The notes beneath the pieces are model-generated. The model saw only the letters and a list, made by a program, of their open reading frames with translations. It did not search any database and was not told the DNA's origin. From NCBI RefSeq assembly GCF_965363235.1, contig NC_134840.1, positions 91,214,416-91,278,415 on the forward strand: a stretch of DNA of 64,000 nt, read 5' to 3'. The position numbers and the translations under genes were made by a program. Within the stretch, counting starts at the first letter, position 1. Each line of letters begins with the position of its first letter. Shown one piece after another: positions 1 to 64,000 of this stretch. The stretch comes from Mytilus galloprovincialis (lineage: Eukaryota; Mollusca; Bivalvia; Mytilida; Mytilidae).

Positions 1-440
1 CTCGGGCACTAATAGTCCACCAGCAGAGGCATCGACCCAGTGGTAGTAATAAAATTAACGGTACCAATTTCGTTGCACCAGATGTGCATTTCGACAATTC
101 ATGTCTCTTCAGTGATGCTCGTGGCCAAAATATTTGAAATCCAAAGCTTATATAAAAGATGGAGAGCTTTAATCCAAAAGGTCCAAAAAGTATAGCCAAA
201 TCCGTGAAAGGAATTAGAGCTTTGCATGAGGGAGATACAGTCTTTAATTTATAATTATTTCCATCATTTTGTAACAGCAAATTTTAATAACACAAAAATT
301 CCGTATTTTCATGCCAGTACCGAAGTACTGACTACTGGGCTGGTGATACCCTCGGGCACTAAAAGTCCACCAGCAGAGGCATCGACCCAGTGGTAGTAAT
401 AAAATTAACGGTACCAATTTCTTTGCACCAGATGCGCATT
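1..440 (-). repeat. Retrozyme-like tandem repeat, ATC-cleaving hammerhead variant
   Basis: Two head-to-tail copies of one unit are visible: the block with gtccaccagcagaggcatcg occurs near 17 and again near 367, and gcacca|gatg occurs at 75 and 425, giving a 350-base period. Read on the minus strand, the shared block contains the CCACTGGGTCGATGCC and GTATCACCAGCCCAGTAGTC words found in the plus-strand repeats at 37, 45 and 47 kb, so this is a diverged member of the same superfamily. The left copy carries a complete hammerhead core (75-118). The right copy stops just inside stem III at about 440. The repeat also runs off the left window edge. Confidence 0.75.
75..118 (-). ncRNA. Type I hammerhead ribozyme, ATC cleavage site
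   Basis: On the minus strand the order is stem I strand GCATCA, core CTGAAGA, stem II GACA/TGTC with a 5-base loop, GAAA, a short stem III (ATGCACAT), cleavage triplet ATC, then stem I return strand TGGTGC. Stem I pairs over six bases including one wobble. The core differs from CTGATGA only at position 7, which tolerates substitution in hammerheads. Stem III has one mismatch and no real loop, so activity probably needs a dimer. The predicted cut lies between plus-strand 80 and 81. Confidence 0.65.
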
Positions 441-727
441 AATAAAATGTACCACACAATCCATAATATCGAATCGAAAGTCTGGTACTTCCGTGAGGCA
501 TATAATACATGCATGCTTCTGATGCATCTGTTGACAGCTTTTCTTTAAAATCATGCAAAAAAAAAAAAAAAACATTTGCAACTTTGATCAACTTGCTTGC
601 TTTGTTTGTAGGATGTTTGCAAACAATGGGTAGGCGGAGTTTCAGTCTGTTTAATATATACTAGGATTTGAATGGACAATTCAAATTAAAATACAATGTG
701 CAACTTAACCTTGAAATGAAGTTGATG

Positions 728-733
728 TTTATT
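728..733 (-). terminator. Poly(A) signal AATAAA for the hydrolase-like gene
   Basis: TTTATT on the plus strand is AATAAA on the minus strand, about 65 bases past the stop codon of the terminal exon at 799. Spacing suits a 3' end signal, though the hexamer is common in AT-rich DNA. Confidence 0.4.
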
Positions 734-798
734 GTCCAATCAAATTCCAGTATATAGTAATAAAAACAAAAGAACGCATATAAAGGGTTTTATATTAA

Positions 799-1119
799 TC
801 ATGATATCCTTTTTGTTATCTGTGGTTTCGTATATCTTAAAGCATCAATATATATCCATTCCATTGCTCTATATGGAGACAGCAAGGTACAGTCATCTTG
901 CTCTCCTATACTTTGGTCTGAGTTAGGTTTGTTTGTACGAAATCTTGTTGCTCCCACAAAAAGTCCAGTGTTGTTATATATCAGTTGTAATGAAGCTTTA
1001 TTCCACTGGTCAAACGTAGAAGCATTGACATCGTTCATGAACATAATGGGTGCCATCGCCGTTTGATATCGTCTTTGTGCAGTAGATGAAGATTTCGAAT
1101 ATGCGAAATTTACTGCTTC
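799..1119 (-). CDS. Exon 7, terminal exon of hydrolase-like gene
   Basis: Acceptor atcatttcag|GAAGCA follows exon 6 in phase 0. It encodes [20 protein letters not shown], then [20 protein letters not shown] and a C-terminal end KPQITKRIS before TGA. No domain is recognised in it. The open frame also extends upstream into the intron, but the acceptor and frame match favour this boundary. Confidence 0.6.
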   Translation of the reverse strand, partial: EAVNFAYSKSSSTAQRRYQTAMAPIMFMNDVNASTFDQWNKASLQLIYNNTGLFVGATRFRTNKPNSDQSIGEQDDCTLLSPYRAMEWIYIDALRYTKPQITKRIS

Positions 1120-4100
1120 CTGAAATGATAAACTGATTAAATACAAAACATAATTCGATAGAGTTAATTCTACTGTTTTCTTGCCACGACTTTCCGCATA
1201 CATGAACATTGGGAAACCGAATGTTGAGGAGATCCAAAAACTGTTCCATACCAATGGGCGAAAATATACACAGAAAGGAAAAGTGAGAACATACAAGCAT
1301 ACAAAGGAAAAATAAACTTTGACCAACATGAATCGGCAATCACAAACATTTGTTTTTATATATTTTTAAAGTAAAATAATAACTATGATAGTTATCAAAA
1401 GTACCAGGATTATAATTCAGTACGCCAGACGCGCGTTCTAAAATCGATTACCAAAAAAAAACTTCAAGAAACAATTTTTTATTTTATCATTTAACAGAAA
1501 TGCATATGAACATGTTACCTCAATGAATCAGAATGCTTTATCAACTGTTTAATAATGAGGTATGTATCGTATGCTTTTCGCCCATATAAGCGTGCTGTGG
1601 ATCTATTTACCCATTGGAAGCCGTATGTAAAAGGAGTACAGCTAATAATCTTCTATCAATTCCCTATCAAAATTATTTTGAAAATATCTTTAAATATTCA
1701 CTAAGAATAAGAATTGCCTGGCTACATTTGCGTATTTTGAAAGTGTTTCTGCTGAAGGTAAACTCCATGAAAGCTCTTTGAACGCATTATCGATAAAGCT
1801 GCTATCAGTCCCCGAGGATATCACCAACTAAGGAGATATCAAGACACATACTCAAAACCCAGAAGTCCATCAGATACTGACAACCCCATAGAAATATGCA
1901 AAGATGTATAACTTTGTAAAAATGTATAATATTTAAATTTATCCAAATACAGTTGTATGTTTGTAAATATGAATTAGAAGCTTCAATCTAATATCCAAAT
2001 GTGTCACCAACTTCCCAATTTTGACTCTGTGATACAAAAAGCCTGCAACAATTCACCAAAATACTTGAATTATAATAAATTATAATAAAGTAAGTCAGAC
2101 GCGGATATAGTACACACAAAACATAAAGTAGCAATCACAAAAAAACAGTGACGAGATCAAATAAAAACAAATAATTCCTAAATGTGTTGTCGAACTTTGG
2201 TAAGGTCTTTTAATATATCTCGAGATAGAAATAAGATACACTGTTTCCAACGATTTTGGTGTAATATGTACTGTTGATTAAACGATAATGACCACATCAT
2301 CGATATTTTTAATATTTATACCAGAGTAATACCATCTGACACGAAACTCTACCAACAATGATATTGACTCTGCATCTTTTACATGGAGAAGTAAGATATA
2401 TACCTGATTTATATCCTGACATGTTGATGGGTTTCCAAATTGTGAGGAAGTTGTAAGCTTTTTAACTGCATCTTGGCTAGTCATTGTTGCCGTAAGTTGA
2501 GTTGGACTTTGTGGTAGAATCCCTTCATCTGCTGGATTATTTGTAAACACTATCTTAGTCGTGCTGTTTATCTTTAAATCATCTAAAACCCGAAAATTAT
2601 GTTTATGGTGTTGTCTCTTTGAAGCCTCCGTGATTTCGTGGTTTACAAACTAAAAAAAAAAAGATTCACCGATCTATTAAGGTGGTACCTAACACTTTCA
2701 CTAAAATTAATTTGGCTCGTTTAACTTTAATTAAATTTTGACAAAGTATTTATTTTGACCCTTTAACAAAAATATAAAAATTTCAAAATTTTGAACCAAC
2801 CGTTTTGTCAGAAAAAATACACTGGTTATATAGCATTTTGACAAACACCAATTTTGATCATTAAGAAACTTAATATTCCCTATACAACACAATGTAATTA
2901 AAACGTTTAGCTGACTTTACAGAGTTATCTCCCTGTAGTGTTAGGTACCACCTTAAGAGTCTCTTAACTTCAAGAATATCAAATAAGGACTTATTTAGGA
3001 TGCAACACGTCTTTTGATTGACAGAAAGTTATTTGTCTTTCAGTTCATAGAAATCATTTTGTCACGATTTACTCCTTTAAAAGGGTCTATTCGGAATAAC
3101 ATAAAAAAAATTGGTGCATTCTTTTAAATAACACGCTATCCTGTTACTAGTATTCTGTGTGCACCAAATTATTTTTGGATCTTATTTCTTAATAGACAGC
3201 AAAAAAAGGCATTCCTTCAATAAGATGATTTTAAATGACAGGAATAACCTCTATCATTCTTTTAAATAACACGCTATCCTATTACTAGTATTCTGTGTGC
3301 ACCAAATTATTTTTGGATCTTATTTCTTAATAGACAGCAAAAAAAGGCATTCCTTCAATAAGATGATTTTAAATGACAGGAATAACCTCTATAGTACTAA
3401 AAAAGAGACCGATTTCATTGCGTCGCAACTCCTCTGAAACATTAGAAAGTCGGAATCATTTATGATATGACAATTTGTCTTTGAAACAATATTTTTCCAC
3501 AGAAAACGCAAATGTTTTTGAAACTATCCAAATTCGGAGACCGTTATCGATCCGTGTATTATACGCTTTGGCGCATGCTCAGTCGACGTACTGCACATGC
3601 TACACCTTTTTACATAATATGTACATTCAGACTCAATCCCAAACAGATATTTTGCTATACACATGGGTCATCATTACACCTGAACTACATCTGTATACAT
3701 GCAGGGTTTGAAATTACTAAATTGAATCAACGGCCAAACAAATTTTGAATATATCTACAAATATTTTCTGGTTATAGTTCATAGAGATCCGGAAAAAAAC
3801 CCCGGAAGTGCCATGAGGAACAGCTACGAACTTTCAAGCTCCCAAATTTTTGGATTTTATGCAATTTTTAGGCAATATCTTACCAGGAATTTTAGCATAT
3901 GTCATTTAATTACGTACTATCATGGATCATTACTGCATCATATTTCTGCTCGATTACCAGATAAAATAACTTTATCAACTGTCATCAACTCTGACAAAGG
4001 AAGCCCGGCAATTGTGGCCGCCATCTTTGTTTGTTTACATTCACTACATGTACCAGTGTGAAAAAACCATGTTACCCAGTTTGTACATATCAGTTTTCCT

Positions 4101-7100
4101 GCGTATATTGTGACCATTAACTCTAATGCACAAACCAGCGAAATAAATCATTTCATCCATCTAAATATCAAAAACATTGATTGTATATATAACTGGTTTA
4201 GAAACACAGCAATTAAGGAGGAGCGTTTTCAATACATACAACCGAAATGTGTAATCCAAACCCTACTGTGACTGAGCGGTCAAGTTGAGTATAATCCAGT
4301 CCATACACTTCAAAATATGTATGATCTGCTAAAAGGCAGTGAAATGGGGTCAACATGCATTAGCCTGTGACAAATGGGTCCATACATCATGTATTTCAAT
4401 GTCAACTCCGGAATACAACTTGTTGGCCAATGCATCTACAACGTGGATCTGTAGCTCTTGTAACACTCCAAATCACACACGAATTTTCGACTCAATTCTT
4501 GCTGACGATAACACCTATGACAGCCTTAACTTATTAGCATCTTAGAGCTAAAACAACACCACAATATCTAGCTCTCATTCAGTCATTGGTAGCCCGCAGG
4601 CATCCTCCTCTCCAAAGAAGAGTACTCCGTCCCCATGCTTAAAACCAAAGCATAAATTTAGGACACTGGTAGTCAACTTCCAAAGTATCTGCAACAAAGT
4701 AACAAAGATACACAAGTGCTTATAGACAACGCTGATCCTGACATAATTGTCGGTACAAAGACCTGGCTTAACAGTGAAATATTTTCAACAGAGGTACTCC
4801 CAAATAACTACAATGTTTTCAGGAGAGACGGGGACGACTCTCATGGAGGAGTATTACTTGAAATAACAAGCGACTTGGTATGTACACCTGTTCACACAAG
4901 CAAGGATTCAGAGCTATTAACTGTTAAACTGCATCATTCAAAGACTAAGTCTACAATCATTTCGGCATTTTATCGTCCGCCAAGCTGCACATCTAAAGAA
5001 AAAAGAAAAAACATTGTCGATCAATTGTCCAAAATCAGATTAGACAACCCGAAGAGTGAATTTTGGATTGCGGGTGATTTCAACCTCCCCGACATAGATT
5101 GGAGTAGCCTATCAATCACGTCACACAAATATCCTGCTCGTATGCCTTTCGAGTACCTTGAACTAGCCACTCGCTGTGGAGTTGAACAAATAGTCATGAC
5201 CCCTAAAAGAAAAAAAAATACTTAATCTATTTCTCACAAGCCATACTTACTAGTAGTAAATAAGTGCAAAACTATCCCAGGAGTTGGCGATCATGACACG
5301 GTGCTTATTGACACACTAGCTAAACCACAACGTGCAAAACCTACCAAAAGGAAAATCTGCTTATAGGATAAAACAAACCTTCCATCTCTGAAAGCAGATG
5401 TCACCCTATTTGTATCTGACTTTGTCTCACAGCCACCTCATAAGATGAACACTTGTTGAACTTCATTCCGAGACAAAGTCATAACCCTGATGGACAATCA
5501 CATCCCACATAAACTCACTCGCTCGCGATAGACAAACATGGATGAACACAGATACACACCGACTTGCACGACGCAAGGACCGAGTTTTTAAAAAAGCAAA
5601 TGCCACTAAGAGCACTAGAGACGCTTGCAGGTATAGACATCCTAAAGCAGAATGTCAACGCAACATCAGACAGGCTCACACCAATTATGTTAAAGACATC
5701 ATTAGGCTGGAAGCAAAGCATAACCCCAAAAAGTTTTGGTCCTTCGTGAAAAGTGGGAAACAGGAAGCCTTAAGTGTGGCTCCAATTAGGAAAACTGATG
5801 GATTGATCCACAACGACTCGAAGATAAAAGCCAATATCCTCAACAACCAATTTTAACCTGTCTTCACAGAGGAGGATACCAACACAATGCCAGATAAGGG
5901 ACCTAGTCCCTATCCCAAAATGGCCCTATTATCATCGGAACCACAGGTGTTGCCATTTTCTTAAAAACTTAAACCACACAAGGCAACAGGAACAGATTCG
6001 ATATCGTCTCGCTGCCTTAAAGAGTTATTATCAGAATTAGCACCTGCTCTTGCACACATCTTTCCATTCTCAATTAATGTAAGGCAAGTTCCAGATGACT
6101 GGCACATGGCACATGTGGTGCACTTCTTCAAGAAATTAGACAAGAGTACTGCGGCAAATTACCGTCCTGTGTCTCTAACAACAATTTGCTCCAAAGAGAT
6201 GAAGCACATACTCCACTCGAAGATAATGGAACATCTAGAAAAACACTCAATTTTAACACCAGCCCAACACGGATTCCGCAGCAAACGCTCTTGTGAGACA
6301 CAGCTGATTGCCACTATTCATGAACTGGCAAGTGGACTATCAGATAGTCAACAAATTGATGCAATATTATTAGACTTTGCCTAAGCATTTGATAAGGTGC
6401 CACACAAGCGACTTCTCCATAAGCTTCAATTCTACAGAGTCAGTGACTATACTCTCAAATGGGTGGAGAGCTTCCTGAACAGTAGGAAACAACATGTCCT
6501 AGTGGAGGAAATAATGTCAGACGAAGCAGAGGAAGTTTCTGGTGTACCGCAGGGTACAGTAATGCGACCCCTGCTCTTTCTCGTCTTCATCGATGAAATC
6601 GAGCGTGAAACTTTTTGCTGATGACTGCCTGTTATATCGCCCTATTCGACCCACTAGCGATTCCACCAAGCTGAAAGACGACCTAGATAAATTAGAAAAA
6701 TGGGAAAATGATTAGCATTCCACCCACAAAAATGTACCACCATCCATATCAGCAACAAACGCAAACCCACCATATGCGATAATCATCTGCATGGCCACAC
6801 CTTTGAAAGCGACCCAGGCGGGAAATACCTTGGCTTATACATCAGCAAGGACTTGTCTTGGCGTGAGCACATTAACCAGACCACAGCCAAAGCCTCCAGA
6901 TCTGTTGAATTCATGCGTAGGAACTCAGGAGTTGTCCTCAGGAAGTAAAAAGTCAAGCCTACAAAACTTTAGTGAGACCCGTCCTCGAGTACGCCAGTGC
7001 TGCCTGGGATCCCTACCAGCACCAACAAATCTAACAACTGGAAAATGTACAACGCCAGGCTGCCAGATTCGCAATTGGGGACTTTTCTCGAGGGAACCGG

Positions 7101-10100
7101 GTTGTGTGACTAAAATGACTCAGCATTTAGGTTGGGAACCACTCGAACACAGGAGAGCCAGGAACAGAGTCATCATGTTCTACAAAATAATAAACCATAT
7201 TGTAGAAGTTCCTGTTCACTACCTGCTCATCCATCATTACACCAGAACCCGTGGTTCCGTGTCAAATAACATCAGACAGATAAGGACCAGATTGGATTGT
7301 TTCAAATATTCATTCATCCCAGCCACCATCATATCCTGTAACAACATACCTCTAGATATCCGAGCTTCCTCGTCTGTGGAACATTTTCGACACGCCATCC
7401 AAGATGTCAGCGTGTCGACACTACTCCACATCTAAATTAAAACACCGTTTTTAACTGTACATACAGACCTCTTTTTAACTGTACATACTTGAAGGTTTTT
7501 AGCTGTTCAGTCACGCTGGAGTATATACACTCAAAAATGAGTCCACTCCTTCACAAGAAGATAGATAAATAGATAGATATAGTGAAACCAGGACGAGTAC
7601 AAACAGAAAGATTTTGAAGGGAGAAGAATCTATATGCACCTGATAATCAGCATGAATTTATCAAATGACTATATGAATACCACAAATTCAGGCTAAAAAT
7701 AAGGCTTAGGTACTTTAATAAAGTCACGGACCGGCGTGAGACGGGAAATCAACATCTTTTAAAACCCTTACTAACTAAGCACCAACATTATTTACAATGG
7801 CGACGTGCTTTTTTCTTTGTCCTGAAAAATAAGAATATGTGCTGATATATGACCCTTACTGATGTTTAAAAAAAAAGCAATATTCATACTGATATAAAGA
7901 AATAATTTACCTCCACTGATATTGGAGTAATGCTATTGATTATAAGTTGTTGGGCTGTTATCGTCCAATGGGATACTTGCTCTAAATTCTGGTCTAGTGA
8001 TTTTACTTCTGAAAGAGGCTAAAACAAGGAGAAAGTGCGTATACGTATATTTAAATATTATAGTTAAGGTCGTGCCATACCAAATGGTATCAAATCGCGT
8101 GGCCAACAATAGGTAACATTTATCGTTTCTCAAAATCGTATATCTCTTGTATATATTAACAATCATTTGTAATTGAATAACATACATAAATAGTAACCAT
8201 GACAAATTGTGTAGCATTATTTGCTGCATTTACTAGCCCATGTACTTTTTTTTTATAACAACCAAGATCAATATAAACAGTTACAATATGCCAAATTAAT
8301 ACACATGTTTGTATCTTCCAGGGTATACATACTTACTTGCAATAAAGTTTCAGTATTTATGTATCCTTTTTCTAGGACAGCTTTAGCCGCTGCTATGTTT
8401 TTGTTAGGATCATTCTGTGTGACTACCATGAATGCATATGTGTAGTTGAAAATAATGCCAAAGGCGTCTGCTTGTGACACTTCTGGATTTAAGTCATATG
8501 TAATGTTTGCTTTGGATGCAAATTGTCCGTAGTTGACACCTTTCATTACAATAACGGGTGATCTGAACTTCTGATTTGGATTTTGCGCAACATCTCCCTG
8601 CAATTCCCTAAAATATTGTATTTTTTTTCTAATAAAAACAGTGACCATTAAAAAGTCAATGGTTCATGAACAATGGAAAGGTCTTTCCTTTTTTCTTTTA
8701 TTAATTGCCTTCTTAGTTAAAAAAATATCTGGTTTCTACGGACTTTTGTGTTCATAACAAGTGGTTGCTAAGGACAAAAATCATTCCTAAGGATAAAAAT
8801 ATTACTACCAGTATTAAAAATGTCATATGTACTATTCATAGTATTTAAAGTTAAAAAATTAAGTGATTTCTAAGGACTTATATGTCGTTGCTTGGGACAA
8901 AAATGTCATTTCCAGTATTAAACATTTCATATTTATATTATTCATAGCCTTCTAAGTTCAAAAATATATGGTTGCTAAGGTGTTTTATGTCGTTGCTAGG
9001 GACTTGACCTCTGACCTTGACCTAACTTTGTAGATCGTATTATGCTGAACATTTTTTCAATTCAAAGTTTCTTTCTATCTCTAACCACTTTTGAGTTATA
9101 AGCAAACAATCATCATTTCGGACCCCAAAAACAGTTTTGGTGCCCTAGTTCCATAACAGTTGGTCCAATAATTTTAAACATTACATAACAAATGTAGATC
9201 TTAACAAGACACACATTTTCTGCGTTACATTTTATCAGCCATCTTTAACGGTTATTGAGTAAATTCGATAACAAGCTAAGATCAAAATATAGGTCATGAC
9301 ATTGACCTTTGACCGTAGGTCAATTTTCATGGTCACGTGAATTGATGATCATTTGTGATAATCCTAGGTGGCTACAACTTACGGTTCCTGAGTTTTAGTG
9401 GCCAACAGACATTGGTTAATTTTCAAAGGGGCATAACCCTACCAATGAGTCGTTGAATCTCTTCGATCCAAATAAAACGAAGAACTCGGGTCGTTCCTGA
9501 ACAAATTCCACCCTTTGTTTTTTTTCTACCTATTATGGTTATGGAGTTAGAATGATAACAAGTTTTTCGGTGTTAGGGGAGATAACCGCTATAAAGGAAA
9601 TGTTACTGGGTCGTGCACTCACCACAAGATAGCTTTTGGTCAATCGATACTAGATACTTAATATCATTTCAACATGTCGCGTACTTTTTTGGGGAAATTT
9701 AGCGGAAAGAATAAAAATAATCAGAAGAAATACAGTAAGGTCTTTCCTTATAGAAAAAGGAAAGACCTTAATTATTATTATAAAAAGATACATCTCTTTT
9801 CAGAAAATTTTGATTTCTAGAATCACTGTGTATTGTTTAAGTAAAGATAAATAGTCTACCATTTTGAACCATCTGGTTGGCTTCGCGGAAGCGTACCCTC
9901 CTTGAGTGCGGGAGGTCGTGCTTTTAATCCCCGATCGATTGAACCAAAAACTTTAACATTGCGATTTCTTGTTTACGCTAAACACACAACATTTAGTAAT
10001 ACAAACAAACATACAATTTGTTTCTGAAAATTTGCCTGGCCAATCTGAAAATTCTAGATGAACAACATAAAGCAAATCTAGTCATTTTCCTTCATCTTAT

Positions 10101-13100
10101 GGCTGATGAAGTACGTACTACCCGGTCAAATGAAACAGTCGTGCTAGATTAGCTATGCAAATATTTGCAACTAGTATACATTTTAAGATACCTATTTTCA
10201 AAAGTAAAATCACAAAAATACTGAACTCAGAGGAAATTTCAATTGTTAAGTCCCTAATAAAATGGCAAAATCAAATGACAAAACACATCAAACGAATGGA
10301 CAACTGTCATATTTTCCTGACTTGGTACAGGCATTTTCAAATGTAGAAAATGGTCGATTGAAATATAAATATATTCATTATATTATATGTTTTTTTTCTT
10401 CAGAAAAGTTAAGTGTGTGTTGATAAAAATACAGATTTTGAAAAAAAAAGTATAAACTAACTTTCACATAAACAATACTTACTCGAATGTGTCCACAATT
10501 CTCGTTATCCTTGTTATACCATCCAAATCACCACTTATAGTCAAAATAGGATGTGGATAAGCGTTAAGCCGACTTCCTCTTATCAAATATGAAGAAAACA
10601 GCACAATTCCTTCAATGTACCTGCTCGGAAGAATACCAAAAGCGGCAACTACCTGACCTTGAATATAAATCGTATATATATAATATGTGTGCAGTTCGCT
10701 CACTGTTGTGCTAAAAACTATCAAAAGGTTATTCATTAAATTTACTTTATTAACGTATGGTCATACATCCTATCGATACTTATATTTTGACATTGCTAAA
10801 ATGACTGCTGATAACGTCTTTGCACTACGTACATCTGATGTGTGCCGATTGGTATTTTTCTCTTAAAACAGCATTTTCAACTCATTTTACGATTTGTTAT
10901 TATGCTGTGCTCTTGCATCTCTGTCCCAGGGAAAGGAAGGATTGAGTGATTACAAACATATTAAACCCCGCCACATTTTAAAGTGCTTGTTCAAATGCAA
11001 GAGTCTGTATTTCAATGATTGTAGTAAGCGTCTGCATATCATATTATTTTTTTTAGTTATGTCACATCTGTCTGGCCTTTTCATAGCTAATTATAATACG
11101 GTTAAGGTTTACTCATTGTTGAAGGTATTACGTTACATATAGTTGCTTAAATCTGCTTTATTTGGACTCTGTTTGATAGTTAACTCACAAGCAAACATAC
11201 TACATCTCCTTATATCATATGACTTATATTCATAATGAAATAGAGAAAGGAAACGGGAATCTTTCAGACAACAACCAGCAGACTACACAATGATAAAATC
11301 CCGCACACGGAGGTGGGCTTCAGCAGACCCTTTACGGTGTTTTGTGTTGATCGCTCATAAATATCTCTGTAGCATTCTACATGATTCATGTGTCTTTATA
11401 CCGCAAGCAAGGAAACTGCACTCCAATATTTTTTGGCATTTTTGTTTATTTAATATTGTAGTAATATTAAATTACCAGACCGTTTAGTTTTCTCTTTTGA
11501 ATTGTTTCATATCTTAGCACTCCGTGACTTTTTATAGCTTATTATCCGGAATGGTTATCACTTTTTTGAATAAGATATGAGTTTTGCCTGGAAAGGTTAG
11601 AATACTCCAAATACCTATCTATACTATTAAATTAACGAGAAGACCTCATTTTGTTTGTCGCTTCTCTTCCTCCCACAATAAATTAATCATCCCGCCTCTG
11701 TGTCCTATAGGTACCATGCAAAGTCGCATTTGTCATCCATTCTTATGACTATTCAGTTTGGGTTATTTTAGGTGAAAAACGAAAATAAAGGTGTTTGGAT
11801 ATTGTTCCGTCATCAGACCGACATTTAAGTCATACATGACTACCGGTTTTAATATTGAGAACCAATCGTATGATAGATAACAATTTTAAATGGAAAATAA
11901 ATAAGCCAATCAGAGCGTTGTCCATATCGTGGTTTTTAGATCGTAAGAACCACTACTATTATACCTCAGTCAGTTTTAGCTTACACATAATTTTCAGAAG
12001 TCCTTGGACGGGGACAGGACAAACGCCATGGAGAAAAAACTTAGAAAATTAAATGTACTTTGATATTTATAATATAAATACGTATGTTCATAGTATACAG
12101 AAACGCGAAATAATAATATATAACAGAAAACAAAGTAGTAACGCAGTGGATTTTGCAAATAAGAGAGAGCACCAATATATTGTATTGATCATCACATGTA
12201 TTTATTTGTATTATCTCCCTTACTCCATGTGTCATGATTATACATGTATGATTGATGGGTTATTTCCCTTTACTGTTTACCGCCTCACGATCATTATTAA
12301 ATGTGCCTTTCTAACGATCACATGTGTTATAGTTTTCTCTGCTTACTGGCGTGGCGGCAGCGGTTTAAGAAACCAACATCTCAAATAACTCAATAATTTG
12401 AACATTATTCCACTCTAGAAGTAAACGGTGAGCAGGCAAATTTGTCATTTATTTTGACTAACACGACAACATTTTCTATTGTTGGACTTAACTGATCTTT
12501 ACAAAATGGCAGGCACACGTGCTCCAAAACAATGGTCACTCTCAAAAGTTGAAACAATAACACCGTTTGAAGCATGGAGACAAAACTTGCAATATACCTT
12601 GTCTCTTGATCAAAACTTCGCAGCGTTCCTTGTAGATGGATTTACATGACTGAAGAAAACCAACGCCAATCCTTTACGTGGCATTGCTGACGATGGCGAG
12701 GCGGTTGCCGAAGCTAACCGACGAACAACAGCCCAAGAGTGCACACATTTGGACCTTATGCTTGGGCAAATAGCTAATTAATATCCGATTATTTCAAGAA
12801 ACACTATAATTAAAAATTCGACATCCATTAATTCTATTTTGCAGTCAATTCGTCTACACTACGGATTTCAGTCTACTGGTGGACACTTTCTTGATTTTAA
12901 TAGCATCTTTTTGGAACCAAATGAGCGTCCATAGGACTTATTTCAGCGATTGGCTAGTTTTATTGAAGACAATATGCTTCGTGCCGGTGGCAATATTCAT
13001 CACCACGGAGAAGTACCTGAAGTCGACGAAGAACTATCGCCTTCTTTGGAAAACCTGATTGTACTAACTTGGTTAACTTAAAGACTTATTAATCGTGACT

Positions 13101-16100
13101 TGCCCAACCTAGTGAAGCAGCGATAAGGAACTGAGTTACGGTCAAAAACATTAGCTTCTTTGAAACCTGAAATTTCACAGGCACTTGATTGTTTACTTGA
13201 CGAAATTCATTCAGCCACTGATGCCAAGGTTTTACGGGCGTCAATAAAAGACAAACATTTTGACAGAAGTGCAAAAAAAGACAGGTAGTATAAGAACTGG
13301 TCGTCAAACAAAGTGTTGTATTTTATGTAAGCAAGCAGGTCGTCCGTCCAAACATTTTTAAGTACTTGTAAATATTTACCTGATAAAGACAAACAATATA
13401 TGTCCAGAGTAAGGCAATCTTATTGTACAGAAGTAGGTGATAGTGAGTCTGAGGACAATGTTGATAATGAACAAGTCGCATTTTTAAATGATAATGTAGG
13501 TCCTAGTAAGCTTAGAGTTGTATCTGCTTTAAGACGGGTGAGCACTAAACAGCCCCCTTACTTTAAGGCATTTTTTAAACATTTCCCGCTTGAGCTAACA
13601 CTAGATACGGGTGCTGAGGTGAATATAATAAAAGCTTCTTCCGCGGATTACATCGGCGTAACAATCAAGAAAAGCAACCATTCCACTAGATACAAGCTGA
13701 CGGTGTTACCCCGTTAAGGGCATACGATACAGTTTTGAACCTGTATTTACAAGTTGCTGAAAATTTGCATATAGGCTATTTTTTACCTGATTAAATCAAA
13801 TATGTAATAAAAAATATACCTTCATGTGCTACTTTTTGAGTAAAATGAGGTCGAAATTTTGTATATTTGCTCAAAATTCAGATTTGTGTCTGTATTTTCT
13901 TTTTCGAAAGAAAGACATAACTTTTTTGTTTTAAAAGATAAACACAAATTGTTTTTTGTTAAATAATCGGTAATTTCTGTATTTTATAAGTATCATTAAA
14001 AATTATGCAATTTTTATTCCGAAATAACTCTATATTTATCAAATGTTCATGAATAGAGGAAAAAACGTCATTTTTTGCTGCATGTTTATCAAAATTAAAA
14101 AAAAGTTTTATAAAATTTGGGTCACATAATCTCCTTGCAAAATGAAACAAATTGCTGTTTTAAAAAATAGGGGTCCATGCACTCGTTTTCAAATTAAATC
14201 AGTTTGAATGATAAAAATCAGTCGAAAAATGCATCTTTTCCCGATATGTCATAGTTTGACGTCGCGAAAATTACATTTTACGTTAGCAACGTCATTACCT
14301 TCCCTGTAACTGTATCGTATGCCCTTAAATATAGTTGGTGAATGTCATTTCACACTTTCGAGAGACGGAATCGAGTTACAGTTAGAGGCCCTAGTAGTGA
14401 ACGAGTCGACTTGGACGTTGATATACTCGCCGGTATCCCTTTCATGTCATCGAACGACATTGCGATTTTCCCTAGCAAACATAAAATCGTAATACGCGAC
14501 AAGGTAACTGTTTATGTATGGTTGCCCAAACGAAGAAATTAACTCTAGTAATACTCGCGTACGTAGAACACAGGCCTTTCTTATGCGGGCTCCATCAGCA
14601 AGTTCAGTAGTTTGGCCAGGATGGTACGGCGAATACGCCATCCCATCGGAAATAGAATTGGATTGCATTCTCGCGATCGAGCCTCACACTGACGCTTCTC
14701 GTACGAAAGATTGGCCCAGTCCGCAAATTGCTCAGTCCGTCGCAGGCAAAATACGCATAGTGAATAACACGTCCGTACCGCAGTTCATACAACGAAATGA
14801 ACATTTCTGTCGAGTACGACTTACGACTACCATAGACAACGCACCAGAGGCTCCGGACAATATCCGTCACATAAAAACAGCAAACTACATAGACACAACA
14901 CATACTTCCCAATTTTTCAAACAAGTCTCTGTAGACCCAGATAATTTACTTAGTCCAGATCTCCAAACCCAGTTTAATGAACTTCTGCGAAAGTTCAGTG
15001 AAGTTTTAAGCCCTAACTTTGAAGGTTATAATTGGGAAATAGGTCCTTTTGAAGCATCTGTTAATATGGGTCCTGTCCAGCCTCCCCAAAGGAAAGGTAG
15101 AATGCCACAATATTCAAAAAATAATTTGGTAGAACTCCAAAACAAATTTGACGAATTGGAATGTAAAGGAGTGTTCCGTAAACCCGAAGACGTCGGAATT
15201 TCAGTCGAGTATATTAACCCTTCATTTCTTGTCAAAAAAGCTTCCGGTGGTTTCCGACTTATAACGGCATTTGCCTATGTTGGCTGATATAGTAAGCCGC
15301 AACCCTCTCTTATGCCCGACGTGGATTCCACGCTCCGTACGATCTCACAGTGGAAATATATAATCAAATCTGATCTTACGAGGGCATTTTACCAAATCCC
15401 CCTGGCAAAAGATTCGATGCAATATTGCGGAGTCGCGACCCCTTACCGTGGAGTTCTCATATATACATGTGCGATGGGAATGCCTGGTTCCGAAACGGCT
15501 CTTGAAGAAACTAATGTGTCGTATAGTGGGGGATTTCTTACAAAAAGGTTGCGTAGCTAAGTTGGCAGATGACTTATTTTGTGGCGGTAATACCCCGGAG
15601 GAGCTTTTGTACAATTGGGAGTGCGTTCTTCAGTCGCTACAAAAATTAGGAATTTGCCTAGCAAAACTGTTATTTGCCCAAAATCGATAACAATCCTAGG
15701 TTGGATTTGGTCACAGGGTTCAATTTCCGCTATCACACACAGAGTAGCAACACTAGCCTCGTGTCCCGTACCAGACACTGTGCGGGGTCTTCGGTCATTT
15801 ATCGGTGCGTTCAAGATGCTAAGCCGCGTCATACCGAATTGTTCCAACTTAATAGCCCCATTAGAAGAGAAAATAAGTGGTATGAAATCAGCTGACAAAA
15901 TTATTTGGTCCGACATGCTAAGAGAACATTTCGAGTTTGCCAAAAAGTCTCTGAGCTCCCGTAAAGCCATCACGCTACCTAAATGCAGTGATCAACTGTG
16001 GATAGTCACAGACGGGTCTGTGGTATCGGAGCGACCCTATACATAAATCGTGACGGTAAAGTGTCCTTAGCAGGAATTTTCAGTGCTAAGTTGCGTAAAC

Positions 16101-19100
16101 ATCAAGTGTTGTGACTACCGTGTGAAATCGAAGCGCTTTCCATTGCCGCTAGTGTCAAACATTTCAGTCAAAACTGCAAGCTAATGTGTTGACAGACAGT
16201 AAACCATGCGTACAGGGATTTGAAAAACTATGTCGCGGTGAATTTTCGGCCAGTCCGCGTGTCACATCGTTTCTTTCCGTTGTAAGCCGATACCAGGTTA
16301 GCGTCAACCATTTTCCGGTCGTGCAAATATTCCATCCGACTTTGCAAGCAGAAACGCACCCGTTTGTACAGAGCCTAATTGTCAGGTGTGTTGCTTTATA
16401 TCGCGTACCGAAGATTCTATCGTTTGAACCGTAAGCATTCAAGACGTTCTCAATGACGAATTTCGTTTACCTTTCACAACCAGGTCGGCCTGGATTAATA
16501 TTCAATCAGAATGCCCTGATCTTAGGCGCACTCACGCTCTTTTAAAGCTAGGCACTCGGCCCTCCAAAAAACTGACAAACATCAAAGACGTCAAACGTTA
16601 CCTGAATGTTGCATCAATCGCCAAAGACGGTTTATTAGTTGTTCGGCGTTGTGATCCTCTTGCTCAACCCAACGAATTGATCATTGTTCCACGTAGCGTT
16701 CTTGACGGACTCGTCACCGCTCTACATATTAAGTTGGACCATTTGTCGAAACACCAATTAAACCTCGTCTTAAAAGGTCACTTTTACGCTTTAGATATGC
16801 CAAAGGCGGCCGAACAGGCTAGTGAGATGGGGTAATACAATTATTGACACCTTTAAAGCCTTTAAACGGGGTCAGTGTTGTCGTTCGAGTTGACCAGGGC
16901 CCAGGTTTTCGCCCTTTATGTGACGATTCATATTTAAAGCAACTCAACATATCAATTGAAATTGGCCGTGTTAAAAATCAGAACAAAAATCCAGTTGCCA
17001 ATAAAGCCATCGCTGAGCTCGAAGACGAGTTACTTCATGAGGAACGCAATCGTTCTCCTCTATCTGAAAATACACTAGTTATTACTCTTGCGAGACTAAA
17101 TTCAAGGCTTCGCCGGCGTGGATTGTCCTCCCGCGAACTATGGACTCAAAGAAGTCAGTTTACTCGTGAACAATTGCCAATTTCTGACATGAACCTTATT
17201 CGCGCACAGCACGAGGCCCGAAATAAAAATCACGGATTTAGCGAAATTCCTAAATGCAGTCGACCCGGTCGTCCGACCCCTGATATTACTAAAGGGGATT
17301 TGGTTTACCTTTATACCGGCAGGTCAAAGACCCAATTGCGAGATCGGTACCTTGTTGTAGCGCGTGATGGCGAATGGTGTTTCATAAAAAAATTCTCAGG
17401 CAATCAACTCTGCGCCTCGTCCTACAAAGTAAAACTTTCGGAATGTTATAAAGTTTTAAACACTATAAGTGTCCAGCGAAATCCAAGATATTCTCAAAAC
17501 GTATACAATCAGGAGTCTGATTCAGATGACCATGACGAAGATAGCCTTCCTGGGCCTATCCGTGACCTACCACCAGATCGTGCGGAGCCCCCGCCTATTC
17601 TTATTTGCGAAAATACCGACGATGTTGAAAATCTGGACGAGCCGACTGCGCAACCTGATAATAGTCTCGAACTTGACTTGACACTTAGTAACTCCAGCAA
17701 TGAACAAGATAATAAAACGTTCTCCGTAAGCGCTCCGAATTGAAAACGCCAGCCCGGTTTAAAGATTTCATTTCCTTTTAAATTTAATGCTCACTCGTCA
17801 CCTTGGGTTAATTGTTTGCTTAGAGATACGTCATATTTCTTTCTGTATTTCATTTACTGCTCATGTTATGTTTATTACAATGTATATGCAAAGTATTTTT
17901 TGCTTAACAACTTGTACAATAATATGCATTCGATGAAGATATAGACTTTAAAGGAGAAAAAAAATGTCAGAATTATTTTGTTTCTAATTGATAGTTATGT
18001 GTTTAGTTTATGCATATTGATAACATTTATTTTCAATCATTTTCTTACAATAGATTAGTTGACAATTGTAAAGAGAAAGAGAGCGACTGTAAAGGAGAAA
18101 AGAAGTTGCGCCAATGTATTGTATTGATTATCACATGTATTGATTTGTATTATCTCCCTTACTCCATGTGTCATGATTATACATATATGATTGATGGGTT
18201 ATTTCACTTTACTGTTTACCGCCTCACGATCATTATTAAATGTGCCTTTCTAACGATCACATGTGTTATAGTTTTCTCTGCTTACTGGCGGAGGGCTTAA
18301 ACATATTGTCGTCTCTCCTTGATAGAGACTCTCTTTATAATATAGCAGTGATCGCCTAGGAGAAGAAACTTGAAATTGATAGTCAATAACAAATACACTG
18401 TATAGTAAACGTAGCGAAAATAATGGAATTTATTAGAAAAATAATAATAACGGACTTTGGAAACAGTGGCGGATCCAGAAATTTTCATAAGTGGGGCCCA
18501 CTGACTGACCTAAGAGGGGACCCGCTCCAGTCACGCTTCAATGATTCCCTATATAAGCAACCAAATTTTTTCCCAAAGGGGGGGGGGGGGGCGGGCCCCC
18601 TGGGCCCCCCTAAATCCGCCTCTGGGAAACAAGGGAGCGGGGTTAAACTGTTTCCAAGTACTTATGAGCTTTGATACCTTTTCTGAAATTCTCCAGACAC
18701 AAAATCTTATACAAAAATTCTTCCTACAACAGTTTACATACTTTCAACCAAGCTCTAAATGCCCGCGATTTCGCGAGTGTGTTCTAGTTGTATAGAAACT
18801 ATCAGGGCACTTTACATTGAGGTTGTTAAAGGAATCTGTCATGATAAGAACATGCAATAACAAAAATGTACTAGTATAACGCTGTTTAAAATGAACACGT
18901 TGCTGGTTGTTACTCAGGGTTGTTATAACACATATACGTTAAGATAAAATTTAAAAGTTCTATACACCACCAGAGCATTCATAAATGTCTATAAATCACA
19001 GGTGACGATAGATATAATTGCTTTTCTAAGTTACAATGTCTTAAAGCCCCAGTCACATTGTCACGTTTCAAGAGCTACGTTTTACTACGTTTTGAAAGCG

Positions 19101-20809
19101 TAACGAAGCGGGAATATATGTAACGAAGCGAATCGAAACGTAGTGACCCTTTGTTCAAAACAGAACCTGCCCTGTAAGTTTTGAAAATTCAACAACAAAC
19201 GTTGCGTAAATTGAAACAAAGTAGAAACCTAGCAAATACGTATCAAAGCTTAGCGGAATGTAACAAAACGTGATTACTACGTATCGAAACGTAACAATGC
19301 GTGGTGGATACGTGGATCTTTATATATATAACGTTCTTATACGTAGCGAAACGTGATAAGAACGCAGCACAAACCTAGGAAACCCTAGGTTTCAAAATAA
19401 CGGGACATTTTTATTCAAAACGTTGTTGAAACGTAGCATTTTAAAACGGAATAAAACGTGACAGTGTGACTGGGGCTTTACGTTAAACGTATTGTATATA
19501 ATAGACTTTATTTTTCATCGAAGTACATTGTAGTAATTAATGTATACCTCCATCGCCATGAGCGGCAAGAAAGACATTCCCTTTGTGTCCATTAACTATC
19601 ACCTGGCTTAGTGCTTTGGCAAATGCTAGCGGCATCTGTAGTATAGTAGGTTGATCATCAAGGACAACTACCATCAATGTCTGGTTACTTTGCTTTACTA
19701 GTGCATCAGCTACAATATATTTAGAAAATATGCACATAATATTTTATTTATCTATAGCTATGCCAAATGATGAACACAAGATAAATTTGTTTTACTTTAA
19801 ATTGATTTGATGAATTATTTCAAAATAAGCACTTTGTATATATAACAAAATTCAGTTCGGCAACAACATTGTTTGTTTTTTTTTTTTTTTATTTATAGCC
19901 AATTCCGGATAAAAAAAATTGGATACAATGGTTGCCGCCTTAAAAAACATTGTGTGCATATATTGAAGATATAACAATGAGTTGATCAGTTCCTGTAAAT
20001 TTCAATGAAAATATTGAATAAAAGAAGATGATGGTGGATTTGCGAATTTCGTCCAAGGCAAATATAATATGCATAACGAAAAATGTTATATGAAATGCTC
20101 TCAATTATGCACTCTTTTATTGTTGCTATGTTCATTTGTACACAGCCTGCTTTATTTCTCAGCAAACATTACTGACTTGTATTAAAGTAAAGACCGCTGG
20201 TCACGCTGAGTTGGATTTTTAACGCGTTAGTTCACAAGGTATTAGTCCACAGTACGACATATCACCATACTCCGACACATTATAATAACTCCGAACCGAC
20301 CAGATTGTGTATTACCCCTAAACTCCGAATCCTGTGCTCGTGGTAGGGACACGCAATCATGAGACCTGCAATGTGGTTTTATTCATGCTGTTTTTTACAA
20401 TTTACCAATCTTGAGTTGATTTTTTACGAATGAGTTACACTGATTAATTGGTTAAATGATCGGTTCTTACTATTACGTAATAGCATAAGCATTGTGACAA
20501 CGTACATTTACGGGAAAGTGCACGAATTCGAAAGGGGTATTTTGTAAGTACTAGTAATTTAATTTCGCATTAAACAACAAGTTTGTTTTGGATTAAGCAA
20601 AATATCATATAAACTAGTCAGCTAATTGAACATACTAGTACTGTATCCTTACCCAGTGGTTTGTACGATGATCCTGGTATATCCTTTGCTGGAATGAGAA
20701 TGATAGCATATTCAGGTGCTGTGCCATAAGATTTGAAAATATTCATAGATACGGCAGAACACAAATAAAGCTGCAGAAAAGATAAAGCTGCTAAACACAA
20801 TATGTTCAT
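799..20809 (-). CDS. Secreted alpha/beta-hydrolase-like protein, probable pseudoenzyme (seven exons)
   Basis: Seven exons join with canonical GT/AG sites and matching phases for exons 1-5 (phases 1,1,2,0), giving about 450 residues. Residues 1-20 form a signal peptide ([20 protein letters not shown]), implying secretion or an endomembrane location. Residues 60-115 contain a hydrophobic strand (LMVVVL) and then a nucleophile-elbow-like turn, A-H-G104-D-G-G. The acid loop S-G-D150-L-D-G follows at 148-153, and G-V-N-Y191-G-Q-F occurs where related hydrolases have an N-H motif. Order and spacing match a chlorophyllase/dienelactone-hydrolase-like fold, but serine and histidine appear replaced, so hydrolysis is doubtful. 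The C-terminal third is unrecognised. No substrate can be named. Introns total about 18.7 kb, crowded with transposons. A missing exon between 5 and 6 is possible. Confidence 0.7.
1375..1440 (-). repeat. Retrozyme fragment with half a hammerhead
   Basis: On the minus strand the segment reads ACGCGCGTC|TGGCGTAC followed by TTATAATCCTGGTAC, matching the post-cleavage region of the repeat at 47.8 kb. The CTGATGA and stem II half is missing. It lies in intron 6 of the hydrolase-like gene. Confidence 0.55.
2404..2582 (-). CDS. Exon 6 of hydrolase-like gene, acceptor ambiguous
   Basis: Encodes [20 protein letters not shown] and about 36 further residues to CQDINQ, then donor ATCAG|GTATAT at 2402-2403. 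The best acceptor, gggttttag|AT at 2583-2584, does not match the phase 0 left by exon 5. A weaker acceptor, tttaaag|ATAAAC, starting the exon at 2571 keeps the frame open. Either that site is used or a small exon between 2600 and 7900 is missing. Confidence 0.6.
2677..2956. mobile_element. TTAA-flanked MITE, 272 bases, 16-base perfect TIRs
   Basis: GGTGGTACCTAACACT at 2681-2696 is exactly inverted at 2937-2952, and TTAA flanks both ends (2677-2680, 2953-2956). TTAA duplication is the hallmark of piggyBac-type transposition, although a TA duplication with a slightly longer TIR is also possible. No coding capacity. It lies in intron 5 of the hydrolase-like gene. The perfect TIRs suggest a fairly recent or well-conserved copy. 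Confidence 0.8.
3117..3392. repeat. Recent 138-base tandem duplication
   Basis: The block from cattctttta to aacctctat at 3117-3254 is repeated at 3255-3392. I see one substitution (tcctgttac versus tcctattac), so the duplication is very young. Confidence 0.85.
4339..4545 (+). pseudogene. LINE ORF1 remnant with partial PHD finger
   Basis: Residues [20 protein letters not shown] and, further on, WICSSC carry the second half of a PHD finger (CDKWVH-x2-C, W-x-C-x2-C). The first cysteine pairs are lost or lie in another frame upstream. PHD fingers occur in the first ORF or N-terminus of several LINE clades in molluscs. Confidence 0.6.
4716..5225 (+). pseudogene. LINE endonuclease (EEP) domain
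   Basis: The frame covers the middle and end of an apurinic-like endonuclease: [12 protein letters not shown] (normally xxETWL, so the metal-binding Glu reads Lys), AFYRPPS, and [13 protein letters not shown] with the catalytic D-x-N. The frame ends at a stop at 5223 before the terminal SDH motif. It nicks target DNA for target-primed reverse transcription in active relatives. Confidence 0.8.
5542..6640 (+). pseudogene. LINE reverse transcriptase, broken
   Basis: Motifs appear across successive open pieces: a lysine-rich linker (5542-5856), [12 protein letters not shown] and [18 protein letters not shown] (6106-6384), a stop between LLDFA and [11 protein letters not shown], then [20 protein letters not shown] (6397-6621) and ADDCLLYRP near 6620 in a shifted frame. 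The YADD-type catalytic box is recognisable as (F)ADD. Confidence 0.8.
6791..7435 (+). pseudogene. LINE ORF2 C-terminal region
   Basis: [20 protein letters not shown] and later [20 protein letters not shown] match the C-terminal block typical of CR1/L2-like ORF2 proteins (LxWxxLxxRR, then a K-Y-SF-P-x2-W/C-N-x-L/I-P run). The start of this open stretch is in the wrong frame for the motif upstream, showing at least one frameshift before about 7100. Confidence 0.75.
7911..8018 (-). CDS. Exon 5 of hydrolase-like gene
   Basis: This exon lies in a frame without its own long ORF. Acceptor ttgttttag|CCTCTT and donor GTGGAG|GTAAAT bound 108 bases that stay open in the phase set by exon 4 and encode 36 residues ([20 protein letters not shown] and onward). 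The fit of phase and splice sites on both sides is the main support. Confidence 0.6.
8337..8607 (-). CDS. Exon 4 of hydrolase-like gene
   Basis: Acceptor atattttag|GGAATT and donor TTGCAA|GTAAGT, phase 2 in and phase 0 out. The codon across the join is GAG. It encodes [17 protein letters not shown] near its start, where the conserved N-H of related hydrolases reads N-Y, then a hydrophobic [14 protein letters not shown] segment and a helix-prone tail. Confidence 0.75.
8678..9769. mobile_element. TIR element about 1.09 kb, non-autonomous
   Basis: AAGGTCTTTCCTTTTT at 8678 onward is inverted at the right end (gaaaaaggaaagacctt to 9769), and the right TIR is itself a hairpin because ggtctttcctta precedes it at 9739. 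Inside are three diverged subrepeats of about 110 bases around ggttgctaaggacaaaaat (8763, 8872, 8968) and mollusc-repeat words such as tgaccttgacc. No coding sequence is seen. No clear target duplication. It begins 70 bases upstream of exon 4 of the hydrolase-like gene. Confidence 0.65.
9872..10030 (+). mobile_element. tRNA-derived SINE, bivalve type
   Basis: The head has a Pol III A-box-like ggttggcttcgcgg (9876), an anticodon-stem-like ccctccttgagtgcgggagg and a degraded B box (gtgcttttaatcccc). The body continues aaccaaaaactttaac and ctaaacacacaacatttagt, words I remember from a SINE widespread in bivalves. The 3' end is not sharply defined. It lies in intron 3 of the hydrolase-like gene. 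Confidence 0.6.
10155..10346 (+). repeat. Penelope-tail family repeat (family B) fragment
   Basis: Shares aaaatcacaaaaatactgaa, aaagtccctaataaaatggc-like words and cctgacttggtacaggcatt with the copies at 24.8, 31.96, 37.98 and 48.8 kb. At two of those sites the family sits directly 3' of Penelope-like RT sequence, so I read it as the element's tail. The open frame across it is fortuitous. Confidence 0.65.
10483..10657 (-). CDS. Exon 3 of hydrolase-like gene: catalytic-acid loop region
   Basis: Acceptor tattcaag|GTCAGG and donor TTCGA|GTAAGT. Phase 1 from exon 2 gives GGT at the join. It encodes the helix after the elbow (QVVAAFG) and [14 protein letters not shown], whose Asp-containing loop resembles the acid loop of alpha/beta hydrolases. 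Intron 2 upstream is 8.9 kb and holds the Ty3/Gypsy fossil. Confidence 0.75.
10740..12160. other. Intron 2 sequence without recognised content
   Basis: AT-rich intronic DNA between exon 3 and the LTR element. The short open frames here have no motif and no usable splice context. I see no RNA gene or repeat family. Confidence 0.5.
12168..12353 (+). repeat. 5' LTR (detectable part)
   Basis: Aligns with 18108-18293, about 97 percent identical by eye, ending at cttactggcg in both. Left of 12168 similarity fades, so the true LTR may start further upstream. Both carry a stretch with ttatctccctt, a word frequent in molluscan repeats. Confidence 0.8.
12506..13395 (+). pseudogene. gag-like region of the LTR fossil
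   Basis: Begins with [20 protein letters not shown] and continues through a helix-rich stretch to a cysteine-containing CXXC knuckle-like segment near 13310-13375. Recognisable only by position and partial resemblance to Gypsy Gag. Broken. Confidence 0.6.
13590..13716 (+). pseudogene. Aspartic protease region of the LTR fossil
   Basis: [15 protein letters not shown] holds the D-T-G catalytic triplet of retroelement proteases. The region is cut by the MITE immediately downstream. Confidence 0.75.
13718..14324. mobile_element. TTAA-flanked MITE, 607 bases, nested in the LTR fossil
   Basis: GGGCATACGATACAGTT at 13718-13734 is inverted at 14308-14324, with TTAA on both sides (13714-13717 and 14325-14328). 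The interior is AT-rich without coding sequence. A related copy lies at 27450-27892. The nesting shows this family moved after the LTR element inserted. Confidence 0.8.
14514..16440 (+). pseudogene. Reverse transcriptase and RNase H region of the LTR fossil
   Basis: Contains the RT stretches [39 protein letters not shown] and [15 protein letters not shown], and RNase H-like LWIVTDGSV and [20 protein letters not shown]. All fit Ty3/Gypsy order. Spread over several frames and broken. Confidence 0.8.
16480..17743 (+). pseudogene. Integrase region of the LTR fossil
   Basis: Includes the C-terminal catalytic-core part ([20 protein letters not shown]) and the SH3-like integrase tail ([20 protein letters not shown]), followed by an acidic, Pro- and Asp-rich end. 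The N-terminal zinc-binding part is not clear. Broken. Confidence 0.75.
18108..18293 (+). repeat. 3' LTR (detectable part)
   Basis: Partner of 12168-12353, with six differences over about 187 bases. After the shared cttactggcg the flanks differ, which marks the right boundary of the element. Confidence 0.8.
18464..18624. mobile_element. Short TIR element (MITE), 161 bases
   Basis: CAGTGGCGGATCCAG at the left is matched by inverted CTAAATCCGCCTCTG at the right, with GGAAA on both sides (18459-18463, 18625-18629). Ends beginning CAG and the G-rich GGCGGAT motif resemble hAT-like MITEs seen across animals, but the duplication is 5 rather than 8 bases. A run of ten or more G lies inside (about 18580-18592). 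Confidence 0.65.
18764..18787 (+). mobile_element. Helitron 3' terminus
   Basis: A short palindrome CGCGATTTCGCG is followed by AGTGTGTT and CTAG, then T. This is the hairpin-plus-CTRR end of Helitrons, and the TGTGTTCTAG word is shared with the fuller element ending at 27426. The 5' end of this copy was not found. Confidence 0.6.
19044..19478. mobile_element. MITE, 435 bases, long TIRs, TA duplication
   Basis: AAGCCCCAGTCACATTGTCACG at 19044 is inverted at 19454-19478 with one difference over about 25 bases; TA flanks both ends. The interior repeats variants of ACGTAGCGAAACGT in both directions, so much of the element can fold back on itself. TA duplication fits a Tc1/mariner-type source. 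It lies in intron 2, 70 bases from exon 2 of the hydrolase-like gene. Confidence 0.75.
19548..19709 (-). CDS. Exon 2 of hydrolase-like gene: central strand and nucleophile elbow
   Basis: Acceptor tattgtag|CTGATG at 19710-19711 and donor GGAG|GTATAC at 19546-19547. The reading frame continues exon 1 with a GCT codon across the junction. It encodes a hydrophobic strand, LMVVVLDDQ, and ends with FLAAHGDGG. In the family this turn is normally G-H-S-x-G-G; here glycine takes the serine position. Confidence 0.7.
20653..20809 (-). CDS. Exon 1 of hydrolase-like gene: start codon and signal peptide
   Basis: Starts at the ATG ending at 20809 and encodes a hydrophobic signal peptide followed by about 32 residues (to SSYKPL). 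It ends at donor GG|GTAAGG (20652-20651), leaving phase 1. The donor is close to consensus. This is the only upstream ATG in frame with a convincing secretory leader, which supports the start choice. Confidence 0.7.
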
Positions 20810-20841
20810 TGTTATAGCTATAATAACTACAAATAAGCACT

Positions 20842-20863
20842 ATATATATATATATATATATAG
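20842..20863. promoter_or_regulatory. (TA)n microsatellite, possible TATA element upstream of exon 1
   Basis: A run of about eleven TA units lies 30-55 bases upstream of the start codon of the hydrolase-like gene on the minus strand. It could supply a TATA box, but such runs are common here. Confidence 0.25.
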
Positions 20864-21519
20864 AATTACTTATCGGAAAGGAATAAGAATATTTGACACA
20901 GGCGAGATAATTTTTGAAATCGGACAGGTGCTTGGATTTCCATACTGTATTCTATTAGTAGAAATTAATTGTTTGTAAATATCACGGTGGCATATCATGA
21001 TTATGTTTTTGTTCACAAGAGATATGCAAATGAACCCCCCAAAAATAGAAGCACTATGTATACTAGTCAACAAAAGAAACGATACAAGACAATGTAGTGT
21101 CTTAATATAAGGACATTGAATACGTTGTACCAAGGTAGATAACTGATCATTTACAGAATGTTATTTTCTAATCAAAACCGTTTATTTAGAACAAATACGC
21201 GATTTTTTACATTTTTTTTTTTATTTCAAATATCGGGTTTTCACCTTAAAATTCAAAAATCATAAAACTATAAGTTTAAAAATGGTCTGCTTAAAAATTT
21301 CGAAGGCTTTTTACTTACTACTTAATTCTCATTTTCGAAATTAAGTACCGACTTTTGTAATCATTTTCCGCAAAATTAATCTAACCTATTATGTTCACTA
21401 ACACGGCATTTTCTCACTTTTCAATTTGGTAAGATTCTTTTAATCACATGCATTTGCTGTTCTTAGGGATGAATGATGGATCATATTTACCTTACCACGT
21501 CCTGTGTTTTTAAGGCCCA

Positions 21520-22385
21520 TTTATGGCCATTACGTTTTCTGGTCCCTGCGTCCGTTCGTTCGTCCGTCTGTCCCGCTTCAGGTTAAAGTTTTTGGTCAAG
21601 GTAGTTTTTGATGAATTTGAAGTCCTATCAACTTGAAACTTGGAACACATGTTCCTTATGCTATGGTCTTTCTTATTTGATGCCAAACTAGAGTTTTTAC
21701 CCCCAAATTCATGGTCCACCGAACAAAGAAAATGAAAGTGCGATTGGGGCATCCTTCTACAATTGTTTGTTGTGTTTACTTGTATCAATCTGATGGGTTA
21801 ATTGATAGTGATGAGTTCCGAGACTGTTGTATTTAAACTTGTAAGCTTTGCTATTTTTACATTTCTTCTTCCTTAAATTGCATGTTTTCCTGTGTTGAAT
21901 TAGGATCAAATTCAGATGTGTTTTTGTTACTTGTGTCCCTGTTCTTTATTTATATACATCAATCAAATAACCCATAATTATTTTCCATAAAATATAAAAC
22001 ATTTACCCTTAAAAATTTGAATGCTATGTAAGTTAAACTTTGTTAGCGTGATATTTGATGAAGTTGAAGTCCAATCAACTTAAAACTTAGTACACATGTT
22101 CCTTATGATATAATCTACCTAATTTTAATGCCAAATTAAAGATTTTCTTCCATTTTCACGGTCCATTGAACATAGAAAATGAAAGTGCAAGTTTCAGGTT
22201 AAAGTTTTTGGTCAAGGTAGTTTTTGATGAAGGTGAAGTCCAATCAACTTGAAACTTAGTACACATGTTCCCTATGATAATTATGATCTTTCTAGTTTTA
22301 ATGCCAAATTAGAGATTTTCCTCCATTTTCACAGTCCATTGAACATAGAAAATGAAGTGCGGATTGGGCAACCGTGTACTATGGA
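21520..22385. repeat. Diverged tandem repeats, bivalve dispersed family
   Basis: The block with ggttaaagtttttggtcaag, gaagtccaatcaacttgaaa and acacatgttcc occurs three times, from about 21580, 22030 and 22195, each 150-200 bases long. It begins with a gtccgttcgttcgtccgtctg segment. The copies differ considerably. I recognise this as a common mollusc interspersed repeat. No coding sequence. Confidence 0.65.
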
Positions 22386-22399
22386 CACATTCTTGTTTT

Positions 22400-24140
22400 C
22401 TAAATGTTATGGCAGGTTTTGACAACAAATAATCAAAATATAGATCTTGATGTCGTTGTGCTTATATCGACGAGTAAGATCGGCATTTTAGTAAGACTGA
22501 AAAAAATGTATCTCATAATTTCAAAAAAATGCACACATGTATATTTACCTTGACTGTTTTAAATATGATTGATGCATACATGTATAAATATATATATACA
22601 TCACTGGTAAATTATTAAGTCAGGGATTTCGTTACCATAAATTACTTAAAACATTTACTAAATCCTTTCATAGATACATAGATTTGATTTGTTAATTTGG
22701 CTGTACTTAAAGAAAACTTATTAAAAACGGTATTTCACATCCTCTATCTAACGGTAATATTGTACTTAAACCACGCAAAACACTATGTGATCCGCCGAAC
22801 CTTTTAACAGACTCACTTATAAGTAAGGGTAAAGATCTTTTAATTATCGATTTTGTCATCAAAACAATTAAAACATAACTTGATTTGTATTATTTCCAAA
22901 TGTTGTTTTTTTTCGGATGCATAAATACACATTCACGTTTATTTTCTATATAGGGATTACTTTATCCATGTATTACATTATACATATTTATTATATTAAG
23001 GTTAAATCCTAACTATCCTACTGCTTGTAGATACTTTCATTTTTGAAAAAAAAACCACAAAGCATATTTTCTTCGACAGTCATTGACGTTAACCAACTAA
23101 TACTGTCATTGACGTTAACCAACTAAATCCCTAGGATGTGTATGAGTTGATTTTCGTCTGTGATGCGTGATATTTCATTATTCTCAAATCGTACTTTCTA
23201 TCCTAATTTGATCTTAAACACAATTTGTAATGCATTTATGTTATTTTATGTTTACTTTATATGTGTTTTATCACGCCTTACTATTTTTAATATATACCAT
23301 CTTTAAAATGTAAAATGTATTTAATATCACTACAATTTTCAATTCAGTTATCGTATCATTAACAATATAAAAAAATGTAACAAATAGTTCATTACTCCAT
23401 ATACTCCTTACAACCAAAATATTATATTTACATGTGTACGCTCTTTTGTTTAACGCAATTTTGTCCAAGGTTATAGTAGTTGTCCGACTTTTTATATAAG
23501 TTTTTTCTTATCCCTTTCCCCTTTTTTATATTAATATTGCATTGCTATTGTGAAATAGATCAAAAATATTGCTTTAGTGGAAGTAAGTAGAATGGAAGAA
23601 TATAACATCGATAATCGGAAAATTTTTAATGCTAAATTAAAATAACTTCCGACAGCGCTAGCTGTAATGTAACAAAATACCAAAAATCTCAGATAAACAC
23701 AATAAAAATGAGTAGAAATAATTATTCTGAAAAATGAAAGCAGATCATATTCATTAGAATACTTTGGCTTTATACAAGGGTGAATATCAACTTAAATTTA
23801 CATTTTATTGATCAATGTGTTGTTTCAACAAACCTGCTGATCTTATTATTATTACCAGGAAGGATCATTAAAAGTTTAATATCATTTAGATGTACTGATC
23901 AAATTCATTGTATAATTAATGTTATTGCCTTAATATCCCATTTAATTTTCATTATTGTATAAATTACAAATTTATCATTTTAATTGTATACACATGCTTT
24001 AATAATGACTATCGAATACTTGCGTTTATCATGTTGGTAAGTGCATTGTTTTACTGTTTTCAAATTTGTTACTTATATCATAATCTATAAATATTTCGTT
24101 AGACAAAATATCCCAATTTACGTTAAGTCATTGCAGAAAA
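22400..24140. other. Intergenic, AT-rich, no gene recognised
   Basis: Upstream of the hydrolase-like gene. Contains a perfect 25-base tandem duplication (gtcattgacgttaaccaact) at about 23072-23123. The open frames are AT-driven and show no motif. Confidence 0.5.
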
Positions 24141-24146
24141 TAATTT

Positions 24147-24330
24147 GGTCCTGGCTCTAGTTGAAATACAGATAATTCAGCGGTCTTTAAGCAGATATGT
24201 TGATGATACACGACATCATCCACCGTCCGCTGTAAATTTGAGCATGTTCAGGCCTTGTCCTGAAAAAATACCAGTCGAGAGAATTCCACCCAAAACTAGT
24301 ACTTTTCGCAAATGTCCATCCTGCACATGA
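24147..24330 (+). pseudogene. Possible piggyBac transposase C-terminal remnant
   Basis: A 60-residue frame after an AG ends PEKIPVERIPPK followed by FRKCPSC. The H/P-E-K-I-P-P spacing before a cysteine pair resembles the run into the C-terminal zinc finger of piggyBac transposases, but an insertion is needed and nothing upstream matches. Weak call; it may be a chance frame. Confidence 0.2.
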
Positions 24331-24759
24331 TATTTTTGTTTAATAACACCGAATAGCAATAGAAATGGTTAAATTGGACATTCGATCTAGTTCAATTATT
24401 CTTTCGGTATCAAAGTCTTATAAGAAAAAAAAAACCGTTTATTTGATTAAACACACAAATGAACAAGCGTTTTCGTGAAGGGTATGACAAACGTACATAC
24501 GTTTTGGGAAATGCCACGTCATAGAGGCTATAAAAGAATATACTTGTTTATACCCTGGTACCGATAAAACATGAATGATTCTTCATAAAAATAAACTGAC
24601 TATCATCAAAATCCAGCATTCTTATATAAGGTTAAATAGAAAACATGTCCTAAAGGTATATGAAAGAAGTAAAATAACAGAAAATAACGATCTCCAAGGA
24701 AAATAGAAATTAGACAGTTCATTTTTAAAATTTAACGCAAAATCGAAAGCTCAAACAGA

Positions 24760-25130
24760 TGAAAGAAATGACTTGGAACATGCATTTCCTTATGTCAAAA
24801 TGGTTGATTAAACCTGGTTGTTTAGCTATATAAAGCTCTCACTTGTATGACTGTAGCATAAATTTCAATTTTTTAAACAACAATGTGTGAACAAAACAAA
24901 CCCACATAATATTAAAAAAGTAAACAAAATAGGGATACGGCAGTCAACATTGTGTTATAATCTTATTTCTATAAAACAAACAAATATGTCAACCAAGAAA
25001 AACAAAATGGCAAACATACAAAACATACAAAACACATTAGCAAAAATGAAAATCTGGAATAAAATAAAAATGACCACAGCACAATAATACAATGGCGGGA
25101 TGCATACTAACAGAGCCATGCAAAAAGAAT
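24760..25130 (+). repeat. Penelope-tail family repeat (family B)
   Basis: Matches 38135-38380 (ggttgattaaacctggtt, ctctcacttgtatgac, tacggcagtcaacattgtgt). It abuts a Penelope-like coding fragment at 25190, the same order as at 37.98-40.3 kb. Confidence 0.65.
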
Positions 25131-25189
25131 ATTACTGATATTGGATTAAACAGTAAAGGTAAATAATTTACAAAGACAAATAAATGGAC

Positions 25190-25460
25190 ACTTTAACACG
25201 TTATTAAGATGATAAAGAACGCCACTACCCAGCATCTATATTTCAAGGCCAGCGTGTACAATTTGTGAAGTTGATACAGAGTATTTATCAACAAGATCTT
25301 GGTATCTTCCTATGAACTGTTAATCTTTAAAGGACGAGACGTTCTTTGACCATGATTTATCAACTTTCTACTCAGATATTGGTGGCGTTTTTATAAAGTT
25401 TGAGTAGCAGCTACAAGCTCTTAATTACCGAATTGAGTTAAAAATGTATATCCAATATGA
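25190..25460 (-). pseudogene. Penelope-like element C-terminal fragment
   Basis: On the plus strand this matches 39105-39365 base by base over long runs (caagacca/ccagcgtgta, gttgatacagagtatttatcaacaag, gagctacaagctctt). That segment encodes the end of the Penelope-like RT protein (PELVDKYSVSTSQIIQDGLE). This copy carries several small indels and is dead. Confidence 0.7.
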
Positions 25461-25479
25461 AGCTGGAGTGTGTATACAA

Positions 25480-26135
25480 CAGGTTTAATCCACCTTTTTT
25501 TCTACATAAGAAAATGCCTGTACCAATTCATGAATATGACATTCGTTTAGTGTGTTTGGGCTTTTAATTTTTCCATTTGAAAAGGGACTTTCTGTTTTGA
25601 ATTTTCCTCGGAGTTCAGTATTCTAAGATTTTACTTTTTGCTGCTTAAATGCATTGAAGAAATTTATAGTTTCTAAATCAAAATCGTCTCATTTGTCATA
25701 GATTCTGTTACAGTTTATAATTCTATTATGGTGTACTTGTGTTTTGTCGTTAATTATATTATTCTCTGTCCTGAGTGTTCTTGCGTTTATAGTACTGCAT
25801 TCCGTTCACGTAAAGTTTTCATTTTTCGGTATTTCTACCATTACCATATAACGGTAAACGGGAGGTTTGTCAAGCCATAACATCAGGTTCAACACATAAT
25901 TGTTTTTTTAAAATGTCTTTTACCAAATCAGGAATATGGCAATTGTTATCAAACATAAATATTCCATTTATATGTTTGTTGGCGTTGGTTATTTGTAGCA
26001 GTTTAAGTGTTTATGTTGTTCCGTTTTTTTTACCTCTTATAGCTTATATGTCTTCCTCGGTTTTGGTTTGTGACTCAGCTTTGTGTCAGTTTAATCGATT
26101 TATTGAACAGAGGTATTATACTGATGCCTGCATTT
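25480..26135 (-). repeat. Family B (25480-25645) and family A (25845-26135) tail repeats, minus strand
   Basis: 25480-25645 is the reverse complement of the family B words (cctgtaccaattcatgaata, gggactttctgttttgaatt). 25845-26135 reverse-complements family A, ending gaacagaggtattatactgatgcc, the counterpart of the ggcaacagtagtataccgctgttc start seen at 40.78 and 46.89 kb. The frame 25913-26203 is noncoding repeat. Confidence 0.6.
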
Positions 26136-26683
26136 TTGTTAGGCGGATATATTGCCTAAATGAATTCTTGTACATCTCTGAATCTATACCGTATATTATA
26201 TGATGAAAAAAGGTGATATCTATCAATAGTGAATATAATACTAAAAGTATTTGAAATTGACTCTGAAATCTACCAAGGCCGATGTTAACGAAACTTGGCA
26301 TGAATAATGTATGCAATTGTTTTTTTTATAATTATATAGATATATCCGATTTTTGTGACCTAGTGAAACATAGCCTCATTATTCCAGAAAGAAATTTTTA
26401 TACTGTTATTTTCTTTTCTGTAACTATCAGGACACAGATTTAAACATTCAGAAAAGATAGTTATAGAAGAATTTACACTGAAATCTAGAGCATTTGACCA
26501 TCTTTGTGGTTAATAAAAAAATTATGTTAAAATCTCTAAAAGCAATTTTGATCCTTCTGTGATTTTTTTACGAAAATTTACATACAAGCTATGTTCCACT
26601 TATTTAATTCAAATTTGTAATAAAAAAAATTATATACCATTGTTTGCTTAAATTCGATGTAAATGAGGTCGTTATTTTACACA

Positions 26684-27426
26684 TCTATAATACTAAAATT
26701 ACGAGGTCCAATTTGTTAGCCGTCATCACGTAAAAACGACGAATCACAGAATTCAACTTTATATATAACTAATATAGTACAAAGGTGTAGATTAAAAATT
26801 ACACCACTCCAGGCCCTTTTGTTTTCCATGTAATTAATATTGCCAATAATTAAGAAGTTCCGGGTCGAGTCCGCTACCGATACCAATAGTATATTCACCT
26901 GTTACCTATTACCTTATCTGTACGTTCCGCATCTGACAGGCGCACCACCAAACGTTGTTTTCAGGATTAATATGCTATATACACGGGTCATAACCACAGG
27001 GTTGACACTACTAAATTGTCAAATTGTTACCTATTGTAGTATTTTAATTAGTAAGACTTTCTAAGATAACAATACGAATGCTAAAAATCTGGACTAAAAA
27101 TAAGGCGTATAGGTACAGTTTTCAATTTGTTAGTGGGCATGACGTAAAACAGCGAAGCAAAGAATTCAACTGTATTTATAACTTATATAGGACAATGCTG
27201 TTGATTAAGAAATACTCCATTCCAGGACCTTTTGTTTTCCAAATAATTAATATTATTGTTTCAGTTCGACGGGTTCAAACAGAAAGACTTGAAAGCAGAG
27301 AAAAACTGTGTATCTTATAATCGGCATGACTTTATCAGATGACAATACTAATACTAAAATAAGGCTTGCGCATAGTTATATACTATAATTCAGTCACGTA
27401 CCCGTGATATCACGGGTGTGTTCTAG
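26684..27426 (+). mobile_element. Non-autonomous Helitron, 743 bases
   Basis: Starts with TC after an A (TCTATAATACTAAAATTACG) and ends with a perfect palindrome CCCGTGATATCACGGG (27401-27416), six bases, then CTAG followed by T. These are the defining Helitron ends: 5' TC, 3' hairpin plus CTRR, insertion between A and T, no TIRs and no duplication. No Rep/helicase coding. A truncated relative lies at 57455-57975. Confidence 0.75.
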
Positions 27427-27449
27427 TTTTATACTGAAAATATTAGTTT

Positions 27450-28061
27450 TTTGGACATTTCTATCATATTGACAGACATACATATTTTTTTATGTTTGAA
27501 AAGATAAACACCTGTGGATTTTTTTTAAAACGAATTAGAATATCTTACTTACAAAATTACCTACTCAATTCATTAATGTAATAATTCATTGAAAATAGTT
27601 CATTCTTCATTAAAATTTCATGATTTTAGTAAAATAAAAATAAAAACCACGTCATTTGGGCTGCATATTTATCTAATAAAAAAAATGTCATCATATTGGA
27701 AGAAACAATTTTCATACAATATCGAGTCATGATTTGTCATTTTAAAAAAGAGGGGACTATGTCCACGTTTTTCAGCTGATAAAAATCACTTCAAAATAAC
27801 ATATCTTTTTCCAATATTTCACATTTTCACTTCACGTAAAATAACTAATATCAGCAATATCATTACCTCCCCTGTGACTGTATCGTATGCCTTTTGGTAG
27901 TCATAATTATAATTGTTTACAATCTTAATCTCATCCCATTAAGCTGAAGATAAAAATCACCTGAAAAATAAATTATCTTTTCCCGGTATGTCGCTGTTTG
28001 CAAAAAAATAAACAGATACCAGCAATATCATTACCTCCCCTGTTACTGTATCGTATGCCTT
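27450..28061. mobile_element. TTAA-MITE relative with tandemly duplicated right end
   Basis: 27600-27892 aligns with 14060-14324 of the MITE in the LTR fossil (gtcattt-gctgcat-tttatc, gataaaaatca, cattacct-ccctgt-actgtatcgtatgcc). The right terminal block plus about 50 bases of flank (ttttggtagtcataatt, caatcttaatctcatcc) is repeated at about 27945-28115. The left TIR is not clear. Confidence 0.65.
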
Positions 28062-28119
28062 TTGATAGTCATAATTATATTTCATTGCAATCTTAATCTC
28101 ATCCTTAAATTTATCTTCC

Positions 28120-31100
28120 ATCAAAACAAAGTCTTTGTTGTATCTTAACTGTCATCACCTTTAAAATCTTAGAAATGTACCAGTTCATATCGCGCATTAC
28201 AATCTTTATTAGTAATTATTATTATTTGTGTTCGATTCTTAATTGAATTCAAGATCGTTATACTTGATCCAATATAGATTGATATAATTTATTTTAAATC
28301 ATAATCATACCAATCAAAAACATCTGAAATATTTATACATAATTTCATTTAATTTTTCCTTTTTGTTATTGGTATTGTTTTGTACATTTTTTAGGCGTTT
28401 ATGTATATATATATATATATACATATATAAATCTCATTTTCTGACATGACTACAGATTTAACGCTAATTAGCGGGTTGTAAATGAAGCGACACTATTGAT
28501 TTTTATTCTGTCACTTGTAAAATCAATGAAAATTATTTTATAAGTCAAAGATATTTTATTACTTTACATGTTTAGAAAATCAGTCAACGATGTATATCTT
28601 AGGTTTGAAATTTGCATGGGAATTTTTAGGATAATTAATTATCGTACATGTTATCTAGTAGTCATTTATAGTAGGTCAATTTTGATGTAAGTATTTAAAA
28701 GTATACTGTTATTATAATAATGCATAACATATAAGTGTGTGTACATTTTTACTATTTATTTTTATGAATATTCAAGCTCGATTTATACTTTTGTTTAGCA
28801 CAAAGACATATAAGAATTGCTTTTTTCTGTATATGGCAAATATTTTTGACTGTGTATATAAAATCTTTTACTAGTTGTCAACGCAAATGCACATATTCAC
28901 CTATATAAACAGTTGGCTTCATATCACTAACAACAGAAGCTATACTTGCCAGGACGGCAGGTAATGAGAGTGGTTTAAAAATTATGATGATAAATTTGAA
29001 CTAAATTATTTTCCTCACTGTACATATAACTATATTTATCCCTTCCCAGTTTACTTACGTTTTACGACAGAACGCGAGAAGAAGTAAAAGTTTCAATTTT
29101 CCTATCAGTAGTATATCCTTTAATATTTGGTATACAGTCTGAATAACGACCATTTTAATTAGCTACTAGCGCTGTAACGATGTTCCACTGATTATAAAAA
29201 ATGTGCGTTGATTATAAACGTTAAGACCTGTAATTTTGAATGTTTATTGAGCACATGGCATTTATAATAAGCCATTGACATGTGATAGTCAATATGGTTT
29301 TTCATAAGCATTCTGGTATTGGCAATTGATAATCACGCATGGATAACCGTTATGATGCTACACTAGCATTCTGATAAGGGCCACTGCTAAATTTGCGTGA
29401 ATAATAGTTATACTGTTACTTCAATATTCTGTTATAGACAATTGCTAGAGGCTGTTCCACACGAATGTAAAATTCTTTTCCTGGCATTGCAATAGCGTTA
29501 GGGCATTTTTTTAGAAGATATTATCTGATACAGGGGAAAAGGAACAATTTAAAGTAGCATAACTTTAAAAGTTAAAAAGATTGTAGCTACGATAAACAAG
29601 CAACCAGACAAACTGCAATAAGTACATAATTATAATTAATAGATGGAAAACGTCATCAGAGGACGACAAGGTTCAAATCTGCTAACAAATTTACATTTTT
29701 TTTTTAAACATATACAGGTTTGCTAGATGAATGCTTCACGGGGATACACCCGAGTCATGGTTTGTGGTTTTGTCACATATACAGTTCTCGTGATTTATCT
29801 GAATATACAGATTAAAGGTAAATTACAATACTGAACTTCGGCCTATTTTTTTTTTTTTTTTTTTATTAAACCACGAAAATATTCACTTTCTCGTGCTCTA
29901 GTTTTCGAGTTAAACCGTTGACATAATACAGCTTTTAGAAAATTCAGAGAAGGTTGCGTAAACCTAAATCAAATGTATGTCCTCCGTTTTGTTATCATTT
30001 TTTAACAAATTACCAATTTACTAGAAAATTCACAGCGGTTCCAATATAAGGATTCCATTGTCGTTGTTTTTTGTTTCAAAGATTTATGAAAACAAATTTT
30101 AAATAATATTTCGCTATTAGCAGTTATTTTGGCTCAATTTGTCTGAATAAGCTCAAAATCATCGCTAATGTATTGCAAGTCAATATTCCAACCTTATTTT
30201 AATCTGTTTTCATGCCACCTTCAGTTTGACGATAAGCTGGAGATAGGTTTTGCATTAACGCAGCAGTTCTAGTTAAGGAAACAAGAGATGCGTCTGAAAA
30301 AAAAACCCTAAATTCGTTGACTGATTCAGACCACAAAATAAAAACTTAACAAGTAAGACGACGATTGCAATATTGTTTTATTTATTTATGAAATCTCGTT
30401 TCTCCAACATATTGTATTTTTGTATGTAGCTCAAATTAATTCTGACAGATAAACTGGTAAAAAAATGTCAAATTAGCAAAAAAATATTTATACTATGAAA
30501 GAGCACTTTCCCAGAACAATGATACATAGTCGACGTAAATTTCGTGTCTCTTTGGCGTCTTTAATTGTAGTAAACCAAATATCTTCAACTAACTCGGGTG
30601 AGACACAATTCGGACTGCAGTTGTGGTCGTAGTTCGACGGCTTTGTAAGTGGTATCGAGTCCTAATTTCTGTGCCTATGAACATTAACTTTCAAAATAAA
30701 TTCAATGTCAAAGGTCAAAGTCATGTTCAAAATTGACTTTTGTTTGTTTTATGATCTTTGATACTTTAAAAGATATGTATATATATAAGCACTAGTGCAT
30801 GTTTGCTTTATTGTGAGGAATATGCGATACCTTTCGTCTGAAACAAGTTTCTGTCAGGGCATTATCTTCAATAAATCGGAAGTAGCTATTTATCTCCATT
30901 ATAACAGATAAAAGTATATAGAAACTATCTATTTTCAGAAATTTGTGTAAAACTACATTCAGCAGAGATCAAGAGACAATTGTAAACAGGAAGTTGGAAA
31001 TTATCTCCCTAATTTTTTTTGCAAAAGTATCTAGAATCATACATTTTTGAAATCAGTGTAATTTAAGCTATTATTTAATATAATTTAACCGGAAGCGACA

Positions 31101-31455
31101 TTTTCTTAACCTGAAGTAACTCAATATATCCTTTTCACAGGAAACCTTTATCATATTGTAATTAGTGTGAATAAAATTATCATGAGATAGGTCAACCGGA
31201 GGTGACGATAAGTAAACAGGAAGTTGCAATTTTTGCATATTTTTTTTTCATGTAAAAAGTACTTTGACTTAATTTTCAGAAATAAAAAAAAAAATCTGAA
31301 GATTTACTGAGGAATTGAAATTTGAATTTTATATTTTCGTTAAAGCAATTATTATATATCTCTGGATATTAGATTTTTGACAAAAATATTTTGGTGTGAG
31401 TTATTTCCTAACAAAATTAAGGTTTTTTTTTATATACAAATCATGTTTTGTATCA
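28120..31455. other. Intergenic, AT-rich, no gene recognised
   Basis: Long stretch with scattered microsatellites, for example (TA)n near 28402 and a poly-T near 29850. A few ccggaagcgac/ccggaggtgac words occur near 31090 and 31195. No open frame of note and no RNA gene seen. Confidence 0.5.
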
Positions 31456-31459
31456 TTGG

Positions 31460-31550
31460 CCTTTTTAACTGTTTTAAATTCGAGCGTCACTGATGAATCT
31501 TTTGTAGACGAAACATTCGCCTGGCGTAAATACAAATTAAATTCTAATTC
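31460..31550 (+). repeat. Retrozyme fragment with decayed hammerhead
   Basis: cgagcgtcaCTGATGAatcttttgtagacGAAAC retains the core and stem II, but the stem III and cleavage region reads ATTCGCC, losing the ACGCGCGTC box. It is followed by the usual tggcgtaaat. A relic. Confidence 0.65.
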
Positions 31551-31961
31551 GTAAACTCAAACGAACATAAAATATTTATCAAATAACCACAAACTCTTAC
31601 ATGGGAGACGCCACTTGCAGAGACAAGTGCTCTCGAATGTAAATAATATTATGAAAATAAATAATATGATTAATAATATTATTTATTTTGCAAAATGCTA
31701 CTGTACACTTTGACTGCAATGGCTCAAATGACTTTAAACCACCTGAGTTCACTCGTGCATGAGCTCAGTATCCCAATCGAACCGACCTTACTATAATTAA
31801 CCAAACATGTGTTAACTATAAACAAACAACATTTTACATGTTCGATTTTGTACAACTTTGATAAATACATATTTACTCCTGGTATCTATGATGAGTTTAA
31901 GTACCAGTAAAAATTTAAATACTTATCTTAACTTAACTCATAATGAAAGTAAATATAAGTC

Positions 31962-32085
31962 AGGAATATAACAGTTGTTGTCCATTCGTTTGATGTGTTT
32001 GAGCTTTTGATTTTACCATTTGATTAGGGACTTTCCGCTTTGAATTTTCCTCGTTGTTAAGTATTTTTGTGATTTCACTTTTTTA
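31962..32085 (-). repeat. Penelope-tail family repeat (family B) fragment
   Basis: The plus strand reads the reverse complement of the family: caggaatataacagttgttg, ccattcgtttgatgtgtttg, gactttccgctttgaatttt, ending gatttcactttttt. Confidence 0.65.
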
Positions 32086-32109
32086 CTGAAGTCACTAAAA
32101 GAGTATACA

Positions 32110-33000
32110 CGATTGAAAAGATTAAAACATAATGCATACAACTTTTGTACAATTGTATTTCAAGAAGTGTGTACATACATATATGTCAACAGCTGACTAC
32201 TTACGTGGATAATTTGTGGAATATTACAGAATATGTCAAGAAAAAAATGGAATCGTGAAGTAACAATAGCACCAGCATTTTAGGTGAATGTAATGTCTCG
32301 AAAAATAATATTTGAATCGATGTGAAGTCAGGTTCAATATAAAACGGAAGTTATTTTTAGTAAACCTCATTTTTAATAAAAGTTTATTGAAATAAGCGTC
32401 AATTGAGCTATTTTCTGACATCCAAATTAGCATTCAAAACATGTGCATTTGGGTTGGAAAGACATTCAATTGCTCTCTTCTCTTGAACAGAAGAACAATT
32501 GGTTTTTGAATTAGTCTATGTTTATATCAAGTTATATAACATTGGGATTATATGCAGCAAATCTGAACGGTTAATTAGATAGCGTCTAGGGTAAAATTTG
32601 CACTAATCGCGGATACGTTTTACATGTATTTTTATTTTATCTCTTTTGAACTCTTTCGTGATCTTTTATCAATGGTATAAATCAAATTATAAGGTAAGTT
32701 AAGTTATCATACAAATGAGTGAGATTATTATTATTATTTTTTTTTCTAATTTTAGAACCCAGAACAGCACTGTTCACAACTCTGAGGCTGTTGAAAAAAA
32801 GTAAATATTTTATAAGCAGACGGAAACACACTGATAATTTGAACACAACAATTACAGGTTCTAATTTGGGTATTGTCTTCTTTTTTTCTAGCCGTTGTCT
32901 CGTCATGATACCTTTTTAAGATACGAAAATGGACTAATTTAAAGTTTAATTCATTTTGTACATTATATGCATATAATAAATGTTGTATGATTGAAGTAAT
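32110..33000. other. Intergenic, no gene recognised
   Basis: Overlapping open frames on both strands (32236-33134) are AT-driven and show no motif or splice context. Confidence 0.5.
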
Positions 33001-33004
33001 ATAG

Positions 33005-34610
33005 TAGAGATATATGGAAGAGAGACGAAAGATACCAGAGGTAGAGTCAAACAAGATAAAAAATAAACCGACAACGGCATGACTAAAAATTTAAAAAAAA
33101 AACAGAATAAAAGTACATAAGACAAAACATACAAAACTAAAGACTAAGCAACACGAACCCCACCAAAAACTTGGGGTGATATGGTATCATACATGTCCAA
33201 GACTAAACTAGATGTCGATATCGACAATATCAACAATGTCGACACGATATTGACTCCATATCGACAAACGAATACACCGTGACAAAACTCATTGTCGATA
33301 TCGACAATTTCGTTACGATATCGAATCGATATCGACAAATGAAGATAGCATGAAAAAACATACTGTCGATATCGTCGATATCGACTATAACAACACGATA
33401 TCGAATATCGAAAATTTCTGAATTAAAAAATGTATGAACATACAAAACGTCGATATCGTTAATATCGACAACAGCGATACGATATCGATTCGATATCGCC
33501 ATAGAAAATTTTAAACCTCTCCCCGATGATATATGGAATATGGATATACATTAAAGGAGAGCAAACATAATCTAAAAAGAAGTGCTGACAACCCAGGACT
33601 ACCTAAGAAGAAGGGCAAACAGAGGACAAAAGACAAACCCGGTAACAAATAAGACATACTAGGACAAACAACATTTTACATTGAAACTAAAAACAAATGA
33701 AAAACGCAGACCCCGAAATACTTGGGCGACTATACTATAATTTCTTATTGCGTTAACATCTATGTATGAATGAATGTAAAGTTAAGATATTTTACATGAT
33801 CTCTTAAATGCATTGCCAACATAAACAAAAATCGTATGTTAACTGGATTTAAAAAGAAAATTTACGGATTAACTCCAACCGGAGGAAAAAAAATATAAAC
33901 GCACATAGTCCCCCTTTCGAATAATACAATCAATAATCAAGTTACCCTAATGCGTTGTCAAATGAAGATCTTCATAGTGTTATATATTTTATACGATGTA
34001 TTTTTATTACTTAATAATCAACATAGAAATTTACATAAAACAACATCATAGACAAAATGACAATTGTGTCAAATTGTCAATTCATATTAAAATATTTCAA
34101 ATTCATTTTGCTCGTTTAGCGTTTTTTCACCATTTTATATCATTGCATACATCACATATTGTTATATTCACAATAATCGACAACCAAGACAGAGGTTTCA
34201 GGCCGTTGTTCAAGCTATGGGATGTTTGTTGATATCAATTCGATATCGTCGATATCGACAACCAAGACAGAGGTTTAAGAACGTTGTTCTAGTTATACAA
34301 CCAAGACAGAGATTTCAGGCCTTTGTTCAAGATATGGGATGTTTGTCGATATCGCTTCGATATCGACAACAAAGACAGAGGTTTCGGGCTGTTGTTCAAG
34401 TTGTGGGATGTTTGTCGATATCGACAACAAAGACAGAGGTTTAGGGATGTGAAATGCTTGTCGATATCGATTCGATATCAACATCCCAGACAGAGAATTC
34501 AGGACATGTGGACATAACAACATACCGTGTATCGATATCTAATCAACATCGTGTCTTGGACATACCGCGTGATCTCAGGTGCTCCGGAAGAGTAAACTAA
34601 TCCCCCCTTC
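33005..34610 (+). repeat. Dispersed repeat family C, split by an insertion
   Basis: 33005-33180 (gacgaaagataccagagg through gaaccccaccaaaaacttgg) continues at 34569-34605 (gatctcaggtgctccggaag). At 51.9 kb the same sequence is uninterrupted. The 1388 bases between are a separate insertion. In mussels this family continues into Penelope-like coding sequence, so it probably is another Penelope tail. Confidence 0.7.
33181..34568. mobile_element. 1.39-kb element with TCGATATCGA palindrome arrays and TIRs
   Basis: Inserted into a family C repeat with GTGAT on both sides (33176-33180, 34569-34573). The ends are inverted: GGTAT then GTCCAAGAC at the left (with 7 extra bases between) and GTCTTGGAC then ATACC at the right. 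Inside the left end, four units of about 80 bases each (33210-33510) carry GTCGATATCG and its variants. Inside the right end about five units of 55-85 bases (34180-34545) carry acaaccaagacagaggtttc plus the same palindromes. The centre (33510-34180) is unique and noncoding. A foldback-like or subterminal-repeat DNA transposon; family unknown. Confidence 0.65.
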
Positions 34611-34749
34611 ACTAACTTTACAAAATGTTGCATTTCTGTTGTCTATTTTAAATCCTGCTAAGGCTTCTATCACAGAGAAAAAGGATTTTCAAATATATAG
34701 ATTTTAAGCGTGCAACGTGCATTTAATTAAATTTGAATGAAAAAGGGCT

Positions 34750-35125
34750 ATATGATATCATTGCACTTAGTTATCGAAGAAATGAGAGTATGGGATATTA
34801 TTACAATAAGTTTGGGAAAAAATAGTGCATGGGATATTATTTAAATCAGTTTGGGAAGAATTAGTTACTGGGACATTATTACAATCAGTTTGTGAGCAAT
34901 GAGGACATTGAGTATTCTAACAATAAATTTTTGGGAAAATGATTTTATACGATATCATTACAATCAGTTTTGGAATAAATAAGCATTACAGGATGTAAGT
35001 ACAATAAGTTATAAAAGGAATGAATATATGAGATATTATTAAAACCAGTTTTGGAAAATAAGAAAATGGATGTTATGACTATCAAGTTTTGGCAGAAATG
35101 AGGATATTATTACAGCTGTAAGTTC
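34750..35125. repeat. Minisatellite, about 40-base unit, eight to nine copies
   Basis: Units follow a consensus near gggatattattacaatcagt then ttgggaagaaatgag, repeating every 38-42 bases with 15-30 percent divergence. It lies about 215 bases upstream of the sulfotransferase exon, inside its presumed intron. Confidence 0.7.
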
Positions 35126-35337
35126 AATTAACATAACAGTATTGTATTGGAAGGTTTGGAGGTATCAATTTCTCATTTGATGGTCGCAAATTTCAGTTAT
35201 CAGTTCTTTCAAAAGTGATTCCTTTTCAAATTATTTTATTGATCACCAAAACCTCCAGAAATTCAAATGGCTGTCCTATACAGAGTTTGCCTTCGTTTGA
35301 AATAGTAAAACATAATCTTCTTATATTTTTATTGCAG

Positions 35338-36425
35338 CTATATCTAAACAAAAAGGAAGATTTCTTCAACAAGGAGTGACAGAACGGTGTTCAAAAATAA
35401 AATATAGATATAACGGGAAGATTCCAAATAGAATATTCACCAATAGTCTGCTTCCACTTCAAAAGTACAACGTTACATTCTGTAGAGTAACAAAATGTGC
35501 ATCGACGTTTTGGACAAGACTACTAGTGTGTTTAGAAAAAGGTTTATGGAAACCACCTTATGTGTTCAAACCAAATGATGCAAGTGTAAAATTAAGAGAT
35601 AATTTTAATAGGTTCCCTATTCGAAAGATATATAAAAGGGTGAATGATACTAAAAATTTTATGTTTAGTAGAAATCCATATTCAAGAATATTTTCGTTCT
35701 ACGTAGATAAACTATTTTCTCCTAATCCATATTATTGGAATAGTCTTGGAGTTGGAATTACCAAACGAAGCAGAGAAAAGGCAACATGTGGACATGACGT
35801 CACATTTAACGAGTTAGTTGATTACATAATTTACACTCCATCCACCGCTAGAGATTTCCATACTATACCAATCAACGATATTTGCCGGCCATGTACTATT
35901 CCTTATGATATCATTGGCAAGATGGAAAATTTTGAAAATGATGTTTCCAATATACTGAAAGAAATAGGTGCGGAATCATATCCATACTTTTCAGAAAATT
36001 TTAGGAAAGAATACACAACAGATTCTATTTATGATATTGCACAGGCCTTTGTTTCTTTTCGACAAAATTCAGATAAATGCATAGATCGTCAAACTGGATT
36101 AAAACGTGTTTGGCGGGTTTTACAAATAAGAGGAATCATTTCAGAATCATTACAAATGCCTTTCTCTTCAAACGAATCACAGACTATTACGCTTTCTAAA
36201 TTACTGAATACTATTTTGAAAGCACGTGATGAATCTTTAAATGAAGATTTGAGGGATCAAAAGGCAACATTTTTCAAAGAGGCTTATTTAAGCGTTCCTT
36301 TAGATACAATGATGAAGCTACAAAAAGTGTATAAAGAGGATTTTCATATATTTAACTATGAATCGTTCCCTAAAAATTTGTTTACAGTAAAAAGGAACAC
36401 TACAAATGAAATATTTATTGTTTAA
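35338..36425 (+). CDS. Carbohydrate sulfotransferase-like protein, terminal exon (copy 1)
   Basis: After acceptor ttattgcag| at 35337 the frame runs 361 codons to TAA (phase 1 from a missing upstream exon). It encodes the Golgi-lumen catalytic domain of the CHST8-14/HNK-1 type (Sulfotransfer_2), which transfers sulfate from PAPS to glycans. Motifs: 5'-phosphosulfate loop CRVTKCASTFWTRLL; 3'-phosphate loop RNPYSRIFSFYVDKL with Arg and Ser in place; CGHDVTFNELVDYI; and CRPCTIPYDIIGKMENFEND, the CxPC-Y-D-x-I-G-K-x-E signature. In the first loop the usual P-K-x-A/G reads T-K-C-A, an odd change beside the essential Lys. The membrane anchor must lie in an upstream exon I cannot find. A close paralogue lies tail to tail at 41634-42740. 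Confidence 0.85.
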
Positions 36426-36452
36426 AAAAACATTTGTCCTAGAGGAGACTTT

Positions 36453-36458
36453 AATAAA
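36453..36458 (+). terminator. Poly(A) signal AATAAA of sulfotransferase copy 1
   Basis: AATAAA lies 28 bases after the stop codon, well placed for 3' end processing with a very short 3' UTR. Confidence 0.55.
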
Positions 36459-36479
36459 TGATATTTTGTTAATGTGAAG

Positions 36480-37140
36480 AAACCATATTTCAAACGAAAA
36501 CGCTATCGTTATTTACTAATAAAATTAATAAACTGAATCAATAATAAAAAAAAATAACCTTCATAACATACTGTTCTGGTATTTGTCTTTGTAAATGATT
36601 AAGTAACCTTTACTGAATAGTCCTTTTTTATGGTAACATCCTTTTGACGTGACTCAGTACTTATACATCCAGTCATTGTGTTATTGTGCTATGGTCATTT
36701 ATTTTGTTGACCTGCCTTTCAAGTTCTCTAATGTTCTTTGTCTATATGCCATTATGTTGTTCTAAGTTCACATACGTGTTTGTTGTTATAGTGATTAAGA
36801 TTATAACACAATGTGGACTGTTTGGCTGAGAGAAATTGATAAATACAAAATAACAACTTGCTGTTTTGACTGCACATTATTTTTATTTTCATAAGTCCTA
36901 ACCTGGGACAATGGCGTAACAATACAACATAAGAATAAACTATGAAAATTAGTTTAAGAAGGCTTTACTCATTAGATGGATACAAATAGAAATAAGTCTA
37001 ACTTTACATGTATGTTTGACTTGTAGCATATCAAAACACATATCCAAATATGACAAATGCCGTTTAAATGGGGGATCCAGAAACAATCGTTCCATCCGGT
37101 TTACTGCAGTCTCATCATGAAATTTAATTCCAATTGGAAG
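36480..37140. other. Intergenic, no gene recognised
   Basis: AT-rich DNA after the sulfotransferase 3' end. No motif, RNA gene or repeat family seen. Confidence 0.45.
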
Positions 37141-37612
37141 TATTAATAAAAACTTTCAAAAACATGAAACAACTAATACAATAAAAACATTCATTTCGTC
37201 ACTGATGAATCCTAGACGAAGCGTCTGGCGTATCAAACTATAAGCCTGGTACCTTTCATAACCATTTACACCCCTAGGTCGATGACACTGCTGGTGGACG
37301 TTTGGTGCCTGCGGGTATCACCAGCCCAGTAGTCAGCACTTCGGTGTTGACATGAATATCAATTATATGGTCCTTTTTATTAATTTTGCAAAAAAATGCA
37401 TTATTTGAAATATTAAGGATTTTATTATACAAGACATAGATAATCTTAGCCGTATTTAGCACAACTTTTTGGAATGTTGGGTCATCAATGCTTTTCACTT
37501 TTTTACTGTTTGGTTTTCTAACTATTTCGATCTGATGGTCTCTGGTGAGTCTTATGTAGACGAAACGCACGTTTTTGGAATTAGATGATAAGCCTGATAC
37601 CTTTGATTATTA
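37140..37612 (+). repeat. Retrozyme dimer remnant, about 346-base unit
   Basis: Two hammerhead relics (37197-37230 and 37531-37577) bracket one unit with ctaggtcgatgacactgctg, ggtatcaccagcccagtagt and cagcacttcggtgttgacat. The first has an intact CTGATGA but lacks one side of stem III (GACGAAGCGTC). The second reads CTGGTGA, losing core A6, and has ACGCACGTT at the cleavage site. Both look inactive. Confidence 0.7.
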
Positions 37613-37983
37613 GGTATTATTAGGCTAATAAAATGGATTTCCATTAGCAATCATACCATATCTTTTTTTTTTTTATGTTAACAACAGTCTTATTAGGGGT
37701 TTTATGTATAAATAAAATTATCATATTTTATTAACTCGGGATAATCAACAGAAATTACATTATCATAGTATCTACTTAAAGTTTTAACTTTTAAATTTCT
37801 AAAGTTTTCATGCAAGAAGATTCGAGTTTAATTTTACAATATATAGTTTTGCCATGATGTACATAATATTGCCAATCGAGAAACAAAATGATGAATGATG
37901 TTTTCGCACGTCTAGGAACAACAGTTCATATATTTTTTACCGTTTAATATTGTAATTAATAGATGCATCCAGAAATAAAGGAA

Positions 37984-38385
37984 AAAGTAAAAACACAAAA
38001 ATACTGAACTCCGAGGAAAATTCAAAAAGGAAAATCAAAAATCAAAAGGCAAAATCAAAAGTCCAAACACATCAAACGAATGGATAAATAATGTCATATT
38101 CCTGACTTGGTACAGGCATTTTCTAATGTAGAAAATGGGGGATTGAACCTGGTTTTATAGCTAGCTAAACCTCTCACTTGTATGACAGTCGCATCAAATT
38201 CCATTACATTGTCAACGATGCATGAACAAAACAAACATACTCAAAGAGTACAAATGTCAAAAATAGGGGTACAACAGTCAATATTGTGTTATCATCTTAA
38301 TATCACTACATAAACAACAAATGTAACAAAGTAGCACAAAAAGGCATACATCAAATTTAACATTCTCATTTTGCTTTTCTTATAC
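37984..38385 (+). repeat. Penelope-tail family repeat (family B)
   Basis: Fullest copy in the window: aaaaagtaaaaacacaaaaa, aatactgaactccgaggaaa, cctgacttggtacaggcatt, ggttttatagctagctaaac, ctctcacttgtatgacagtc. On the minus strand it lies downstream of the RT at 39109-40310, separated by the tandem repeats, consistent with being the element's 3' region. Confidence 0.7.
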
Positions 38386-39080
38386 GGCTGAATTTATCTA
38401 TGTAAAGTCTACCCATAAATGAAAGAAGGTTTTCATTACTGGTGTAAAATTGCGCGTTTGAAATTCGCACAGGTAGACATAAAAATAATTTTGTCGTATG
38501 ACGGCATACATAAATGCAGACTCACGTAAAGTAGATATAACAAAAAACAGACTTACAGTAAAAATAATAAATAAAATAATGGTGTGGTTCAAAGTATGAC
38601 GGGACACATAAGTACAGTTTCACGTCAAATACGGCTGAATTTATCTATGTAAAGTCTACCCATAAATGATAGAAGGTTTTCATTACTGGTGTAAAATTGC
38701 GCGTTTGAAATTCGCACAGGTAGACATAAAAATAATTTTGTCGTATGACGGCATACATAAATGCAGACTCACGTAAAGTAGATATAACAAAAACCAGATT
38801 TAACAGTAAAAGTAATAATAATAAATAAAATAATGGTGTGGTTCAAAGTATGACGGGATACATAAGTACAGTTTCACGTCAAATGTATATCATAAAAAAC
38901 AGACTAAACAGAAAAAGTAGTCTTATTGAATAAAATAGTTTAGTCATTCATAGTATGTCAAGATCCTTAAGTAAAAGTAATATCAATAAATGAAATAATT
39001 TTGCCGTTCAAAGTATGTGGTTTTACGTAACCACAGAGTCACTTCAAATGAATATCTAAAAAAGACATATAAAAGAATAC
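38382..39080. repeat. Tandem duplication, 248-250-base unit, plus diverged third unit
   Basis: The block from tacggctgaatttatctatg to cagtttcacgtcaaa (about 38382-38631) repeats at 38632-38882 with few changes (aaatgaaag/aaatgatag, an added aataata). A more diverged partial unit follows to about 39080 (aaaacagactaaacag, gttcaaagtatgtgg). The minus frame 38398-38607 is a product of the repeat. Confidence 0.8.
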
Positions 39081-39108
39081 TATAATACGTAATTAAGATG
39101 ATAACAAA

Positions 39109-40315
39109 CGTCAGTACGCAAAATCTATACTTCAAGACCATCTTGTATTATTTGTGAAGTTGATACGGAATATTTATCAACAAGTTCTGGGTATCTTCCG
39201 ATGAACTTTTTTAGAAAAGGGACGAGACGTTCTTTGACATACCCCTGGTTCATCAATTTTCTGCTCAGACACTGGTGACGTTTTACAAAGTCTGAATAGG
39301 AGCTGCAAGCTCTTGAATACCTAATAAGTTGGGAAATGTATATTCCATATGCAGGTGAAGTTGGTATATTACTACTAAGGTGGGGGAAATTGATAATTTC
39401 AAAATTAAAATCGTCTCGTTTGTCAGAGATGACTGTGTATGTCAAATTCGAGGTATAAGTCTAAAAATGAGGCAGAGGAAGCCGTGTCTGTGGTCTCTTT
39501 AATTTCTAGTTCTGGTGGGTATATTAATGGAATCCAATCAGAAAAGTTCGGATTGTTAATGGAAAGAACATGATCAATATATCTGAAAGTGAAATTAAAT
39601 AACCTGGCTTCTTTGATCTTCTTGTTTTTGACAAGTGTCTGAAGGAACTCCGATTCATATGAAAATAAGAAGAGGTCGGCAAGAAGAGGCGTACAGTTCG
39701 TTCCCATAGGAATGCCGACAATTTGTTGAAAAAGTCTACCTCCAAATTCAACAAATATGTTGTCAATAAGAAACTCCAGCATACTGATCACTTGTTCCTC
39801 TGTGTAGTATGTTTTACCCTTTTGTTCCTTATTAACAAAATATGCCTTATGGTATCCCAAAGTGATAAATTTATAGCGTATGCTACCATTTTTATGATGA
39901 AAAGCATTGTGAATTATTTCTTTTAGACGGGTTTTCAATTTCACATGGGGAATGGTTGTATACAAGGTTGAAAAATCAAAAGTTTTAATAGAACTAATTT
40001 CAGAAAAAGACCGAGATTTAAAATTATCCAGAAGTTCTTTAGAGTTTTTCAGAATCCACATATGGTTAATACCACTACGTGAGTAAACAGTTTCACAGTA
40101 TATCTGAAGACCCTCTTTAACTGCGGACAGAATTTTAGTCAATCTAATGGACAATTCTTTAGTAGAACAAGCAGATGAGCCGGCAATGTACCGTTGTTTG
40201 TACGGATTTTTGTGAAAGAAACAATTGTTAACCAATGAGTCTACACATAAAAAGTAAAACAAACTTGGGAGAAGAATGAACACCAAACGAAACTATTCGA
40301 GCTTTATCCGCCATG
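39109..40315 (-). pseudogene. Penelope-like retroelement, reverse transcriptase part
   Basis: Two overlapping frames (40286 to 39423, then 39445 to 39125) carry Penelope-type RT features: KTFDFSTLYTTIPHVKLK, FGGRLFQQIVGIPMGTNCTP, ADLFLFSYESEFL, a catalytic box FRYIDHVL (usually YxDD), ASFLDLYLE, and a C-terminal PELVDKYSVSTSQIIQDGLE. The N-terminus and any GIY-YIG endonuclease are absent, so it is 5' truncated, and the frame change near 39430 and the D-to-H change make it inactive. Penelope-like elements are known to carry hammerhead ribozymes. It lies between the two sulfotransferase genes. Confidence 0.8.
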
Positions 40316-40770
40316 TGAATCCACAAGTAGAAATGCACCAGAAAGGTCTACGACACAATTAGTTCATCTACTTTCAAATATTATCAGATGCCTATTCGGG
40401 TACCGATAGATTGTGGTGGATTCAGGATGCGTAGAAGGCATACGCCACCTTTTGATTTTAAATTTTATTATTTCATAGCCCAAAATCGTCCAAATTGTTT
40501 TAGCATCGCTAAGTTAGTATGTATTTCTTTAGTTTAATGAGTTACACCAATTTAAAAAAAGAAGTCCTGCTTTCGCACTTATAAAGATCTTTGACGGCAA
40601 ATACATGTCCTGTGTCCCACTAAACACATAATGTTCAATGAACGTTGTGGATTGGTTCCTGTTAGGTTATTGCGGATCATAACGTTACACGAACGTTGTG
40701 AGTACGCTAAAATGAAACGTTACATGTTAACGTTCTAGGAACGTTTCTTTTTAACGGTGTGCGGTAATTT
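40316..40770. other. Intergenic with AACGTT-rich segment
   Basis: 40620-40760 contains repeated gaacgttgtg, aacgttacac, gttaacgttctaggaacgtt words, which could be a TIR-element remnant. No gene. Confidence 0.4.
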
Positions 40771-40774
40771 TACA

Positions 40775-41190
40775 AATAAAGGCAACAACAGTATACCGCT
40801 GTTCGAAATTCATAAATCGATTGAGAAAAAAAAAACCAAATCCGGGTTACAAACTAAAACTGAGGGAAACACATCAAGTATAAGAGAAGAACTACGACAC
40901 AACAAAAACACAACATTAAACTGTAACACACACAGAAATGAACTATAATATAACGATGGCAATTATCCTGACTTGGTACAGAACATTTCAAGAAAAAAAT
41001 GGTTGGTTGAACCTGGTTTTGTGGCATGCCAAACCTCCCGCTATTATTGCAATGTTAAATGACAACATGACAGGACTACAACACAAATAAATAGGAGAAG
41101 ATATAGAACAGAGAAACACACGAATAATAGTTAACAAAGAGTACCGTCATCATTGTGTGCGGTAGTATCCTTATTTTTAAATTCAACGTG
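40775..41190 (+). repeat. Family A dispersed repeat
   Basis: Starts aaggcaacaacagtataccg and includes gggaaacacatcaagtataa, gtaacacacacagaaatgaa, cctgacttggtacagaacat, ggttgaacctggttttgtgg. Matches 46888-47345, 51708-51900 and, inverted, 25845-26135. I remember it as a mussel family that can end in a hammerhead retrozyme, but none follows here. Confidence 0.7.
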
Positions 41191-41275
41191 ATATATCCGA
41201 ACCAAACCATCATGTTATGCGGTAGTATTCATATCTCTGTGTTCAATGTGATATATCCGATACAAGCACTCACTG
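41159..41275. repeat. Two tandem copies, about 60-base unit
   Basis: gcggtagtat, then ttcaacgtgatatatccgaa (41158-41200), recurs as gcggtagtattcatatctc and ttcaatgtgatatatccgat (41219-41262). Confidence 0.55.
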
Positions 41276-41525
41276 AAATGTAAGTGACAAGACATCTTCA
41301 ATATATCTGAAAGTGGAATGAAATTAGTTTTTATTCCACATTTTTATGACGTTTTAGTATCAAGTGAAAAGTTAAAGACCATAGGATTTTCCCATATGAA
41401 TAATTTGTATTTAAGGACTATCAAAATGTTAATTTCAACGACTGGTATGTCAAAAACAAGATATGTTATCCCCATGTTTTTTGTAATTTTTTGGTATAAG
41501 TTTGTAAAACCTATGCATGTCTATT

Positions 41526-41531
41526 TTTATT
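41526..41531 (-). terminator. Possible poly(A) signal of sulfotransferase copy 2
   Basis: TTTATT on the plus strand is AATAAA on the minus strand, about 105 bases beyond the stop codon. Confidence 0.3.
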
Positions 41532-41633
41532 CAGATTTGTGGAGTAGTTGATAACAGACGCTTCGCCTTAAATTATTTCCATGGAAGAAGACTTATCGAT
41601 TGTAATATCAATTGCGTTTTTTTTTTAAGTTTC

Positions 41634-42740
41634 TTATTTTAAACAAAATATATCTATTGTACTGTTTCCTCGTTGTCTTGTTCCAAACAAATGTTTAGGA
41701 AAGAGATCATAGTTGAATATTTGTAAATCCTTTTTATATACTGATTGGAGCTTAAACATGGTATCCAACGGTATATTGGAGTAAGCCTGTGTAATAAACA
41801 TTGTCTTTTGGGCTTTCATGTCTTCGTTTTCAGATATATCACGTGCTTTGATAATACTCTTGAGTAATTTCGGAAAAGACAGGCTGAATGATTCTTTTGA
41901 TGTGAAAGGAACTGGGATTGTTCGTGAAATTATTCCTCTTATTTGTAACTTCAGCCAAACACGTTTTATTCCAGTATGGCGGTCTATACATTTATCTGAA
42001 TCCCTTCGATTTGCAAAATAAGCTTGTACAATATCATAAATAGCGTCCGATGTATATTCTTTCTTAAAATTTTCTGCAAAATAAGGATATGATTCCGCAC
42101 CTATTTCTTTAAGTATTCTAGAAACATCGTTTTCAAAATTTTCCATTTTGCCAATAAAACTGTAACGAATTTTACACGGACGGCAAATGTCATTGGTTGG
42201 TATGATATGGTAGTCTCTCATTCTGGATGGAGTATTGATAATATAATCAACAAACTCATTAAATGTCACGTCATGTCCACATGTTGCGAATCCTCGGCTT
42301 CGTTTAGTTATTCCAATACCAAGATCATTCCAATAAAATGGATTTGGAGAAAATAGTTTATCTACGTAGAACGACAATACTCTTGAAAATGGATTTCTAC
42401 TAAACATAAGATTTTTTGTATTTTTCAAAAATTTATATGCCTTTCGCACAGAAAACTTACTAAAATCATTTTTTAATTTAACACTGCCATCATTTGGTTT
42501 AAACACAAAAGGTGGTTTCCATAGATCTCTTTCTAAACACACCAATAGTCGTGTCCAAAATGTTGATGCCCCTTTTGGTACTCTACAAAACGTAACATTG
42601 TACTTTTTTAGTGGTAGAAGACTGTTTCTAAACATGTTATCAGGTATCTTCTGGTCATAAGAATAGTTGATTTTTGAACAGCGTTCTGTTACTCCGTTTC
42701 CTTGAGATATCTCATTTTCCTTCGTCACGGTTGTAAAATT
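41634..42740 (-). CDS. Carbohydrate sulfotransferase-like protein, terminal exon (copy 2)
   Basis: After acceptor tttttgacag| at 42741-42742 the frame runs 368 codons (NFTTVTKENEISQGNGVTER onward) to TAA. Same family and layout as copy 1: CRVPKGASTFWTRLL as the PAPS 5'-phosphosulfate loop with the normal P-K, RNPFSRVLSFYVDKL as the 3'-phosphate loop, CGHDVTFNEFVDYI, and CRPCKIRYSFIGKMENFEND. About three quarters of residues match copy 1 by eye. The frame is intact, so both genes are probably functional Golgi sulfotransferases acting on glycans; the acceptor sugar cannot be told. The upstream exon with the membrane anchor is not found. The convergent arrangement suggests an inverted duplication. 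Confidence 0.85.
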   Translation of the reverse strand, partial: NFTTVTKENEISQGNGVTERCSKINYSYDQKIPDNMFRNSLLPLKKYNVTFCRVPKGASTFWTRLLVCLERDLWKPPFVFKPNDGSVKLKNDFSKFSVRKAYKFLKNTKNLMFSRNPFSRVLSFYVDKLFSPNPFYWNDLGIGITKRSRGFATCGHDVTFNEFVDYIINTPSRMRDYHIIPTNDICRPCKIRYSFIGKMENFENDVSRILKEIGAESYPYFAENFKKEYTSDAIYDIVQAYFANRRDSDKCIDRHTGIKRVWLKLQIRGIISRTIPVPFTSKESFSLSFPKLLKSIIKARDISENEDMKAQKTMFITQAYSNIPLDTMFKLQSVYKKDLQIFNYDLFPKHLFGTRQRGNSTIDIFCLK

Positions 42741-42775
42741 CTGTCAAAAAGGTTTAAATTGTATGAGTTGTAAAT

Positions 42776-43360
42776 AAATGAACTTATCAAAAACATATCT
42801 CAATTTACACAAGCTATCTGTGGGAGTTTCAGTACAGTTAGTAAACTATTAAATACTGTGAAGATTACAACCGATAAAAACTTAAAAGCTACATCCAAGC
42901 AAGGCTATCTACAATGAAGCAAGTAGGTTGCTTTATTCTATATATATAACTTATCAAAAACATATCTCACTTTACACAAGCTATATGTGGGAGTTTCAGT
43001 ACAGTTAGTAAACTATTAATCTAAAAATGTTCTTGTATTATTTTAATTTTAGTTTCTTGTGTACAATTTGGAAATTAGTATGGCGTTCATTATCACTGAA
43101 CTAGTATATATTTCTTTAGGGGCCAGTTGAAGGACGCCTCCGGATGCGGGAATTTCTCGCTACATTGAAGACCTGTTGGTGACCTTCTGCTGTTGTTTTT
43201 TTCTATGGTCGGGTTGTTGTCTCTTTGGCACATTCCCCATTTCCATTCTCAATTTTATTAAATACTGTAAAGATTACAACCGATAAAAACTTAAAAGCTA
43301 CATTCAAGCAAGGCTATCTACAATGAAGCAAGTAGTGTTGCTTTATTCTATTGTGTTGTG
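42776..43360. repeat. Duplicated 170-base block, second copy interrupted
   Basis: aacttatcaaaaacatatctc through gcaagtaggttgctttattc (42780-42942) is repeated from 42948. The second copy is split after gtaaactattaa by the 236-base element at 43020-43255 and resumes with attaaatactgtaaagatta to 43350. Confidence 0.8.
43020..43255. mobile_element. 236-base dispersed element with 6-base target duplication
   Basis: The interrupted duplication gives exact ends: TATTAA at 43014-43019 and 43256-43261. The insert has ttagtatggcgttcattatc, aggacgcctccggatgcggg, and ends ggcacattccccatttccat, ctcaattt. A second copy lies at 43960-44235. No TIRs and no coding sequence. A SINE or short LINE-derived element is plausible; I remember this sequence as frequent in mussels. 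Confidence 0.7.
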
Positions 43361-43529
43361 TCTATTGTATGATTTACATTGACTACTTAATTTTTTTCTC
43401 TTTTTTTACTTGATGGAATTCTTTTTTTTTTAAATTTCAACTCATCTTCCCAATTATCATATGCATAATAAAATCTTTAGAATGATGACAGTGGATTTGT
43501 ACACAGGGCCGAAATTGATTGGTGATTAT

Positions 43530-43700
43530 GAAATACATAAAAAAAATCATTAGTATTACAAACAGTTCAACTCTTCGTAGATAAAAGACGCAAGACAACA
43601 AACAGACATACAAACGCATAAGTCGAAAGTAAACTCCCAACGACAAGGCTAAAAATTAAAAAGGCCAAAACTCAAACAATGGTAAACAGTACATAAGACG
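43530..43700 (+). repeat. Family C repeat fragment
   Basis: gcataagtcgaaagtaaact, cccaacgacaaggctaaaaa and the following aaac runs match the family C words at 45.8 and 51.95 kb. The frame on the minus strand here is noncoding. Confidence 0.5.
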
Positions 43701-43959
43701 ATGACTTAAAGTAGATTATGAAAAAAATCAGATAACAATCTACATTATGTAAGCTAGTAGTTCCAGAGCTGATATGTAAAGGGTACAAATATCATTTTAC
43801 TGGTTTAGTTTATAATTTGACAATCACAAACAGCTTGATGAGACTAGGGGACCCTGTTTGACTTTGTTTTTGATTCGGTCAAAATGGAATAATAAGGTCC
43901 TTGATGGGTGCAAATAGCGAAACTTTTTACTCTCTATCACTTCAATATACTAAATGTCA

Positions 43960-44240
43960 AGTTGATTGTCCCAAGTCAGGAGCCTTTGGCCTTTGTTAGG
44001 TCTTGCATGTTTTTTTTTTATTTAGTTCATTTATATGTTTTGGAGTTTAGTATGACGTTCATTTTAAATGAACTTGCACACATTTTTAACATCGTTAGAA
44101 AACAGCTGTGGCCTTACTCCGGGTGCGGAATTTTCGGGCTGCGTTAAAGACCCATTGATGGCCTTCGAATGTTTTCTGCTCTTTGGTCGGGTTGTTGTTT
44201 TTTGGACATATTCCCTTATTTCAATACTCAATTTTAAGTT
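43960..44240. mobile_element. Second copy of the 236-base dispersed element
   Basis: ggagtttagtatgacgttca, ccttactccgggtgcgga, gggctgcgttaaagacc, ggtcgggttgttgttttttg and ctcaattttaa match 43020-43255 at roughly 75-80 percent. The open frames on both strands are shadows of it. Confidence 0.6.
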
Positions 44241-44259
44241 AATTCGTTCGGAAAACTTT

Positions 44260-44740
44260 ATAATAGCATATAAGGACCATCGTTTTGGTATATTGAGCTT
44301 ACACTCGAAAAAAAAAGTATTTAGCTTCATAAATCTGATTATTCAGTATTTCAGTATAGTAATGTCAATCAGTATTAAAGTAAAAATTGATTTACGTTCA
44401 GTTATACTACGTGCTTTGTATATACGACCAGTAATGTACTTAAGCAAATTTGGGGAGACGAAGTATAAGAATTTTTATGATTTTAAATAATTATAAGAAA
44501 ACGATCAATGAATGACTAGCACAGACAATCATCAAAGGAAAAGTAAATACATGGATCAAATAGAAGTCTTGTCCATTGAATACATGACTACGATTCACTT
44601 AGTTTTATTATGTTTTACATGTCAAGGGCTAGTAAATATAAATGACTCTTAAATTATTCGTAAGTTGTGGTTTGCGAGAGCACAAAGACTGCGATAAGAA
44701 TCTTTTAAGAGCGTTAAAAGAATCATTCTAACCTCGCTCT
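44260..44740. other. Intergenic, no gene recognised
   Basis: AT-rich sequence between the 236-base element and the retrozyme tandem. No motif seen. Confidence 0.45.
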
Positions 44741-44881
44741 TTTCTTTATTTATTTTTGAAATACTAAGGCTTTTCTATCTCAGGTATAGATTACCTTAGC
44801 TGTATTTGGCAAACGTTTAGGAATTTTTGGTCCTCATTGCTCTTCAACTTCGTACTTTATTTAAACATTTCTTGATTCGGG

Positions 44882-44922
44882 CGTCACTGATGAGTCTTTT
44901 ATAGACGAAACGCGCGTCTGAC
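44882..44922 (+). ncRNA. Type I hammerhead ribozyme (left of tandem)
   Basis: Stem I CGTCA / TGACA (four pairs), core CTGATGA (44887-44893), stem II GTCT/AGAC with 5-base loop, GAAA, self-complementary stem III ACGCGCGT without a loop, cleavage triplet GTC ending at 44918. All conserved core bases are present. The loopless stem III implies activity mainly as a dimer, as described for short-stem animal hammerheads. Confidence 0.8.
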
Positions 44923-45237
44923 ATAAGTGTAAAGTTTTAGTCCTGGTATATATGATGGGTATATTTACAACCACTGGGTCGATGCCACTGCTAGTGGAGA
45001 TTTATTTCCTCGAGGGTATCACCAGCCCAATAGTAAGCACTTCTGTGTTGACTTGAGTTATCATTGATATGTTCATAATAATACATTAACTGTTAACAAA
45101 ACTTTGAATATTTGAAATACTTAGGCTTTTCTACCTCAGGAATAGATTACCTAAGCTGTATTTGGCAAAACGTTTAGGAATTGTTGGTCCTCAATGCTCT
45201 TCAACTTCGTACTTTATTTAAACTTTTTTTATTCGAG

Positions 45238-45279
45238 CGTCACTGATGAGTCTTTTGTAGACGAAACGCGCGTCTGGCG
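45238..45279 (+). ncRNA. Type I hammerhead ribozyme (right of tandem)
   Basis: Core CTGATGA at 45243-45249, stem II GTCT/AGAC with loop TTTGT, GAAA, stem III ACGCGCGT (45266-45273), cleavage after C45274, stem I CGTCA / TGGCG with five pairs including a G-U. All conserved bases are intact; the best-preserved ribozyme in the window. Confidence 0.85.
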
Positions 45280-45604
45280 GAAGTGTAAAATTTTAGTCCT
45301 GGTATCTATGATGAGTTTATTTAGTATCGTTAAAGATTACCACACTTAAAGACATTCATTTTATAGGTACTTTTTTCCTGTGGTAGTATTCTTTAGAATA
45401 ATCGTGAGCGTTTCTTTTTCTTGATTTAATCAAGCAATCAATTATTAACTTGTTCATTGACTGATATCTTTTTAAAAACCTCCGGGGAATCTTAGATTAG
45501 AACAAAAACTTGGTGCATACGTACTGAATTTTCTCCGTTCCAGTTGCACTTCAGTATGGCTACGGTGAAGGAATTTCATGAGTTTGTTTTAACCTTTATA
45601 CAAG

Positions 45605-46025
45605 AGAGGCAAAGATAATCAAGGACATTACAACTCAGAAGTCGAACATAAACTAACAACGCCATTGAAGAAAAAAGAACAAAATCTAAAAGACCAGCAA
45701 CAGCATACAAAAGTCAACACAACGTACGAAACTAAAGACTGAGCAACACAAACCCCACCAGAAAAACAAAACATTTTTCGAATGAATTACTTCAAAAGAG
45801 GGGCAGAACCTACCAGAGGGACAATCAAACTCATAAATCGAAAATAAACTGACAACGCTATGGGTAAAAATGGAAAAGACAAACAGACAAATAAAAGTAT
45901 ACAAGACAAAACATTAAAAAATAACGCCTAAGCAACACGAACCCCACCAAAAACTGGAGGTGGTCTCAGGTGCTCCGGAAGGGTAAGCAGATCCTGCTCC
46001 ACATGTGGCATTCGTCGTTTTCCAA
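45605..46025 (+). repeat. Two family C copies in tandem
   Basis: 45605-45765 and 45795-46020 each carry tcataaatcgaaaataaact-type and gaaccccaccaaaaactgga-type words; the second continues through tctcaggtgctccggaaggg and gatcctgctccacatgtggc. The minus-strand frames over this region (for example one ending PPPVFGGVRVA) are repeat translations, not genes. Confidence 0.65.
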
Positions 46026-46029
46026 TTCC

Positions 46030-46880
46030 AAACATAAAGACTAATTGACAAAATGTCTTACATTGTTTCATGAAAAAGAATGATAAGCGTAAAAAAAGAA
46101 ACATTGTCTTAGGAAGGGACAAATCATACATTGTAAAACAAAAACAATCTCATGTTAAACAACATCTATATTAACAACATATGTGTTACGTATTTGAAGA
46201 ACATGTTTTCAACAATCAGTCGACAACTGTGCTCCTCGTCGACTTATCCTTTATTCATGTGAGGAAGACTTCATACATTCGCGTCTTATGAAAAATTAAA
46301 AGAAGCTAGCATTATCTTTTCACTTCATGTTCCGCTATATGAATGGTGTTCTCTTACTTAATTAAGTGATGACAATTGTTCATTCTACAACTTATGGGTT
46401 TATTGGTCAAGTTTAGAAAAGTATACACAAAGTTTCCAGATGAAAAATTGTTCGAACTTACCAACACTTCATTGTGTTGTGAATGGTTTAAACTGGGTCG
46501 GTGTTTTTTCAGAAGCCATTCAACACTTGTTTCTGAAACGATGAAGTGAAAATGCAAAGTAGATATAAACATTCATATTTTATGGTAAACAACCGGAATT
46601 AATCTGTGCTTTCAATTGCAAGTAATTGCAATATATCAATGAAGAGGCATTTTTTTTCGTATCTATCATTCAAGGTTTTGAAATTTTACAGAAAACTTTA
46701 CGATATACATTAATATTTGGACATCTTCAAATAGATTTTCATATATCTTATAACTTGGTCTATCACAAATGTATGTATCTAAAAACAAAAATACTAAATG
46801 ACTAATTGCAACTATTATGTGAGATGTGAAATTAATTTTAATTTGTAAGACGAATAGATAATTTTCAGATATCCCCATCT
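46030..46880. other. Intergenic, no gene recognised
   Basis: Between family C and family A repeats. Open frames at 46354-46920 on the minus strand lack motifs. Confidence 0.45.
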
Positions 46881-46887
46881 GGGCGCA

Positions 46888-47345
46888 AAATAAAGGCAAC
46901 AGTAGTATAACGCTGTTCAAAACTCATAAATCCATGGACAAAAAACAAAATCGGGGTAACAAACTAAAACTGAGGGAAACGCATATAAGAGGAGAATAAC
47001 GACACAACATTAAAATGTAACACACACAGAAACAGACTAAGCATTCGACAAAATCCTACGAGAATAACAAATATAACATCAAAACCAAATACATGAATTT
47101 GGGATAGATAAGTACCGTGACACGTCTTATAGTAATGTGTATTCACACTCAAAAATAAGAGAAAACAAACGACACAACGGAAACACAACGTTAAAATGTA
47201 ACACACACAGAAACGAACTATAATATAACAATGGCCATATTCCTGACTTGGTACAGGACACTTTTAAAGGAAAAAATTGGGGGTTGAACCTGGTTTTGTT
47301 GCATGCCAATTCTCCCTCTTTTATGGTCATGTGAAATATAACAAG
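46888..47345 (+). repeat. Family A dispersed repeat, longest copy
   Basis: ggcaacagtagtataacgct, ctgagggaaacgcatataag, acaaatataacatcaaaacc, gtaccgtgacacgtcttata, cctgacttggtacaggacac, gggttgaacctggttttgtt in order. Two internal subrepeats share taaaatgtaacacacacaga (47010, 47190). It is followed after 90 bases by a retrozyme unit. Confidence 0.7.
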
Positions 47346-47439
47346 ACAGTTGGGCTAAATCTGTGAACGTTTACATTTAAAAATAAATAATTTATGTTCT
47401 ACCTGTTAAGTTGAATTTTGAATAACAGATAAAATTTGC

Positions 47440-47850
47440 CATTATCAATTCAAGGCATGATCCTGGTACCTTTGATAACTGTTTACAGCAGTAGGTCGAT
47501 GCCACTGCTGGTGGACGTTTCGTCCCCGAGGGTATCACCAGCCTAGTAGTCAACATTTCGGTGTTGACATGAATATCAATAATGTGCTCATTTAATAAAT
47601 TTCATGTAAACAAAACTTTGATTTTTTTCGAAAAACTAAGGATTTTTTTATCCCAGGCAAAGATTATCTTAGCCGTATGTGGCACAACTTTTTTTGGAAT
47701 ATTGGATCCTCAATGCTATCAATTTTGTACTTCTTAGGCTTTATAAATATTTTGATATGAGAGTCACTGATGAGTCTTATGTAGATGAAACGCGCGTCTG
47801 GCGTACTAAATTATAATCCTGGTACCTATGAAATATATGAAAGTATTATT
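47440..47850 (+). repeat. Retrozyme monomer with one hammerhead
   Basis: catgatcctggtacctttga, gcagtaggtcgatgccactg, gagggtatcaccagcctagt, ttcggtgttgacatgaatat, then atcttagccgtatgtggcac, a hammerhead, and tataatcctggtacctatga again. The repeated catgatcctggtacc/taatcctggtacc at both ends shows that slightly more than one unit is present. Closer to the 37.2-kb copy than to the 45-kb tandem. Confidence 0.75.
47763..47802 (+). ncRNA. Type I hammerhead ribozyme, weakened stem II
   Basis: Core CTGATGA (47767-47773), stem II GTCT/AGAT closing on a G-U at the core, GAAA, stem III ACGCGCGT, GTC cleavage site at 47798, stem I GTCA / TGGC. All catalytic bases are present, but the normally G-C closing pair of stem II is a wobble. 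Confidence 0.7.
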
Positions 47851-47859
47851 AGAATATTG

Positions 47860-48820
47860 GTTGTTTTTTCTAAAAGCAAGAAATAATTTCTGTCATTATC
47901 AAGATACAACCTACAACTCATCAAAACTTCGATCTTTGGAAAAACCGTGCTTTGTTGAACAGAAAAGTGTAATTCTAACTTATGAAATTGAGTTTGTTTT
48001 TAGTTAGGGTCAGGCAGTATCACAATATCAAAGTTTTTATGAGCTGTCAGGTTAGAATAGAAGATTCGAAACAATATATTTGAAAAATCAATTGACATTT
48101 GTTTATATTGTAATCAGTTGTCCTTCCCACAAGCAGTTTTTTTAGATATAATTTCGTGTTTTAAAATCTTTTCTCACTCAAAATCTAACTTCCATCTCGG
48201 CGTGGTGAACAGGAGCAGGCACTGTTTACTGAATAGTAGGAGTTAAAACAAACCCAAGAACATGTCATATATAGAATGACAATAATTTCATATCAAATAT
48301 TAATAGACTATAAAGTATAGTAGATAATTACCTACACGTATGATATTGTTCTATTATATGTCATTATGATATATTTCTATTATGAATTACAATATACGTT
48401 GAACAACAAACGTCAAAATCATTCAATCGCGTAGTGGAATTAACTATTTTTGAATTCTTATAAATTCTATATATAACTTTTGGACTAGTTTAAATCTCGG
48501 TCTATTTCTGAAATTTATTCTTACATACTTTTGATTTTTTAACCCTGTATGCTAACATTTCTATGTAAATTTTAAAATTGTTTGTATGCACATTGAACGA
48601 CAAATTTATGTGACGTATAAAATTTTCTGACGTCAGACACTTAAATCAATGAATATGTTCGTAGATAGTAGATGTTTTTGTGTTCTGTTAAATTGTTCCT
48701 TTTAAAATTGTTATACGATGATGACTGATGTACCCATATTTTGACTATTTTATTTATTGTGTCTGTTTATTTAACGCATCAATGTAAATATATCGGAAAT
48801 TGATGTGACTGTCATTAAAG
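47860..48820. other. Intergenic, no gene recognised
   Basis: AT-rich sequence without recognisable motifs, RNA genes or repeat families. Confidence 0.45.
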
Positions 48821-48827
48821 TGAGAGG

Positions 48828-49015
48828 GTTAGCGCTATAGAACCAGGTTTAATCCACCATTTTCTACATTTGAAAATGCCTGTACCAAGTCAGGAATATG
48901 ACAGTTCTTGTCCATTCGTTTTTGATGCGTTTTGTTATTTGATTTTGCCATGTGATTATGGACTTTCCGAATTGATTTTCCTCTAAGTTTAGTATTTCTG
49001 TGATTTTACTTTTTA
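48828..49015 (-). repeat. Penelope-tail family repeat (family B)
   Basis: Reverse complement of the family: aaccaggtttaatccaccat, aaaatgcctgtaccaagtca, gaatatgacagttcttgtcc, ttgattttgccatgtgatta, ending gtgattttactttttaa. Confidence 0.7.
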
Positions 49016-49553
49016 AATGAACATGGAAGAATTAGCCATAATATAGACTTTTGAATTTGGTGCAAATGACTGTCAATGTTCCAAATATAACATATCACTA
49101 AGCCAAATGTGCATCTCTCAGAAATCCGGCTGTTATTCTGAATTGTTTACAGTAGTTGAAGATTTACATTTTAACAAAACAGTGTAAACAGGGCTCATAT
49201 TTTATCTAAATAAAAGTTACAAACATGACAAAATAAAGTAAAGTATTTATCTTTTGTTTGAAAATTCAGATAAATCACAAAAACTGTATATGTTATAAAT
49301 CCAAAAGCAATGACTCTTCTATATCTTCCAACTGCGTCCATTTTTTTAAAGAAGGGCATTCGCAACACTACATAGTATTACTGTAATCAAGATCCTCTAA
49401 AATAATTATATGCATTCTCTTTCGTCCAATCGTTCCTAAAAAAAAACAGGATTGAATATTATTCTATTCCTTTGCCCCATTAAAATTGCTTAATATCTTT
49501 TTATCATATTTGGCGTTTCAATAACCATCTTGAAAGTAAATGAATATTCTTAG

Positions 49554-49760
49554 CAAATTGTGAATAAAGATGAATCAAAATTACCAATTGTTCACCTTAC
49601 TCCAGCAGGAAATGCGACAGAACATTTAGTTGATGTTAGTACATCTCACTTCAGTTTAACTGCATTATTTACTACATGCGATAAAACATTCGATACGGAA
49701 ATCGAAGAAATTGACAAATGTCTATTAAAGGTTTATCTATCGCTAGATGAAAGTGAATAG
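49554..49760 (+). CDS. Possible terminal exon of an unknown protein
   Basis: After a candidate acceptor attcttag| the frame CAA ATT GTG AAT AAA runs 68 codons to TAG and encodes hydrophilic, non-repetitive sequence (LPIVHLTPAGNATEHLVDVS, later FDTEIEEIDKCLLKVYLSLD). AATAAA follows at 49771. Composition looks more protein-like than neighbouring frames, but no domain is recognised and no upstream exon was found. It could be a lone decayed exon. Confidence 0.35.
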   Translation, partial: QIVNKDESKLPIVHLTPAGNATEHLVDVSTSHFSLTALFTTCDKTFDTEIEEIDKCLLKVYLSLDESE

Positions 49761-50211
49761 TTCGTGTTGTAAAATAAAGCATGTTAAAACTACTACCTCA
49801 ACCAGGATTTATAAATTAAATCGAAATTGTTCTCGATGAATATGTTTTGTTTATATTTTCGTCTTCTTTGTATGTATTGTATTACCTTTAATATCATTGT
49901 AAGCAGCTATTATTATTCCTGTTATAATCATAAGTTATAGCCATTTAATGTAGAGTGCGAAAGGATGTTTTACATACAACGCATATATATCATGTAAGAT
50001 AGTCCTATGACGACACTGACTAGGACTTGTTTTTAGAACACCTTTCATTTACAGTCTTCGAGGTATCATAGGATGATCCAGGGTAGGATATGCATGTCGT
50101 AGGATATTCGAACATGTCGTATGGTGCTGTCGAGAATCAAACCCCTCAACTTTGCTAACTCGCTATAACGACTTAACTATTTCATTATCACACATATTTT
50201 ACTCCTTATCA

Positions 50212-50335
50212 GGACTTAGACAACTCGTTGTAACGATTTAGATAACTCGTTGTAAAGACTTGGTCACTCGTTATAACGATTTACATAACTCGTTTTAACG
50301 ATTTGGTCACTCGTTAAGATAACATTACTTAATCG
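50212..50335. repeat. Minisatellite with CGTTATAACG palindromes
   Basis: About five units of 21-22 bases of the type aactcgttataacgatttag, alternating gataactcg and gtcactcg starts. The unit core is palindromic. Confidence 0.7.
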
Positions 50336-50369
50336 TTAAAGATTCTTCGCCTCAAGCAATAGTTGATAT

Positions 50370-51213
50370 CAGGGTTTCCCCTGGGTCAATTATTTTTTTC
50401 GCCACCTCTTTCGCCAAAACAATATAATTTTCGCCACTTTATTATTTTTTTCGCCAAGTAACACAAATATATTTTTCTTTTAAAATTTTCCTTTTTTTCC
50501 TAGCCCCCCCCCTAAATAAGAGGTGGTTTTTACAACAAAAGAACACATTTTATCACTTGAAATTGATCCCTCGAGTAAGGTGTAGTCATTACATTAAAGA
50601 GTTACTCTCATGCCAACCATTTGAATAGATTTCTTCATAACGACAGTATTCTTTTCTTGACAATCGTAAATAAGTAAAACTAGTTGCTTGAATCACGTTT
50701 GTCACTAAAACGACTTTAAAGAACCCACTCAAATTAATTATCTATATAAAAGTTAAATGATAAAGATTTAAATCAGAGACCTTTCTTGCTTTTGGACATT
50801 TTTCGTCATAACAACAGTTTTCTTTTCTGGACTATCATTAAAAGAAGGAGAGGAAGCGTAAACATTTTGCTTCAAACCTCGAGCTTCAAACACGTGCGTC
50901 GCGAAGTGGTTAATAAATCTCTTTTGTGACATGTGACAGAAGCCATTTAACCATATCATTTTGGCAAATCATACAATCAACACCTTTATTAATTAGTCCT
51001 TTGATGTCAATAGGTATAAATGCAATCAGCTGATTATTGATTTTCTGTCAAAATCTTAACGAGTTCAAGGTGAATTCCGAGTATTGTCTGATTGGTAAAG
51101 TCAGAGAAAAGTAAATAAACAAGATGGCTGAAAATAAATCGTTAAATATATTTCTTTCGCCAATGACGAATTTTAATCGCCACAATTATTATTTTTTCGC
51201 AGCGGAAACCCTG
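50370..51213. mobile_element. Non-autonomous hAT-type element, 844 bases
   Basis: CAGGGTTTCCCCTG at 50370 is inverted at the right end (cagcggaaaccctg to 51213), and GTTGATAT flanks both sides exactly (50362-50369 and 51214-51221). An 8-base duplication and CAGGG ends are diagnostic of hAT elements. Subterminal regions repeat ttcgcca words (50398-50460 and 51165-51195). On the minus strand two short diverged stretches share a PEKxTVVM-like coding appearance (near 50810 and 50655), but there is no transposase. Confidence 0.85.
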
Positions 51214-51229
51214 GTTGATATCTCTGGAA

Positions 51230-51700
51230 CAAAGAAACTTGCAATTGTTGTTTGTGCATTTAACGGAGGAAAATAGTCAGGTGAAGTAATCATCGAAATG
51301 AAGACATATTCGAACAATACAGGTTATGGTTCCATACAATGTCGATAATATTTGGCATTTCAAGTTTTATTTCATTTATACAAACCTTCAAAAATACGAG
51401 CCGGAATAATCATACAATACCTAATAAAATAATACACACGCTAAAACATTATAAATATATTAATAATAATTTACTTACTTTTATCTAAATGGAACTACTA
51501 ATCATTTTTTAATTCCAAATATATTTATGTCTGGTGTTTAAAACGTGTATAGAAATATTATATTTTGACCCTCAACTTTAATAACAATGATTATTGATTT
51601 TTCAAATGACATAATGACAATCAAAAGTAATGCCTCATTTAATTAAAACCCAATGTTTACAAATGTGCACAGGGATATCTTGGTATACATGTCTTTAATT
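51230..51700. other. Intergenic, no gene recognised
   Basis: AT-rich, no motif seen. Confidence 0.4.
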
Positions 51701-51707
51701 TTACATA

Positions 51708-51900
51708 AAGGCAACAGTAGTATTACGCTGTTCAATAGTCATAAATCGATTTAACTGAAAGAAATTCAGGCTACAATCCAAAACCGAAAAGCAACACCTC
51801 AACTATTAGAGGAAAACAACAGCACAACAGAAACACGGAACTGCTACGAAAAACAAAAGACAACAAATTTAGAAACGCATTAACACATGGGATTTTATGG
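51708..51900 (+). repeat. Family A repeat fragment
   Basis: aaaggcaacagtagtattac, gctgttcaatagtcataaat and gaaacgcattaacacatggg match the start of family A; truncated before the middle part. Confidence 0.6.
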
Positions 51901-51904
51901 ACAT

Positions 51905-52308
51905 ATAAATTCGTATAAAAGAGGGACGAAAGATACCAAAGGGACAGTCAAACTCATAAATCGACAATAAACTGACAACGCTTGGCTAAAAATGAAATGA
52001 ATAGAAAAAGGAGGAGAAAAAAAAGAACATATGACACAGCATAGAAAACTAAAGAATAAGGAACACGAACCCTTCCAAAAACTAGGGGTCATCTCAGGTG
52101 CCCCGGAAGGGTAAGCAGATCCTGCTCCACATGTGGCACCCACCGTGTTGCTTATGTTATAACAAATCCGGTAAATAGTCAAATTCGGTAGGTCACATTC
52201 ATGAAAGGGAAGGAGATTGTAGTTACGACGTAAGGAACATATCCGATATCAAATGTGAAACGGTTATTCCATAACGGTCAACCAACTCGTGATGTCGTCC
52301 GTAAAATA
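51905..52308 (+). repeat. Family C repeat, longest copy, probable Penelope tail
   Basis: gacgaaagataccaaaggga, acgaacccttccaaaaacta, tctcaggtgccccggaaggg, gatcctgctccacatgtggc, ggtaaatagtcaaattcggt, gtagttacgacgtaaggaac, aacggtcaaccaactcgtga, then an abrupt change at about 52308 where LINE sequence begins. In mussels I remember this text continuing into Penelope-like RT on the opposite strand. Confidence 0.65.
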
Positions 52309-52309
52309 T

Positions 52310-52810
52310 TTCTTTGGACTTAAACAAGATTTATATCTTTGTGCTGTTTATATTCCCCCTTTTTCATCATCACACTATGATAGTGACTTGGAAAATCTTG
52401 AAAATGAAATTAGTTTATTTTCTATTGAAGGACACATTATTTTAATAGGGGATTTTAATTCTAGAACTGCAATGAAAGCAGACTACATAGAAAATGACTC
52501 AGATGAAATAAATAATTTTGATGGTATTGACCTTCTTCCAGAGAGCTATATAACTGATATTGAAATCAGAAGAGTAAACCAAGATAGCACTTTGAATACA
52601 TTGGGGAATAGATTACTTGAATTATGTTCGTCCTCAAGGCTACGTATACTCAATGGTCGATTTTTGGGAGATTCCCTGGGATATTTTACTTATATGTGTA
52701 ATGCTGGGTTCAGTACAGTTGATTATGCTATTGCAAGTGAGAGTCTCCTGCCTGAGGTAAAATACTTTAAAACAAATGACTTTACATATTATCAGATCAT
52801 GTTCAAATAA
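52310..52810 (+). pseudogene. LINE endonuclease (EEP) remnant
   Basis: LYLCAVYIPPFSSSHY and HIILIGDFNSRTA carry the middle EEP strands and the G-D-F-N catalytic motif. The first 80 or so residues, including the N and E metal ligands, are missing. STVDYAIASESLLPEV holds the D-Y motif; the terminal SDH box is not present in frame. Confidence 0.75.
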
Positions 52811-52818
52811 ACATATAT

Positions 52819-53937
52819 ATGAATTGTTCTATTATATCAGATACATGTATGAAGAAATGTTTAGATGAAAAGAGATGGCATTTGATAAAATCATACAAAT
52901 GGACAGAATTGTCATCTTCAAAATTAATTGATGTTCTATCAACAGAAAATGTTAAAAAGGAAATTTTAGATTTAGAGATGCAACATTTTGATAGCAATAA
53001 ACTAGGCGTTGATGGTGCAACTGAAAAACTTACCAAAATTATACAAACTATTGCAGAAAATACATGTAAAGTCATATCTAAACCAACAAAAAAGAAAAAG
53101 AAAAAAATTAAACAAGTATGGTCAGATAATGTAGTATATGAAACAAAAAGACAAATAAACTTTTTAGGAAATAAAATCAAGAATAACTTAAATGACAAAA
53201 GTTTAAAACCTAAATATTTTGAATTATGTAAAAAACTAAAAAAAATTATTAAACAGAAAAAATTTGAATATCACCAAAAACTTTATAAATCACTTTCAGA
53301 TAATTTTAAAAATAATCCAAAAGAATACTGGAATATTCTAAAGGCAATAATAAAGAAACCAAATATTGAAGAAGATATTCCTGAAAATATAATCATAAAA
53401 CATTTCCAGGATCAGGGTACACCAGCCTCATATGATAAATCCTTTGTAAATAAACTGGAACGTGAACTAAACATTCTAGAAGATAATATTGAATTGAATA
53501 TGGAAACTGATGCACCAATTACATTTGCTGAGGTAAAATTGGTCATTTCAAACCTTAAAGTAAACAAATCAGCAGGCCCAGATAGAATTGTGAATGAAAT
53601 ACTCAAACACTCACAACCTGTGATAATTAATTTGATTTTAAAGACAAGTAATTATCCAGATTCTTGGAAATTATCTTTCATGATCCCTTTACATAAAAAA
53701 GGTGACAAATTAGACCCTAATAATTATAGAGGAATTTCTCTTATAAGTAATATACCAAAATTTTTTAATGCCATATTTAATAATAGACTAATCAAGATTG
53801 TTGACAAACAATTAAGTGATTGTCAGTTTGGTTTTAGAGAAAATCACAGAACAGCTGATATCATCTTTTTATTAAAGTCCTTGATAAATAAATATTTACA
53901 TAAAGAGAAAAAAAAAAGATTTATGCCTGCTTCATAG
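52819..53937 (+). pseudogene. LINE ORF2 linker and reverse transcriptase fingers
   Basis: A lysine-rich linker leads to ISNLKVNKSAGPDRIVNEIL, SFMIPLHKKGDKLDPNNYRG and QFGFRENHRTADIIFLLK, RT blocks 0-2. The frame shifts in an A-run near 53915; the palm motif CFIDLKKAFDSVWR continues in another frame. Confidence 0.8.
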
Positions 53938-54763
53938 ATCTGAAAAAGGCTTTTGATTCAGTATGGAGAACTGCTTTACTTTATAAATTATGTAAAATGG
54001 GAGTTGGCAGGTCTTTTTACAGAGTTTTAAAACAACAATACTTAAATACTAAATCATCTTTAAAATATAAAGATTATGTATCAGAATATTTTAATATTGC
54101 TAGAGGGGTTAAACAAGGAGACACACTAAGCCCCACTTTATTTAATGTCTTTATAAATGATATTGAAAAAATTTTGAGGGAAATGATTCAAGTCCCCTTA
54201 AGCTTATAAATAGTATTTACTATAAGAATAAAGCCATAGAGAGTGTAACAGAATATTCATTTTTGGGAATGTTGATAAAATGTAATGGAAATTTGTCACA
54301 AAGTACTTTAGAGTTGACAAAAAAGGCAAAAAAAGTATTTTTTGCAATAAAATCCTATACTAAATCATTGAATAATCTACCTATAAAAGTAGCAAATAAT
54401 CTTTTTGATTCTTTAGTAAAACCAATTATGACCTATAATTCAGAAGTAACATATTTGGATACATATATTTCTTTTCATCGAGCCAATAACAGAGCCTTAT
54501 CTTCAGGAAAAGAAATTAATCAACTTGATTTTATAGACAAAACCCCCATTGAAAATATGCATCTTAAATTTTGTAAATCTACTCTAGGAATAAGAAAAAA
54601 TGCATCCAATTTAGGAGCAAGAGCTGAATTAGGGAGATTGCCTATCGAATGTTTTATTAAAACACAAACCCTTTTATATTTAGCTAAACTATATAATGAT
54701 GCGGCCACTTTCATTTTTGACAAAAAACATCTGAAAAGTGACATTTTTCTGCATATTTGGTAG
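53930..54763 (+). pseudogene. LINE RT palm remnant and C-terminal region
   Basis: FIDLKKAFDSVW, then KMGVGRSFYRVLKQQYLNTK and ARGVKQGDTLSPTLFNVFIN (RT block 4), a deletion of the DD box, then KAKKVFFAIKSYTKSLNNLP and MHLKFCKSTLGIRKNASNLG. Conserved LINE order; inactive. Confidence 0.75.
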
Positions 54764-54774
54764 ATTTTTCATAT

Positions 54775-55140
54775 TTAAGCTTGAATCGGATCGTTTTTAA
54801 TGACTATTCCAGTTAAAATCTTTCACATTGACTAATTGAATCAAATGAAATAGACACTTAAGTGTTTAAAAAGTGGTCAAAATCTTTCGTTAGATGAACC
54901 TGAAATTTGAGGCCAAAATGGGTCCTTACCGGACCTACTCCTTTGTAGGCCTAGGTACGGGTTATGCTTGACTTGTTGTAGTATGTGTTCATTTAAACTG
55001 TAGATTTTATGGCTTTTGTTACTGATGCTTAGAATGTATTTTTTGGCATTGAACCGCATTCCCCAGTACATCCACAATGTACAAGCTTCTGACAAAATAA
55101 TGAGGCCTTAGAAAGAATTATTTAAAATTTAACCTCTTTG
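54775..55140. other. Intergenic, no gene recognised
   Basis: Sequence between the LINE end and the inverted pseudogene pair. No poly(A) or microsatellite tail marks the LINE end. Small palindromic ccggacctac/tgtaggcctaggt words near 54930-54955. Confidence 0.4.
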
Positions 55141-55149
55141 TACCTTCGC

Positions 55150-55735
55150 CATTCATTAGCGCCTGAACTGGGTAGAGTCAGTTCCAAGCTCGACCCCTAA
55201 ACACCCGCCTTAATATATTGCACGTTTTACATGCTGGAAAAAACTAGACCAAGTTGAGAGAATACCCTCAATTATTCTTTCCTTTTGCGCAAATAGTTAT
55301 TGTCTTGATTCGTTAACCATGTTAACCCCATCTGATAAGTTTGTGTGATCTTACAGTTAAACTTCGATGATTTCGGCTGATCAATCATCATTCTTTATGT
55401 CAAAGTCACATCTTCAAATGCCATCAATGTCTCCCACGCAGTCTTTTTTTCCTTTTCAAGCAATCAGAGAACCATATCACAACTGGTAAAGACATGGATC
55501 ACAATAAGTGTGTGTAAACACTCATTGCCAGGTGCATTTGAAAGGTCATTGATATATATTTATCCAAAGCTCGTCTGCCTATGTCACGGAATAGCGAAAC
55601 AATAACGACTATTCGAACCATGACTCATGCAAGTTTGTGTTTCATTGCATCAGACACATGCACCATGATTCTATTGTCAGCCTCTTAATGTGAAAATGGT
55701 GATAAACTTGAAATACATCTCGAGGTAGATAAGAT
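55150..55735 (-). pseudogene. PIN-nuclease-like multicopy gene, broken copy (left arm)
   Basis: The reverse complement of this segment matches 55915-56530 over most of its length (aagaggctgac, gatgcatgtgtctgatgca, atgagtcatg-tcgaa, aatgatgattgatcagcc, acaaacttatca-atggggtta). It is more decayed than the plus-strand copy, with several stops. See the right arm for identity. Confidence 0.65.
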
Positions 55736-55914
55736 AGAATATCCTGAGCATTTTTTATAAGAAGCAAGAGCTACATTTAGGGGAAAGGGAATACACAGGC
55801 GAATCCAGAGTCAAAACAAGATTGCGACAATAAGAAAGAACTTTTAAGTTTTCATTGGCAACCGCTTGCTCAATAGATTTTGAGGAAAGGTAGTTGTAGC
55901 AACAATTGTTCAGG

Positions 55915-56530
55915 ATGGTCTGTGTTATCCACCACATGGTGATGTTTCAAGCTTAGCATCATGTTCATGTGAAGAGGCTGACACTTGAAACAAGATGCAT
56001 GTGTCTGATGCAGTGAAACACAGAGTTAACTGAGTCATGACTCGAACAGTTGATACTTATGTTGCTGTCATTGCTGTTTCGCTTTTCAGTGTCATAGGGG
56101 CAGACAAACTTTGGCTTTCATTTGGAAGTGGGAAAAGCTTCAGATATATATTTATCCATGACCTTGCAAATACACTAGGCATTGAGAGATTACACATTTG
56201 CCGGAAAAGGAACTGCGTTGGTGACATGGATGGTGTTTAAATATGTGACTCTATCATTTAGAATGATGATTGATCAGCCAACATCACCAGATATGGATTT
56301 GACAATGGCATTGCAATTGATAGAACGATACGTGGTTTTGTTGTAAGATCGAACAAACTTATCAAATGGGGTTAATGAAGAGAAAATACTTATTGAGGCT
56401 ATTCCCACGACTCAGTCTAGTCTTTTTCTGCAAGTAAAACGTACAATATACCATGGCGGGTGCGAATGAGTAACAAGCTTGGTATTGGTTCCTATGCTAC
56501 CTAGTCCATCGCTTATAAATGGCGAAGGGG
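55915..56530 (+). pseudogene. PIN-nuclease-like multicopy gene, broken copy (right arm)
   Basis: Readable pieces: a CEEADT motif near 55978, then RTVDTYVAVIAVSLF, LWLSFGSGKSFRYIFIHDLA (56037-56160), and a later KGTALVTWM-type stretch in another frame. These match a protein family repeated in many aquatic invertebrate genomes with HEEADTR and RTxDTDVVVLA motifs; the acidic residues resemble the FEN/PIN nuclease active site (inference). Here D-T-D reads D-T-Y, and stops and frameshifts interrupt it. It faces a second copy at 55150-55735, forming an inverted repeat with a spacer of about 180 bases. Confidence 0.65.
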
Positions 56531-56779
56531 AAAATATGATCCATGGGAACCCTTTTGGACAACTCTTTGTGAGGCCTCTTCATCTTAATAGCAGCTTGTA
56601 CATTATAGATGTATGAAACAATACCATAATCTTTGTAAATTTGGAAAATAAGCTCTCCGATTGTGAATACACATGTATTTGCGGCCATCAATAAGTCATT
56701 CTAAAGATTTTTAAGAACTTTAGTGATTTTATTTTGTTTTAATCAATCTATCCAAAACTCTATATCGAAGATATGGATT

Positions 56780-57345
56780 GAGGACTCATCTTTACGCCAT
56801 ATTAGTTTTTTTTACCGGAAGTGTTAATTTAACATATAAAGCTGAATAGAAATAGTGGTTTTTAGGATGACTTAAAGCCAAAAGTTAAATGACCAGCTGA
56901 AAAAAACCATTTTATTTACATTTTGAAAAAAGTTGAATATTGAAATGAAAAATTATCAATATTTCTATGTCCGCCATATTGGATATAACCGGAAGTAAGG
57001 GTTTTATAGACATATGTCCTATACATTGTATCCATGAGAAGCACCAAAGAAAGGTTCCTGCACAATATAATGATAGTAGCAATACTTTAAAACACATTTC
57101 AATTACCCTCCCTAAAAATAAGCTTATTCTAGTACTATATCCGCCATGTTGAATTTTACCGGAAGTAGGGTTTTTAAAGACATCTTATTTATATCATATA
57201 TCCAAAAGTAGTACAAAACAAAGGTGTGTATCAAATATAATGATAGAAGGATGTTAATAACACCTTTTCACATACTAGCCTTCGATATTGGGCTAATTTA
57301 AGTATGATGTCCGCCATTTTTGATTTTACCGGAAGTGAGACATTT
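56780..57345. repeat. Four diverged units of about 170 bases with GCCAT and ACCGGAAGT
   Basis: Units begin with cgccatatta (56790), gtccgccatattggatataa (56967), atccgccatgttgaatttta (57139) and gtccgccatttttgatttta (57307), each followed by accggaagt and a gggttt-tagacat segment. Spacing is 168-177 bases. ACCGGAAGT is an ETS-factor consensus and GCCAT a YY1-like core; no function is shown. Confidence 0.65.
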
Positions 57346-57454
57346 TTTTTCGAATGCGTCCCTATCTGAAATGAAAGAGAAATAGTTGAGGAAGGTCTAT
57401 GCCAAATTTCATGCTTGTAGCAGGATGTGCACAATTTTTCACAAAGCCGCCGTA

Positions 57455-57975
57455 CTATAATACTAAAATAACGAGGTCCAATTTTTCAGCCGTCATCGGG
57501 TAAAAACGACAAATCAAAGAATTTAACTTTATTTATAGCTAATATAGGACAATGGTGTAGATTGAAATTCACACCACTACAGACCCTTTTGTTTTCCAAA
57601 TAATTAATATTGCCAATAATTAACAAGTTCCGGGTCGAATCCGATACCGATACCAATAGTATATTCACCTGTTACCTATTACCTTATTTGTACGTTCCTC
57701 ATCTGACAGGCGCACCACCAAACGGTGTATTCAGGATTTTGCTATATACACGGGTCATAATCACAGGGTTGACACTACTAAATTCAATCATAGTCAAATT
57801 GTTCCCTATTGTAGTATTTTAATCAGTAAGACTTTCTAAGATAATAATACGAAAACTTAAAATCAGGACTTAAAATAAGGCGTATAGGTGCAGTTTTCAA
57901 TTTGTTAGCGGGCATGGCGAATCAAAGAATTCAACTTTATTCATAACTAATATAGGACAATGCTGTTGATTATGA
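57455..57975 (+). mobile_element. Truncated Helitron copy
   Basis: From actataatactaaaataacg onward it matches 26686-27205 closely (agttccgggtcga-tccg, ttcacctgttacctattacc, acaggcgcaccaccaaacg, gggttgacactactaaatt). The 3' hairpin and CTAG end are missing; the match stops near tgctgttgatta. The 60-70-codon frames on both strands occur in both copies and are shadows. Confidence 0.7.
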
Positions 57976-58295
57976 TAATGTTTATATTAAGCACTTGTCG
58001 AGTTCTCTCACCGCAGTCCCGTAACATTGCTCACAGCCATGTAAGTCAATAAAAAGCGCAAGTCAAGCTAAAGGACAAGGTATATAAGGGCCGTATTTGG
58101 CCCCCTATTTTGTCAAAAAATCATTTTCATCTTATAAATGAACTGAGCATCATAAAATATCTTAATATATTTGTTCTTCAATACCACATGCCCAATTTGT
58201 ATGGCAGAAACCTGATTTGGGGTTGGCTAAATTGTGTTGATAACGTCAAAAGATAGAAAAATGTCCATTTGTGGACTGCAATCCTTCATTTTTAA

Positions 58296-58403
58296 AGGCC
58301 TCCGCCAACGTGAGCCACAGAAATAATTAGTGATAAAGATGGCATATACCGGATTTTCCGAATATGAAAAGAAATTATTGGCTCACATTGGCGGCGGAGA
58401 TGC
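58296..58403. other. Imperfect inverted repeat around a candidate start codon
   Basis: cctccgccaacgtgagccac at 58302 is inverted at 58377-58400 (ggctcacattggcggcggag), with one extra GCC. An RNA across it would form a stem of about 20 pairs with a loop of about 60 bases that contains the ATG at 58342. Confidence 0.5.
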
Positions 58404-58557
58404 TAAAAAATCTCTCGTAAAAAAAACCAACAATGTGTGTCAAAATAGTAGTATCGGATCGAAATCGGAGAAAGAGCTGAAAATATCCGCATTCGGCTGT
58501 TACGGCAAGACACCCTCAACTAAACCAAGAATACTTCGATATGTGCTCAAGGTTTTC
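58342..58557 (+). CDS. Possible first exon of an unknown protein
   Basis: ATG GCA TAT starts 72 codons (MAYTGFSEYEKKLLAHIGGG, SIGSKSEKELKISAFGCYGK) with more GC and CpG than the surroundings and a balanced amino-acid mix. A GT follows CTCAAG at 58558, giving a weak donor (GTTTTC). No domain is recognised and no second exon found. It could instead be a chance frame or an old insertion. Confidence 0.3.
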
Positions 58558-58599
58558 AGTTGTAGGATTTTGCCATTATTCAGTTTCAAATTGTAATTT

Positions 58600-59040
58600 T
58601 TTATCTTTATATCAAGGTGGAGTGTTTTATCGATTCAAACATGATCAACACTTTACATAGTGAAAACATATGCACTCGGCACACACGATAAACAGGCGTT
58701 TTGCAAGTGTCCCCCTCATTAAATAAATCGAAAAAAGTTTGAAATTTTTTTTCCTTTCTTGGGTTCTTTGGAATAATGTGTAAATTCGGGACAAGATACC
58801 TTGGGTCGAGTTTGTAATTGCATACGACTTTGCAAAAGACCACCGCCGAAAAGAACAAGTTAATTATGTTAAATATTAATGTGAATGTGTTTTGTTTTGA
58901 GTACACATCGTCTCATATAAAGGAACAAATTGAGAGCTAGGCCCGGGGAGGTAGTTAGCCCTAGTCCCAGATTTCTTTTTTCATTTCTATCATGACTTAC
59001 AGTATGCCAATAAATACATACATTTACCACATCTGAGATA
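58600..59040. other. Intergenic or intron, no gene recognised
   Basis: The 99-codon minus frame (58607-58906) shows no motif, and I do not support it as a gene. Confidence 0.4.
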
Positions 59041-59042
59041 TT

Positions 59043-59112
59043 GTGGCAACGTAGCGTAGTGGTATCGCATCGGCTTGTGAATGCCGCGATTTACGATCGA
59101 ATCTCATAAGGT
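59043..59112 (+). other. tRNA-like sequence (possible SINE head or pseudo-tRNA)
   Basis: TAGCGTAGTGG matches a Pol III A box, CGGC-TTGTGAAT-GCCG forms an anticodon-like arm with GTG (His) in the loop, and GATCGAATCT resembles a B box. The acceptor and T stems do not pair, so it is not a working tRNA gene. Confidence 0.45.
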
Positions 59113-59119
59113 GTGTATT

Positions 59120-60495
59120 TTTGTCCAATACGTTTTTCTTCTAATAATAATTAAAAATATTTCAACGAGATAGAATGGCTGGAGTATTTGTTTTGATTAT
59201 AATAGCTATCAATCTAGTTGGTTGTCAATACACATTCTTTTATAGTATTTTTCAATGGGATGTTTAGGGACATTCTTCACGGTTCTAGTCTCACTTACAG
59301 TGTTTCTATATATGCCGCTGATTTCCGCTGTTTGTGGGTGGTTTAGTTTTAACAAAAAAAAGCTGTAGAAGCTTTTTGGAAAAATTATATTTAATATACA
59401 TCATGTAGTTTCAAACGCACATGAATTTTTAATGGTGTAACTTTTGTCAATGGATAGCAGACAGATGTCCTTTCAAAATGATTTTTGGATTTCAAAAATT
59501 GAAATGAATAATAATCATGACATGATAAAAAGGTATAAAAAAAATCATGGCTACTCTGATCATTATGATATGTAATGTTTGCTATAATATATATATATTA
59601 CTCGCAAACTCTTTTTCAATTTATAACTTTACATCTAACCCTGTCTTTTTACAAATATGAAATTGGCATCCTGAAAATATAAACCATGGGCGCAACATAA
59701 TGCAATACATGGACTGTCCTGTGTCTGTTCTCAGTAAATGGTATAGTTATTTTGTTGTATACCATTAAAGACTTAATGATTTTTGTATTCAAAGATCAAA
59801 TCACTTTTTAAGGGACCGGGAACATTTTTTCGTCCGTATAATATTATCATATGTTGTTGTTTGGTGCTTGTTGTTTATTTCTTGACCAATTTCAATGTGA
59901 TTTAATTCCGGGGGTTCTTTAAAATGCTGCATCTAACTGTGTTTTTATGTTTTTGGATTCAAGGCCCCGTGTTTAAATTGTTCTTAACGTGAGGTTTAAA
60001 GGTCCAAAATTAAACTTCGTTTAATTTCATCAAACATTAACATGTATGCCAAAAATATCCGTGAATATATATTTGTCTATTTTGGGCCCCCTTCATATCG
60101 GTCTACAATGAGGTCTAAAGGGTCCAAAATAATATTTTTTTTTGGTTTTACCAAAATAAAATTTTTGCGGTTCTTTTGATGAGCTGAATCTGTATGTGTA
60201 TTATGATATTTGATTTTGGAACTGGTTTTCAAATTCGTGCAAAACAGGGTTCAAATTTAATTCTTCAAAAAAAAGTGAATACATGGGATACTTGATCTGT
60301 ATGTTACCGTTTATATAGATTTTAGATTTTAGGCCATGTTTTCAAATTATTTTACATTGAGGTCTGAAATAAGACTTTCTTTGATTTCATAAAAAAATGA
60401 ATTAGTGGGGTTCTTCGATTTGCTGAATCTAACAACATATAGAAATCGGAGTCCAAAAATGATGTTATGTATCGTTATGAACAACCATAGAATAA
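59120..60495. other. Intergenic, no gene recognised
   Basis: AT-rich. 59800-60430 contains repeated phrases of the type ggttctt-gatttgctgaatct and aggtctaaa-ggtccaaaat, suggesting old diverged tandem units of 100-120 bases. No coding sequence. Confidence 0.4.
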
Positions 60496-60499
60496 AAGT

Positions 60500-60690
60500 T
60501 ATGTATCTGCTGACCCTTCCGGAGCACATGAGACCACCCCCAGTTTTTGGTGGGGTTCGTGTTGCTTATTCTTTAGTTGTATATGTTGTGTCATGTGTAC
60601 TATTGCTTGTCTGTTTGTCTTTCTCATTTTCAGCCATGTCGTTGTCAGTTTTTTTTCATCAATTGATGAGTTTGACAGCAGTGATTTTCC
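60500..60690 (-). repeat. Family C repeat fragment
   Basis: Plus strand reads the reverse complement: cttccggagcacatgagacc, cagtttttggtggggttcgt, ccatgtcgttgtcagttttt, gatgagtttgaca. The 133-codon plus frame over it is a repeat translation. Confidence 0.7.
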
Positions 60691-61017
60691 TAGTATTTAG
60701 GGGAAGGAGCCCATGGCCCATGCAATTGAGAATAAAGCTCGTGAAATGTTTGATTGTGGGAAAATATTGTTACAGGCGGGCGAGTAGGGGTCGAGTGTAC
60801 TTTTAATTCCGTATGATTGATTATTGATAGTGTTCCTTTACTTAACCTTGTTTTAAGTGTAGTTTGTTGACTCCAGCATAATCATATATAAAATGATGAA
60901 TCCAGCGTAAAAGAATGACTTTTATTCTTGTCCAGTATGCATATATATATATCTCTCAATAAATAACGCATGCAAATATCAGCAATAACATAGTATAATC
61001 ATAAATTGGAACAGTAA

Positions 61018-61858
61018 GATGCTGGCCTTCCGAACCCCAGATGTAACTTATATATACAGATTTACAAGTCTTTATCCTATCAATCATACAATAATGAGAG
61101 AATGAAATATACTTATTTCATTAAATTACGATATTAGAAAGTTGTCAACGTGGTGGGACATCGTATCTTTACATCTTTAATAATTGTATAATTTGCCAAA
61201 AACTGCTATTAGAAATTGTAAATATTGAACTGGTTCCTCATCTTTTCAAATATGAAGCCACTTCCTGTTGAAGACCTGCTTAAGCGGGAATATTTATAAA
61301 AACGGTATTTGGTTCCTAGACGTCCTTATGTAAGCTTTTAGTTTAATATTCCAAAAGATGTAAAAAGATAACTATAGACTTGAAATGCTATCGCATAGCT
61401 TAAGGTAAAATAGCTTTATATCGAAATGCATCCTGTACCTAAATAGCTTGGTTGACATTAAGGGTTGTTTTGTTTATTGTACTGCTCTGCTTGATAGCCA
61501 GATACGATATGCCAAAGTGCTAGTGCGACGCCGTATTTATACTTGACGGTGAAATACATCCGCGACTCACAGAACTGAAAATCTACAATAACTTTGAAAT
61601 ACCAAGGAAAACTCTGGCTCATGTCCCAAAATGTCGTTATAAATCCATAAAATCGCGAAAGTTTGCCTTTAATTCCAATAAATAAGTGACATAATAAATA
61701 TAAACCTTAAAATTCCATACTCTTAGCCTTATCACCTACGTTTCTATCTGACGTCATTGAAATCACAAAATAGTTCCTTAACGGCGCTTCACAAAAACGT
61801 ACTTAACGTAATTATATCTTATTATTAAATATCCTACACAATAAAAGGAAGGCCAGCA
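61018..61858. mobile_element. Candidate TIR element, 841 bases
   Basis: TGCTGGCCTTCC near the left end is inverted as GGAAGGCCAGCA at the right end, and AGTAA lies on both sides (61013-61017 and 61859-61863). The interior shows no coding sequence. The TIR is short (12 bases), so chance is not fully excluded. Confidence 0.5.
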
Positions 61859-61869
61859 AGTAATTAAAT

Positions 61870-63300
61870 CATATCTTAATAATACTTTTATGTATTATTA
61901 TAACTTTATAAAGAAGTACCGTTACCCGGAAGTGACCATTCGTTGGAATGGCAACTTCAGTCCAATATATGTAAACAAGCACTCGCCACGATGGAATTTA
62001 AGGGAAAACTACCTAAACGATGTGTCAAATAACACTGAGACTGAATGAATAGGTAACGACAAACGTGTTTTACAAACCCATTATCCCCTGAAAGTGTGAA
62101 TTTAATGTAGACCCGTGAAAATCGTGATCGAAGTGCCTGTTCACTGACAGTTGAATTTTACCGCTATGTCAACTTGATAAGACGATAGCCGTTATGTTAA
62201 ATGTTATTTTATCTGATAAAATTGGTACTAATTATAAAAATATGCAATTTGATCTCCCCAAATTGAGTTTGCTAAAGTTGTCTTAGTGTATGAAAATCAT
62301 CTAAGACCGTTATTTTTCAGGTTTTCAGATATTGATCCCAATAAAATTTAGAAATATAAAATGTGTTGTTTCTTTGAGATTATTATCAATACCCATTTAT
62401 AACAATATATTAGTTTATTTATACCGATGGTACACAGCACCAGCCGTTTGCAACTTTGAAGTGGGTTTGGGGACTAGGTCCTCAAGAAAATTTTGGAAAA
62501 TTATGTGCCAAATTCTGCATTCTGAGAAGAAATAAGTTATAATTGCATAAATTATGAACAAAACTCAATAGATTTGTAAACAAAATATCACACTACGACA
62601 CCAACAAAATCTTGCAACGATGTCTTCATACAATGATATACAACTGGTAATTTTAGAGCTGAAAATTGAGAAAAAAGAGCATATTTCTTTTTGGGACAGG
62701 GCCCATAATCGGACCAAAATATGAGGGTTGTCATGTATATTTATTTATATAATTTATTTGCTATTTTTTGGGGAGGAGGAGGGGGGGGGTGTTTGTTGAA
62801 AGTGAACACCAAGCTATTTTCATCCATAGTCGGACAGAGAATAATCTATAAAAGCTCATTTACTTAGACGACAATATACTATTAGAGAAATACAACATCA
62901 ACGTAAATCATAAATGAAAAAGGTCGTTGCTATGCAGTTATTACGGTTGCTAGGTAGTTTCTCAGCGAAAACAACAAGCCAAACAAATTGTAAGATTTGT
63001 ACAATTGTCCTAAAAGTACCAAGCAATAAAACATAGCTTTGGTTAACATATTATTGTTTACATAAGCCATGAACATATACCAAAGTCTACTGTTGCTTAA
63101 TATACATTACTGTTGCTAAGGGACATACTGGTGGTTAAGGTGTTGATAAATACTCGTTCAATTAATAAAGATAAACAAAACATTACAGCTTTAGATTTCC
63201 ATATATGTATTTTACAATTATACATTTTGATTCACATGGAAATTACGATTTTTTTTAGATAAGGTTTAAAATAGCATATTATTATTGACAGGTTTCAAAT
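61870..63300. other. Downstream region of the right-edge gene, no gene recognised
   Basis: Includes acccggaagtgacc at 61926, a G-rich run at 62771-62790 and several atggttgctaggtagtt-like words near 62930. No supported open frame. Confidence 0.4.
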
Positions 63301-63301
63301 C

Positions 63302-63314
63302 TGTTGCTAGGCAA
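63302..63314. promoter_or_regulatory. X-box-like palindrome GTTGCTAGGCAAC
   Basis: A 13-base palindrome that matches the RFX-factor X-box pattern closely. It sits 38 bases beyond the stop codon of the right-edge gene. Occurrence by chance or as part of a repeat (ttgctaagg and ttgctaggtag words nearby) is possible. Confidence 0.25.
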
Positions 63315-63351
63315 CCAAAAAATGAGAATCACCAAAAAAATGTCATTTGTT

Positions 63352-64000
63352 TTAAGCTTCTATACCTAGTCTATTGAAAAAATAAAATTCAATGTCTTTT
63401 AAGAGGGGGCCAAAATTGGCCCTAATTGTACCTACGCATTTGAATGGAAAATACAGAATTTCATACAGTTCAATGTAAGGATCTGCACGAATAAACAATA
63501 TAGACTCAGTTGCGTCTAACCATATATCACTTATTCTTTTTATCTTTTCGCATTTTTCTATCAAAATTCGCTCATTTTTGACTCCTACAGTTGACTCAAT
63601 ACATATTTGTCCAGATGCATTTAAAAACAAACGAAATCCTTTTACAGCAACGTTTAATGCTATTTTTGATTCATTTCTTTCAGAAAACGAATTTTCCCCA
63701 TCGCATGAAACGTAAACAACAGAATCTGCATAAAAAGTAATTAAACAATAATTATTCAGCGAATCAATTGCGAGTTTTGATATATTCATATAATTATACC
63801 CAAAAGAGTGCAATTTCTGTACTTGACCCCTCATGTTTACGTCTATTTTCATTAAAAACTGTCCAACAATTACGAAAAGCGATTTGTTGTGTATAATTAT
63901 AAATCGAATGATGGATTTTTTTTCCTGACAGATTTCCTCTTCAAATGGACTATTAGAACGACTACGAGGAAAGTTCGAACGGGCTTGTCCTCTTGCATCA
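63352..64000 (-). CDS. 3' part of an unknown protein, terminal exon cut by the window edge
   Basis: The frame is open from the right edge (64000) to TAG at 63352-63354, at least 215 codons, without needing a start inside the window. After a serine- and arginine-rich stretch (RSNFPRSRSNSPFEEEICQE) come alternating short beta-like strands: SIIRFIIIHNKSLFVIVGQF, ISKLAIDSLNNYCLITFYAD, KGFRLFLNASGQICIEST, ISDIWLDATESILFIRADPY. The pattern resembles blades of a beta-propeller, but no family is recognised. It could be a gene whose other exons lie to the right. Confidence 0.6.
   Translation of the reverse strand, partial: DARGQARSNFPRSRSNSPFEEEICQEKKSIIRFIIIHNKSLFVIVGQFLMKIDVNMRGQVQKLHSFGYNYMNISKLAIDSLNNYCLITFYADSVVYVSCDGENSFSERNESKIALNVAVKGFRLFLNASGQICIESTVGVKNERILIEKCEKIKRISDIWLDATESILFIRADPYIELYEILYFPFKCVGTIRANFGPLLKDIEFYFFNRLGIEA

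Follow-up and report, generated by a model that had tools for sequence, protein, structure and literature searches.

The window, a 64,000-nucleotide stretch of the Mytilus galloprovincialis genome (contig NC_134840.1), contains two type I hammerhead ribozymes on its forward strand. Hammerhead 1 lies at 44881-44924 (+) and is predicted to cut after 44918, and hammerhead 2 lies at 45237-45280 (+) and is predicted to cut after 45274. As a preliminary description of this DNA had said, both are real: the core CTGATGA..GAAA and the palindromic ACGCGCGT stem III are present in each, and the GTC triplets end exactly at the two predicted cut positions, 356 bases apart. One non-standard pair in stem I of each hammerhead has to be added to that description. 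Against Rfam Hammerhead_1 (RF00163), hammerhead 1 scored 35.4 bits, above the gathering score of 34, and hammerhead 2 scored 27.7 bits, under it. Scored with a model trained on 15 hammerheads of this kind, both of these included, they gave 70 and 69 bits, respectively.

The complete 356-nt unit between the predicted cuts (44919-45274, +) has a GC content of 0.362. It is noncoding, as had been claimed, since the longest stop-free frame of the circularised unit has 44 codons, and an open reading frame (ORF) with reverse transcriptase (RT) and GIY-YIG endonuclease, the mark of a Penelope-like element (PLE), is absent from it. The whole insertion, assigned to family U1, spans 44752-45323 (+). It is 5'-truncated at unit position 190, its 3' end is at a site fixed throughout the family (unit position 48-49), and it contains a direct repeat (44752-44967 and 45108-45323) with 356-base spacing. 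A type I hammerhead with intact core, tandem units of ~150-450 nt with GC below 50%, and many noncoding copies are marks of a metazoan non-LTR retrozyme, and all are present here. The identification as a tandem retrozyme therefore stands (type I hammerhead, 356-nt low-GC noncoding unit, thousands of copies), and the dimer of that description comes to 1.6 units, with the first unit truncated, instead of two full copies. An 8-bp duplication, TTTATTTA at 44745 and 45317, was considered as a target duplication and rejected because its right copy belongs to the retrozyme's own 3' end; 44752-45323 has no clear target duplication.

The preliminary description also took this dimer for a recent insertion and for the form in which such insertions are born. 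Neither idea is supported. Its halves are identical at 197 of 215 positions (91.6%), versus 98-99.7% between the units of arrays L046 and L067. At this identity, a recent dimer insertion was rejected: the insertion is old if both halves derive from one RNA, and L046 and L067 indicate that younger arrays exist. Among 42 copies sampled on contig C1 (see below), 27 are shorter than one unit, and the lengths range from 77 to 1294 bases (median 257). Since both ribozyme cores are kept, a read-through transcript of 44752-45323 could still yield a 356-nt RNA.

Further retrozymes were found in the window and throughout the one genome searched (1.38 Gb, 331 contigs). This genome contains 3,712 exact matches to a 34-mer hammerhead pattern, versus 0 to the reversed control. 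In the window, the hammerhead model gave five more matches at E <1e-4, namely 47761-47804, 75-118 (-), 31484-31527, 37542-37573 and 37196-37231, the last two being decayed or partial. The first belongs to a second retrozyme, of family U2, at 47482-47831 (+, BLAST limits), whose copy of the module described below is at 47482-47551; by eye, the homology seems to extend upstream to about 47460. An old decayed retrozyme at 37196-37573 (+) retains a module at 37265-37334 between hammerhead remnants at 37196-37231 and 37542-37573. The match at 31484-31527 (+) is a hammerhead fragment of similar kind in an interrupted element. A third family, U3, occupies 1-440 (-), with a 350-nt unit at 81-430, the hammerhead at 75-118 and a module at 330-399. 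The U3 hammerhead was missing from Rfam scans at E up to 0.5 for the whole window and up to 5 for positions 1-700, and it was found at E 1.6e-9 with a model built on U1 and U2 hammerheads. Every one of its pairs is standard though several letters differ on both sides, and its cleavage triplet is AUC. The hammerheads of U1 and U2 are 0.93 identical, and that of U3 is 0.64-0.68 identical to those two.

Insertion limits were read in two samples, both of which were selected on the presence of a hammerhead. This requirement makes inserts of less than about 75 bases invisible and biases the 5' ends upstream of the hammerhead. The first sample came from the first 47 exact hammerhead matches on C1, among 100 listed of the 3,712, which gave 42 loci. 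Two of these (L096 and L122) reach the end of the fetched stretch and were left out, so 40 loci were readable; L125, L126 and L128 have common flanks and count as one event, which leaves 38 events. With 3'-end positions numbered on the best-matching reference unit, 33 of the 40 loci end within 5 nt of unit position 48 (41 in the U2 equivalent), 38 within 10 nt and 39 within 14 nt; by event, the counts are 31/38 within 5 nt and 36/38 within 10 nt. The loci beyond 5 nt are L105 (-13), L116 (-10), L118 (-8), L123 (-8), L110 (+7), L114 (+10) and L109 (+104). The second sample consisted of 30 loci, 28 of them U2, cut from the best 37 Rfam matches. Here 26/30 end within 5 nt, and 30/30 within 14 nt, of the homologous point between ...GATAACTATT and TACACCACTGGG, with L021 (-14), L011 (-11), L038 (+7) and L034 (+8) beyond 5 nt. 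The 5' ends are scattered in both samples. For 69 pooled events, in which L096 and L122 are still included and two unit numberings are mixed, the mean resultant length was 0.972 for 3' ends versus 0.351 for 5' ends. Retrozyme insertions thus share one fixed 3' end, which lies within the unit, 48 nt beyond the ribozyme cut.

An initial mapping set of the 40 loci with the highest similarity to the window unit, where one array is split into L044 and L045, showed the same ending. By coordinate, 27 of the 40 end at unit positions 45-51, and the printed flanks of L053, L054, L065, L073, L076 and L077 share this ending by eye. L069 ends at 42 and L070 at 49, and in both a separate piece follows further on; L044 and L056 extend past the fetched sequence, and L045, L059 and L061 do not fit. 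In the genome, the exact 3' 26-mer of the retrozyme occurs 5,294 times, and 983 of these occurrences continue exactly into the next unit (mutated continuations fall outside this count). No target duplication was detected over 33 insertions, where the mean boundary match was 4.12 compared with 4.00 (sd 0.15, 300 re-pairings) for mismatched flanks. There was no AT preference at the insertion points. At L051, where a retrozyme sits inside a PLE fragment, the overlap is at most 2 bases.

Two other readings of these loci were dropped. Match coordinates had suggested that 5' ends are fixed at the hammerhead and that there is a second class of 3' ends; after six left flanks had been read, both were put down to about 50 nt of padding around the scored pieces. 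L085 (C1:27494300-27496000), with hammerheads 1,237 apart, and L088 (C1:19815700-19823000), with retrozyme 3' ends 3,175 apart, were considered as larger helper elements. Both are tandem duplications: 355/364 bases are alike from position 101 on at a shift of 1,237 in L085, and 3823/3824 at a shift of 3,175 in L088. There is no stop-free frame of 150 codons in L085 and none of 100 codons in L088, so they are not helpers. In these duplications, other DNA has been copied along with the retrozyme 3' ends.

Arrays were compared by the first four units from each of 13 arrays. The mean unit identity was 0.949 within arrays (102 pairs) versus 0.882 between arrays (435 pairs), and 29 of 37 units had their nearest neighbour in the same array; in array L026, the within-array identity was only 0.804. 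At C6:100964269-100968172, each of 11 units scored 508 bits. The longest array has 27 complete units (C14:73313110-73323317). In L045 (G000:C14:73318001-73324117), this array stops at position 5317, at unit position 258, against (TTAGGG)n; this joint lies about 141 kb from the contig end and resembles an old telomere-type joint.

A PLE family proposed here as the helper is also present in the window. Its main copy is 5'-truncated, at 37979-40216 (-), corresponds to PLE 2066-43 and ends at the PLE's own fixed 3' site. An open RT fragment of 287 aa lies at 39423-40286 (-), and 136 related places in the genome were scored. Its YxDD motif is altered, and its single-sequence fold had a mean pLDDT of 36.2; searches of solved structures gave one chance-level match and otherwise nothing, and NCBIfam gave nothing useful. 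Several relatives have ORFs of about 1,050 aa, some in tandem. The ORF of L084 matches GIY-YIG (PF01541) at 183-273 with E 1.5e-6, and a YIDD motif is present in L084 and L087; the RVT_1 match of L084 is weak (E 0.044, below the cut-off). RT and GIY-YIG in one ORF are thus found in L084/L087, and of this ORF the window copy 37979-40216 keeps only an RT part. Tandem units, 5' truncation and a fixed internal 3' end were likewise found in these elements (L084/L087 and 37979-40216). No hammerhead was detected in the PLE. Two ORFs of the Sulfotransfer_2 kind, 35376-36425 (+) and 41634-42728 (-), flank the PLE and the old retrozyme in opposite orientation, and a 71-base tandem repeat with ATATCGACAATGTCGACACG-type motifs lies at 33227-33385.

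The ends of the PLE copies were then set beside those of the retrozymes. In the window, further PLE fragments end at PLE position 41 (48722-49015, +, old), 43 (25473-25642, +), 40 (31957-32083, +) and 39 (10200-10362, -). The 3' site is reached by 11 copies, 5 from the window and 6 from fetched loci. Ten of these stop at PLE 39-43 and the other at 51, and their 5' ends are varied; five further window matches are interior pieces that stop elsewhere. The exact 3' 26-mer of the PLE occurs 487 times in the genome, 11 of them continuing exactly. Since the 3' ends are fixed and the 5' ends varied, the GIY-YIG PLE and the retrozyme have the same insertion anatomy.

The two elements also share sequence at this point. 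The proposed reverse-transcription start module of the window unit (44965-45035, +) comprises the junction, between 44966 and 44967, and a stem region common to the PLE start site. When four retrozyme units were locally aligned with the whole PLE, all of them landed within PLE positions 18-115, and the alignments begin at or slightly before both 3' junctions. In the L046 unit, TACAACCActgAGTCGATGCC...ACTGCTGGTGGA...TTTCCCCGAGGGTATCA aligns with TACAACCAAGTCGATGTC...ACTGCTGGTGGA...TTTTTCCCCGAGGGCATCA of the PLE. The background was obtained from 200 dinucleotide shuffles of the PLE. The L046 unit scored 53.8 (shuffles: mean 29.6, max 39.8) and U3 scored 46.2 (shuffle max 37.8, 0/200 as high); U2 scored 41.8 and the window unit 38.8, with 2/200 and 3/200 shuffles as high, respectively. 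When the gap costs were simplified and 40 block shuffles served as background, the L046 unit alone beat the shuffles (37 vs max 31), and U2 (30 vs max 32) and the window unit (27 vs max 28) did not exceed them. The similarity of the window unit to the PLE is, by these scores, weaker than that of its relatives.

A predicted structure is common to both elements. Folded as single sequences, the PLE and the modules of L046, U2 and U3 have both helix A and helix B. Helix A is missing from the window copies at 44965 and 47482, whose folds differ, and the 44965 copy keeps helix B. Helix A is ACTGGGT/GCCCAGT in the retrozyme versus ACCAAGT/ACTTGGT in the PLE, with three pairs changed on both sides. 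In nine aligned sequences (6 retrozyme and 3 PLE, the PLE rows being close relatives), 94.0% of cells pair, and 0/500 shuffles reach the pairing or the covariation score; the number of doubly changed pairs (3) and the pair types are not above shuffles (288/500 and 500/500, respectively). For 26 retrozyme modules alone, covariation is weak (40/500 shuffles as high). When a model of these 26 modules was run over 36,323 bases of PLE loci, its three best matches were the three PLE start sites, with rough E-values of 0.008-0.014 versus 3 for the next match. Only two PLE variants, about 90% alike, cover the module. Because the module of the PLE contains an additional hairpin of about 24 nt, the model puts the PLE 5' strand out of register.

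The module is also the better conserved part of the retrozyme unit. Among U1, U2 and U3, identity is 0.85-0.88 in the module versus 0.51-0.69 in the rest of the unit. Conservation is thus high in all three retrozyme families over the ~65 nt just past the fixed 3' point, and these nucleotides resemble the sequence and the predicted stem at the PLE start site, where the module lies directly upstream of the first ATG (nt 136). A UUCG-type hairpin at unit positions ~115-135 (window 45033-45053) adjoins the module; read by eye, the alignment of U1, U2 and U3 suggests that this hairpin is kept in all three and that its changes are paired.

These results suggest a mechanism in which the enzyme, the direction, the priming and the use of a circle are all inferred. 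As published mussel work indicates, multi-unit transcripts would cut themselves at the hammerheads, and the pieces of about 350-370 nt would close into circles. The RT of the GIY-YIG PLE would recognise the stem module of about 65 nt at unit positions ~47-112. Primed at a nick made in the target, copying would start inside the RNA just 5' of the module, at about unit position 48, run backwards over the joined ribozyme site, sometimes for more than one turn of the circle, and stop at a variable point. The resulting insertions would share one 3' end, differ in their 5' ends, measure anything from much less than a unit up to many units, and lack a target duplication. A cut linear monomer offers only 48 nt from the start, so the template should be either joined or uncut. 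We assign a probability of roughly 0.65 to this PLE-helper explanation as a whole, taken jointly with the reading of 44752-45323 as an old copy of a non-LTR retrozyme. That the retrozymes are parasites of the GIY-YIG PLE, with a module at its start site and an enzyme that rolls round circular RNA, is probable in our judgement.

The most serious rival keeps the same PLE enzyme and takes a linear, uncleaved multi-unit transcript as the template, which would make cutting and circles side products or even causes of lower mobility. For the studied PLE, unprocessed RNA is reported to have been the dominant in vitro substrate, and mutation of the ribozyme left insertion normal (PMC11167929). An uncut transcript would leave identical ends, and it also allows inserts to cross the cut site intact. 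The higher identity of units within arrays than between them, with most nearest neighbours in the same array (L026 aside), and arrays of equal unit scores such as the 11 units at 508 bits, speak against it. One circle predicts such arrays, and the identities fit a circular template but do not prove it, since unequal exchange after insertion could also homogenise arrays. Overall, we regard the linear template as unlikely.

A change of enzyme is less probable still. A fixed 3' end with ragged 5' ends is general to target-primed elements, so a LINE or another reverse transcriptase might move the retrozyme, and the shared module would be an old relic of PLE descent. The window does contain a LINE-like ORF (52819-53937, RVT_1 E 6.5e-6, just below the Pfam cut-off), and LINEs are named beside PLEs as candidates (PMC7229834, PMC11722881). 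However, the retrozyme 3' end falls inside the unit, at the point where the PLE itself also ends, and three families conserve the module better than the remainder of the unit, which makes a LINE improbable. A satellite spread at the DNA level, by unequal exchange or circular DNA and with no RNA step, would account for the long arrays (27 complete units) and for tandem duplications such as L085 and L088, which carry retrozyme pieces along with other DNA. Yet DNA processes independent of phase would give random ends on both sides, and most C1 copies chosen by their hammerhead are single sub-unit pieces with one fixed 3' end; we consider this explanation very improbable. As for chance hammerhead-like motifs in a simple repeat, nothing speaks for them except the low information of a short motif, and the 3,712 exact copies versus 0 for the control, together with U3 hammerhead pairs kept despite two-sided changes, leave them hardly any credence.

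The class itself is already known. Mussel retrozymes have been published for Mytilus galloprovincialis, with about 5000 hammerheads in repeats of ~350-390 bp (Cervera & de la Pena 2020, PMC7229834), and their circles were shown by northern blot (PMC7229834). The elements described here are like those non-LTR retrozymes in their type I hammerhead, low-GC noncoding units of ~350-390 nt, tandem arrangement and thousands of copies per genome (PMC7229834). Target duplications of more than 4 bp, an optional feature of metazoan retrozymes, were not seen here. That paper proposed that circles are copied by the enzyme of an autonomous element, with PLEs as a strong candidate (PMC7229834). By its description, the helper was left open and no fixed insertion end was given, in contrast to the fixed internal 3' end and the PLE-shared module found here. 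In the accessible part of a review, metazoan retrozymes are described as having no conserved motif that betrays the mobilising element (PMC7761336), and helper candidates are given only as LINEs or PLEs in the corresponding part of PMC11722881. Among the matches listed, which covered few subscription papers, no title or abstract opening claimed an identified helper for metazoan retrozymes, and the accessible text of PMC10294476 makes no mention of retrozymes. Plant LTR retrozymes have a type III hammerhead, LTRs of ~350 bp, PBS/PPT, 4-bp TSDs and a length of ~700 nt (PMC7761336). They share with the present elements a noncoding unit bounded by hammerheads and a circular RNA, which is proposed here (PMC7761336), and they differ from the type I hammerhead, the 356-nt unit and the lack of a TSD signal at this locus.

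The closest experimental parallel is PAc of Anolis, a PLE whose enzyme starts inside its RNA at an AC-rich stem loop, a start tied to the genomic tail (Frangieh 2024, PMC11167929). Genomic copies with fixed internal 3' ends, an AC-rich start and tandem units are common to PAc and the elements here (PMC11167929). By our computation from the numbers in that paper, PAc starts ~85-92 nt past its ribozyme cut, within the ORF and at two adjacent sites (PMC11167929). In contrast, the retrozyme codes for nothing and has one start site, 48 nt past the cut. In the mussel PLE, GIY-YIG precedes the RT (it follows the RT in PAc), the start site and module come before the first ATG, and no hammerhead was detected. 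The studied PLE is reported to cut at ATT (PMC11167929), a preference for AT that the insertion points here do not have.

SINEs offer another parallel. They share a 3' tail with a partner LINE, so that a non-autonomous RNA carries the recognition sequence of its partner's enzyme. The retrozyme and the PLE would resemble SINE/LINE pairs in this respect. Unlike in SINEs, the shared part lies beyond the start of copying and is therefore missing at the 3' end of every insertion; the template, too, is probably circular.

In conclusion, one fixed insertion end inside the unit, the same anatomy in a PLE and a start-site module common to both are new here, and this particular PLE is a likely source of the enzyme that copies the retrozyme, judged by genomic sequence. 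The shared module and anatomy turn the question of the helper into a simple assay. If the explanation is true, the missing helper would be named, and the circle, rather than an RNA end, would be the template. To the evidence that PLE enzymes start inside their RNA, it would add a second line, genomic and from another animal, and it would explain how a circle made by a ribozyme is converted into tandem DNA.
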